NCBI GenBank assembly: GCA_022360955.1
Contig: JAKSBV010000231.1
Location: 1-35,736 of the forward strand
Direction of reading: 5' to 3'
DNA: 35,736 bases
Source of the DNA: Bacillota bacterium
Lineage (GTDB): Bacteria; Bacillota; Clostridia; SK-Y3
How positions within the stretch are numbered: the first letter of the stretch is position 1; every line of letters starts with the position of its first letter. The position numbers and the translations under genes were made by a program. The notes beneath the pieces were generated by a model. The model saw nothing but the letters and a program-made list of their open reading frames with translations. It did no database searches and was not told the DNA's origin. Shown piece after piece: positions 1 through 35,736 of the stretch.

Positions 1-1
1 C

Positions 2-409
2 GTTGCACAAACTCTAAACTTTAGCACCAAGTATTTGTGCTTTTTTCAAGACTCAAAAATCATGAAACAAACCAGAAATATCTTAATTTCAAAAATTAGT
101 AAAATAGTTCAATATAATGGACTTGATGTAAACATACATATTCTTAAATCAGATGATACTTTGGCAAAGATTAATGATTTAAAAAAGCAATATACGGAAG
201 GTTGTCTATCATTTTTACTTCCCCTGATTTATGAAGGCATGGCTTTCAGTGACCTAAAAATTCAACTTCAAAAAAACATTAGAGCCTATAATTTAAACCA
301 TAAATTATTATTCGATAACGAGATGTGTTCTCCTATTGAATATCATAATAAATTAACAAATAATCGACTTATCTTGCCTTTATGGGCATATATTGATAGG
401 CGATACTAA
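2..409 (+). CDS. C-terminal part of an unknown protein, cut by the left edge
   Basis: The reading frame is open without a stop from base 2, so this is most likely the 3' end of a longer gene and not a short gene. Possible starts at TTG 35 or ATG 62 have no good ribosome binding site. The visible ~135 residues are mixed hydrophobic and charged with no signal peptide and no motif I recognise; they end in a motif rich in aromatic and basic residues (ALWAYIDRRY-like end). The stop lies 15 bases before the FAD oxidoreductase gene, whose RBS sits in the gap, so the two are probably co-transcribed. I do not assign a function. The start and the N-terminal domains are outside the window. Confidence 0.55.
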   Translation, partial: VAQTLNFSTKYLCFFQDSKIMKQTRNILISKISKIVQYNGLDVNIHILKSDDTLAKINDLKKQYTEGCLSFLLPLIYEGMAFSDLKIQLQKNIRAYNLNHKLLFDNEMCSPIEYHNKLTNNRLILPLWAYIDRRY

Positions 410-424
410 AAAAGGGGATTTTTT

Positions 425-1636
425 ATGAAAGTAGCAATCATAGGAGCAGGTTTTAGTGGAATGTTAGCAGCATACTTATTGGAAAAAGAGGGCGTCAATG
501 TTACAGTTTATGAAAAACAAGATTACATAGGCGGTCATTGTAAAACCGTTATAAGTAAGGATATATGCACTGAACTTGGAACTGTTTTCTCCTTCACTAA
601 ACAAATTAAAGAGTTATTAATCGAACTACAAGTTGACTATACAGAACGTTTTGCCTACAGAAATTTTGTTGATAAAAACTTTAATAATGTAGAACACATA
701 TTAAGAGAAGATGTGCTTTTACTACTGGATGAACTAGCTAGACTTAAAATAATTCTGAATAAATATACTGCGTCCCTTCATACTGTTAATTATGGATATA
801 TTCATGAAGAATTACTGATTCCATTAGACAAATTTCTTATAAAACATAATCTGAAGATTATAGGTCAGGTCATTGCACCTTATCTTTCATCTTACGGCTT
901 TGGAGATATAAGCAATATGCAAGCTTACTATGCATTTAAAGTGTTTAACACAGATACCATATACTCTTTTATTCGAGGAGATAAGCTCTTGTTTATTGAC
1001 AAGGGCACCTCTCACCTTATTAAAAAGCTTAGTCAAAATATAACCGATATAAGGTATTCTATTGAGGTGAATAACGTGAAAGTTATAGGTAACAAAGTAA
1101 AGGTTGAAACTCCCTTTGATTCCGACCATTATGACAAAGTACTCATTACTACAAAACTACCAAGAGATGTCATAAAGGATGATTTGTATAATCAATTAAT
1201 GAAAAAAATTGATACTAATCCATTTATTACGTGCGCATATGAAGTAAGCAATAAAAACTTAGTAACTACTTATTATAAAGCCAATTTAGGCAAAAAAGGT
1301 AAAATACAGTTCTATCATACTTTTAAACATTGCAACAGAACCATACTTGTCACCTACGCATACGGAATTCTCCAAAAGGATTTAGTTAAAGAAATAACAA
1401 AGGATCTTGAAAAATCGGGAATTTGTGTAAAACATTTAATAACAACAAATCAATGGTACATCTTTCCACATTTGAAGGAGCATAATTTAACACAGGATTT
1501 TTACCAAGAAATAAGTGAAAACCAAAAAGTTAGTAATATTTATCTGATCGGTTCGCTAGTGTCTGAGCCTGCAATAGCAAATTTATATCTATCCGTCAAG
1601 AATTCCATAAACGAAGTATTAGAGGGACATCTTTAA
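425..1636 (+). CDS. FAD/NAD(P)-binding oxidoreductase, amine-oxidase-like
   Basis: 403 residues. The N-terminus is a classic Rossmann dinucleotide-binding fold: GAGFSG at residues 7-12 after a beta strand, an acidic residue ending the second strand (YEKQ), and a GGH motif near residue 37, as in the protoporphyrinogen-oxidase/amine-oxidase flavoprotein superfamily. The C-terminus has the usual second FAD strand (IYLIGS, near residue 378) followed by a helix. The substrate is not predictable. Start ATG 425 has an upstream AAAGGGG ribosome binding site. The gene follows the truncated unknown gene by 15 bases and is followed by a hairpin terminator at 1888. Flavoproteins of this type are often found with biosynthetic partners, but no such partner is visible here. 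It is AT-rich like its upstream neighbour, consistent with an accessory locus. Confidence 0.8.
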   Translation: MKVAIIGAGFSGMLAAYLLEKEGVNVTVYEKQDYIGGHCKTVISKDICTELGTVFSFTKQIKELLIELQVDYTERFAYRNFVDKNFNNVEHILREDVLLLLDELARLKIILNKYTASLHTVNYGYIHEELLIPLDKFLIKHNLKIIGQVIAPYLSSYGFGDISNMQAYYAFKVFNTDTIYSFIRGDKLLFIDKGTSHLIKKLSQNITDIRYSIEVNNVKVIGNKVKVETPFDSDHYDKVLITTKLPRDVIKDDLYNQLMKKIDTNPFITCAYEVSNKNLVTTYYKANLGKKGKIQFYHTFKHCNRTILVTYAYGILQKDLVKEITKDLEKSGICVKHLITTNQWYIFPHLKEHNLTQDFYQEISENQKVSNIYLIGSLVSEPAIANLYLSVKNSINEVLEGHL

Positions 1637-1887
1637 TATAGTCGACACGGCTGCGATTAATGCTGATAAAAAAATCCTTTTTTTACTTTTAAATTATTAT
1701 TACCAAAATTATTGAATATGATACATATTAAGGAACAACATTGATAATAATATTGATACAAATATTAGGATCCTGATTATTAATTTTTAAGTTTAATAAA
1801 ATCTAATTTACCAAATCTGCTCACAGACCCGCTGTCCTTCACATGGGCTTATTTAAGTATTTGCATTTGCCAACTATAAGCAATTCC

Positions 1888-1930
1888 AAACAGGGAGTAG
1901 AACCAATGGTTTACTCCCTGTTTTATTATA
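1888..1930 (+). terminator. Rho-independent terminator after the FAD oxidoreductase gene
   Basis: A 12-bp perfect stem (AAACAGGGAGTA at 1888-1899 with its complement at 1912-1923) encloses a 12-base loop and is followed by a T/A-rich tract. It sits between convergent genes. The T-rich side favours the + strand. The remaining spacer 1637-1984 is AT-rich and shows no gene I can support. Confidence 0.75.
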
Positions 1931-1984
1931 CCTATGTTATTTAGCCATTCCTCTATAAATGCCAAAGGCCTCCGCTTTTAAAAA

Positions 1985-2731
1985 CTAATAACTAACTATC
2001 TCCAAGTATCTTTCTAATGATTCTTCTACATACTCTGCTATCAAAATCACCATGCTTTCAGGATCTCCATTTGACTTATGATATGCAGTAAAACAATCAT
2101 AATACCTACGCCTGTCTCCAAATTTTACATTAATAGCAGGGTAACCGTCCTTCATAAGTTCTAGATTGAGTAATAACCTGCCTGTACGACCATTCCCGTC
2201 AATGAATGGGTGTATGCTCTCAAACTTAAGATGAAATAGTGCAGCTCGCTCAACTGGGTGCATTGTTTTTCTCATTTTATTATATTCTAAAATTAACTCA
2301 CTCATTTGAACAGGAACAAGTAAAGATTGAGGTGGCTCATGAATTGCTCCCATTATTCTAACCGGTAATCTTCTATATACACCTTTATCCTGTGGTTTAT
2401 CCATCAACACCAGACTATGAATATCTTTTATTACTTTCTCAGAAAGGTCAGTTTTCTTTTTAACAAGTTCTTCTATATAGTAATACGCATCTTGATGCCC
2501 TATTACTTCTAAATGATCTTTCAGTGGTTTCTCCGCAATTGTAATCCCTTCATTTATAATCAATGCAGTTTCTTGTAAAGTAAGTGTATTCCCTTCAATC
2601 GCATTCGAGTTGTAAGTAAAATCAATTAGAAAATCATCTCTTAAACGCTGAACTTCCCCTTCTGTTAAGGGTCGACACTTATTTAACATTGATAGTAAAT
2701 TATCTATTTTATTGAATATTATATTATTCAT
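1985..2731 (-). CDS. Fic domain protein (probable AMP transferase), self-inhibited type
   Basis: 248 residues. The Fic active-site motif HPFIDGNGRTGR is intact at residues 174-185, including the catalytic His174, Asp178 and the anion-binding Gly-Asn-Gly-Arg. An N-terminal inhibitory helix motif of the (S/T)xxxE(G/N) type is present (SNAIEGN, residues 42-48), with Glu46 as the expected autoinhibitory residue. Fic enzymes usually transfer AMP from ATP to a hydroxyl side chain of a target protein. The target here is unknown. Because the inhibitory helix precedes the Fic core in the same chain, this is a single-gene Fic protein, and a separate antitoxin is not needed. ATG start with a GGGG-type site upstream. 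It lies in the accessory block beside a DUF234 ATPase. Confidence 0.9.
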   Translation of the reverse strand: MNNIIFNKIDNLLSMLNKCRPLTEGEVQRLRDDFLIDFTYNSNAIEGNTLTLQETALIINEGITIAEKPLKDHLEVIGHQDAYYYIEELVKKKTDLSEKVIKDIHSLVLMDKPQDKGVYRRLPVRIMGAIHEPPQSLLVPVQMSELILEYNKMRKTMHPVERAALFHLKFESIHPFIDGNGRTGRLLLNLELMKDGYPAINVKFGDRRRYYDCFTAYHKSNGDPESMVILIAEYVEESLERYLEIVSY

Positions 2732-2843
2732 TTTTACTACCCCATTTCTTCTATAATGGCTTTAATAACATTATAACTTGATTATCATAACATATCCATC
2801 AAATTTATCATTATTTTAACAATTTAAATTTATAACCATTAAC

Positions 2844-3191
2844 CTATACCTTGTCCCACCTACCCACAAAAAATATCCTAACCTCATACTCAACCCTATA
2901 TTTACAGACACCTAACCCACCTGTGCTAATCTCATGCCTATAGAGAATATCCCCAATGGGTGTATATTCTCGTCGACAGCGCCCGGGTTTTAGAGATATT
3001 TGGGTTTCAAATAGTTTTTCTGTACTATACTGCCACAGTTTTGTTTCTTCTCGTTCCAGAATTTGATATAACTGGGATGAATACAATTCTGTAATGGCCT
3101 CTTTATACGATAGATTTAATTCTGTTGCAATTTTTTCTACAAGTGCTGCCGATATAATCGAAAAAACTGCATCAAATTTGCTTTTATCCAT
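2844..3191 (-). CDS. small protein of unknown function
   Basis: 115 residues when started at ATG 3191, which is preceded by GGGAGGG eight bases upstream. An in-frame start at 3224 has no such site. The first ~65 residues (MDKSKFDAVFSIIS onward) look like a compact helical domain. The tail after about residue 62 is rich in Arg, Tyr and Gly and differs in composition, so a frameshift or fusion near 3010 is possible. I do not recognise the family with certainty; similar short helical proteins occur in accessory regions of Clostridia. No catalytic motif is visible. It lies between the Fic gene and the ATPase gene on the same strand, with ~100-base spacers. Confidence 0.5.
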   Translation of the reverse strand: MDKSKFDAVFSIISAALVEKIATELNLSYKEAITELYSSQLYQILEREETKLWQYSTEKLFETQISLKPGRCRREYTPIGDILYRHEISTGGLGVCKYRVEYEVRIFFVGRWDKV

Positions 3192-3291
3192 TACTTTTCC
3201 CTCCCAAATCTCTATAATCCTCAAAAACGCAAAATTTTAATGATTTATCAGTGTGAAATAATATTTTCTTAGCACTTTTAAATACTTTAAA

Positions 3292-4671
3292 CTAATCTTC
3301 AAATAAAATCAAATCTTTTCTCTCTTTACCCAGCTTCCTTACTCTATCCTCAAAACCACTCACAGAGAATAGCACATATACCTTCTCATAGTCGTCATAA
3401 CCTTTTATACGCTGTGCTTTGGCAACAAGATTGTAAAACACACTATCCCTCATAGGCTTATTAAGATATTTACATTCACCAAGAATAAGCTTCTTGTTTT
3501 CGTTATCTATCGCGGCAACATCTATCTCTACTCTAGAGTCCCAATAGCTTCCTATCTTGTTTATCATAAGCCCTAAAGCCTTTGATCGGCTGATCAGCTG
3601 CTCTCTACATATATCTTCATAAACAAAGCTCACATGGTTATCTACGAGATTGTTCTTTATCTTGTTTAGAACATAACCTGTATTACCAATCTCCAGCTCG
3701 CTTTTATAGGGATATACAAACTTAAACCAAAACGCTATAAAATTGTCCTCAATATAATATAATCCCTTCTTGCTTTTTTCCGGATTCGTTTCTGTGACAG
3801 GAATTCGTTTCTCTACTAAACTTAAATCCATTAAGGTCTTGATATAGGGTGTAAGTTTGGTAGATGGGACTTCTAATGAGGATGCTATTTTCGATATTTT
3901 ATGATTGCCTTCTGCAATGGCCTGTATCATAGAGAAATATGTCATCGTTTCTCTTACTTCTTTTTCTAACAAGAATACGGGCTCTTCATATAAAAAACCA
4001 TTCTTGTCTAATATTTCGCTTTCAATGTTCTTTATAAACCCTAGATTATTATCAAAGAACTCCAGATATTTAGGAACACCGCCTGTTACTGCATATAGAT
4101 TTACAAGTTCTTTAAAGCTTAAGCTGTTAAACCCTCTTTGTATTTCCCTAAACCTAAGAGGTTTAAGCTTGATTTGACATGTTCTTCTGCCATATAAAGG
4201 ACTGGAATAACCAAGAACTTGGGTTGCCATCATGCTAATATATGATCCGCATAATATAACCATAATGTTGTTCTCTTTTAAGATATCGTCCCATACCTTT
4301 TGAAATATGGACGTAAAAGAAGAATTGCTGCTAACTAGATATTGGAACTCATCAATTACTATTATTTTCTTTTCTTCCGGCTTATACTTTGCTATTATTT
4401 CAAATATATCATACCAGTTATCGAAGTTGCTATTTTTTAGATAGTGCATATCCGTGAATGCTGCTGCCGATATCAGAAATCTATTTCTATTCTTTACCTC
4501 AAGCTCTGACGTGGCTAGAAAATATAATGCCCTTTTATGCTTAATAAATTCTTTTATAAGGGTTGTTTTACCCACTCTCCGCCTACCATACATCACTACA
4601 AAACTGCTTTGTCTATTGTACTCGCGATTAAGTTTTTTTAATTCTGATTCTCTCCCTATAAAGCTCTTCAC
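3292..4671 (-). CDS. AAA-type ATPase with C-terminal DUF234 nuclease-like domain
   Basis: 459 residues. Walker A is GRRRVGKT (residues 29-36). Walker B is IIVIDEF (D107, E108). A CGS sensor-like motif follows near 141-143. After the ATPase core comes a winged-helix-like stretch (~250-300), then a DUF234 region with a PD-(D/E)XK-like arrangement: Asp384 and Glu399-Cys-Lys401 in GECKY. This architecture is common and often multi-copy in archaea and anaerobic bacteria; its role is unsettled, with proposals in mobile DNA or defence. Start is GTG 4671 with AGAGGTG upstream. An extended -10 (TGG then TATAAT at 4716-4721) lies upstream but has no clear -35. Confidence 0.88.
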   Translation of the reverse strand: MKSFIGRESELKKLNREYNRQSSFVVMYGRRRVGKTTLIKEFIKHKRALYFLATSELEVKNRNRFLISAAAFTDMHYLKNSNFDNWYDIFEIIAKYKPEEKKIIVIDEFQYLVSSNSSFTSIFQKVWDDILKENNIMVILCGSYISMMATQVLGYSSPLYGRRTCQIKLKPLRFREIQRGFNSLSFKELVNLYAVTGGVPKYLEFFDNNLGFIKNIESEILDKNGFLYEEPVFLLEKEVRETMTYFSMIQAIAEGNHKISKIASSLEVPSTKLTPYIKTLMDLSLVEKRIPVTETNPEKSKKGLYYIEDNFIAFWFKFVYPYKSELEIGNTGYVLNKIKNNLVDNHVSFVYEDICREQLISRSKALGLMINKIGSYWDSRVEIDVAAIDNENKKLILGECKYLNKPMRDSVFYNLVAKAQRIKGYDDYEKVYVLFSVSGFEDRVRKLGKERKDLILFED

Positions 4672-4739
4672 CTATTTCACCTCTTTATAATTACCATTAT
4701 TATAATCGTAATTATATTATACCACAATTATAGTATATT

Positions 4740-4911
4740 TTATACATTAATTTGTGCGAAGCTTGCAACACCAATCTTTTGTCGGTTGGCAAAGCATTCA
4801 TCCGCACTGAAACCGGGTTCATTCCTGCCAAAATAAGGGGCATCGACTATTACCGTAAGGCCTTCGAGTACCGGACCTGCCATAAAAACGGGGAAGCTTA
4901 TTATGATACTT
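4740..4911 (-). pseudogene. possible gene remnant downstream of the MFS gene
   Basis: The minus frame after the MFS stop reads protein-like (for example VDAPYFGRNEPGF) up to a stop at 4740-4742. It has higher GC than the surrounding intergenic DNA and no ribosome binding site or start of its own. It could be the 3' end of a gene replaced by the MFS gene. I do not recognise the family. The alternative is chance open frame. Confidence 0.25.
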
Positions 4912-6138
4912 TTAATCAACTGTAAATACCTCTTCCTTCCTTTCATTGGACTCTCTAACGACACCGACTAGAGATAATCCTGAAATACTAACGATCACAC
5001 CAAAAAATATCAATACATTTTCCATCGTATGGTAATTGATGATAACAGAACCAAATAGAGTCCCTAAAGGTATGGTTACACTGCATAATGTTGTTACTAT
5101 GCTCATTACTCTACCCATCTTTTCTTTAGGAATCAATATCTGGTATAAGGTAGATATACCAACACTAGCCATGGCTACTCCTAAACCAAGCATACCCATA
5201 AAAAATAATATCAGATAATAGTTTTGAATGAATAATCCAAGTGCTATCAGTGCCAATCCCTCAAGGGTTAAACCTGCTATCGCCATTTTATATTTGTTCT
5301 TTATAAAACCTAATAAAATCATCACACTTCCTAATAGGGCTCCAATAGATACAGAAGCTTGCATTATACCTAATCCTGTTGCTCCTTTATCCAAGTTTGC
5401 ACTAATTACCGCTGAATAAATTGACAGTGGCGCTAAAAAGAAGTTAATAATGATGCCTCCAGATATAACCAAATATAAAACCAACTTATTATTCCACACA
5501 TTTGACAATCCTTCTTTAAATTGCTCAACAAACTTTTGACTTGTATCTTTTACATCAACTTTAGGAATCGTGATAAAACTTTCAGATATAGCTGAAATCA
5601 GATATGAGATCCCATTGATAAAGAATAGTATCCACATATCCAAAATAGCGATTAGTATACCTGCCAAGGCAGGACCCAAGATTGAAACGATCCTAGAGGT
5701 AAATTGGGACAATGAATTCGCTTTGGTTAACTGCTGACTATCTACAATCATAGGCATACTAGAGGTAATGGCAGGAGTGAATACTGCGGATACAGATGCC
5801 CCTAAAGCCATTACTACATATAAAGCACCAATAGAAATATTGTCGACAGCAATAAAATACGATAGTGCCAGCATAAGCAGGCCATTAATACAATCTGTTA
5901 TAACAATAATCTTTTTCTTATCATGTTTATCGGCAAAAACCCCTGCAATAGGACCAATAATTGTTGTTGGAAGGGTAAAGCAGACCACACTAATCCCCAT
6001 AGCCAGTGTAGATCCTGTTTTTTCTAATATATACCACATTATTGCCAAATTATATAATGCGGTCCCTAATTGTGAAACAGACTGTCCTGCCCAAAGAAGC
6101 ATAAAATTAAAGTTTTTAAACAAAGATTTTTCTTGCAT
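4912..6138 (-). CDS. MFS transporter, multidrug-efflux-like
   Basis: About 408 residues with roughly 12 hydrophobic helices and the typical MFS loop after TM2 (GVFADKHDKKKI). The N-terminus (LLWAGQSVSQLG) resembles the group of macrolide and multidrug exporters related to MefA and to enterobactin exporter-like carriers. Substrate is not predictable. Three in-frame starts exist: GTG 6195, ATG 6150 and ATG 6138. The ribosome binding site GGAGGA at 6151-6156 abuts ATG 6150 and is 12 bases from ATG 6138; family N-termini fit 6138 best. The + strand just upstream shows a possible remnant of an HTH regulator. Confidence 0.85.
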   Translation of the reverse strand: MQEKSLFKNFNFMLLWAGQSVSQLGTALYNLAIMWYILEKTGSTLAMGISVVCFTLPTTIIGPIAGVFADKHDKKKIIVITDCINGLLMLALSYFIAVDNISIGALYVVMALGASVSAVFTPAITSSMPMIVDSQQLTKANSLSQFTSRIVSILGPALAGILIAILDMWILFFINGISYLISAISESFITIPKVDVKDTSQKFVEQFKEGLSNVWNNKLVLYLVISGGIIINFFLAPLSIYSAVISANLDKGATGLGIMQASVSIGALLGSVMILLGFIKNKYKMAIAGLTLEGLALIALGLFIQNYYLILFFMGMLGLGVAMASVGISTLYQILIPKEKMGRVMSIVTTLCSVTIPLGTLFGSVIINYHTMENVLIFFGVIVSISGLSLVGVVRESNERKEEVFTVD

Positions 6139-6220
6139 AGTAACTGTCATTCCTCCATATATAATCAAAATTAAAGATAAAATGCCCTGATCCACTAACT
6201 GCCATAAGAAAGTGCTTTTA

Positions 6221-6367
6221 GTTTACTATCCGGATACTTTTGAAATCGCCGTCCGGATATGCAAGAATATGCACATTACCCCCATTGAGGAATTATTCGA
6301 CATATACATTCAAAATCCTTCCGTTATATGTAGTTTTTCAACCCTTATTATAGATACCCAACTTTAA
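6221..6367 (+). pseudogene. possible remnant of an XRE-type HTH regulator C-terminus
   Basis: The + frame encodes a stretch (TFEIAVRICKNMHITPIEEL around 6235-6294) resembling the last helix pair of Cro/C1-type regulators, where a pattern like 'P.lelAl.IckvLnvsieeLF' is usual. The HTH itself is missing and the frame runs into the palindromic repeat that starts at 6353. This fits a decayed divergent regulator of the MFS gene, but the match is short. Confidence 0.3.
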
Positions 6368-6448
6368 AATTGAATTTATATTTACACAAAAAACGCAGAA
6401 TCACCGTTGTTTGTGTAAATAATATTTTTAGGTTTAAAGTTGGTTATC
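6353..6448. repeat. 96-bp palindromic repeat element, copy A
   Basis: Outer arms are 16 bp (GATACCCAACTTTAAA at 6353-6368 against TTTAAAGTTGGTTATC at 6433-6448, one mismatch when folded). An inner stem pairs TTTACACAAA with TTTGTGTAAA. The loop centre has a conserved CGCAGAATCACCGTTG block. Near-identical copies lie at 9532-9628 and 30210-30306, and a diverged copy at 23506-23597. It has no ORF. It may be a MITE-like or REP-like element, or a structured RNA. Confidence 0.85.
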
Positions 6449-6637
6449 TTTACTGATATAATTTTTTATCTTTTGATATAGCTTGTTTTGGCTCATCAGC
6501 TCCTTAACATACAAAGGCCCAGTCCGGGAAAAATATCACTGCCAACATCTTTCTCCCAATCTGAGCCTTGAATCCTTAACCGCCTTATTTACTTTTGCTT
6601 TGATAACACGCCACCCCTTGCGCCCACTCCCTGCCAA
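6449..6637. other. spacer downstream of sigG
   Basis: No gene can be supported. The minus strand here is more GC-rich than normal spacers and has short coding-like stretches (for example an RVIKAKVNKAVKDSR peptide in one frame) without a start or RBS. No convincing terminator was found right after sigG. Confidence 0.3.
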
Positions 6638-7410
6638 TCAAATATATTTTCTCATATGCATTAGTGCACTTTTTTCCAATCGGGACACCTGGGCCTGGGA
6701 AATGCCTATTTCCTCAGCGACTTCCATCTGGGTTCTGCCTTCATAAAATCTGAGATTCAAAATATGCTTTTCTCGATCATTTAATTTCCTCATCGCCTCT
6801 CTCAACGCGATTTCTTCCAGCCAGCTTTCATCATGATTTTTTTCGTCACTCACCTGGTCCATCACATAAATGGCGTCTCCCCCGTCGTGGTACACAGGTT
6901 CAAATAGGGAGATGGGATCTTGTATTGCATCTAAGGCAAACACTACATCTTCCTTTTTTAATTCCAGTTCTTTTGCAATTTCGGTAATCGTCGGTTCCTT
7001 TGAATTCTGATTCGTAAGTTTTTCTTTGACTTGAAGCGCTTTATAAGCGATATCCCGTAATGAGCGACTTACCCTTATGGAATTATTATCTCTTAAGTAT
7101 CTTCTGATTTCACCGATAATCATCGGTACGGCATAGGTAGAAAATTTTACATTTTGCGAAACATCAAAATTATCAATAGCTTTGATCAGTCCTATACAGC
7201 CTACTTGAAATAAATCGTCCACATATTCTCCTCTATTATTAAATCTCTGTATAACGCTTAATACCAATCTCAGGTTTCCTCTAATAAACTCTTCCTGGCG
7301 GTCATGTCCCCACGATGAATTCTTTCAAACAATGCTTCTTTTTCTTTATTTGATAAAACCGGTAACTTCGATGTATTTACTCCACATATTTCAACTTTGT
7401 TGATTAGCAT
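6638..7410 (-). CDS. sigG: sporulation sigma factor SigmaG, interrupted by an apparent 1-base deletion
   Basis: SigmaG directs late forespore transcription. ATG 7410 has an RBS GGAGGG seven bases upstream and begins MLINKVEICGVNTSKLPVL, a typical SigmaG N-terminus. That frame stops after about 46 codons. The rest of the protein (region 2: LVLSVIQRFNNRGEYVDDLF; region 4: ISQAQVSRLEKSAL) continues in another frame to 6638. Restoring one G at the CC pair 7294-7295 (GCCAGG-AAGAG to GCCAGGGAAGAG) gives the expected AREEFIRGNLRLVLS junction and a 257-residue protein, the normal family length. It is either a sequencing error in a short homopolymer or a true mutation. It is the third gene after spoIIGA and sigE, with its own promoter and leader hairpin. 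Confidence 0.88.
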
Positions 7411-7418
7411 ATCAAAAC

Positions 7419-7469
7419 CCTCCAGGTAATCAAGATAATTTCAGCGTCAATATCATTATTACCCTGAGG
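7419..7469 (-). promoter_or_regulatory. leader hairpin sequestering the sigG ribosome binding site
   Basis: On the minus-strand RNA, CCTCAGGGTAAT (7469-7458) can pair with ATTACCTGGAGG (7430-7419). That is 12 positions with one mismatch and one G-U pair, around a 27-base loop. The 3' arm contains the sigG Shine-Dalgarno GGAGG. Read-through RNA from spoIIGA-sigE would carry both arms and hide the RBS. An analogous arrangement is described upstream of B. subtilis spoIIIG. Read on the + strand, the same hairpin is followed by nine Ts and could also act as an antisense terminator. Confidence 0.6.
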
Positions 7470-7482
7470 TTTTTTTTTATAC
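7455..7482 (-). promoter_or_regulatory. candidate SigmaF-type promoter for sigG
   Basis: The -35 GTATA (7482-7478) and -10 GGTAATAAT (7463-7455) match the SigmaF/SigmaG-type consensus (GYATA and GGNNANAMT). The spacer is 14 bases, one less than usual. Transcription would start near 7448, inside or after the 5' arm of the leader hairpin, so the resulting mRNA cannot form that hairpin and its RBS would be free. Confidence 0.6.
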
Positions 7483-7666
7483 GACAGTATTCGGTTATAA
7501 TGGGCACATAGCTTTTTAAATATTTGTACTATATTAATCTGCCTTAATCTTGCTTCGTTTTTCTCCAAATTACTTAAAATTATTGTCAAATTGTTAATAT
7601 GGACCGTTTATGCAATTTCCGCACTCCCGGTATGATTAGGAACGTGAATTTACCACCGCTGTTGCC

Positions 7667-8398
7667 TCATATCATTCTACTGATCTCTTTTTTTAATCTA
7701 TTGATAATTCTCTTTTCCAGTCTCGAAATATAGGACTGAGAAATCCCGAGCATATCTGCAACCTCTTTTTGTGTCTTTTCCATTCCGCTTTCCAAACCAA
7801 ATCTCAGCTCCATGATTTTCTTCTCTCTTGCAGAAAGCTTTTTCATTGCAATGCCCAATAATTCTTTATCCACTTCATCTTCAATGCTTCTATATATTAA
7901 GTCGTTTTCTGTCCCTAAAATGTCGGATAATAGGAGTTCATTCCCGTCCCAATCAATATTTAAGGGCTCATCAATAGATATCTCCGTTTTAGCCGTATTA
8001 TTTTTTCTTAAAAACATTAAGATCTCATTTTCGATGCACCTCGAAGCATAGGTAGCTAATTTAATATTTTTTGCAGGATTAAAGGTATTAATGGCTTTGA
8101 TCAGTCCTATTGTGCCGATAGAAATAAGGTCTTCAACCCCGATACCCGTATTCTCAAATTTTCTAGCGATATACACCACCAATCTGAGATTTCTTTCTAT
8201 GAGAATCCTCTTAACAACAATATCCGTTTTATCCAATTTTGATATTAAATAGCTCTCCTCTTCCGAATCCAAAGGAGGCGGTAAAGCTTCACTGCCTCCG
8301 ATATAATGTATCTCTTTACAGATGTATTTTCTCAACGTTTGTAACAGCAATGCATATTTGATTGACAGATACCCCTTAGCGTTTGATAGCAATTTCAA
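7667..8398 (-). CDS. sigE: sporulation sigma factor SigmaE, made as inactive pro-SigmaE
   Basis: 243 residues. It is the early mother-cell sigma factor. The N-terminal ~30 residues form the amphipathic pro-sequence, followed by the conserved processing region [12 protein letters not shown] (residues 32-43), where SpoIIGA cleaves in the family. Sigma-70 region 2 ([21 protein letters not shown]) and the region 4 HTH ([20 protein letters not shown]) are intact. Start is TTG 8398 with AAAGGAGAG upstream. It lies 176 bases after its protease gene spoIIGA, as in B. subtilis, and is followed by sigG. There is no sign of damage, in contrast with sigG. Confidence 0.97.
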
Positions 8399-8500
8399 TT
8401 TTGTTCTCTCCTTTTAGGACGTCTCACAAAGACGTGAATCGGATTGCCGATGTCCGATGGTATTATTGAACGCCCTTTGACTAATTATTTTTTGATAGCA

Positions 8501-8555
8501 CTTGGCATATGATTTCGCACTTTTGGATTAAAACTGCCAAGGATGCAGTGCGAAA
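8501..8555 (-). other. interleaved complementary pairs (possible pseudoknot) between spoIIGA and sigE
   Basis: TTTCGCACT (8513-8521) is the perfect complement of AGTGCGAAA (8547-8555). CTTGGCA (8501-8507) is the perfect complement of TGCCAAG (8535-8541). The two stems interleave, so both can form only as an H-type pseudoknot with connecting segments of 5, 13 and 5 bases. It lies in the 176-base spoIIGA-sigE spacer. Function unknown. Confidence 0.4.
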
Positions 8556-8574
8556 CATACAGGCATTATAAATC

Positions 8575-9483
8575 TCAGGAAATAATTTCAGGATGCAGCA
8601 AAGCCCTATATTCCTCACTCTTAGAAAGTTTTTTATTATAAATGCCAATAATGATATCCTTTAAATCTTTTTTTTCCGGCCCTTCCAGTATCTCAATTTC
8701 GTCGGGTTTGAATCCTATCAGCATACCGTTTTCTTTGCCAAGAGAGGAAAAGGGAATCAGTCTGAATCTGGACACCCAATCGGAATTGGACATAATACTG
8801 GTAATCAAGCCTAAATCGTTTTCGCTGCATTCATTGAAAATTTTTTGAATTTCCTGTGGCAGCAGCCCTTTGATCGCTTGAAATTCCACAATAATGACCG
8901 GGAGATTGGATATAGGCTCATATAGAGAATTTCCGGTATCTAAAAGGGCATTAATGCATATACTTTTATTATCAAACATTATTGAAAGCGGTATGTACAA
9001 ATTTTCTTTATTAATTTTGATGCCGATCAGCTTCCAGGTAATGCTGATAACGATATATGCGGTGACACAAGATAAAAGCAATGTCTTCCAAGGCAAATTA
9101 AAATAGATAACCCCATTGCTCAAAATAGCACCTATTGAGGCCCCGATATTGGTAAAGTAAAATAATCCTAAAGCGGCACCTCCAAAAGTAAAAGAAACGA
9201 TATAAAATATACCTAAAACCTTTAAAAATGCTCTCACCTTTTCTATATTATAGGTAATGGCTATTAATAGCATTGAAAAGAGCAGTTTCGCAATAAGGGT
9301 ATAATATATTTGAAAAGCCGGAAAAAACATAACAACGGCATAAACTGCGCCTACACAAGCGCCAATGAATAATCTTACAACGGATGTTTTGGTCCTTGAA
9401 ATCTTGCTTGTCGTCCACAATAAAATATAATTTATCAATAAATTTACCGTAAACAAGACATCAATGTATATAACCGGCTTCAC
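8575..9483 (-). CDS. spoIIGA: SpoIIGA, membrane aspartic protease that processes pro-SigmaE
   Basis: 302 residues. The first ~150 residues hold five or so membrane helices starting with the family-typical VIYIDVLFTVNLLINY. The C-terminal half is the cytoplasmic protease domain with the catalytic LLDTGNSL motif (Asp182-Thr-Gly184). The protease is activated across the septal membrane by a forespore signal (SpoIIR in the family) and cleaves pro-SigmaE, encoded next in the operon. Start GTG 9483 has a GGGGG site at 9491-9495. The upstream 770-base spacer carries two repeat elements, with the candidate promoter only at its far end. Confidence 0.96.
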   Translation of the reverse strand: MKPVIYIDVLFTVNLLINYILLWTTSKISRTKTSVVRLFIGACVGAVYAVVMFFPAFQIYYTLIAKLLFSMLLIAITYNIEKVRAFLKVLGIFYIVSFTFGGAALGLFYFTNIGASIGAILSNGVIYFNLPWKTLLLSCVTAYIVISITWKLIGIKINKENLYIPLSIMFDNKSICINALLDTGNSLYEPISNLPVIIVEFQAIKGLLPQEIQKIFNECSENDLGLITSIMSNSDWVSRFRLIPFSSLGKENGMLIGFKPDEIEILEGPEKKDLKDIIIGIYNKKLSKSEEYRALLHPEIIS

Positions 9484-9531
9484 ATTTATGCCCCCAATTT
9501 TTTAGTTATTAGTTCACGGTCCGCAATGATA

Positions 9532-9628
9532 GATGCCTAACTTTAAAATGGAATGTATATTTATACAAAAAACGTAGAATCATCGTTATTTGTGTAAATA
9601 AATATTTTTGGGTCTAAAGTTGGTTATC
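9532..9628. repeat. 96/97-bp palindromic repeat element, copy B
   Basis: Same element as 6353-6448. Arms are GATGCCTAACTTTAAA and TCTAAAGTTGGTTATC, and the inner stem has compensatory-looking changes (TTTATACAAA against TTTGTGTAAA, partly via G-U). It lies 48 bases upstream of the spoIIGA start, so it would be in the spoIIG leader RNA. Confidence 0.85.
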
Positions 9629-9655
9629 TTCAAGAGCCTTTTTACAAACTTTTTT

Positions 9656-9682
9656 GTGAACCGTCAACAGTGAACTATAACC
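9656..9682. repeat. heptamer tandem repeat array
   Basis: Consecutive 7-base units GTGAACC, GTCAACA, GTGAACT and the start of a fourth (ATAACC). Two further units, TTAGTTA and TTAGTTC, are at 9502-9515 on the other side of the palindromic element. They belong to the same class as the arrays at 14852, 21141, 27337, 28774 and 32608, which have different unit sequences. Confidence 0.5.
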
Positions 9683-9711
9683 TTATTTTTTATGCTATAG
9701 ATAGCGCTACA

Positions 9712-9931
9712 CTATAGATAATAAACACTAGAACTAGAAATATAATCGTATGGAAGTAACCTTATGAAGAATCTTAGAGATTGTTTGCGCAGCGTAGGAA
9801 AAGCTGCTTCAACTGTTTGAGCGCAGCGAGTTTTGGAGCCCGCCCGAAGCAAGCAATACAAGCTCTTAGATTCGGAATGCCTGTTGCTGGAGTACGATTA
9901 TATTTCCAACTTTACTGTTTATTATCTATAG
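9712..9931. mobile_element. 220-bp element with 39-bp terminal inverted repeats (MITE-like)
   Basis: The ends 9712-9750 and 9893-9931 are inverted repeats over 39 bases, both reading inward from CTATAGATAATAAACA and ending in GAAATATAATCGTA, with a few mismatches in the middle. A second nested pair (GAATCTTAGAG near 9768 against CTCTTAGATTC near 9863) extends the fold. The GC-rich core includes GAGCGCAGCGAG. There is no ORF, so any movement would need an enzyme from elsewhere. A partial copy of the right half is at 30140-30209. A large structured RNA is an alternative. Confidence 0.75.
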
Positions 9932-10060
9932 AGATAGAAATATAATTCAAATGCTTTTTGGCGTTTAGTCTATCTTACTATTATTCATTAAATAATCGAT
10001 GTATGATAGAATGATATAGGATCATCTATCTTTTTGAACCTTGAACGATTAGCTCTTTCT

Positions 10061-10093
10061 ATTATAACTTATATATTATTTAAAATTTGTCAG
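10061..10093 (-). promoter_or_regulatory. candidate spoIIG promoter with unusually long spacer
   Basis: On the minus strand CTGACA (10093-10088) and TATAAT (10066-10061) are separated by 21 bases. The B. subtilis spoIIG promoter is known for a 22-base spacer and Spo0A dependence. TTCTGACA resembles the Spo0A box TTCGACA with one extra base. It lies directly downstream of the ftsZ terminator, so it could start the spoIIGA-sigE unit, leaving a ~580-base leader that contains both repeat elements. Confidence 0.4.
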
Positions 10094-10110
10094 AAATTGT
10101 TACTCGTCTC

Positions 10111-10167
10111 AAAAAAAATAACGACATGAGTTGATAAATAGGGCTCCCTATTTATCAACTCATGTCG
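10111..10167 (-). terminator. strong Rho-independent terminator of ftsZ / the dcw operon
   Basis: A perfect 22-bp inverted repeat (CGACATGAGTTGATAAATAG at 10122 onward and its complement to 10167, with a 2-base centre) is followed on the minus strand by TTATTTTTTTT. It lies 88 bases after the ftsZ stop and marks the end of the dcw transcript. Confidence 0.9.
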
Positions 10168-10254
10168 CTGTTCGAAATCTATAAATCTGGTTAAGGAAAA
10201 TTATTCCAATCATTTCCTTTAACTCAATAAAATGCACCCCGCTGTCCGACAGGT

Positions 10255-11325
10255 TTACTTATTTCGATTTCTCCTTAAAAAAGTGGGAATATCGATATCA
10301 TCGGATTCTTGCGTTTTAACCGGATTTGTTTCATTCACGGTATCCAAGACGGGTTTTTGCTTACTATAAGGTTTTTTATCAAAACCCGTAGCAATAACTG
10401 TAATCAGTAATTCGTCATTAAGGCTCTCGTCAATCACGGCCCCAAAAATAATATTTGCATCGGGATCGGCGGATTTTTGGACCAGCTCTGCCGCCGCATT
10501 TACTTCAAACAATCCGAGATCCTTTCCGCCGGTAATATTTAATAATACGCCTCTTGCTCCGTCTATAGAAGTCTCCAACAGCGGGCTTTGAATGGCTTGC
10601 TTCGCGGCTTCTTCAGCACGGTTATCACCGCTTCCTCTTCCGATGCCCATATGTGCAAATCCTGTGTCCAGCATAATCGTTTTAACATCGGCAAAATCCA
10701 GATTGACCAGACCAGGCACTGCAATGAGGTCGGATATGCCCTGTACGCCCTGCCTTAAAACATCATCCGCAATTTTAAATGCTTCCATGATGGACGTCTT
10801 CTTTTCGGCAATCTGCAACAGACGATCATTGGGAATGGTGACCAACGTATCCACACATTCTTTCAAGTTTGTAACACCTTGTTCTGCGTGAACCATCCGC
10901 TTTCGACCTTCAAAAGTAAATGGCTTGGTTACAACACCTACCGTCAGGATACCCATCTCTTTCGCAATCGAGGCAACAATAGGCGCAGCACCGGTTCCCG
11001 TACCGCCGCCCATGCCGGCCGTCACAAAAACCATATCCGCTCCTTTGATGGCCTGGGCAATTTCTTCTCGGCTTTCTTCCGCCGCCTTTTGTCCTATTTC
11101 AGGATTTGCCCCTGCACCCAATCCGCGAGTAAGTTTATCCCCGACTTGTATTTTTTGAGTGGCTTTCGATAAAAGGAGCGCTTGCTTGTCCGTATTGATA
11201 GAAATAAATTCAACACCTTTTAATCCGGCTACAATCATTCTATTGACTGCATTATTGCCTCCCCCGCCAACACCAATTACCTTAATCTGTGCAAAATTGT
11301 CCATATCTGTTTCAAATTCTAACAT
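10255..11325 (-). CDS. ftsZ: cell division GTPase FtsZ
   Basis: About 356 residues. It polymerises into the Z-ring. The tubulin signature GGGTGTG is at about residues 106-112, preceded by the N-terminal [13 protein letters not shown] nucleotide-binding loop; the T7 synergy loop (NLDFADVK) is intact. The C-terminal tail ends with the conserved peptide [12 protein letters not shown], which normally binds FtsA, SepF or similar membrane tethers. ATG 11325 is preferred over GTG 11328; GGGGG lies 9 bases upstream. ftsA, usually immediately upstream, is missing: only 81 bases separate sbp and ftsZ. A strong terminator follows. Confidence 0.98.
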
Positions 11326-11409
11326 CACAAACAGCCCCCTTTATTTCATTTATAACTATCTTTATAGCATGATGTTATCATTCATGTTACATTCTAAGAT
11401 TTTCTCTCA

Positions 11410-11757
11410 TTATATATTATCGCTTTTTAAGTATTTATTCAACAGAAATCTTCTAATAATTGCGAAATTATGAAATAATCTGGTTCCAAAAACAATAATA
11501 GCGGCAAGATAGATGTCTACATCCAGTTTCTTACCGATATATGTTAACATCGCTGCTAAAATGGCATTACCAAAAAAACCGGAAATAAACATCTTAATAT
11601 TGAATTTGCCTTGAAAGCTTGCAGTTATTCCCCCAAAAACGGAATCAAGAGCCGCCAAAATAGCGATCGCAATATAAGGGGAATATTGGGTGGGAATATG
11701 GTATGGCACCAAAATTCCTATGATCACACCTACTAACAATCCTATAATCGGTATCAC
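11410..11757 (-). CDS. sbp: small basic protein Sbp (DUF1290), membrane protein
   Basis: 115 residues with three or four hydrophobic helices and a basic C-terminus (RRFLLNKYLK). It matches the DUF1290/Sbp family that sits between ylxX and ftsA-ftsZ in Bacillus. Function is not established. Its ATG overlaps the stop of the DUF881 gene by 4 bases (ATGA), indicating translational coupling. Confidence 0.9.
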   Translation of the reverse strand: MIPIIGLLVGVIIGILVPYHIPTQYSPYIAIAILAALDSVFGGITASFQGKFNIKMFISGFFGNAILAAMLTYIGKKLDVDIYLAAIIVFGTRLFHNFAIIRRFLLNKYLKSDNI

Positions 11758-12497
11758 TGATCTCCCCCTCCTTTTTTGACCGGTACCGCATACTCAAAGT
11801 TAATATATCCGTCATACCTTGGAATAAAAATCTTATTTGATTTTTTAACGCTTACTTCAATACCCCACTGTTTTAAAATATCTACAACACCTCCGCGTAG
11901 ATTCAGGGCTGCTTCCAACGTGTCCGGATTCCCTATCGCCTTTATGGTAAACGGAGTAGAATATCTATTATTATTAACGCTGACCGTCGCACCGGCACAC
12001 CGGATCTCACTGGTCGCGATCAAGCGTTCGTCATTTAAAGAAAGTGCTTCCGCCCCCGCATCCGCCAGTTCATTTAACACCATCAAAATATCCTCGTCAT
12101 GAATAACAAAATAATTTTCGTCAACCGCCATTGAACCTTCATTTTTGAGTTTACTGTCATTTAAGACAGCTACAACGCCTTTTCCTTCCACCGCTGTGAG
12201 TCCGGAAAGGATTTCGGCCTGGTCCAATCTTTGCTTTAAGGCCCCTGCAATCACATTTTTTTCGGAAAACTGTTTTTCATAAGAATTCAAATCTTTTTCA
12301 TATTGCAGCAGCTGTTTATATAAATTTTCATTTTTTTCTTTCTCTTTGCTAAGTTCTAATTGCAATTCATCCGCTCTTTGGAATTGTTTGGATTGAACGG
12401 CATCATTTCTTTTGACGCTTTTGAGTTGTATGGAAATCATAACACCCAGTATCACACAAACAAAAGCAATGGCTATCTGTGCTTTAAAGTTCCTCAT
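11754..12497 (-). CDS. DUF881 family protein (YlxW/YlxX-like)
   Basis: 247 residues: one N-terminal membrane anchor (~8-25), a coiled coil (~40-90, rich in Glu, Lys, Leu), then an extracytoplasmic DUF881 domain beginning near LTAVEGKGVVAVLND. Bacillus has two such genes, ylxW and ylxX, in this position; here there is only one. Role is unknown, but the conserved position between divIB and sbp points to the division machinery. ATG start with GGGAGG upstream. Confidence 0.9.
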   Translation of the reverse strand: MRNFKAQIAIAFVCVILGVMISIQLKSVKRNDAVQSKQFQRADELQLELSKEKEKNENLYKQLLQYEKDLNSYEKQFSEKNVIAGALKQRLDQAEILSGLTAVEGKGVVAVLNDSKLKNEGSMAVDENYFVIHDEDILMVLNELADAGAEALSLNDERLIATSEIRCAGATVSVNNNRYSTPFTIKAIGNPDTLEAALNLRGGVVDILKQWGIEVSVKKSNKIFIPRYDGYINFEYAVPVKKGGGDQ

Positions 12498-12537
12498 CTA
12501 TTTTCCTCCCTTCCGCAGCTTGGCTGCTATGTCGAAA

Positions 12538-13320
12538 CTAATTTATCGGTTTAAAAGTGGGTTTTTCAATACTCAAGTCAATATATCCCCTTTCGCCTTC
12601 GTTCAGTTCCTTTAATATTTCTTTCAGAAAACATATCTTGTAATTCACATCCGTTCCGTCACCCAAACTTACAACAATCCTGCTTTGTATGTTCAGCTGT
12701 ATATTATCGATATCATGTACGTCGATCTCCGAAACTTGATGCAATAATTCATAATTTAAAATTTCTTTTAGGCACGATACAATCATTTCGAGTTTTTTAT
12801 CGTCATCTACTTGTATTGTCTTCCCCAGTTTAAACCGGTCAAATTTCAAACCGCCAATAAAAGGGATATGATTATCACCCAACTCGGCAACAACTTCCAG
12901 AACATGTCCTCTTTTATCGATCAATATATATGAACCCATAAAAGGAATATATCCTACAGGTTTTCTTTCCGTTACATTAATTACAATCCTATTGGGCAAA
13001 GATCTTTTGATGTCTACGGTATCAATATAAGATATCTGGCTAATATTGTTTTTGGCATCCGTTATATTAGCTCTAAAAATATTGATTTCCTTCATAATAC
13101 CGGACGAAACAACGATATCCTGCGTTTCTATCTTTTCGTTACCTATTACTTCCACCTCTTTGACGTTGAACACAGGCAAAAATAATGAGGTTAAGGATAC
13201 CGCTATCAACATTAATAAAATTACAAACACTTTATGGCTTTTCCTTTTTACTGCCTGTCTTTTTCGTGTGTTGTCAGTAGTGGCAACCAAGTTACCACTA
13301 CCGCTCCGCGTATTATCCAT
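12538..13320 (-). CDS. divIB: division protein FtsQ/DivIB
   Basis: 260 residues. A basic cytoplasmic tail (KRQAVKRKSHK) precedes one membrane helix (~30-50), then an extracytoplasmic POTRA domain starting at FNVKEVEVIGNEKIE and the FtsQ/DivIB C-terminal domain (RSLPNRIVINVTERKPVGYI). In the family it forms a complex with FtsL and FtsB/DivIC that controls septal peptidoglycan synthesis. Start ATG 13320 has GGAGGTAG upstream. It follows murA by 41 bases. Confidence 0.93.
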   Translation of the reverse strand: MDNTRSGSGNLVATTDNTRKRQAVKRKSHKVFVILLMLIAVSLTSLFLPVFNVKEVEVIGNEKIETQDIVVSSGIMKEINIFRANITDAKNNISQISYIDTVDIKRSLPNRIVINVTERKPVGYIPFMGSYILIDKRGHVLEVVAELGDNHIPFIGGLKFDRFKLGKTIQVDDDKKLEMIVSCLKEILNYELLHQVSEIDVHDIDNIQLNIQSRIVVSLGDGTDVNYKICFLKEILKELNEGERGYIDLSIEKPTFKPIN

Positions 13321-13361
13321 ACACTACCTCCAAGCTGCAACCTTTCACAACGATATGAATA

Positions 13362-14618
13362 TCACGACTCTGTTCTTTTAATATTTGCACCTAATATTGC
13401 CAGCTTTTCTTCAATCTTTTCATAGCCTCTATCAATGTGATATATACTGTCTATTGTCGTAACGCCATCGGCTGCTAATCCGGCAATAACCAGGGCTGCT
13501 CCTCCTCGGAGATCGGTCGCATTTACGGTGGCCCCCAATAGTTTTTCAACCCCCTTAACCACTGCGACCCTACCGTCAATTTTAATATTAGCTCCCATTT
13601 TTACAAGTTCTTCCACATGTTTGAATCTATTTTCGAAAATTGTTTCGGCAATAATACTAGTGCCTTTAGCCAGTGAAAGCAGCGCCATCATAGGTGCCTG
13701 AGAATCCGTAGGAAAACCGGGATACGGCAGGGTACGTATCATTTCTACAGGCTGCAGCACCGAATGCCTTGATAAAGTAATGGATTTCTCTCTGATACGT
13801 ATTTTACACCCACACTCTTTTAACATCGCCAATACGGCTTGAATATGTTCGGCAACCACATCGGTGATTTCAACGGTTCCACCTGTAATAGCCGATGCCG
13901 TAAGATATGTAGCTGCAGCTATTCTATCCGGTATCACCGTATATTCAACATTATGAAGCTTTGATACCCCTTCGATTCTTATGAGACTCGTACCGGCGCC
14001 GGATACTTTGGCCCCCATCGCATTAAGGTAATTCTGCAGGTCACAGATTTCCGGTTCTTTTGCCGCATTTCTTATGACGGTTTCCCCTTTGGCCATCACT
14101 GCTGCCAGCATAACATTTTCGGTAGCACCTACGCTTGGAAAAGTCAGGTGTATATCTTCTGATTTAATTTGGTCAACACTACAGTTGATATAACCACGTG
14201 TATCATTAATATTGATTGCCAGCTGTCTCAATGCCTTCAAATGTAAATCAATAGGTCTCGGTCCGATTTCACATCCGCCGGGATAACTGATAACCGCTTT
14301 TCGACACCTAGAAATAATGGACCCTAGAAATATAATAGATGAACGCATTTCTCTCATCAAATGCTCGGGAATATGGTATTCGTTGATATCGGAGGAATCA
14401 ACCGTAATGGTCATTCCGTTTTTTTTCACCTTGCATCCCAAAAATTTAAGAATCTCCAGCGTACTCAATACATCTTTGAGTTCGGGACAGTTATGTATAA
14501 CATTTTTGCCCCCATTTAATACTGTAGCAGCCAGTATAGGAAGTACTGCATTCTTAGCTCCGTCTATTTTTATTTTTCCTTCAAGTTTATTACCACCAGC
14601 AATGACAATTTTGCTCAT
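13362..14618 (-). CDS. murA: UDP-N-acetylglucosamine 1-carboxyvinyltransferase MurA
   Basis: 418 residues. It catalyses the first committed step of peptidoglycan synthesis, transfer of enolpyruvate from PEP to UDP-GlcNAc. Active-site Lys22-Asn23 (DGAKNAVLP) and the fosfomycin-reactive loop cysteine Cys116 in PGGCEIGPRP are present. So are the conserved FPTDSQAPMMALL and ENRFKHVEEL segments. It occupies the place where B. subtilis has murB. CCTGGAGGTG upstream of the ATG is a strong RBS. The 211-base spacer to murG contains an imperfect CAGGAGT/ACTCCTG inverted pair and no gene I can support. Confidence 0.97.
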   Translation of the reverse strand: MSKIVIAGGNKLEGKIKIDGAKNAVLPILAATVLNGGKNVIHNCPELKDVLSTLEILKFLGCKVKKNGMTITVDSSDINEYHIPEHLMREMRSSIIFLGSIISRCRKAVISYPGGCEIGPRPIDLHLKALRQLAININDTRGYINCSVDQIKSEDIHLTFPSVGATENVMLAAVMAKGETVIRNAAKEPEICDLQNYLNAMGAKVSGAGTSLIRIEGVSKLHNVEYTVIPDRIAAATYLTASAITGGTVEITDVVAEHIQAVLAMLKECGCKIRIREKSITLSRHSVLQPVEMIRTLPYPGFPTDSQAPMMALLSLAKGTSIIAETIFENRFKHVEELVKMGANIKIDGRVAVVKGVEKLLGATVNATDLRGGAALVIAGLAADGVTTIDSIYHIDRGYEKIEEKLAILGANIKRTES

Positions 14619-14829
14619 ATTTTACACCTCCAGGAGTCAGCTGGCTTACAATAATTGTATTGCAATATATACTATGCAAACTCCTGTGAAGGTGTTACAG
14701 TTCCGGCTTTGCGTTAGGCTGTTCGACCTCTGGTGTTAAAGGCTTTTTCGTCAGATTAAAAAATAAACCCCGGGAATATAAATGCCAGTTGAAGAAAATA
14801 CACCCATAAACCCCTTAACATAAAAATTG

Positions 14830-15981
14830 TCATCCCTGTTTCTTTTTCTCCGGACTCCGAACGCCAAACTCCGAACCATTCAACAGCTCCATGATAATAT
14901 TATATATCTTTTCTGCCGCATTTGTAATACCCATACGCAAAGAATTCTTTGACATTTTCCTTAACAAGCTTTTATCTTGCAGCAAAGTATCTATCTGGTT
15001 GTATAGTATTGTACCATTTAAATCGCTTTCCGTTAACACCACTGCGGCCCCATGTTTTTCTAGGACTCTGGCATTATATTCTTGATGATTATTGGTTACA
15101 TTCGGGGAGGGTATCAGAATGGAAGGCTTCCCCATGGCCGTAAGCTCACTTAAGGTAATCGCACCTGCTCTGCAAACTACCAGATCAGCCGCTGCCAGTG
15201 CTTCATCCATATTGTATATATAGGGAAACACTTTAATGTCCTGATGGGCTCCCGGATCTATCCCCTCCTGTTGAAGCCCGTCGATGACAGCATCATACTG
15301 CTTTTCACCTGTTCCTGCCATCAGCTGGATACTTTTCTTTTGATAAATGAATGGGATGTATTCTACCAATGTCTTATTAATTTTATCTGCTCCTAAGCTA
15401 CCGCCAAATACGAGAATGAACGGCCTTTTGTCCAACCCTAAAGATGCTCTTGCCCTCTCACGGTCGGTATCGATAATTTCTTTCTTGATAGGGTTGCCCG
15501 TATGTACCAGTTTATGTTTAACCTTTAAGTATTTTTTGCTCTCTTTAAAGCTAATGGCGACCACATTGGCAAATCGGGATAATATCTTAATTGTAATGCC
15601 CGGAAAAACATTCTGTTCATGAATAAGCGTAGGAATCTTCATCATAGCCGCACGCAATACGACAGGTCCGCTTACATATCCGCCGGTTCCGACCACGATA
15701 TCCGGTTTAAATGCCTTAAGCAATTGTTTTGCTTCCATCATGCCTTTGAACAATGCCTTTATCGTAATCAAGATATCCAGCGTCCATTGCCGCTTAAATC
15801 CTTTTACATGAATATAGCGAATGCTAAAGCCGGCCTTTGGCACCAGTTTCTTTTCCAGCCCCTGCTCGGTGCCCACAAAAAGTATCTCCCAGTCGGGATG
15901 TTTCGTTTGAATATGCTTTGCTATTGCTATTGCAGGATTAATATGACCGGCCGTCCCTCCTCCTGCAAACAAGATTTTCAA
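14830..15981 (-). CDS. murG: lipid II synthase MurG (UDP-GlcNAc transferase)
   Basis: Membrane-associated GT-B glycosyltransferase that adds GlcNAc to lipid I. GGGTAGHINPAIAIA is the lipid-substrate loop. The C-terminal nucleotide-sugar site includes GGSLGA, and CRAGAITLSELTAMGKPSILIP is intact. The best start is TTG 15981 (giving MKILFAGGGTAG), with AGGGGGTGAT ideally spaced; GTG 15990 and ATG 15987 overlap that site. Odd feature: the C-terminal tail (NGSEFGVRSPE, then Lys-rich) is encoded by an array of 7-base tandem repeats at 14852-14879, so the tail is probably a late extension. Confidence 0.96.
   Translation of the reverse strand: MKILFAGGGTAGHINPAIAIAKHIQTKHPDWEILFVGTEQGLEKKLVPKAGFSIRYIHVKGFKRQWTLDILITIKALFKGMMEAKQLLKAFKPDIVVGTGGYVSGPVVLRAAMMKIPTLIHEQNVFPGITIKILSRFANVVAISFKESKKYLKVKHKLVHTGNPIKKEIIDTDRERARASLGLDKRPFILVFGGSLGADKINKTLVEYIPFIYQKKSIQLMAGTGEKQYDAVIDGLQQEGIDPGAHQDIKVFPYIYNMDEALAAADLVVCRAGAITLSELTAMGKPSILIPSPNVTNNHQEYNARVLEKHGAAVVLTESDLNGTILYNQIDTLLQDKSLLRKMSKNSLRMGITNAAEKIYNIIMELLNGSEFGVRSPEKKKQG
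14852..14879. repeat. heptamer array inside the 3' end of murG
   Basis: Four 7-base units with alternating similarity: GGACTCC, GAACGCC, AAACTCC, GAACCAT. Because 7 is not a multiple of 3, each unit is read in a different frame, giving the SEFGVRS-type peptide at the MurG C-terminus. Confidence 0.55.
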
Positions 15982-16015
15982 AAACATCACCCCCTATCCC
16001 TCTTTTTCTACCCAT

Positions 16016-17110
16016 CTATCTTGATTTGCCGTATCGAGAAACATTTAGTACAATGCCCATGCCGATCATTACAAATAGCAAAGAGGAACCGCCGGCACTA
16101 AAAAACGGTAACGGCATACCTGTGACCGGCATAGAAGACGTCACAACGGCCACATTAATTAACACCTGTACGGCAATAAGTGAGGTAATCCCTGCAACCA
16201 GCAAGCTCCCAAAAGCATCCGGTGCATTCAATGCTATTTTAATACCGCGCCAGATTAAAACCAGGAACAGGAACAAAACGGTTGTAGCCCCTATAAAACC
16301 TAATTCCTCACATATAATTGAAAATATAAAATCATTCTGGGGCTCAGGGATATATAAAAACTTCTGCCTGCTCCTCCCGAGACCAAGTCCGAAAAGGCCG
16401 CCCGACCCTATCGCATACAGCGATTGAATAATCTGCCAACCACTTCCCATTTTATCCTGCCAAGGATCTAAGAAAGCGGTCACTCGTTGCATTCGATAGG
16501 GTTCTTTCACAATAACATATATAAACGCCGGTATAGTAGGCAAAGCCAAAATAAAAAAATGAGAAATCTTGGCACCTGCAGCAAACAACACTATCATTCC
16601 TACGGCAAATATGACCACCGTACCGCTCAAATGGGGTTCCAGAATGACTAGGAACAGGATGATTCCCAATACCAATAAGTAGGGCAGCAGTCCGGTAAAA
16701 AACTGCCTGACTTTTTCTTTTTTCTTGGCAAGACTGCTCGCAAAATATATAATGATTGCCAGTTTTGCAACCTCTGACGGTTGAATCGTAAGCCCTCCGA
16801 CCCCCAGCCATCTTTTTGCACCATTTATCTCTTCACCCACGATAAGCACCAGTACCAATAAACCAATAGTCACGATCAAAATCGGAATAGATAGCTTTTT
16901 TAAATACTTATAATCAAAGCTTGCCATAAAAAACATTGCAAACAGTCCGAGGACCGACCACATCAATTGTCTTTTCACAAAATGATAGCTATCGTTAAAA
17001 TTATAAAAAGCAGAGGCAGAACTCGCACTAAAAACCATAATCAATCCGAAGGAAAGCAATATCATGATTGTAATAAAAAAACCAAAATCGAAAGAACTTT
17101 TGCGCTCCAC
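16016..17110 (-). CDS. ftsW: SEDS glycan polymerase FtsW/SpoVE
   Basis: 364 residues with about ten membrane helices. SEDS-family landmarks are present: NGAKRWLGVGGLTIQPSEVAK, the large periplasmic loop with LDPW and GLGRSRQKFLYIPEPQNDFIFSIICEELG, and the C-terminal PFFSAGGSSLL. The family polymerises lipid II glycan chains with a partner class B PBP, here probably the SpoVD-type PBP in the same operon. Length and position between mraY and murG match SpoVE, but division and sporulation roles cannot be told apart from sequence. GTG start with GGAGG upstream. murD, normally just before it, is absent; the gap to mraY is only 30 bases. Confidence 0.95.
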   Translation of the reverse strand: MERKSSFDFGFFITIMILLSFGLIMVFSASSASAFYNFNDSYHFVKRQLMWSVLGLFAMFFMASFDYKYLKKLSIPILIVTIGLLVLVLIVGEEINGAKRWLGVGGLTIQPSEVAKLAIIIYFASSLAKKKEKVRQFFTGLLPYLLVLGIILFLVILEPHLSGTVVIFAVGMIVLFAAGAKISHFFILALPTIPAFIYVIVKEPYRMQRVTAFLDPWQDKMGSGWQIIQSLYAIGSGGLFGLGLGRSRQKFLYIPEPQNDFIFSIICEELGFIGATTVLFLFLVLIWRGIKIALNAPDAFGSLLVAGITSLIAVQVLINVAVVTSSMPVTGMPLPFFSAGGSSLLFVMIGMGIVLNVSRYGKSR

Positions 17111-17140
17111 TGGAAAACCTCCTAAAATATACGGCTTAGT

Positions 17141-18121
17141 TTAAAGATAACCAACGCAAGCCATCATCCCGCTAAAACCTATTAGGCTAAGAACAATCGT
17201 TGCCAATACAAACAGGGCGACAATGTGGGTCTCTTTCCAGCCCGTCATTTCAAAATGGTGATGTAAAGGACTCATCTTAAACACTCTCTTCCCCGTCAAT
17301 TTAAAAGATGTCACCTGAATAATAACCGACAAGGTTTCTATTAAATAAACTCCTCCTACGATTATTAACATAAGAGGCAATTTTAATACAATGGCTGCAA
17401 CGGAAATGGCCCCTCCCAAAAACAATGAACCGGTGTCCCCCATAAACACTTTGGCGGGATATGCATTAAATAACAGAAAACCTACACATCCTCCGGTAAT
17501 GGCCGCAGTGAAAAGTGCCGCAGGTATATCTTTAAATGCAAAAGCCGCTATGGTAAAAAACACTGAAACAACAATTGTAATACCTGTTGCCAGCCCGTCT
17601 AATCCGTCGGTCAGATTAACGCTGTTGACGGTAGCCAGTATGACCAGTACTGCAAAGGGTATGTATAACCACCATTCCAGCTCCACCACGAAAGACGAAA
17701 AGGGAATCAGGATTTCACCGTCAACCAGATTTGCATAATAGGTATATGCAACAAAGATAACGGCTGCCACTGTCTGTGCCATAAACTTTTGGATAGCCGT
17801 AAGCCCTAGATTTCTTTTAAGAACCACCTTTATAAAATCATCTATAAACCCTATGAGTCCGAATCCCAAAGAAGTTAACAATAAGACAACAGCCTTATGG
17901 TCTTTGATAAAGAAGATCACCGTCACAGTAACGGCTATGATGAAAATGAATCCTCCCATTGTAGGCGTGCCCGACTTTTTCGCATGCCACCGAGGACCGA
18001 TTTCCAGAATGCTCTGTCCGAAATTTAGTCTTCTGAGGGCAGGAATGAGGAAAGGCCCGATCACTATACTAATCCCAAAAGAAATTAAAACCGATATAAT
18101 AATAGCTGTCACTTTCCTCAC
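17141..18121 (-). CDS. mraY: phospho-MurNAc-pentapeptide translocase MraY
   Basis: 326 residues, about ten membrane helices. It transfers phospho-MurNAc-pentapeptide to undecaprenyl phosphate, making lipid I. Conserved signatures: KKSGTPTMGG near the start, the acidic FIDDFIKV loop, NLTDGLDGLA, and the cytoplasmic SPLHHHFE motif. Its GTG start overlaps the murF stop by 4 bases (GTGA), so translation is coupled. Confidence 0.97.
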   Translation of the reverse strand: MRKVTAIIISVLISFGISIVIGPFLIPALRRLNFGQSILEIGPRWHAKKSGTPTMGGFIFIIAVTVTVIFFIKDHKAVVLLLTSLGFGLIGFIDDFIKVVLKRNLGLTAIQKFMAQTVAAVIFVAYTYYANLVDGEILIPFSSFVVELEWWLYIPFAVLVILATVNSVNLTDGLDGLATGITIVVSVFFTIAAFAFKDIPAALFTAAITGGCVGFLLFNAYPAKVFMGDTGSLFLGGAISVAAIVLKLPLMLIIVGGVYLIETLSVIIQVTSFKLTGKRVFKMSPLHHHFEMTGWKETHIVALFVLATIVLSLIGFSGMMACVGYL

Positions 18122-19506
18122 GCCTTCCTTATACTCAAATGTGCAACAATTTCTTCCATCTTCATGCCCCGTGACCCCTTTATCAGCAATACATCTTCAG
18201 GTCTTCCAAACTCTTCCAGAAAATGAATCACCGCTTCATTTGTGTCAAAATGTAAAACCTTCTCCTGCGCCATGCCTGCTTCCACAGCTCCTAACGCAAT
18301 ATTTTCCCCGTTCCGCCCCACCGTTATTAAATAATGGATGTTATGATGCGCTACGTCACTGCCGACTTTTTTATGCGCTTCCAATGCCCAATCTCCCATT
18401 TCCAGCATGTCGCCCAGAATGGCAAGCGTTCGATGCCCGGTTGAAAATTGGGCCAAAATTTCAATAGCCGCTTTCATTGAGGCCGGACTGGCATTATAGC
18501 AATCGTTAATAATCTTAATCCCGTTTGATTCAAAAATATCCAATCTCATCTTGCCCGGTTTCAATGAAAGCATTGCGCCGGTCATCTCTTCTATATCCAC
18601 CTTATATTCCAAACCTACCGCAATGGCCGCTAAGGCATTATATATATTATGCTCACCCATCACCGGGATTTTAACCGTATAACGCACGCCGCCGGTCTCA
18701 ACATCAAACTGACTTCCTTCTTCCCCCAGGGACAGAATATTTTGTGCTTTTAAGCCGCAGTCTTCATTATGGATACCGAAATACAATGTCCTAAAAGGCA
18801 GATCATCCTTTAAAGCATAAAGAAGCGGATCATCGCCGTTTAATATGGCGAGGTTCCGGGGATGAAAGGTTTCAAATATTTCCATTTTCGCTTTTAATAT
18901 ATTATTCTTGGAACCGAGTTTTTCTATATGGGACAGACCTATATTTGTAATAATGGCCGTTTGAGGCTTTGCAACCGATACCAGCCGGCTGATTTCTCCA
19001 AAGCCGCTCATTCCCATTTCCACGACACCCATATCGTGATTTTTGCTAAGCCGGAATACCGTCAAAGGCAATCCTATCTCATTGTTAAAGTTGCCTGCGG
19101 TCTTCAAGACATTATATTTCTGTTCCAATACGAGGGCTATCATATCTTTGGTCGTGGTCTTACCTACACTGCCCGTAATCCCGATAAAGGGAATCGAAAA
19201 CTTATCCCTGTAGTACCGGGCTATATCCTGCAGCGCTGTCAGCGTATCGGCAACCTTTATGATGCATTTGCCTTTCCCGTCAACCGTTGCATCTTGTTCC
19301 GTCACACAACCTACCGCTCCGTTATCAAAGGCATGAGGAATAAAGTGGTGTCCATCGAAACGTTCACCTTTTAAGGGTACAAAAAAATGTTTTTCACCGA
19401 CGATTCTACTATCCGTTACCACATCAATTAATTCCGTTTCAAGACTGCCGCTGAGTAAATCCCCCCCGGTCGCCTCAACAATTTCTCTTATGCACATCGC
19501 TTCCAT
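18118..19506 (-). CDS. murF: UDP-MurNAc-tripeptide D-Ala-D-Ala ligase MurF
   Basis: 462 residues. It adds D-Ala-D-Ala to the UDP-MurNAc-tripeptide. N-terminal substrate domain (VVTDSRIV), central ATPase P-loop GITGSVGKTTTK (residues 109-120), and C-terminal ligase domain (NDCYNASPASMKAAI, GDMLEMG). ATG 19506 has GGAGTG eight bases upstream. A good vegetative-type promoter lies just upstream, so murF and later genes may have their own transcript. Confidence 0.97.
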   Translation of the reverse strand: MEAMCIREIVEATGGDLLSGSLETELIDVVTDSRIVGEKHFFVPLKGERFDGHHFIPHAFDNGAVGCVTEQDATVDGKGKCIIKVADTLTALQDIARYYRDKFSIPFIGITGSVGKTTTKDMIALVLEQKYNVLKTAGNFNNEIGLPLTVFRLSKNHDMGVVEMGMSGFGEISRLVSVAKPQTAIITNIGLSHIEKLGSKNNILKAKMEIFETFHPRNLAILNGDDPLLYALKDDLPFRTLYFGIHNEDCGLKAQNILSLGEEGSQFDVETGGVRYTVKIPVMGEHNIYNALAAIAVGLEYKVDIEEMTGAMLSLKPGKMRLDIFESNGIKIINDCYNASPASMKAAIEILAQFSTGHRTLAILGDMLEMGDWALEAHKKVGSDVAHHNIHYLITVGRNGENIALGAVEAGMAQEKVLHFDTNEAVIHFLEEFGRPEDVLLIKGSRGMKMEEIVAHLSIRKA

Positions 19507-19552
19507 GCCTTTAACACTCCATTTCTATCTACTTTACAGCTTTGCAAAGGTT

Positions 19553-19581
19553 ATTATACCAAATTTATACATTTTTTACAA
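19553..19581 (-). promoter_or_regulatory. internal SigmaA-type promoter upstream of murF
   Basis: TTGTAA (19581-19576), a 17-base spacer, then TATAAT (19558-19553) with an extended -10 TGG just before it. It lies 47 bases before the murF start in a 108-base AT-rich gap. Confidence 0.55.
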
Positions 19582-19614
19582 TAAAAAATAATTTATTGTG
19601 TTCGTGAATGGTAA

Positions 19615-21060
19615 TCATTGCATCTTTTCCAATAATCCCGTCACAATCTCTTCTTCATGAAAGGGATATTTTTTACCGTTAATCTCCTGATACGTCTCGT
19701 GACCCTTGCCTGCCAGAACAATGACATCATCCTTTTGCGCATTTTGCAATGCGTATTCAATGGCCGCCAGTCTGTTTTCAATGACCACATGGGGGCAGTC
19801 CGTTTCCTTCATCCCCTCTAAGATATGGTTTATAATCCGCATGGGTTCTTCCGTTCTGGGATTGTCGGACGTAACAATACAAAAGTCCGACCCCTCTCCC
19901 GCCACTTTGCCCATAACAGGACGTTTTTTGCAATCCCTGTCGCCTCCGCAGCCAAACAATGTAACAACTCTGCCTTTCGCAAAACCCTTCACCGTACCGA
20001 TAATATTCTTAAGTCCGTCAGGCGTATGGGCATAGTCGATAAGTACCGTAAACGGTCTTCCTGTCTCTACAACCTGGGCCCTTCCCGGAACCCCTCTTGC
20101 AGACCTCAGCCCTTCTTTTATTTGCCGCAGATCCAGTCCCAGCGCCATACAGGCACCGATACTGCCTAAGGCATTGTATATCGAAAATTTGCCCGGAATT
20201 CCCAATGCCATATTTGCCGACCCTTGTGCAGTATCGATTTGAAATTGAACACCCTTTTCTGAAACGATTGTTTCCTTCGCACGTATATCCGCATCATACT
20301 CTATACCAATAGTCACCATTTTGCAAGTGCCATGTTCCAATATGTACGGACTGCTGCTGTCGTCAACATTGACAATACCTGTGTTGCAACGTGTAAACAG
20401 CTTTGTTTTTGCTTTTAAATAGTTCTCCATCGTGATGTGAAAGTCCAAATGATCCTGTGTAAGATTTGTAAAAATGCCCACTTCAAAGGCACATCCGTCA
20501 ACCCGGTGCAATGCAAGGGAATGGGACGATACTTCCATTACAACATAGTCAACCTGCTCCCGCACCATCCGGGAAAAAAGCTGCTGCAGCTCCAAGGATT
20601 CGGGGGTGGTTCGTTCGGCAGGGATGACTTCATCTCCAATCATATTTTGATTGGTGCCGATAAGCCCGACTTTATACCCTTGTAATGCCAATATTGTCTT
20701 TATCAAATAGGTTGTTGTGGTCTTCCCATTGGTACCGGTAACCCCTATCAATTTAAATTTTGATGAAGGATGATCAAAAAAAGCGGCAGCAATAAATGCC
20801 AAAGCGCTGCGTGCATTGATTACTTTTACCATCGGAATCGGTGCTTCTTCCACATCTTTTTCAATCACCACCGCCGCTGCACCTTTCTCTACGGCCTGGG
20901 CAATGAAATCATGTCCGTCCACTTTAAAACCTGCTATACATACAAACAGATCCCCTTTTTGCACCTTTCTCGAATCATAGGCAATACCGCCTATTTCAGT
21001 ATGTAAGTTCCCTTTTATCTCGACCGCTTCCACACATGCAAGCAAATCCTTTAGTAACAT
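19615..21060 (-). CDS. murE: UDP-MurNAc-L-Ala-D-Glu--meso-diaminopimelate ligase MurE
   Basis: 481 residues. It adds the third peptide residue. P-loop GVTGTNGKTTT at ~107-117; carbamylated-lysine region and central domain intact. The DNPR motif (TSDNPRTEEP) is the signature of meso-diaminopimelate specificity, so the wall is expected to be mDAP type. ATG with AGGTGG upstream. Confidence 0.97.
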   Translation of the reverse strand: MLLKDLLACVEAVEIKGNLHTEIGGIAYDSRKVQKGDLFVCIAGFKVDGHDFIAQAVEKGAAAVVIEKDVEEAPIPMVKVINARSALAFIAAAFFDHPSSKFKLIGVTGTNGKTTTTYLIKTILALQGYKVGLIGTNQNMIGDEVIPAERTTPESLELQQLFSRMVREQVDYVVMEVSSHSLALHRVDGCAFEVGIFTNLTQDHLDFHITMENYLKAKTKLFTRCNTGIVNVDDSSSPYILEHGTCKMVTIGIEYDADIRAKETIVSEKGVQFQIDTAQGSANMALGIPGKFSIYNALGSIGACMALGLDLRQIKEGLRSARGVPGRAQVVETGRPFTVLIDYAHTPDGLKNIIGTVKGFAKGRVVTLFGCGGDRDCKKRPVMGKVAGEGSDFCIVTSDNPRTEEPMRIINHILEGMKETDCPHVVIENRLAAIEYALQNAQKDDVIVLAGKGHETYQEINGKKYPFHEEEIVTGLLEKMQ

Positions 21061-21140
21061 AAAACCACCTCGGTTTTTTCTAATGAAGAATGAAAAATTT
21101 TAGATATATCTCTAATTTCAAAATCCGTCACCCTTCACAA

Positions 21141-21175
21141 CTCTTAAATCTCAATTCTCAATTCTTAATTCCTAA
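21141..21175. repeat. heptamer tandem array between spoVD and murE
   Basis: Five consecutive 7-base units of the pattern TTCTCAA / TTCTTAA (first unit CTCTTAA, last TTCCTAA). Clean 7-base periodicity. It lies in the 122-base spacer between the stop of the PBP gene and the start of murE. Confidence 0.7.
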
Positions 21176-21182
21176 CCAGCTC

Positions 21183-23366
21183 CTAGTCGCCTTCCATCAG
21201 CCTAAACTCTACATTGACCACCGTACCGGGAGAGACTTCGCTGCCTGCTGCCGGGTGTTGATTCATAGCCGCTCCGAATCCCGTTATTTTTATATTCAAA
21301 TCCGCATCCGTCAAGATTTTATTCGCATCCAGCGGCGACTTGTTCGTCACATCGGGTACCACAACCTTTGTGATAAGCTTTGTGTTTTCCGTATATAAAA
21401 TAACCATGGATTTTTCAGGCAGTTTTGCGCCGGGTTTGGGAAGCTGGTCAATAATAGTATTACCCGAACCCTTCACTTTATATTTCAAATTAACCTGTTT
21501 AAGTGCTTTCTCCGCATCCGGTATCTCCATATTTCTAGCTTCCGGTACGGGGACATCAATCAGCACGTCATCTTCTTCGGTAAATCGCTGTTCTACTCCA
21601 ACATAGCGCAATGTCTCTTCAAAAATCTTTCCGACTACAGGCGCTGCGATCACACCGCCGTAATAATAGGGATATCCCCTCGTGGGCTCGTCAAGCATCA
21701 CAAGTACCGCTATTTGCGGGTCGTCGGCAGGTGCAAATCCGATAAAGGAAGCAATGTATTTTTTATCTTCTCTTGGAACTTTTTCGGAGGTTCCTGTCTT
21801 GCCGGCTATTCTATACCCTTTGACGTTTGCATTTCTTCCCGTACCTTCCGAAACAACACTCTCCAAAATACCTCTAAGCGTATCGGAGGTCTCCTGTGAA
21901 ATAACCTGCCTCACCATCTCCGGTTCAAACGTTTGAATCACATTATCTTCTTGGTCCGTAAGCTGCTGCACAAGCCTGGGTTTTACTAGCTTTCCGCCAT
22001 TTGCCACAGCGCTGACGGCACAAAGCATCTGCAACGGCGTAACCGTAAAGCCTTGCCCGAAAGATGCCGTCGCCAGTTCCAGCTCAGGAAACTTGTTTGC
22101 CGAATGAAAGAGGCCTACGGCTTCACCAGGCAATGCCAAACCGGTCTTTTCACGCAAGCCAAAAGCATTTATATAGCGATAGAACATATCCGATCCTATC
22201 TTAAGCCCTACATTAATAAACACGGGATTACAGGAGTTCTGCACCCCCTGCACAAATGTCTGGGCACCATGGGGATTATCATGCCGGTGGCATTTAATCT
22301 TTTTGCCACTAACCATTACATACCCTGTACACGTAAAGGGGTCCTCCGGCTCTACCACGTTTTCCTCCAGACCGATTGCCGAAGTAATGATTTTAAAAGT
22401 AGATCCGGGCTCATATGTATCTACAACCGCTTTATTACGCCACATTTTATTTAATTCTTCCGTATATCTTTTTTTTAATTCGTCTCCGGAAAGCCTTTCC
22501 AATTCACTGCGTACCGCTTCATTCTCTATCTTAAAAGGATTATTCAAATCAAAATCGGGCTTTACGGCCATTGCCAGAATATCACCGGTGTTGACATCCA
22601 TTACGATGGCGGCCCCGCCATTGTTGATCTTATTTTCTATCACAGCCGTCTCCAGATGCTTTTCCACAATATGCTGGATAACTTCATCAATCGTCAATAT
22701 GACATTCGCACCGTCTTCAGGATTTACATATTTTTCATGTCTATAGGGCATCTCCGTTCCTACGGCATTTTTAGCCGAAACAATTCTGCCGGGCAATCCT
22801 TTTAAATATTTATCAAACATTATTTCTATACCGTTCAGCCCTTGATTGTCGTCCCCGATAAAGCCTATCACATGGGAAGCAAAATTCCCGTAGGGATAGT
22901 ACCTCTTCGAATCTTCAACCAAATTTATACCTTTAATCTTTTCATCGATTATATATTGCCTGACTTGTTGGGCCTGTTCGTTTTCTATCCTTCGTTTAAC
23001 AAGTTCATAGGAACTGTCGCGGGTAATTTTTTCAAAGACCTTCTCATATTCCATGTCTAAAATCTTTGACAGCGTTGCAGCAATCTCTCCTGCATTTTTT
23101 GCCTGCTTGATTTCATTAGGGGTGGCAGTCACCGTCTCTACCGAAGCGCTCACTGCAAGAGGCTTTCCGTTACGGTCATAAATAGTACCCCTTTTGGAAT
23201 AGATCATCTTATCCCTCGTTTGCTGTTCTATGGCTTCTTTTTGGAGCCTTTCCCCATCATGTATCTGCAGCCATCCCGTCCTTGCGATTAATGCCATACA
23301 TATGAGTGTGAAAGCCACAAGCAGAAAAAGTATCCTCTTCTTAATCCTCAAATTTGGCGAAGCCAA
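21183..23366 (-). CDS. spoVD: class B penicillin-binding protein, SpoVD/PBP2B type, with two PASTA domains
   Basis: About 727 residues. One N-terminal membrane anchor, the PBP dimerisation domain (YSKRGTIYDRNGKPLAVSA), and the transpeptidase domain with all three active-site motifs: STFK (Ser322 to Lys325 from this start), SCN (378-380) and KTG (523-525). Two C-terminal PASTA repeats follow (starting near IPDAEKAL and VVPDVTN). It cross-links septal or spore-cortex peptidoglycan with the SEDS partner. Start: TTG 23366 has GGGTGG seven bases upstream; the earlier TTG 23384 has no site. Bacillus SpoVD has one PASTA and PBP2B two. As the only such PBP gene in the cluster it may serve both division and sporulation. 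Confidence 0.93.
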   Translation of the reverse strand: MASPNLRIKKRILFLLVAFTLICMALIARTGWLQIHDGERLQKEAIEQQTRDKMIYSKRGTIYDRNGKPLAVSASVETVTATPNEIKQAKNAGEIAATLSKILDMEYEKVFEKITRDSSYELVKRRIENEQAQQVRQYIIDEKIKGINLVEDSKRYYPYGNFASHVIGFIGDDNQGLNGIEIMFDKYLKGLPGRIVSAKNAVGTEMPYRHEKYVNPEDGANVILTIDEVIQHIVEKHLETAVIENKINNGGAAIVMDVNTGDILAMAVKPDFDLNNPFKIENEAVRSELERLSGDELKKRYTEELNKMWRNKAVVDTYEPGSTFKIITSAIGLEENVVEPEDPFTCTGYVMVSGKKIKCHRHDNPHGAQTFVQGVQNSCNPVFINVGLKIGSDMFYRYINAFGLREKTGLALPGEAVGLFHSANKFPELELATASFGQGFTVTPLQMLCAVSAVANGGKLVKPRLVQQLTDQEDNVIQTFEPEMVRQVISQETSDTLRGILESVVSEGTGRNANVKGYRIAGKTGTSEKVPREDKKYIASFIGFAPADDPQIAVLVMLDEPTRGYPYYYGGVIAAPVVGKIFEETLRYVGVEQRFTEEDDVLIDVPVPEARNMEIPDAEKALKQVNLKYKVKGSGNTIIDQLPKPGAKLPEKSMVILYTENTKLITKVVVPDVTNKSPLDANKILTDADLNIKITGFGAAMNQHPAAGSEVSPGTVVNVEFRLMEGD

Positions 23367-23505
23367 GACAAAACCACCCTTCAAATCGTTCGGAGCTTGG
23401 GACCCGGGGAATTGAAGCTATTTACAATATCACCGCAATCTATTGAATATAGAATATTAAACATATAGGGACATACCCGGATAATGTCCCTAATGCTCTT
23501 TTACA

Positions 23506-23597
23506 AATACCCACCTTTAAAATTCAAGTTAATTTACACAAAAAATACAGCGCCATCGTTGTTTGCTCAAATGTATTCAGGTACAAAGTGCGCTATC
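23506..23597. repeat. 96-bp palindromic element, diverged copy C
   Basis: Arms AATACCCACCTTTAAA and TACAAAGTGCGCTATC, with the central CGCCATCGTTGTTTG block preserved. It is more diverged than the copies at 6353, 9532 and 30210, so probably older. Confidence 0.65.
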
Positions 23598-23851
23598 TTT
23601 ATCCAATCCATAACCGATCAAAAGATGTTTCAAAAAATAGAATGTATAGATCATTGGGCGTAAGTAAAATGAATCATGTATTTTTTAAAATAACCTTGTT
23701 CAAATGTATTTAGGTGTAAAGTACGCTATCTCTATTCAATCCATAACCGATCAAAAGGCATTTCAAAAAGCAGCATTGATGCAGTTCATTTTACATAGTG
23801 TGTTTTTTAACGCCCTTGTGTAAATGTATCTCTAGGTTGCAGCCGGTTATC
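23561..23851. repeat. tandem reiteration of the palindromic element's right half
   Basis: The right half of the element (core CAAATGTATTnAGGT...CTATC) recurs three times, at 23568, 23701 and 23821, with periods of 133 and 120 bases. Between units the sequence CCATAACCGATCAAAAG is shared by the first two. It fills most of the 600-base gap between ftsL and spoVD. A short hairpin (GGGACAT/ATGTCCC) is at 23468-23490. No gene can be supported in 23385-23966. Confidence 0.65.
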
Positions 23852-23966
23852 TTTATGACGCCAAACTCCAAACAAATATTCAAATAAATCAGCAGGCCGA
23901 TGGGGTATGGTTGTCACCACTGCGGCCAACGGTCCACCACCTACTACTATCATATATAATTCAACT

Positions 23967-24464
23967 CTAGTACAAATATTCCAAAACATTACTGATTTTG
24001 CTCAGAAATAACGCAAAAGATCCTCGCTGCCCGGAAGCGTCACATTGTGTCTCTACAATTTCACTATAATCGTTTTTATTCAATGTCACGGGAACCATTT
24101 GATAGGTTTTAGGCTCACTCATCCCCAGTTCGTTTTTTGCAATATCCTCAATCTTGCTCAGATCTATAGAACTATCCAATCTTACTTGCATTTGTTCATT
24201 CGCTCTCTGTAATTGGTGCAAATCCCGTTTATAGCTGCTAACCGTATTACTCGCCTCCGTAATCGCTACATATCTCAGCATAATAAAAAATGTGACCGCA
24301 AAACATACTAAAATGCCTAAAATAGGTTTAAACTTGTTGACGTGTTTTGCAGGCGCCGGATTCTTTTTCTGTTTCCGCCGTTTTTTAGGGGGCTGCTGGG
24401 GAATATGATAATACTCTTGTTCTTGATACTTGTAAGCATTACTGCTATTATGCGCTCCCAACAT
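23967..24464 (-). CDS. ftsL: FtsL-like division protein
   Basis: About 165 residues. A long basic, Pro/Lys-rich cytoplasmic tail (QQPPKKRRKQKKNPAPAK) is followed by one membrane helix (~48-67) and an extracytoplasmic coiled coil (~75-110), then the GMSEPKTYQMVPV segment typical of FtsL/DivIC-like proteins. The family forms the FtsQ-FtsL-FtsB complex. ATG 24464 has GAGGTGA upstream and lies 19 bases after the rsmH stop; the longer frame from 24515 overlaps rsmH and lacks a site. Sequence conservation is low, as usual; the call rests on topology and position. Confidence 0.85.
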   Translation of the reverse strand: MLGAHNSSNAYKYQEQEYYHIPQQPPKKRRKQKKNPAPAKHVNKFKPILGILVCFAVTFFIMLRYVAITEASNTVSSYKRDLHQLQRANEQMQVRLDSSIDLSKIEDIAKNELGMSEPKTYQMVPVTLNKNDYSEIVETQCDASGQRGSFALFLSKISNVLEYLY

Positions 24465-24483
24465 TTGATTCACCTCATCCTTT

Positions 24484-25419
24484 TTATAGCTTTTCAATGA
24501 TTCGGAGTTTTGCACTTCTTGCCCTTGGGTTGTCTTTCAGCTCTTCGTCGGAAGATACAACCGGCTTTCTATTCATCACTTTAACAACAGGTTGTCCGCC
24601 ACACACGCACACCGGAAATTTCGGAGGACATTTGCACCCTCTGCCCAATTCTTTAAAGGTCTGCTTCACAATTCTATCTTCCAGAGAATGAAAAGTAATA
24701 ACCGCCATCCTGCCTCCGGTACGAAGCACATCGACAAAATCCTTTATCGCATTTTTAAGGATGCCCAACTCATTATTAACCTCAATGCGTATGGCTTGAA
24801 ACGTTCGTTTGGCCGGATGAGGACCCTCTCTTCTTGCGGCGGCAGGTATTGCCCTCTTTATAATTTCTACTAATTCTCCGGTCTTAGCAATAGTCTTAAC
24901 CTTTCGTTCTTCAATAATGAATTTGGCAATCCTCTTTGCCCACTTTTCTTCTCCATATTCATGTATAATGGCACTTATTTCATCTTCCGAATACTCATTC
25001 ACAACATGACAGGCCGTTAATGTATTTCTCCTATCCATTCTCATATCCAACGGTGCATCCTGTTGATAGCTGAATCCTCTTTCCCCCGCATCCAATTGAT
25101 GAGACGAAACACCCAGATCCATTACAACACCATCAATAGATACAATACTTAGTTGTTCAAGTATGTGTTTTATATTTTTAAAATTGTCATTTACCACTAT
25201 TACTTTGTCTTTAAATGCCTCTAATCTTTTCGTGGCTGCGTTAACAGCATTTATATCCTGATCAATGCCTAAAACTTTTCCATTGGCCCCCAACTTTTCA
25301 CAGATACCGTAAGTATGTCCGCCGCCGCCCAATGTGGCATCTACATAGATACCGTTTCCTTGAATCGCCAAAGCGTCAATCGATTCTTTGAAAAGCACGG
25401 ACACATGATGAAAATTCAT
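24484..25419 (-). CDS. rsmH: 16S rRNA (cytosine(1402)-N4)-methyltransferase RsmH
   Basis: 311 residues. It methylates C1402 of 16S rRNA using SAM. Conserved N-terminus [18 protein letters not shown]-binding [13 protein letters not shown], and [27 protein letters not shown] and [11 protein letters not shown] signatures are intact. AGAAGGTGAT upstream of the ATG is a strong RBS. It follows mraZ by 19 bases, the standard order at the head of the dcw cluster. Confidence 0.98.
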
Positions 25420-25438
25420 AAGATCACCTTCTCAATCT

Positions 25439-25870
25439 TTAAATCCCCAAGGCCGCCATTCTCTCCGCAATCTCATCGGGGCTTATATTGTCATCGCTAT
25501 TGTATTGAGCCCATTTTTGTTTGTTCCACACTTCTACTCTGGTAGCCACACCAATAACCACGGTCTCTTTTTCCAATCCGGCGTGTTCTCTCAAATTCCC
25601 CGGGATCAGAATTCGACCTTGCTTGTCCACTTCACATTCGGTTGCACCCGAGAAAAAGAATCTTACAAAAGCTCTCGCATCTTTATTGGTTAAGGGTAAT
25701 GTTTTGAGCTTTTCTTCTAGATTTGCCCACTCTTCAAGGGAATATACAAACAGACAATTATCCAGGCCTTTGGTGACAACAAATTTTTCACCCAGACCTT
25801 CACGAAACCTAGACGGAATAATCATTCTCCCTTTTGTATCTATGGTATGCTGATATTCACCAATAAACAT
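25439..25870 (-). CDS. mraZ: transcriptional regulator MraZ
   Basis: 143 residues when started at ATG 25870 ([11 protein letters not shown]), the usual family start, with AAGAGG upstream. Two tandem SpoVT-AbrB-like repeats: [15 protein letters not shown] and [15 protein letters not shown]. MraZ forms ring oligomers and represses its own dcw promoter by binding short direct repeats; three such repeats are visible just upstream of this gene. First gene of the dcw operon here. Confidence 0.96.
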
Positions 25871-25898
25871 AGGCATCAACCTCTTCGTGGAACTCTCC

Positions 25899-25928
25899 AC
25901 CACTTTCCCCCACTTTTCACCACTTCAA
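25899..25928 (-). promoter_or_regulatory. MraZ-type operator: three 10-bp direct repeats
   Basis: The minus strand has AAGTGGTG, AAGTGGGG and AAGTGGTG with exact 10-base period (CACTT on + at 25901, 25911, 25921). MraZ in other bacteria binds tandem GTGG-type repeats at this spacing. They lie between the promoter and the mraZ start, fitting autorepression. Confidence 0.7.
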
Positions 25929-25933
25929 CTGTA

Positions 25934-25962
25934 ATTTTATACTATTTTGCTGTGTAATTCAA
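25934..25962 (-). promoter_or_regulatory. SigmaA-type promoter of mraZ / dcw operon
   Basis: TTGAAT (25962-25957), 17-base spacer, TAAAAT (25939-25934). The start point would fall just before or within the MraZ repeats. A terminator lies immediately upstream at 25993-26030. Confidence 0.6.
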
Positions 25963-25992
25963 TCATTTTTTAAGAATTTTTTTCTATAAAAC

Positions 25993-26030
25993 AAAAAGAT
26001 AGGACTATAGTCTATAGTCCTATCTTTTTT
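25993..26030 (-). terminator. terminator between the spo0E-like gene and mraZ
   Basis: An 18-bp perfect inverted repeat (AAAAAGATAGGACTATAG and its complement, 1-base centre) with A and T tracts on both sides, so it can work in both directions. It isolates the dcw promoter from upstream transcription. Confidence 0.85.
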
Positions 26031-26095
26031 CTAGTACCCGGGCAGTAATATTTTGAATACTTAATAGCCCTGAAGTCATAGAGCTCAAATTCGTA

Positions 26096-26272
26096 CTATT
26101 GTTCTGTCTTGGTCCGTTTTTGGTGCGTTCGTCCCAACTGCGTCTCATGATAGTACTCAATCATTAATTTATCTAATGCTACACTGAGTGTATATATTTG
26201 TTCCTCACTAATATCTTCCTGCACCATATGCTTGAGCTCATCCTGCAAATCTACAATTTGTTGTTTTAGCAC
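26096..26272 (-). CDS. Spo0E-like aspartyl-phosphate phosphatase
   Basis: 58 residues from GTG 26272. The central motif LSVALDKLMIEYY (residues 29-41) matches the Spo0E family pattern S..LD.LI..YY, whose members remove phosphate from Spo0A and hold back sporulation. The N-terminus is a coiled helix (LKQQIVDLQDELKHMV), as in the two-helix family fold. GGAGGTGG lies seven bases before the GTG. A good SigmaA promoter and an inverted repeat lie upstream; a bidirectional terminator follows. It is a stand-alone gene between lgt and mraZ. Confidence 0.85.
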   Translation of the reverse strand: MLKQQIVDLQDELKHMVQEDISEEQIYTLSVALDKLMIEYYHETQLGRTHQKRTKTEQ

Positions 26273-26298
26273 AGAACCACCTCCATTGGTTGATTCTT

Positions 26299-26327
26299 AT
26301 TTTACAACATTATGCAAAATTTATCAA
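26299..26327 (-). promoter_or_regulatory. SigmaA-type promoter of the spo0E-like gene
   Basis: TTGATA (26327-26322), exactly 17 bases, TAAAAT (26304-26299), about 27 bases before the GTG start. Confidence 0.6.
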
Positions 26328-26349
26328 TATACACTGCGTTTTTTGTTTT

Positions 26350-26385
26350 TTACAATAATGTTACAGGGCCGTAATATTATTGTAA
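26350..26385. promoter_or_regulatory. 15-bp inverted repeat upstream of the spo0E-like promoter
   Basis: TTACAATAATGTTAC (26350-26364) and GTAATATTATTGTAA (26371-26385) are inverted with one mismatch around a 6-base loop. It lies 23 bases upstream of the -35 and is not followed by a clean T tract, so an operator is at least as likely as a terminator for lgt. Confidence 0.4.
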
Positions 26386-26515
26386 TATTTGTGAGAAAGT
26401 CAGAATCAGAAATTCAGTCGTTCATCGACATTTTTCATATTGCCCATTCTTTACAATGCCCTAAACTTCCGTAATCCAAGGATGATCCCGCATTTCCTTA
26501 TTCAAATATAAACAT

Positions 26516-27313
26516 TCAGCTGTCTTTAGGCATTTTTTTTCTGAAATAAATAAGCAGCGCAGCACCAAAAAGCACCGATAATGCCGCAACAATCTGCGAA
26601 ACCCTAAAAACACCTATGTACAAACTATCTGTTCTCAGGCCTTCTATCCAAAATCTTCCCAGCCCATACCATGATGCATACAACAAAAATATTTCCCCAT
26701 CAAATTTCTTTCTTTTTCGATACATATAAATGAATATAAATCCCACCAGATTCCACAGCGACTCATATAGAAAAGTCGGATGAACGGCTATTCTGGCCTG
26801 CTGCTGCACGTCAAAGATCTCCATCCTCCAAGGCAGCATCGTTTCACTGCCGTAGGCCTCTTGATTGATAAAATTCCCCCATCTTCCTATGATCTGCCCT
26901 ACCAGAAAGCCCAATGCGGCAATGTCAAATATCTTCCAAATCCCGATTCCCTTTATCCTGCAATATACGACAGCAGCCATAAGCGCCGCAATAATCGCAC
27001 CGTATATTGCCAGCCCTCCGTGCCATATGGCAATAATCTCACTAAGATTATCTTTATAGGTCGACCAGTTAAATATTACATAATAAATCCTGGCGCCAAT
27101 AATAGCCAGTGGCGTAGCGATAAGCACAATATCCATAAAAGTTTCCGGCGCTACCCCTACTCTTTTTGCCTCTTTCGTAGCAATAACCATGGCCAGCAAG
27201 AATCCTGTCGAAATAATAATGCCATACCAGTAAATAGATTTTCCGAATAGCTCAAAAGCAACAATATTAATTGAAAATTCCAGTCCCAAACCCGGAAATA
27301 CTATCGATTGCAT
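26516..27313 (-). CDS. lgt: prolipoprotein diacylglyceryl transferase Lgt
   Basis: 265 residues from ATG 27313 (MQSIVFPGLGLEFSINIVAF); AAGGGGG is well spaced upstream, unlike the longer frame from 27367. Seven membrane helices. The Lgt signature GRWGNFINQEAYG, the HGGLAIYGA segment and the HPTFLYESLWN motif are present. It attaches diacylglycerol from phosphatidylglycerol to the lipobox cysteine of prolipoproteins; the lipoprotein encoded at 30431 would be a substrate. Confidence 0.97.
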   Translation of the reverse strand: MQSIVFPGLGLEFSINIVAFELFGKSIYWYGIIISTGFLLAMVIATKEAKRVGVAPETFMDIVLIATPLAIIGARIYYVIFNWSTYKDNLSEIIAIWHGGLAIYGAIIAALMAAVVYCRIKGIGIWKIFDIAALGFLVGQIIGRWGNFINQEAYGSETMLPWRMEIFDVQQQARIAVHPTFLYESLWNLVGFIFIYMYRKRKKFDGEIFLLYASWYGLGRFWIEGLRTDSLYIGVFRVSQIVAALSVLFGAALLIYFRKKMPKDS

Positions 27314-27336
27314 ACAAAATCCCCCTTCTAATGCAG

Positions 27337-27400
27337 CGTACAGTGTACAGGATACAGCTAAAAGCATTAGGCAGCTTGCTGCAAAACTGTACGCTGTACA
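27337..27400. repeat. opposed heptamer arrays upstream of lgt
   Basis: CGTACAG, TGTACAG, GATACAG, CTAAAAG on one side (27337-27364) and CTGTACG, CTGTACA on the other (27387-27400). The second is the reverse complement type of the first, so the pair can fold. It fills the gap between ymfH and lgt. Confidence 0.6.
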
Positions 27401-27403
27401 CTT

Positions 27404-28693
27404 CTATTCTAACGGCTTCACAATTGACAATACCATATTCTCCGGTTTAAAATGAGATTCAAAGCGTTCCTGTACATCTTTAAAGGTAACGGACTGATAC
27501 GCTTCCATATAGTCAAATAAATGAATCCCTTTAAATAAGCTTGCCGTAAAACTATTGGCCAGCCGTTCTATACTATTGAATTGTCTTAAAAATCTGGCGA
27601 AAATGACTTTTTTAATTCTTTCAAACACTTTTGGGTCCAAATCTTCACGCTGCCCTTTATTTATTTCATCCAGTATTTGCTGTCGTACTTTCTCCGGGTC
27701 CGGCGATTCGCCTCCGAAAACGGTATAGCCGTAACCTTTCTCCGCAGTAAAATCGACATCAAATGTGCTATTAATAAGGCCTTGCTCATATAAAGACTGG
27801 TATAAAGAGGTACTCTTACCCAATATCATTTCCAACAGGATACGCGTGGTTATATCCTTTTTGAGAAGCCTTTGACCCCCGTAGCCGATATCCGTATCTT
27901 TAAATCCCATATGAAAAAGAGGGATAGACACACTTAAATGCTGCTCAACCTTTTGTTGATAAATCGTACTCGGCTCTTCCGGATAGATCCTTTGAATGTC
28001 CTCCTGCGGCGGATGCTCCTTTTTGATATCTTTCTCAACATGGCTGACTACCGTGTCCGCATCTACATCACCGACCACAAATAATATCATATTGGAAGGA
28101 TGATAAAAGGTATTGTAGCATTTGTATAATATCTCCTTATCTATCTTGCCGATACTATCAATCGTCCCGCCAACATCTTGCTTGACAGGATGATGGTGGT
28201 ATAATCCCCCTAAAAAATTAAAAAACACTCTCCAATTGGGATCATCCTCATACATACGAATTTCTTGACCGATAATCCCCTGTTCTTTCTGTACGTTTTC
28301 ATCCGTAAAATAGGGATTTTGGACAAAATTCAGCAATATGTCCAGGTTGTCGTAAAAGTGATCGGTACACGAAAAAAGATAGGCGGTCATGTTAAAACTT
28401 GTAAAAGCATTGGGTAAGGCCCCTAAACGTGAAAATTGATTAAAAACACTTCCCTCTTGTTCCTCAAACATTTTATGCTCCAAAAAATGCGCAATACCGT
28501 CGGGAACCTCTGTAGCCTGTTTCTCACCCGGAACGACAAACTTATTATCAATCGAGCCGTAATGGGTCGCAAAAACGGCATAGCTTTTGCTATATCCCTG
28601 TTTAGGCAGTATATATACATTTAATCCGCTCTTATGTACACCATGATATACATCTTCTTTTAATGTCTCACTGTGATATTGTTTCAAAAGCAC
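27404..28693 (-). CDS. ymfH: M16-family zinc peptidase, YmfH/YfmH type
   Basis: About 429 residues from GTG 28693, which has GGAGG eight bases upstream; the frame from TTG 28708 overlaps that site. The inverted zinc motif HFLEH is intact (H69, E72, H73), with the distal Glu region in the following helix. Two-domain pitrilysin fold expected. In Bacillus the paired ymfF-ymfH genes encode M16-like proteins; they have been linked to the 5-aminopentanol modification of EF-P. Partner ymfF precedes it with a 107-base gap holding heptamer repeats. Confidence 0.9.
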   Translation of the reverse strand: MLLKQYHSETLKEDVYHGVHKSGLNVYILPKQGYSKSYAVFATHYGSIDNKFVVPGEKQATEVPDGIAHFLEHKMFEEQEGSVFNQFSRLGALPNAFTSFNMTAYLFSCTDHFYDNLDILLNFVQNPYFTDENVQKEQGIIGQEIRMYEDDPNWRVFFNFLGGLYHHHPVKQDVGGTIDSIGKIDKEILYKCYNTFYHPSNMILFVVGDVDADTVVSHVEKDIKKEHPPQEDIQRIYPEEPSTIYQQKVEQHLSVSIPLFHMGFKDTDIGYGGQRLLKKDITTRILLEMILGKSTSLYQSLYEQGLINSTFDVDFTAEKGYGYTVFGGESPDPEKVRQQILDEINKGQREDLDPKVFERIKKVIFARFLRQFNSIERLANSFTASLFKGIHLFDYMEAYQSVTFKDVQERFESHFKPENMVLSIVKPLE

Positions 28694-28773
28694 TGCTATT
28701 ACCTCCAATCATTCCATTTATGATGATAGCTTCGGGAACACTTACACCTTACTTGCCCACCGTCTGTTTCCGG

Positions 28774-28801
28774 CTCCTAACTCCCCACTCCCAACTACTG
28801 C
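28774..28801. repeat. heptamer array between ymfH and ymfF
   Basis: Units CTCCTAA, CTCCCCA, CTCCCAA, CTACTGC in exact 7-base register, touching the ymfF stop codon. Confidence 0.6.
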
Positions 28802-30072
28802 TACTGTTTATTTTTCAAGAAATAGATCGTATCCAGTTCAATATTTTGCGCAACTGCTACCACGTCTTCCTTTTTCACGGCAGTAATTTTTTCAATCAAA
28901 TCTTCGAAGCTGTCCTCCGTGCCCCCCAGCAATTGGCTTATATGATACTCGATCATATGGTAGGCATTATCTTTGAGAGATTTAATGCCATTGACCAGAC
29001 TGCTGATGGTTGCATGATATTCATCGTCAGAGATATTCCCTTTTTTAATTTCATCTATTTGGGCCAGTATTTCGTCCAATGCATCCTGATACTTTTCAAC
29101 TTCTATACCCGCACTAACCAGCATAAGCCCCTTAAATTTTTCCAGCCTTGAAAAGACATAGTATGCCAAGCTCAATCTTTCCCTTACGTTGTTGAACAGC
29201 TTTGAAGGAGGCCCCCCTCCCAAGATACCGTTACAAACCACCAAGGCATGATATTCTTTATCCCGAGGGGAAATTTTTGTCCTGAAACCCAGCGATAGTT
29301 TGCCCTGGGCTACCGGCAGCTCTTCCTCCACTTTTTTATGTTCTCCCACTTCCGATATGATCTCGGTGGAAGGGTAGGCTATATTTTCCGCCGGCTCCAT
29401 ATCAAAGAACCGGTTAACCGTATCGACAATCGTCTCTCTTTTAAGACTGCCCGCCACAAAGATATCAATCGGGCTGGTACGCATCACATCTTTATAATAT
29501 TCGTAAAGATTCTTTTCATCAATACCGTTCAAATCCTCAACGCTTCCTAATTCGTAAATACCGAATCTTTCGTTTTTGCACATCTCCTGATAGCATCGTT
29601 CTACCGCATAGGACGTTTTGTGATTGATAAGCCCTTGGATGACGTCTTTTAATTTCTCCTTTTCTTGTGCGACATATTCCTTTTTAAATGCAGCATTTTC
29701 GGTGACAGGATCGAAAATAACCGCCTTCGCAAAATGCAGTACGCTTTCCAAAAGATTCATATCCTCCGGCAGATATGTTTCATCTATCATCTCAAAATTA
29801 AAAAATATAATTTGGTCTTCACCTTTTTTGTTAATGCCGCAATCAAATATTGTCCCATATAACCCTTCAAGATGCTGAGTGATCGCTTGGGAAGTAGGAA
29901 AATCCCTACACCCTCTTCGTAACACATAGGGAATTAAGGCATTTTTTGTAGCGTCTTTTTTTTGCAGCTGCCGGTGGATATTGACGCTTATTGTAGAGGT
30001 CTTAAATTTTTGCGTAGGAAGATAATACAAGTTTAACCCTTTTTTTAGATTTATTCCTTTTAAGCCATTCAC
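28801..30072 (-). CDS. ymfF: M16-family protein lacking the zinc motif, YmfF/YfmF type
   Basis: About 423 residues. Two M16-like halves are recognisable (for example LVRRGCRDFP-like loop at YVLRRGCRDFP and VCNGILGGGPPSKLFNNVRE in the second half), but no HxxEH motif is present, as in YmfF, the presumed non-catalytic partner of YmfH. Start: GTG 30072 (MNGLKGINL) with AAAGGAG ten bases upstream; GTG 30081 abuts the site. The upstream spacer carries repeat elements. Confidence 0.88.
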   Translation of the reverse strand: MNGLKGINLKKGLNLYYLPTQKFKTSTISVNIHRQLQKKDATKNALIPYVLRRGCRDFPTSQAITQHLEGLYGTIFDCGINKKGEDQIIFFNFEMIDETYLPEDMNLLESVLHFAKAVIFDPVTENAAFKKEYVAQEKEKLKDVIQGLINHKTSYAVERCYQEMCKNERFGIYELGSVEDLNGIDEKNLYEYYKDVMRTSPIDIFVAGSLKRETIVDTVNRFFDMEPAENIAYPSTEIISEVGEHKKVEEELPVAQGKLSLGFRTKISPRDKEYHALVVCNGILGGGPPSKLFNNVRERLSLAYYVFSRLEKFKGLMLVSAGIEVEKYQDALDEILAQIDEIKKGNISDDEYHATISSLVNGIKSLKDNAYHMIEYHISQLLGGTEDSFEDLIEKITAVKKEDVVAVAQNIELDTIYFLKNKQ

Positions 30073-30139
30073 AAATGTCACACTCCTTTTGCAATAAATT
30101 CTTTCATTCCTTTGGTCTTGTTCTCAAAATCTCAAGATC

Positions 30140-30209
30140 AGCAAGCAATACAATCTCTTAAATTCGGCATACTATTATATTTCTAACTTTACAATACACT
30201 ATCCTTATA
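30140..30209. repeat. truncated, diverged copy of the 220-bp element (right half)
   Basis: AGCAAGCAATACAA..CTCTTA, ATTCGG and TATTATATTTC.AACTTTAC align in order with 9850-9920 of the intact element, with a short internal deletion. It abuts palindromic copy at 30210 directly. Confidence 0.6.
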
Positions 30210-30306
30210 GATACCCAACTTTAAAATGGCATTTATATTTACACAAAAAAACGCAGAATCATCGTTGTTTGTGCAAATAGTATTTTAAAGTCTAAAGTTG
30301 GTTATC
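30210..30306. repeat. 96/97-bp palindromic repeat element, copy D
   Basis: Arms GATACCCAACTTTAAA (30210-30225) and TCTAAAGTTGGTTATC (30291-30306); inner stem TTTACACAAA against TTTGTGCAAA. It is very close to copies at 6353 and 9532. Confidence 0.85.
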
Positions 30307-30391
30307 CTTAGTCGCCTATATTCCATTATATACTATAACACATCTTTATATAGTTTGTGCCATTATTTCACTATTTTATGCATAAAATAAT

Positions 30392-30422
30392 GTGCCAAGG
30401 ACGCTGATTTGGTACTTGGCAC
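30392..30422 (-). terminator. probable terminator of the lipoprotein gene
   Basis: GTGCCAAG (30392-30399) pairs with CTTGGCAC (30415-30422). On the minus strand the stem is followed by ATTATTTTATG. It begins right after the lipoprotein stop. Confidence 0.55.
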
Positions 30423-30430
30423 ATTTGTCT

Positions 30431-31054
30431 TTATCTTGTGGTAGGCATAATTCTATTCATTATTTCTGTAAATTCGTTTGTCATACCCCTCATTGTGTTG
30501 CCCGTTGTAGCATCTTTGGACAAATTATTAATCCTCTGATATAAATCGGGGGATTCGGTAATCACTACATTTGTAATGCCCGGTTCCATTTTTTTGATTT
30601 TTGTGACCAAATCATTTTTTAAATTTTGGGTGTTATTATTTCCCTGTTGATCATCTGCAACATCAATCCCCACGAGTGCTGTTTTACCATTGACCACACA
30701 AGATGCATTTTCTATAGGCTCCATCGCCGTGAGCTTGTTCGTTATATTCTGTGCTTTCCTATTTGCATCTGTAGCAATGGGTCTTGCATTCATGTCATTT
30801 TCCAACGTTCTATCCCGTGTCATCGGTGCACCCGGCGCAGCATCCGGTGTTATTGTTCTATTCGGCGTTTGCGGTACATTATCTCTCATCATTCCCCTAT
30901 CCGGCGTGAGGTTTACATTGTCAGGATTGGCGCCCGGTGCAGGTGCGCCCGGCTGGTTCTGCATGGGTCTCTGTGCCCTCGTACAGCCGACAACGGATAG
31001 AAGCAATATGGCCACAACTGCCAAACAACTCCACTTGAAAAATTTCTTTTTCAT
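30431..31054 (-). CDS. YhcN/YlaJ-family sporulation lipoprotein
   Basis: 207 residues. A basic N-terminus, hydrophobic stretch and lipobox LSVVGC with Cys24 mark an exported lipoprotein. Residues ~25-100 are a low-complexity Pro/Asn/Arg/Met-rich linker. The C-terminal domain (ANRKAQNITNKLTAMEPIENASCVV, then GKTALVGIDV) is typical of the YhcN/YlaJ family, whose members are found in spore membranes or germination contexts. GGAGGTG upstream of ATG 31054. A weak SigmaE-like -10 (CATATAAT) is in the upstream DNA without a clear -35. Single-gene unit with a terminator. Confidence 0.87.
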   Translation of the reverse strand: MKKKFFKWSCLAVVAILLLSVVGCTRAQRPMQNQPGAPAPGANPDNVNLTPDRGMMRDNVPQTPNRTITPDAAPGAPMTRDRTLENDMNARPIATDANRKAQNITNKLTAMEPIENASCVVNGKTALVGIDVADDQQGNNNTQNLKNDLVTKIKKMEPGITNVVITESPDLYQRINNLSKDATTGNTMRGMTNEFTEIMNRIMPTTR

Positions 31055-31182
31055 CTAAAACACCTCCATTTATATTGTTTTCATAATCTAAATTTTTATG
31101 AAAAAACAAATTACCAAAACACCTAACAATTATATGAGGCAAACATAAATAAATATATGTTTTAAATCCATACTATAGATAT

Positions 31183-31232
31183 ATTGAACGCAAAAAAATC
31201 ACATTAAACATGTTGGATTTTTTGCGTTCAAT
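31183..31232. other. long stem-loop between divergent genes
   Basis: ATTGAACGCAAAAAAATC (31183-31200) pairs with GATTTTTTGCGTTCAAT (31216-31232) with a single bulge, around a 15-base loop. There is no T tract after the stem on either strand. It sits between the divergent lipoprotein and small membrane protein genes. The rest of 31055-31424 shows no gene. Confidence 0.5.
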
Positions 31233-31424
31233 CGATAAAGCTATATACTTCACAGTTTACAAAAAGCTTGTAAATTGTGTCATTAACGCGGGATATCTAC
31301 ATGAAAATTTTGTAAAAATAATTGATTCACCTTTAAGTATGGGAAAAAAAGACGGTTATATCCGGCAATATTATCTGTAAACCGTAATCGTAAATAATTA
31401 AGGAAACAACGGGAGGAATATTAG

Positions 31425-31607
31425 ATGAATAAAAATCCTAATAAGGTCAGAAAACACCCTAGGGTTTTCACAAAAAAAGATTTGCCTGAATGTAAAGATA
31501 TCCAGGCCATGATGAAAAACAAGACGTTTTTGATAGGACTGCTCGGCCTCACATTAGTAGAAGGCTTGTGCTTCGGATATATGCTGAGTAAAATGAAAAA
31601 ACGGTAG
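31425..31607 (+). CDS. small single-pass membrane protein of unknown function
   Basis: 60 residues. GGGAGGAA lies nine bases before the ATG, a strong RBS. A basic N-terminal half (KVRKHPRVFTKKDL) with a KDxQ segment is followed by one membrane helix (FLIGLLGLTLVEGLCFGYML) and a basic end (KMKKR), suggesting the N-terminus is cytoplasmic or the helix is reversed. It is the only + strand gene in the right two thirds of the window. A terminator overlaps its stop. Family not recognised. Confidence 0.65.
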   Translation: MNKNPNKVRKHPRVFTKKDLPECKDIQAMMKNKTFLIGLLGLTLVEGLCFGYMLSKMKKR

Positions 31608-31640
31608 GGCTGTTTCACAAGCCCTACCGTTTTCATATTT
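31596..31640. terminator. bidirectional terminator between convergent genes
   Basis: ACGGTAGGGCT (31601-31611) pairs with AGCCCTACCGT (31620-31630). T-rich tracts follow on both strands (TTTCATATTTTTT on +; TTTTTTCATTTT on -). It serves the small + gene and the minus-strand gene that ends at 31643. Confidence 0.88.
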
Positions 31641-31642
31641 TT

Positions 31643-32590
31643 TCATTTATTTAAGTATTCTATTCTAGGTGCAAAATTCATCTTTTTAATTAAATACATA
31701 TAATCTTCCGTAGAAAGCTGCTCCGGTCTTTTTCCCGCTGCAGCAATCAAAACGGCCTCCATCACATTGGTCCCGAAAGACCTTCCGTTAAATTCAGGTG
31801 TTGAAGTAACTAATATGCTTACGCCTCGTTGTTTTAACATATCAACATCTGCTTGTGCGACGGTATTTGTAATGATTATTTTACCATATAAGTTTTCAGG
31901 CAAGTATTTTTTTATATACAGGAAATCACCGGCAATAATATCCGCATCATTATAAAATCTTTCAAAATTCCAGTAGGCAGCCTTACCGGCTTGTGTGTAC
32001 CTGTCTGGCTCTGCAGACTGACCATTGTGTTTTTCTCCTACGGGATACAACACATTGAAAGGCAGGCGAGATATTATGGGTAAAAACGTACTTACGACCT
32101 TTTTAAAAACGCTTATGCTTTTAATGGGTATCGGAATACCCAAAGCAAAAATAATATCGCCAAGTATCGTCGTACATCCCATATCGATAAAGCTTTCAGC
32201 CATTTTAAACCTATCGATTGCACAAACCAAAAGCACTTTCTTACCGGAAAAATCAATTATTTTCTCTGCTGCCAAAAATTCTACTATATTTTTCTCCAAA
32301 GTGTTTTTCAGTCCTGTGCCATCAACAATGGGCGTTTTTTTCGCCGCTTCTACAATAGGAATGGCTTCCTTGATCATAAATTTTCTGTTTGCCCCGCTAA
32401 GATATAGATCAATACCGCCGAGTCCCAATGCATCTACCTGTCCGTCTAATGCTTTAATGAGCGTTATCGCCTTCGGGATGCTTCCGTTTGTACCAATGCG
32501 TTCAATGGTATACTTTTCGTTTAAAATTTGTGTCTCTACACGATGATCCCGTAAAGAAGAACCTATACTTACACTAATCACTTTCTTCAA
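31643..32590 (-). CDS. conserved clostridial protein (often labelled quinate 5-dehydrogenase), function uncertain
   Basis: About 315 residues. TTG 32590 has GGAGG seven bases upstream; TTG 32593 is possible. The N-terminus (KKVISVSIGSSLRDHRVE) and segments LGLGGIDLYL and VDGTGLKNTLE belong to a family I know from Clostridia and Peptococcaceae, where databases often write 'quinate 5-dehydrogenase'. No clear glycine-rich NAD motif is visible, so that label is doubtful. The segment KKVLLVCAIDRFKMAE resembles a Rossmann-like strand and loop. No membrane helix. It lies 96 bases after the RNase J gene on the same strand. Confidence 0.65.
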   Translation of the reverse strand: MKKVISVSIGSSLRDHRVETQILNEKYTIERIGTNGSIPKAITLIKALDGQVDALGLGGIDLYLSGANRKFMIKEAIPIVEAAKKTPIVDGTGLKNTLEKNIVEFLAAEKIIDFSGKKVLLVCAIDRFKMAESFIDMGCTTILGDIIFALGIPIPIKSISVFKKVVSTFLPIISRLPFNVLYPVGEKHNGQSAEPDRYTQAGKAAYWNFERFYNDADIIAGDFLYIKKYLPENLYGKIIITNTVAQADVDMLKQRGVSILVTSTPEFNGRSFGTNVMEAVLIAAAGKRPEQLSTEDYMYLIKKMNFAPRIEYLNK

Positions 32591-32607
32591 CAAAGTACCT
32601 CCGTCTT

Positions 32608-32635
32608 GATTGACCGCTCACGGCGAACAGAACAT
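32608..32635. repeat. heptamer array downstream of RNase J
   Basis: Units GATTGAC, CGCTCAC, GGCGAAC, AGAACAT share the A-C ending every 7 bases. It is the most diverged array, and just upstream of the RBS of the next gene. Confidence 0.4.
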
Positions 32636-32686
32636 ACTTTGCAGGACAATGTTATGCGCTGTAAACCGTGAAGGATAAGCCTAACA

Positions 32687-34351
32687 TTATATTTCCATAA
32701 TAACCGGTAAAATCATCGGTTTTCTCTTTGTTTTTCCATATAAAAATTGACTTAAACGGTCTTTCACTTTTGCTTTTATTGTGGACCAATCCGTAATTTT
32801 CTTTTCTTCACACTCTTCCAGTGCCGTCTTCGTTACACCTCGAACTTCTTCCATTAACGCTTCCGACTCTCTCACATAAACAAAACCTCTTGAAATAATA
32901 TCCGGTCCTGCTATGACTTGACCATTCTCTCCGGAAATCGTCACAACCACAACAATCAACCCATCCTGGGCCAGATGCTTTCTGTCACGCAATACGATAT
33001 TGCCGACATCCCCCACGCCTAGTCCGTCCACTAAGACTTTTCCGGCAGATACGCTTCCTGCCTTTTTCGCAGACTTTTCATTCATTTCCAAAATATTCCC
33101 AATATCCATCACAAAAATATTCTGTTTTTTCATTCCCATGCTCTCGGCCAAATTGGCATGCTGCTTTAGGTGCCTGTATTCTCCGTGAACAGGGATAAAA
33201 TACTTGGGCTTTACCAGGCTATGAATCAATTTCAATTCTTCCTTGCATGCATGTCCTGAAACATGAATATCCGCCAACGATTCGTAGATAACATCTGCCC
33301 CTCTTTTGAATAATTCGTTAATTACCTTAGAAATAAGCTTTTCATTGCCCGGAATAGGATTCGCTGAAATAATCACCAGATCACCGGTTACGATCTCCAC
33401 TTTTCGATGGTCGGAGAAGGCCATTCTGGTTAAGGCCGACATAGGCTCTCCCTGGCTTCCTGTTGTTACAATGACAATCTGATTGCTTTTATAGCGTTTA
33501 ATATCATCAATGTCAATGAGCGTTCCTTCCGGCACACTTAAATACCCTAATTCCATCGCCACATTGACTACATTCACCATGCTTCTGCCGCATATTGCAA
33601 CTTTTCTTCCGTAGTTCACGGCAGCATTAATGACTTGCTGCACTCTATGCACATTGGACGCAAAGGTCGCAACCAGTATCCTTTGATTGCAATACCTGAA
33701 TATCTCTTCAAAGGCTTCGCCGACCGTTCTTTCGGACATGGTATACCCTGCTCGTTCTACATTGGTGCTGTCTGCCATTAAGGCCAGCACACCCATTTTC
33801 CCAAGCTGTCCAAAGCGGGCAAGATCTATCATTTCCCCTTCAATCGGGGTATAGTCAATCTTGAAGTCTCCCGTATGGACTACAACACCCACCGGCGTGT
33901 GTATCGCAATGGCCACCGAATCTGCTATGCTATGGGTAGACCTAATAAATTCGACCTTAAATGCGCCTAAGCTTACTACGTCTCCCGGCTGGCTCCTTTT
34001 TAACTTAACTTTTGAGAGCAAACCGTGTTCTTTCAGTTTATTTCCTACCAGTCCCAACGTAAGCTTGGTTCCATAAACCGGAGCATTGATCTCTCTTAAC
34101 ACATAGGGCAATGCCCCAATGTGGTCTTCATGTCCATGGGTAAGCACAATCGCCTTTATTTTCTCTTTATTTTTCACTAGATAAGTTGTATCCGGAATCA
34201 CCAGATCCACCCCAAGCATTTCATCCTCCGGAAATGCCAATCCGCAATCTAACACAATGATATCATCTTTATACTCAAATACGGTAATGTTCTTACCGAT
34301 TTCGTTCAATCCCCCTAAAGGTATGATTTTTAAATTTGACTTTCTTGCCAC
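32687..34351 (-). CDS. rnj: ribonuclease J
   Basis: 554 residues, full length. Metallo-beta-lactamase/beta-CASP RNase acting in mRNA decay and RNA maturation, with endonuclease and 5' exonuclease activity in the family. The zinc motif HGHEDH is at residues 72-77. MADSTNVERAGYTMSER, the GSQGEP motif and the later HVSGHA and PVHGEYRH motifs are all present. GTG 34351 has GGAGG seven bases upstream. A 35-codon ORF ends 4 bases before the start. Confidence 0.97.
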   Translation of the reverse strand: MARKSNLKIIPLGGLNEIGKNITVFEYKDDIIVLDCGLAFPEDEMLGVDLVIPDTTYLVKNKEKIKAIVLTHGHEDHIGALPYVLREINAPVYGTKLTLGLVGNKLKEHGLLSKVKLKRSQPGDVVSLGAFKVEFIRSTHSIADSVAIAIHTPVGVVVHTGDFKIDYTPIEGEMIDLARFGQLGKMGVLALMADSTNVERAGYTMSERTVGEAFEEIFRYCNQRILVATFASNVHRVQQVINAAVNYGRKVAICGRSMVNVVNVAMELGYLSVPEGTLIDIDDIKRYKSNQIVIVTTGSQGEPMSALTRMAFSDHRKVEIVTGDLVIISANPIPGNEKLISKVINELFKRGADVIYESLADIHVSGHACKEELKLIHSLVKPKYFIPVHGEYRHLKQHANLAESMGMKKQNIFVMDIGNILEMNEKSAKKAGSVSAGKVLVDGLGVGDVGNIVLRDRKHLAQDGLIVVVVTISGENGQVIAGPDIISRGFVYVRESEALMEEVRGVTKTALEECEEKKITDWSTIKAKVKDRLSQFLYGKTKRKPMILPVIMEI

Positions 34352-34355
34352 ATTT

Positions 34356-34463
34356 CTACCTCCATCTATCTTCTGCCAAATAAACCGGAACCCCGCTCTT
34401 CAGGTATTCTATAACCTGTCCGCCCGCCATCTTTACCCTTGCACAGGCATAAAGACATGGCAT
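34356..34463 (-). CDS. possible 35-residue leader ORF upstream of RNase J
   Basis: ATG 34463 has AGGTG at normal distance. The peptide begins MPCLYACARVK and contains GGQVIEYLKSGVPVYL, which looks protein-like. Its TAG lies in the RNase J ribosome binding region, so translation could be coupled. Too short to be sure; no family recognised. Confidence 0.3.
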   Translation of the reverse strand: MPCLYACARVKMAGGQVIEYLKSGVPVYLAEDRWR

Positions 34464-35085
34464 TTAACACCTATCTATATATTTTGCGATAAGCATTTTA
34501 TATGGACTTTATTTATGGATATCGAACTTTAAAATCAAACGGGGCAATCCCCTTAAGATTTGACTGTTAACATCACAAAATATATAGCTTCATACATGCA
34601 ACACGAAAAGCTCCACCTGTTTCATGTAAGGTTTTTTCGCATCCCATTAGCTGTACGCAGGTATTTATAGGCTCCATATTACTCTAACCAAAACCACAAA
34701 TTTTAAATTGCTAAACAAACGTTCAAATATAGATACTGCACTTTATGTTCGAGGCATAATTATTTACTTGTCTACCGTCCATATTGTATACCTTACTATT
34801 ATAGCAGTATTTTACTATCTTATAAACACTTTTTTTAATATTTTTTTATCCCTCTCCCAATTCTTCCGATATCCACACCGTCCGACGGCCTTGATCTGTT
34901 GTGTCCCAATGTAGGCCCTGCCTATTTTTCACAGTTAAATCTCACTTATACGTAATCCTTATTTTTCTTATATATAAGTGACGAAAAATCTATTACATTG
35001 CGAAGATTTAACACCCGCCAAAAACGCCGACTGTAAAATCTCCGAATGTAAAATGTTTATCGTATTATATATGGGTGACACACTT
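34464..35085. other. long spacer upstream of RNase J
   Basis: No gene can be supported in this 620-base AT-rich stretch. It contains a lone arm of the palindromic element (GATATCGAACTTTAAAAT, 34519-34536), a small GGGGcaatCCCC hairpin at 34541-34552, and a nested inverted repeat at 34934-35012 (GTTAAATCT/AGATTTAAC outside, CACTTATA/TATAAGTG inside) that may end the transcript of the phosphohexomutase gene. Confidence 0.45.
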
Positions 35086-35736
35086 TTATCCCTGTCCTAT
35101 CTCTTTTACCCGAACTGCAAAATGATCCGTAATAGATTCGGCAAATTCCTCGGAATACCCTTCACCTATCACCTTGCATACCGCTTTCTCCGCGTCCGGA
35201 AGCACCAATACCCATCCTCCGTCCTGATAGATTTTTACCCCTTCCATTAATTCAATAGGCTGGGCCTCGTTTTCTTCTATGATTTTTCGAATAACCTTTC
35301 CTTTGACATTCCACGGGCACTCTACTTCTTTCTTGCTCATATAAAAAGAAGGAATACGCTCCACTAATGCGGATAATGGAATATCCTTTGCTTTCATAAA
35401 ATCCATGATTCTCACAAGGCCGCCAATGGCATCAAAATTCAAAATAAACTGATGATTCAATGCAATGTCTTTCTGCCCGTTCGAAACCATTTGGCCCATC
35501 ACTTCCAAGGGCGAAGTCTTAGTCCTTAACACTTTCCCGCCATACTGTTCCGCCAATACGTCTATTACACTGGGCGCCGAAATGGGTACGATAATAGTGG
35601 CATTTTTGACCGTTTCCAACGTAATCAAGGCGACAAGGGTCATAAACATCTCTTCAGCAATAGTTTTCCCTTTTTCATCAATTAAAATCATTTTTTCACC
35701 ATTTTTTTCTATAAATACCCCTATATCTGCGCCGGA
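35086..35736 (-). CDS. phosphohexomutase C-terminal part (phosphomannomutase / mannose-1-P guanylyltransferase fusion?), cut by right edge
   Basis: The frame stays open to the window edge, so the N-terminus is missing. The first visible residues, SGADIGVFIEKNGEKMILI, are the metal/sugar-phosphate region of alpha-D-phosphohexomutases, close to the SADIGA..D.NGE segment in clostridial proteins annotated as mannose-1-phosphate guanylyltransferase with a phosphomannomutase domain. About 216 residues are visible, ending in the mutase C-terminal domain (VKIYQDGGWVLVLPDAEKA), which carries the phosphate-binding loop in the family. It probably supplies activated hexose for surface polysaccharide. Confidence 0.8.
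   Translation of the reverse strand, partial: SGADIGVFIEKNGEKMILIDEKGKTIAEEMFMTLVALITLETVKNATIIVPISAPSVIDVLAEQYGGKVLRTKTSPLEVMGQMVSNGQKDIALNHQFILNFDAIGGLVRIMDFMKAKDIPLSALVERIPSFYMSKKEVECPWNVKGKVIRKIIEENEAQPIELMEGVKIYQDGGWVLVLPDAEKAVCKVIGEGYSEEFAESITDHFAVRVKEIGQG

Follow-up and report, generated by a model that had tools for sequence, protein, structure and literature searches.

The sigmaF/G-type sigG promoter sits within the 5' arm of a predicted RNA hairpin in which the Shine-Dalgarno sequence of sigG serves as 3' arm, and judging from sequence comparison and computed folds we consider it likely (roughly 80%) that this hairpin silences sigG on RNA reading through from upstream, limiting sigmaG to promoter-started transcripts. 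Transcripts reading through from spoIIGA-sigE, produced in pre-divisional cells or the mother cell, would carry both arms and close the ribosome site by folding; forespore transcripts, initiated at the promoter itself, would begin past the 5' arm and leave that site open. The element would thus insulate translation of sigG from the upstream operon and tie sigmaG synthesis to initiation by sigmaF or sigmaG. The arrangement recurs far above chance across Bacillota, with arms that are adapted to each other.

The window, that is, the whole stretch of 35,736 nucleotides that we analysed, carries spoIIGA-sigE and then sigG, directly adjoining on the same strand with a gap of about 256 nt between sigE and sigG. 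A sequence-only reading had placed a sigmaF-type promoter overlapping a hairpin that masks the ribosome-binding site at 7419-7482; these coordinates are correct, and every part lies on the minus strand:

8575..9483, minus strand: spoIIGA, first gene of the upstream operon (NCBIfam TIGR02854, 247.1 bits)
7667..8398, minus strand: sigE, the upstream gene and source of read-through (NCBIfam TIGR02835, 399.9 bits)
7483..7666, minus strand: sigE-sigG intergenic stretch 5' of the -35 element; no intrinsic terminator found in a scan of this stretch (score 0)
7478..7482, minus strand: GTATA, the -35 element of the sigG promoter (sigmaF/G type), from sequence
7472..7474, minus strand: AAA, outer stem extension, pairing with 7416-7414 in the predicted fold
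7464..7477, minus strand: 14-nt promoter spacer AAAAAAAACCTCAG with the anti-Shine-Dalgarno CCTC, from sequence and spacer shuffles
7458..7469, minus strand: hairpin 5' arm CCUCAGGGUAAU (= CCTCAGGGTAAT), running from the spacer into the -10 element and present only in read-through RNA
7455..7463, minus strand: -10 element GGTAATAAT (consensus GGNNATA[AC]T), sharing bases one to six with the hairpin 5' arm
7448, minus strand: predicted transcription start of forespore sigG RNA, placed by promoter geometry 7 nt past the end of the -10 element
7419..7430, minus strand: hairpin 3' arm AUUACCUGGAGG (= ATTACCTGGAGG), ending in the Shine-Dalgarno GGAGG (7423-7419), from sequence and fold
7408..7410, minus strand: sigG start ATG, 8 nt past the Shine-Dalgarno (MLINKVEICGVNTSKLPVL...)
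6638..7410, minus strand: sigG, frameshifted, with TIGR02850 matches in two frames (translation, NCBIfam)

Between sigE and sigG, GTATA-N14-GGTAATAAT gave the top score in a promoter scan, and most relatives have a -35 element of the G[TAC]ATA type. The promoter pattern alone is not specific, as a pattern scan returned 7 exact matches compared with 8 for the reversed control. The frameshift in sigG lies near 7293-7296: the N-terminal frame runs from 7410 to a stop near 7270 (MLINKVEICG...GDMTAR, then stop) and the remainder of SigG follows in another frame, on to 6638. The gene is intact in near relatives, and the frameshift represents either an error in this 522-contig assembly or a recent loss that left a broken gene. 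Rfam covariance models gave no match in the window, and the plus-strand fold was nothing notable (z -1.7).

The two 12-nt arms (7469-7458 and 7430-7419) pair at 11 of 12 positions, with one A-G mismatch and one G-U pair. Three outer and four inner pairs extend this core, and the predicted stem covers GGAGG except for its first G, which sits opposite the A-G mismatch. The 85-nt leader starting at the -35 element folded to -21.6 kcal/mol compared with -11.0 ± 2.7 for shuffled sequences (z -3.9), and none of 200 shuffles was as good. Short RNA from 7449 reached -3.8 kcal/mol (z +1.3), no better than shuffles, with the Shine-Dalgarno open. The sequence-only reading likewise had this RNA stay open, but it had the start fall after most of the 5' arm, and the predicted start at 7448 clears the whole main arm. 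Given that start, the hairpin is unable to form in promoter-started RNA. Opening the Shine-Dalgarno was computed to cost 11.6 kcal/mol in read-through RNA versus 2.3 kcal/mol from 7448, both values being for isolated RNA at 37°C and leaving aside transcription kinetics and ribosomes translating sigE. When the promoter side was shuffled and the sequence past the start left unchanged, the opening energy was 3.4 ± 2.1 kcal/mol; none of 40 spacer shuffles and none of 40 dinucleotide shuffles reached the native occlusion.

For the survey, sigG loci were gathered from relatives of the window, from named genomes and from a phylogenetically uneven sample of the phylum, and parsing left 196 with a confident promoter. 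At each locus we computed the Shine-Dalgarno opening energy in read-through RNA (from the -35 element) and in promoter-started RNA (7 nt past the -10 element). A switch was called where read-through RNA needed at least 3 kcal/mol more than the short RNA and the native promoter side came within the best 10% when compared with dinucleotide shuffles; all sequence downstream of the start was again kept. We found a switch in 83 of the 196 loci, where about 9.4 were expected. In 32% of the 196 the native promoter side beat all 40 dinucleotide shuffles, compared with about 2.4% expected. As a control for sigmaF/G promoters, gpr yielded four usable promoters only, and 260 ordinary gene starts used in its place gave a rate of 6%. 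A second set comprised 69 newly fetched loci (61 usable) from the class of the Paenibacillus-like genome G079, taken to be Bacilli, and was run through the same pipeline except that 60 shuffles were used; 52 of the 61 had a switch (about 4.8 expected), with thresholds chosen ahead of this set, when the wider one had already been given a first look. With a switch scored in 85% of Bacilli loci and 42% of the wider set, the device is not special to the lineage of the window, where the sequence-only reading had called its preservation notable. A scored hairpin is missing from more than half of the wider sample. Rules were used to assign start codons, start sites and Shine-Dalgarno positions, and some assignments are wrong (e.g. 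L016, L034), which tends to hide switches; some loci with an anti-Shine-Dalgarno further upstream (L013, L055, L139 and L209) failed the test because energy was measured from the -35 element.

Column-based covariation (MAFFT and RNAalifold) was uninformative because the register of arms and bulges varies from relative to relative, and we used an alignment-free swap instead, in which promoter sides from other, less similar genomes were put into each locus. In switch loci, foreign promoter sides lowered the mean opening energy from 11.7 to 5.4 kcal/mol, and in 46% of these loci the native side exceeded each of the 40 foreign sides. The window itself gave a weak result (12.5%), because its frameshifted protein left close relatives in the "foreign" set. 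The sequence-only reading had also proposed looking for conserved pairing, and pairing is indeed kept in relatives despite sequence drift: among close relatives the arms read GGTAAT/ATTACC (L016, L019), GGTAAT/ATTGCC paired through a G-U wobble (L021, L022) and GGCAAT/ATTGCC (L043). In distant lineages different, unrelated arm sequences occupy the same place (e.g. L163, L128, L048, L121, L204); those of L163 are GGCTCCATTCC/GGGGTGGAGCC.

These comparisons bear on two other readings. The complementarity could be a by-product, without function in RNA, of the sequences favoured in the promoter; this view gains from the overlap of the 5' arm with the -10 element, where the sigma factor dictates the sequence. 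Yet shuffling the spacer alone, with the -35 and -10 elements kept, abolished the effect in the window, and the native promoter side beat all 40 such shuffles in 27% of loci. Native arms also outdid those of foreign sigmaF/G promoters, and we regard a by-product as highly improbable. Alternatively, the fold might form and have no regulatory effect, with read-through negligible or silenced otherwise, through SpoIIAB, Lon or CsfB. Expression of sigG in B. subtilis does not need read-through, and SigG is also held down post-translationally (PMC5942855), both of which fit such a view. Recurrence across the phylum and co-adaptation of the arms argue instead for selection on the pairing, and we think a fold devoid of effect very unlikely. 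With this evidence of selection, a proposal made for a single species becomes a phylum-wide pattern.

A further possibility is that the main role of the hairpin is intrinsic termination (attenuation), so that read-through RNA ends before the sigG start and forespore RNA without the 5' arm continues. This predicts the same outcome, no SigG from read-through, and the stem in the window is followed by TTTT (GGAGG-G-TTTT); at least four T after the Shine-Dalgarno occur in 29% of hairpin loci versus 7% of those without. However, the T-run is missing in 71% of hairpin loci, many of which (L163, L048, L081) have none, and that in the window is short, with A-U pairs in the outer stem and a large loop. 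We judge termination unlikely as the main role, and in a minority of species a U-run past the stem could terminate transcription in addition. Masking of the Shine-Dalgarno remains our preferred reading.

We also compared the hairpin with intrinsic terminators between sigE and the -35 element at loci with sigE within 600 nt (shuffled control 2%). Terminators were present in 43 of 84 loci without a switch and in 5 of 69 with one (Fisher p 2e-9). After clustering at 95% SigG identity the counts were 35/67 and 3/36, and at 90% identity 12/24 and 0/18. Among the closest pairs differing in the switch, the terminator was confined to the non-switch partner in 28 and to the switch partner in 1. A SigE+SigG tree requires at least 32 changes of the switch state and at least 26 of the terminator state, and simulations of independent traits matched for clustering rarely reached the observed correlation (P at most 0.005). 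Edge-disjoint pairs gave 11 vs 5 for exclusion of switch and terminator, which is not significant (p 0.21), and neither was exclusion among treekit independent pairs on supported branches, with about 2 informative pairs. In the Bacilli set terminators were too rare for testing exclusion (4/60). The exclusion, its link only partly robust to phylogeny, is thus suggestive only, as is the conclusion that read-through is what sigG is guarded against. We lean slightly towards a phylum-wide need to separate sigG translation from the sigE operon that either of two interchangeable devices may serve: an anti-Shine-Dalgarno in the 14-15-nt spacer of the forespore promoter, in most Bacilli and many Clostridia, or an intrinsic terminator just 5' of that promoter, in many other Clostridia. 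Among the 84 loci with sigE adjacent and no hairpin, 41 had no detected terminator either, so insulation is not universal or was partly missed.

Several loci depart from the common layout. In L163, L027 and L180, sigG lies away from sigE, downstream of a different reading frame with the same direction (in L163 that of an MFS-like transporter), and keeps a strong promoter-embedded hairpin; insulation may not be solely against sigE. In L161, L198 and L182 a spoIIGA-like reading frame appeared by eye to be divergent just 5' of sigG, which would break the spoIIGA-sigE-sigG order there. The short leader of L037 and L039 has an extra long hairpin (GTATAGACAGT...ACTGTTTATAC) inside the loop of the read-through hairpin. 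In a Brevibacillus-like family (L094, about 2239-2359; also L117, L245, L253, L254, L255, L257, L258 and L273), the forespore sigG RNA starts with a structured leader of 75-213 nt. It has a closing stem GTTCCTA/TAGGAAC and, in most members, conserved CCAGA.AGTGG and GGCCTTTCAAGAC; a U-run and then a hairpin over the Shine-Dalgarno make up its 3' part. Rfam gave no match in L094, and we consider this leader a candidate cis-regulatory RNA of sigG.

Work on sporulation has long asked how sigmaG is excluded from the mother cell and from cells that have yet to divide. A switch working as predicted would set compartment specificity by the position at which the RNA starts, with no protein needed, and an anti-Shine-Dalgarno within a promoter spacer would be a compact way of insulating a gene inside an operon. 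The survey yields predictions for species without a short-RNA hairpin of the B. subtilis type, and the presence of two alternative insulators, hairpin and terminator, makes the read-through hypothesis directly testable by species comparison and part swaps.

A similar logic operates in phage T4 gene e (lysozyme) and I-TevI, where the ribosome site of a long early RNA is sequestered by a hairpin and a late promoter inside the 5' arm gives an open RNA. These systems resemble sigG in their working; the genes, promoter type and organism are unrelated, and the likeness is one of analogy only. The closest counterpart is B. subtilis spoIIIG (sigG), as the sequence-only reading, whose interpretation is supported overall, had noted. 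According to the 1988 and 1991 proposals as cited in PMC5942855, complementary sequences in spoIIG read-through RNA are predicted to pair and keep it from being translated, and the hairpin cannot form in PsigG RNA (Masuda 1988, Sun 1991). The window shares the gene, the neighbour and the layout with that case; the B. subtilis stem, as described there, has 20 or more pairs, that of the window 11 core pairs (12-nt core) with another 3 outside and 4 inside, and the start codon is GTG in B. subtilis and ATG in the window. We take the element in the window, on its sequence, to be an orthologous instance of the proposed B. subtilis device and so already known in kind. What is new here is the survey of the read-through hairpin; a search of the open-access literature found no published one. 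RNA of the kind that the hairpin would silence has been seen: three transcripts including spoIIGA-sigE-sigG occur in B. subtilis and C. acetobutylicum, with full-length and short transcripts of the locus reported in both, and two sigG promoters were inferred in C. difficile (Saujet et al. 2013, PMC3789822). When sigG is misexpressed in vegetative B. subtilis, sigmaG activity results and is toxic without CsfB (Mearls et al. 2018, PMC5942855). The same study described a small hairpin at the sigG ribosome-binding site that lowers translation 2-4-fold in B. subtilis. Like the hairpin in the window it hides the sigG Shine-Dalgarno, but it sits within the short RNA, whereas the short RNA of the window has no stable fold, which is consistent with the remark of Mearls et al. 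that the small hairpin is rarer or weaker in Clostridia (PMC5942855).

Follow-up and report, generated by a model that had tools for sequence, protein, structure and literature searches.

A MITE between ftsZ and spoIIGA, probably one of a family that shares a fold-conserved hairpin core

The gap between ftsZ and spoIIGA in this Bacillota genome contains a palindromic element of 214 bp, which raises the question of what kind of element it is and what its interior represents. The preliminary description of the locus left a choice between a MITE and a large structured noncoding RNA. MITE interiors are usually taken as decayed sequence of an insertion sequence (IS). The results described below indicate that the element is likely a MITE whose core is shared with other MITEs, foreign to its parent and conserved in fold. 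The window, i.e. the whole stretch of DNA that was analysed, is 35,736 nucleotides long, and coordinates without a locus name refer to it. The features are as follows.

9713 to 9930, plus strand: MITE, the 214-bp element with its flanking TAs (paired ends; joined flanks restore the end of an older copy).
9715 to 9743, plus strand: left arm, an IS630-type end (TAGATAATAAACACTAGAACTAGAAATAT), supported by the genome matches of the end pattern and by an IS630 element with ends like those of MITE L012.
9744 to 9900, plus strand: hairpin core common to MITEs with unrelated ends (L001:1545-1701 in alignment A1; 159.8 bits with model R1; covariation).
9752 to 9754, plus strand: internal loop 1, GGA, facing GGA at 9889-9891 (a 3x3 purine loop; geometry by eye, and alignment).
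9766 to 9768, plus strand: internal loop 2, GAA (mostly GGA in other copies), facing GGA at 9874-9876 (by eye, and alignment).
9794 to 9796, plus strand: internal loop 3, GTA (GGA in some copies), facing GAA at 9846-9848 (by eye, and alignment).
9814 to 9834, plus strand: apex TGTTTGAGCGCAGCGAGTTTT, one of the most conserved stretches in the family (alignments).
9901 to 9928, plus strand: right arm, the left arm inverted (inverted-repeat pair; paired ends).
9696 to 9712, plus strand: outer piece of an older IS630-type MITE's left end, which the window element splits (end listed at 9696; joined with 9931-9953).
9931 to 9953, plus strand: continuation of the split older end (GAGATAGAAATATAATTC..; joined flanks; compare TATAGATAACGCACACTAGAGATAGAAATATA).
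30140 to 30199, plus strand: truncated copy, consisting of the core's right half and the right arm (repeat family D8).
9526 to 9632, plus strand: palindromic repeat of ~105 bp with IS630-like ends; copies at 6349-6452 and 30206-30310 (families D1, D4 and D7).

The element proper spans 9715-9928 (214 bp), with TA at 9713-9714 and at 9929-9930. It sits between two minus-strand genes, ftsZ (10255-11328) and spoIIGA (8575-9483), and begins 229 bp upstream of the called start of spoIIGA. Terminal inverted repeats of 39 bases had been claimed for it, and the segments 9712-9750 and 9893-9931 indeed match at 34 of 39 positions, a value reached in 3 of 20,000 random draws at equal spacing, which may include the element itself. 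The folding energy of a 261-nt stretch is -86.3 kcal/mol; shuffled versions average -54.4 (z -6.3), and none of 200 was as good. The nested inverted pair and the GAGCGCAGCGAG apex that had been pointed out are both real, and no ORF of at least 70 aa overlaps the element, in line with the earlier statement that it has none. The truncated right-half copy reported near 30140 was also recovered: 30140-30170 matches the right half of the element at 90% over 31 nt and is followed by the right arm, which identifies it as a truncated copy.

Three results favour the MITE reading: the copy number, an empty site within the window, and the presence in this genome of an IS630 element of the parent type. 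At least 40 places in the window's genome match the element (40 of 229 candidates were scored). The genome-wide search for the ends that the preliminary description had called for gave, at up to 3 mismatches, 277 occurrences of the end pattern in the genome (139 forward, 138 reverse), against 0 and 1 for the backward control. The element is dispersed and not single-copy; a single copy or a match to a known gene fragment had been named beforehand as the outcomes that would speak against it, and neither occurred. Among type i (IS630-type) end pairs, TA was present inside both ends in 33 of 34, while no longer direct repeat rose above shuffles at a consistent place. When 9696-9712 and 9931-9953 are joined with one TA, they give TATAGATAGCGCTACACTAGAGATAGAAATATAATTC, which is near TATAGATAACGCACACTAGAGATAGAAATATA elsewhere in the genome; since the joined flanks with a single TA restore the end of the older copy, the insert is 214 bp with one TA doubled. 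The size (within 50-500 bp), the lack of a transposase gene, the terminal inverted repeats, the dispersed copies and the target-site duplication are all those of a MITE. A match of the ends to those of an autonomous IS is provided by the IS630 element of locus L228, which agrees best with another MITE subfamily and is itself a broken copy. Taken alone, the window copy is an ordinary MITE.

Its surroundings are rich in repeats. The ~105-bp repeat has ends TATAGATACCCAACTTTAAAAT..AAAGTTGGTTATCTTTA and a remnant near 23510; the IS630 element in L228 has one copy directly beside it, and the truncated copy at 30140 is followed by another. At 10190-10242, just downstream of ftsZ, part of a type ii end (GGGTGCAT) is left, so that the ftsZ-spoIIGA gap, beside the sporulation sigma-E operon, is crowded with pieces of at least three repeat families. 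A strong terminator-like hairpin was seen downstream of ftsZ at 10121-10168 on the minus strand. Farther away, two 81-nt direct repeats (23563-23643 and 23696-23776; 84% alike, 133 bp apart) sit between the ORFs at 21183-23384 and 23967-24515. At two other loci only (L028 and L075), copies lie within the arms of apparent intrinsic terminators, as if inserted into the loop.

The IS630 element in the window's genome (L228:1344-2565) is 1222 bp long, with ends TAAAGATAACC.. and TATAGATAACC.., and contains the only DDE_3 match of that genome. A stop or frameshift divides its transposase into pieces of 200 and 152 aa, the HTH_33 and DDE_3 halves, which score 64.3 and 54.5 with NF033545 (IS630), below the cut-off of 100, as halves may be. 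The comparison with IS ends of the same genome, which had also been proposed, showed that the ends of this element match MITE L012 at 93.5% over 31 nt and at 86% over 29 nt. They are closest to the CCAAAA subfamily (L012, L014) and not to the exact window copy; because the latter falls in a sister subfamily (TAATAAAC replacing TAACCAAA), its link to this IS is by family and not by identity. DDE_Tnp_1 transposases were considered as parents and rejected, as none occurs in the window's genome. The arms would have been copied from the ends of an insertion sequence of the IS630 family, and an IS630 transposase would move the MITE into TA sites in trans; the TA duplication is observed and the transposition presumed. 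Since the L228 copy is broken and holds the sole DDE_3 match, the element may no longer be mobile in this genome.

The interior is a different matter. The core keeps a fixed fold, in which the apex is conserved and the three internal loops are small and rich in purines. Among 26 cores less than 94% alike, both-sided changes were found in 22 of 39 pairs and 96.4% of cells pair; the 22 covarying pairs were approached by 0 of 500 shuffles and by no slid version. When distant copies were included (39 copies), at least two Watson-Crick types occurred in 38 of the 39 pairs and at least three in 28, in an alignment that was fitted to the covariance model and therefore leans towards it. Stem covariation, which is looked for in structured RNAs, was thus found in the core. 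The apex TGTTTGAGCGNNAGCGAGTTT and the three 3x3 internal loops (often GGA facing GGA) are kept while the stems change. In the most distant group (L225, L226) the apex is kept and the GGA loops are lost, and in the distant copies L214, L220 and L222 the apex sequence is gone and the hairpin retained. In the model, the three purine loops would be closed and the TTTGAGC...GCGAGTTT apex exposed. Two apical forms of the core occur, a short one (220 bp elements) and a long one (263 bp), the latter also in relatives. The long form GGGGACATTCC..GACGAAGGAG..GTGTCCCC (L016:1629-1680 and others) makes a hairpin of its own, and many genome contigs end inside it.

Within the window's genome alone, three or more unrelated types of MITE ends enclose the core; cores were gathered from 5 of 6 searched genomes of the family (none in G002) and from public MAG contigs. 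In type ii carriers of the window's genome, it lies between GGGTGYAT ends. On comparing the window element with three type ii copies, it was found that homology is limited to 37-182 of 218, where the sequences are 72-74% identical. Type ii ends are flanked by 9-bp duplications (identity 0.66 vs 0.30 shuffled; 12 of 37 perfect), and the observed identity is lowered by several chance pairs retained in the set (e.g. L006, L021, L072, L108, L117, L144, L173). In the relative G003, an element of 1,636 bp that encodes a UPF0236 transposase and has type ii ends occurs in three copies (L235-L237); two of the three have 9-bp duplications (TGAGAGCTA and TTTTATACG), and one end is 77-87% identical to type ii MITEs over 39-44 nt. 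UPF0236 was absent from the window's own genome. We take UPF0236 (PF06782) to be an ISLre2-type transposase. ISLre2-type elements have 9-bp duplications and GGGTGCAT ends, as do the type ii carriers of the core, and the combination of 9-bp duplication and matching IS ends was found for type ii copies but not for the window copy, whose ends differ. The third end type (CNNNTTGTGC..) is present in the window's genome and in G003 (10 pairs, of which L202 is probably chance), with flanks bordered by TTAA in most copies. A putative 9-bp duplication at this end type looked likely by eye in single copies and scored 0.68, against 0.64 in shuffles.

A search of both parent ISs (IS630 and ISLre2-type) with nhmmer at E up to 100 did not find the core in either, and in every end type the borders of the core have nearly the same position. 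The ~155-nt hairpin core between the arms would accordingly count as foreign to the IS630 parent, and MITEs with ISLre2-type or third-type ends would have acquired it as well. The presence of the same core in MITEs of different end types makes it a modular passenger that outlives its carriers, and we infer its capture by several MITE families.

Within the class, the core model matches 38 of 391 genomes, spread over 12 families. In the phylum it matches 11 of 398, including the window's own, the other ten being outside the class; at most 7 candidates were scored per genome, and a few matches are near the 0.001 limit. A pattern scan of named genome contigs gave 16 stretches; the four MAGs that contain them are all labelled Clostridia or Clostridiales, and the scan of viral contigs gave 0. 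Carriage by phages or plasmids was rejected after blastn of one core (L048) against phage and plasmid collections gave no match. The suggested comparison with Rfam was run and no family matches the core. At gathering score, none was found in the window; with E up to 5, none falls on the core in L016, L046, L048 and L064; and over the cores of L205, L212, L216 and L225 only the MIR1437 miRNA model appeared, far below cut-off and, in L225, on both strands. A known Rfam family as the core was therefore rejected for want of a credible match (window gathering scan, and E-value scans at 9 loci). Two RNAs above cut-off are near, and not within, copies of the core, namely a TwoAYGGAY RNA (RF01731; L205:1175-1324, minus strand) and a fluoride riboswitch (RF01734; L064:1250-1309, minus strand). 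No description of the core was found among the titles and abstract openings that the literature searches gave.

What keeps such an interior in place? It may be neutral filler, captured by chance and spread between MITE families by recombination via shared inner segments, its pairing being kept by template-switch palindrome repair and not by function. Core-less MITEs of the window's genome do hold a second interior (B), exchanged between the same two end types (i and ii) and 71-86% alike across them over 50-176 nt in 12 comparisons. Shrunken copies of ~100 bp keep only the rim of the core and have nevertheless spread with 9-bp duplications, so that the whole core is unneeded for movement, and the many carriers without a core likewise mean that it is not required. 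The type i arms have no strand preference (G-U vs A-C 23 to 24; type ii arms leaning, 18 to 6). However, the loops and apex stay unpaired and conserved amid changing stems, although palindrome repair should erase such mismatches, and other families of the class contain the core at 50-150 bits. Neutral filler is thus a serious possibility, though not the probable one.

A non-coding RNA gene or leader that the MITE ends carry only incidentally is a somewhat doubtful account of the core. The strong covariation of the core stems agrees with such a gene, as does the strand bias of 55 related cores, in which the plus strand folds better in 55 of 55 and G-U outnumbers A-C by 65 to 14 (20 to 7 with a structure chosen without G-U). 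In a strand-neutral count of 31 cluster representatives, which kept a few badly aligned, gappy hairpins (L086, L205, L210), the figures were 62 vs 44, and 15 vs 13 outside the family; the model alignment gave 43 vs 21 and 19 vs 11. Strand-specific RNA selection, strong on related copies, is weak by the de-duplicated count and is therefore not claimed. The orientation of the copies also argues against an RNA gene: of 57 copies with two neighbours, 24 are opposed to both, 18 are in line with both and 15 are mixed (8 and 7), which leaves a cis-regulatory role with fixed orientation unsupported. None of these 57 lies in a long ORF by crude calling. The absence of plus-strand promoter-like sites in 9400-10300 and of an Rfam match likewise counts against it. 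A structured noncoding RNA, as put forward in the preliminary description, may still apply to the core, a conserved, covarying hairpin with mixed strand counts, copies in both orientations and no plus-strand promoter-like site nearby.

The similar borders in all end types would also suit a core that is a mobile unit entering the centre of palindromic MITEs, e.g. as folded single-stranded DNA, and its apex GCGNAGC/GCGNNAGC presumably resembles the very stable DNA mini-hairpins (GCGAAGC); yet the exact empty version was not found, the 80-83 bp type i elements retaining pieces of the core's rim, and no enzyme is linked to the core, which makes this quite improbable. A small protein gene can practically be dismissed, since the ATG frame of ~38 codons seen by eye in the window core is open over 38 codons in just 11 of 24 cores, is broken by 1-nt changes of apex length and has no third-position excess of change (0.178, 0.212, 0.207).

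The preferred reading is therefore that of a MITE with a shared, foreign and fold-conserved core. The family is more than an ordinary MITE in that its fold-conserved interior is common to MITEs of unrelated transposases and absent from Rfam. As one interior is conserved in fold across many families of the phylum, between unrelated transposon ends, the interior and not the transposase is the stable unit. The core would act as a folded single strand, more likely as RNA than as single-stranded DNA, and would help its carrier to persist or be tolerated; the chances that the folded strand has a function are about even. More tentatively, and on present evidence rather unlikely, it could be a phylum-wide selfish folded module (RNA or single-stranded DNA) that survives as cargo of MITEs and moves between carriers from unrelated DNA transposon families (IS630, ISLre2-type and one or more others). 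Such a module would parallel the IStron without being an intron, and its protein- or RNA-binding apex would aid the carrier. With these results, it can be tested whether small mobile hairpins have a function in their own right, and a covariance model is supplied for a repeat family missing from Rfam.

Bacterial MITEs are described, in the available part of a review, as small, IS-derived, mostly intergenic elements with terminal inverted repeats, direct repeats and stem-loop folds, QMITE2 of Coxiella being an example (PMC10969869). The window element is like them in its small size, inverted repeats, direct repeats, lack of a transposase and stem-loop. Their interior is described there as decayed transposon sequence, whereas the window core is absent from the parent IS found; and unlike the MITEs described in that part of the source, the core is conserved across families and common to MITEs of unrelated transposases (PMC10969869). 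With the IS630 family (NF033545 / DDE_3) the window element shares the TA target, and the IS of the same genome has type i ends; unlike that family, the element has no gene and its core is foreign to the IS. The carriers of the core are also like bcr1 and other stem-loop repeat families, some of them in Firmicutes, in being dispersed, structured and intergenic, a likeness by description and not by sequence comparison; for bcr1 and its kin, the available text describes no interior common to several IS types (PMC2267715). The nearest published idea, by analogy and as far as the available text of the source goes, may be the IStron, in which one intron class is joined to different IS families in Firmicutes (PMC4227781). 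IStrons carry a group I intron ribozyme, whereas the core has no Rfam intron or ribozyme match, group I introns included. The likeness lies in the arrangement, a folded component in separate unions with several DNA transposon families (PMC4227781).
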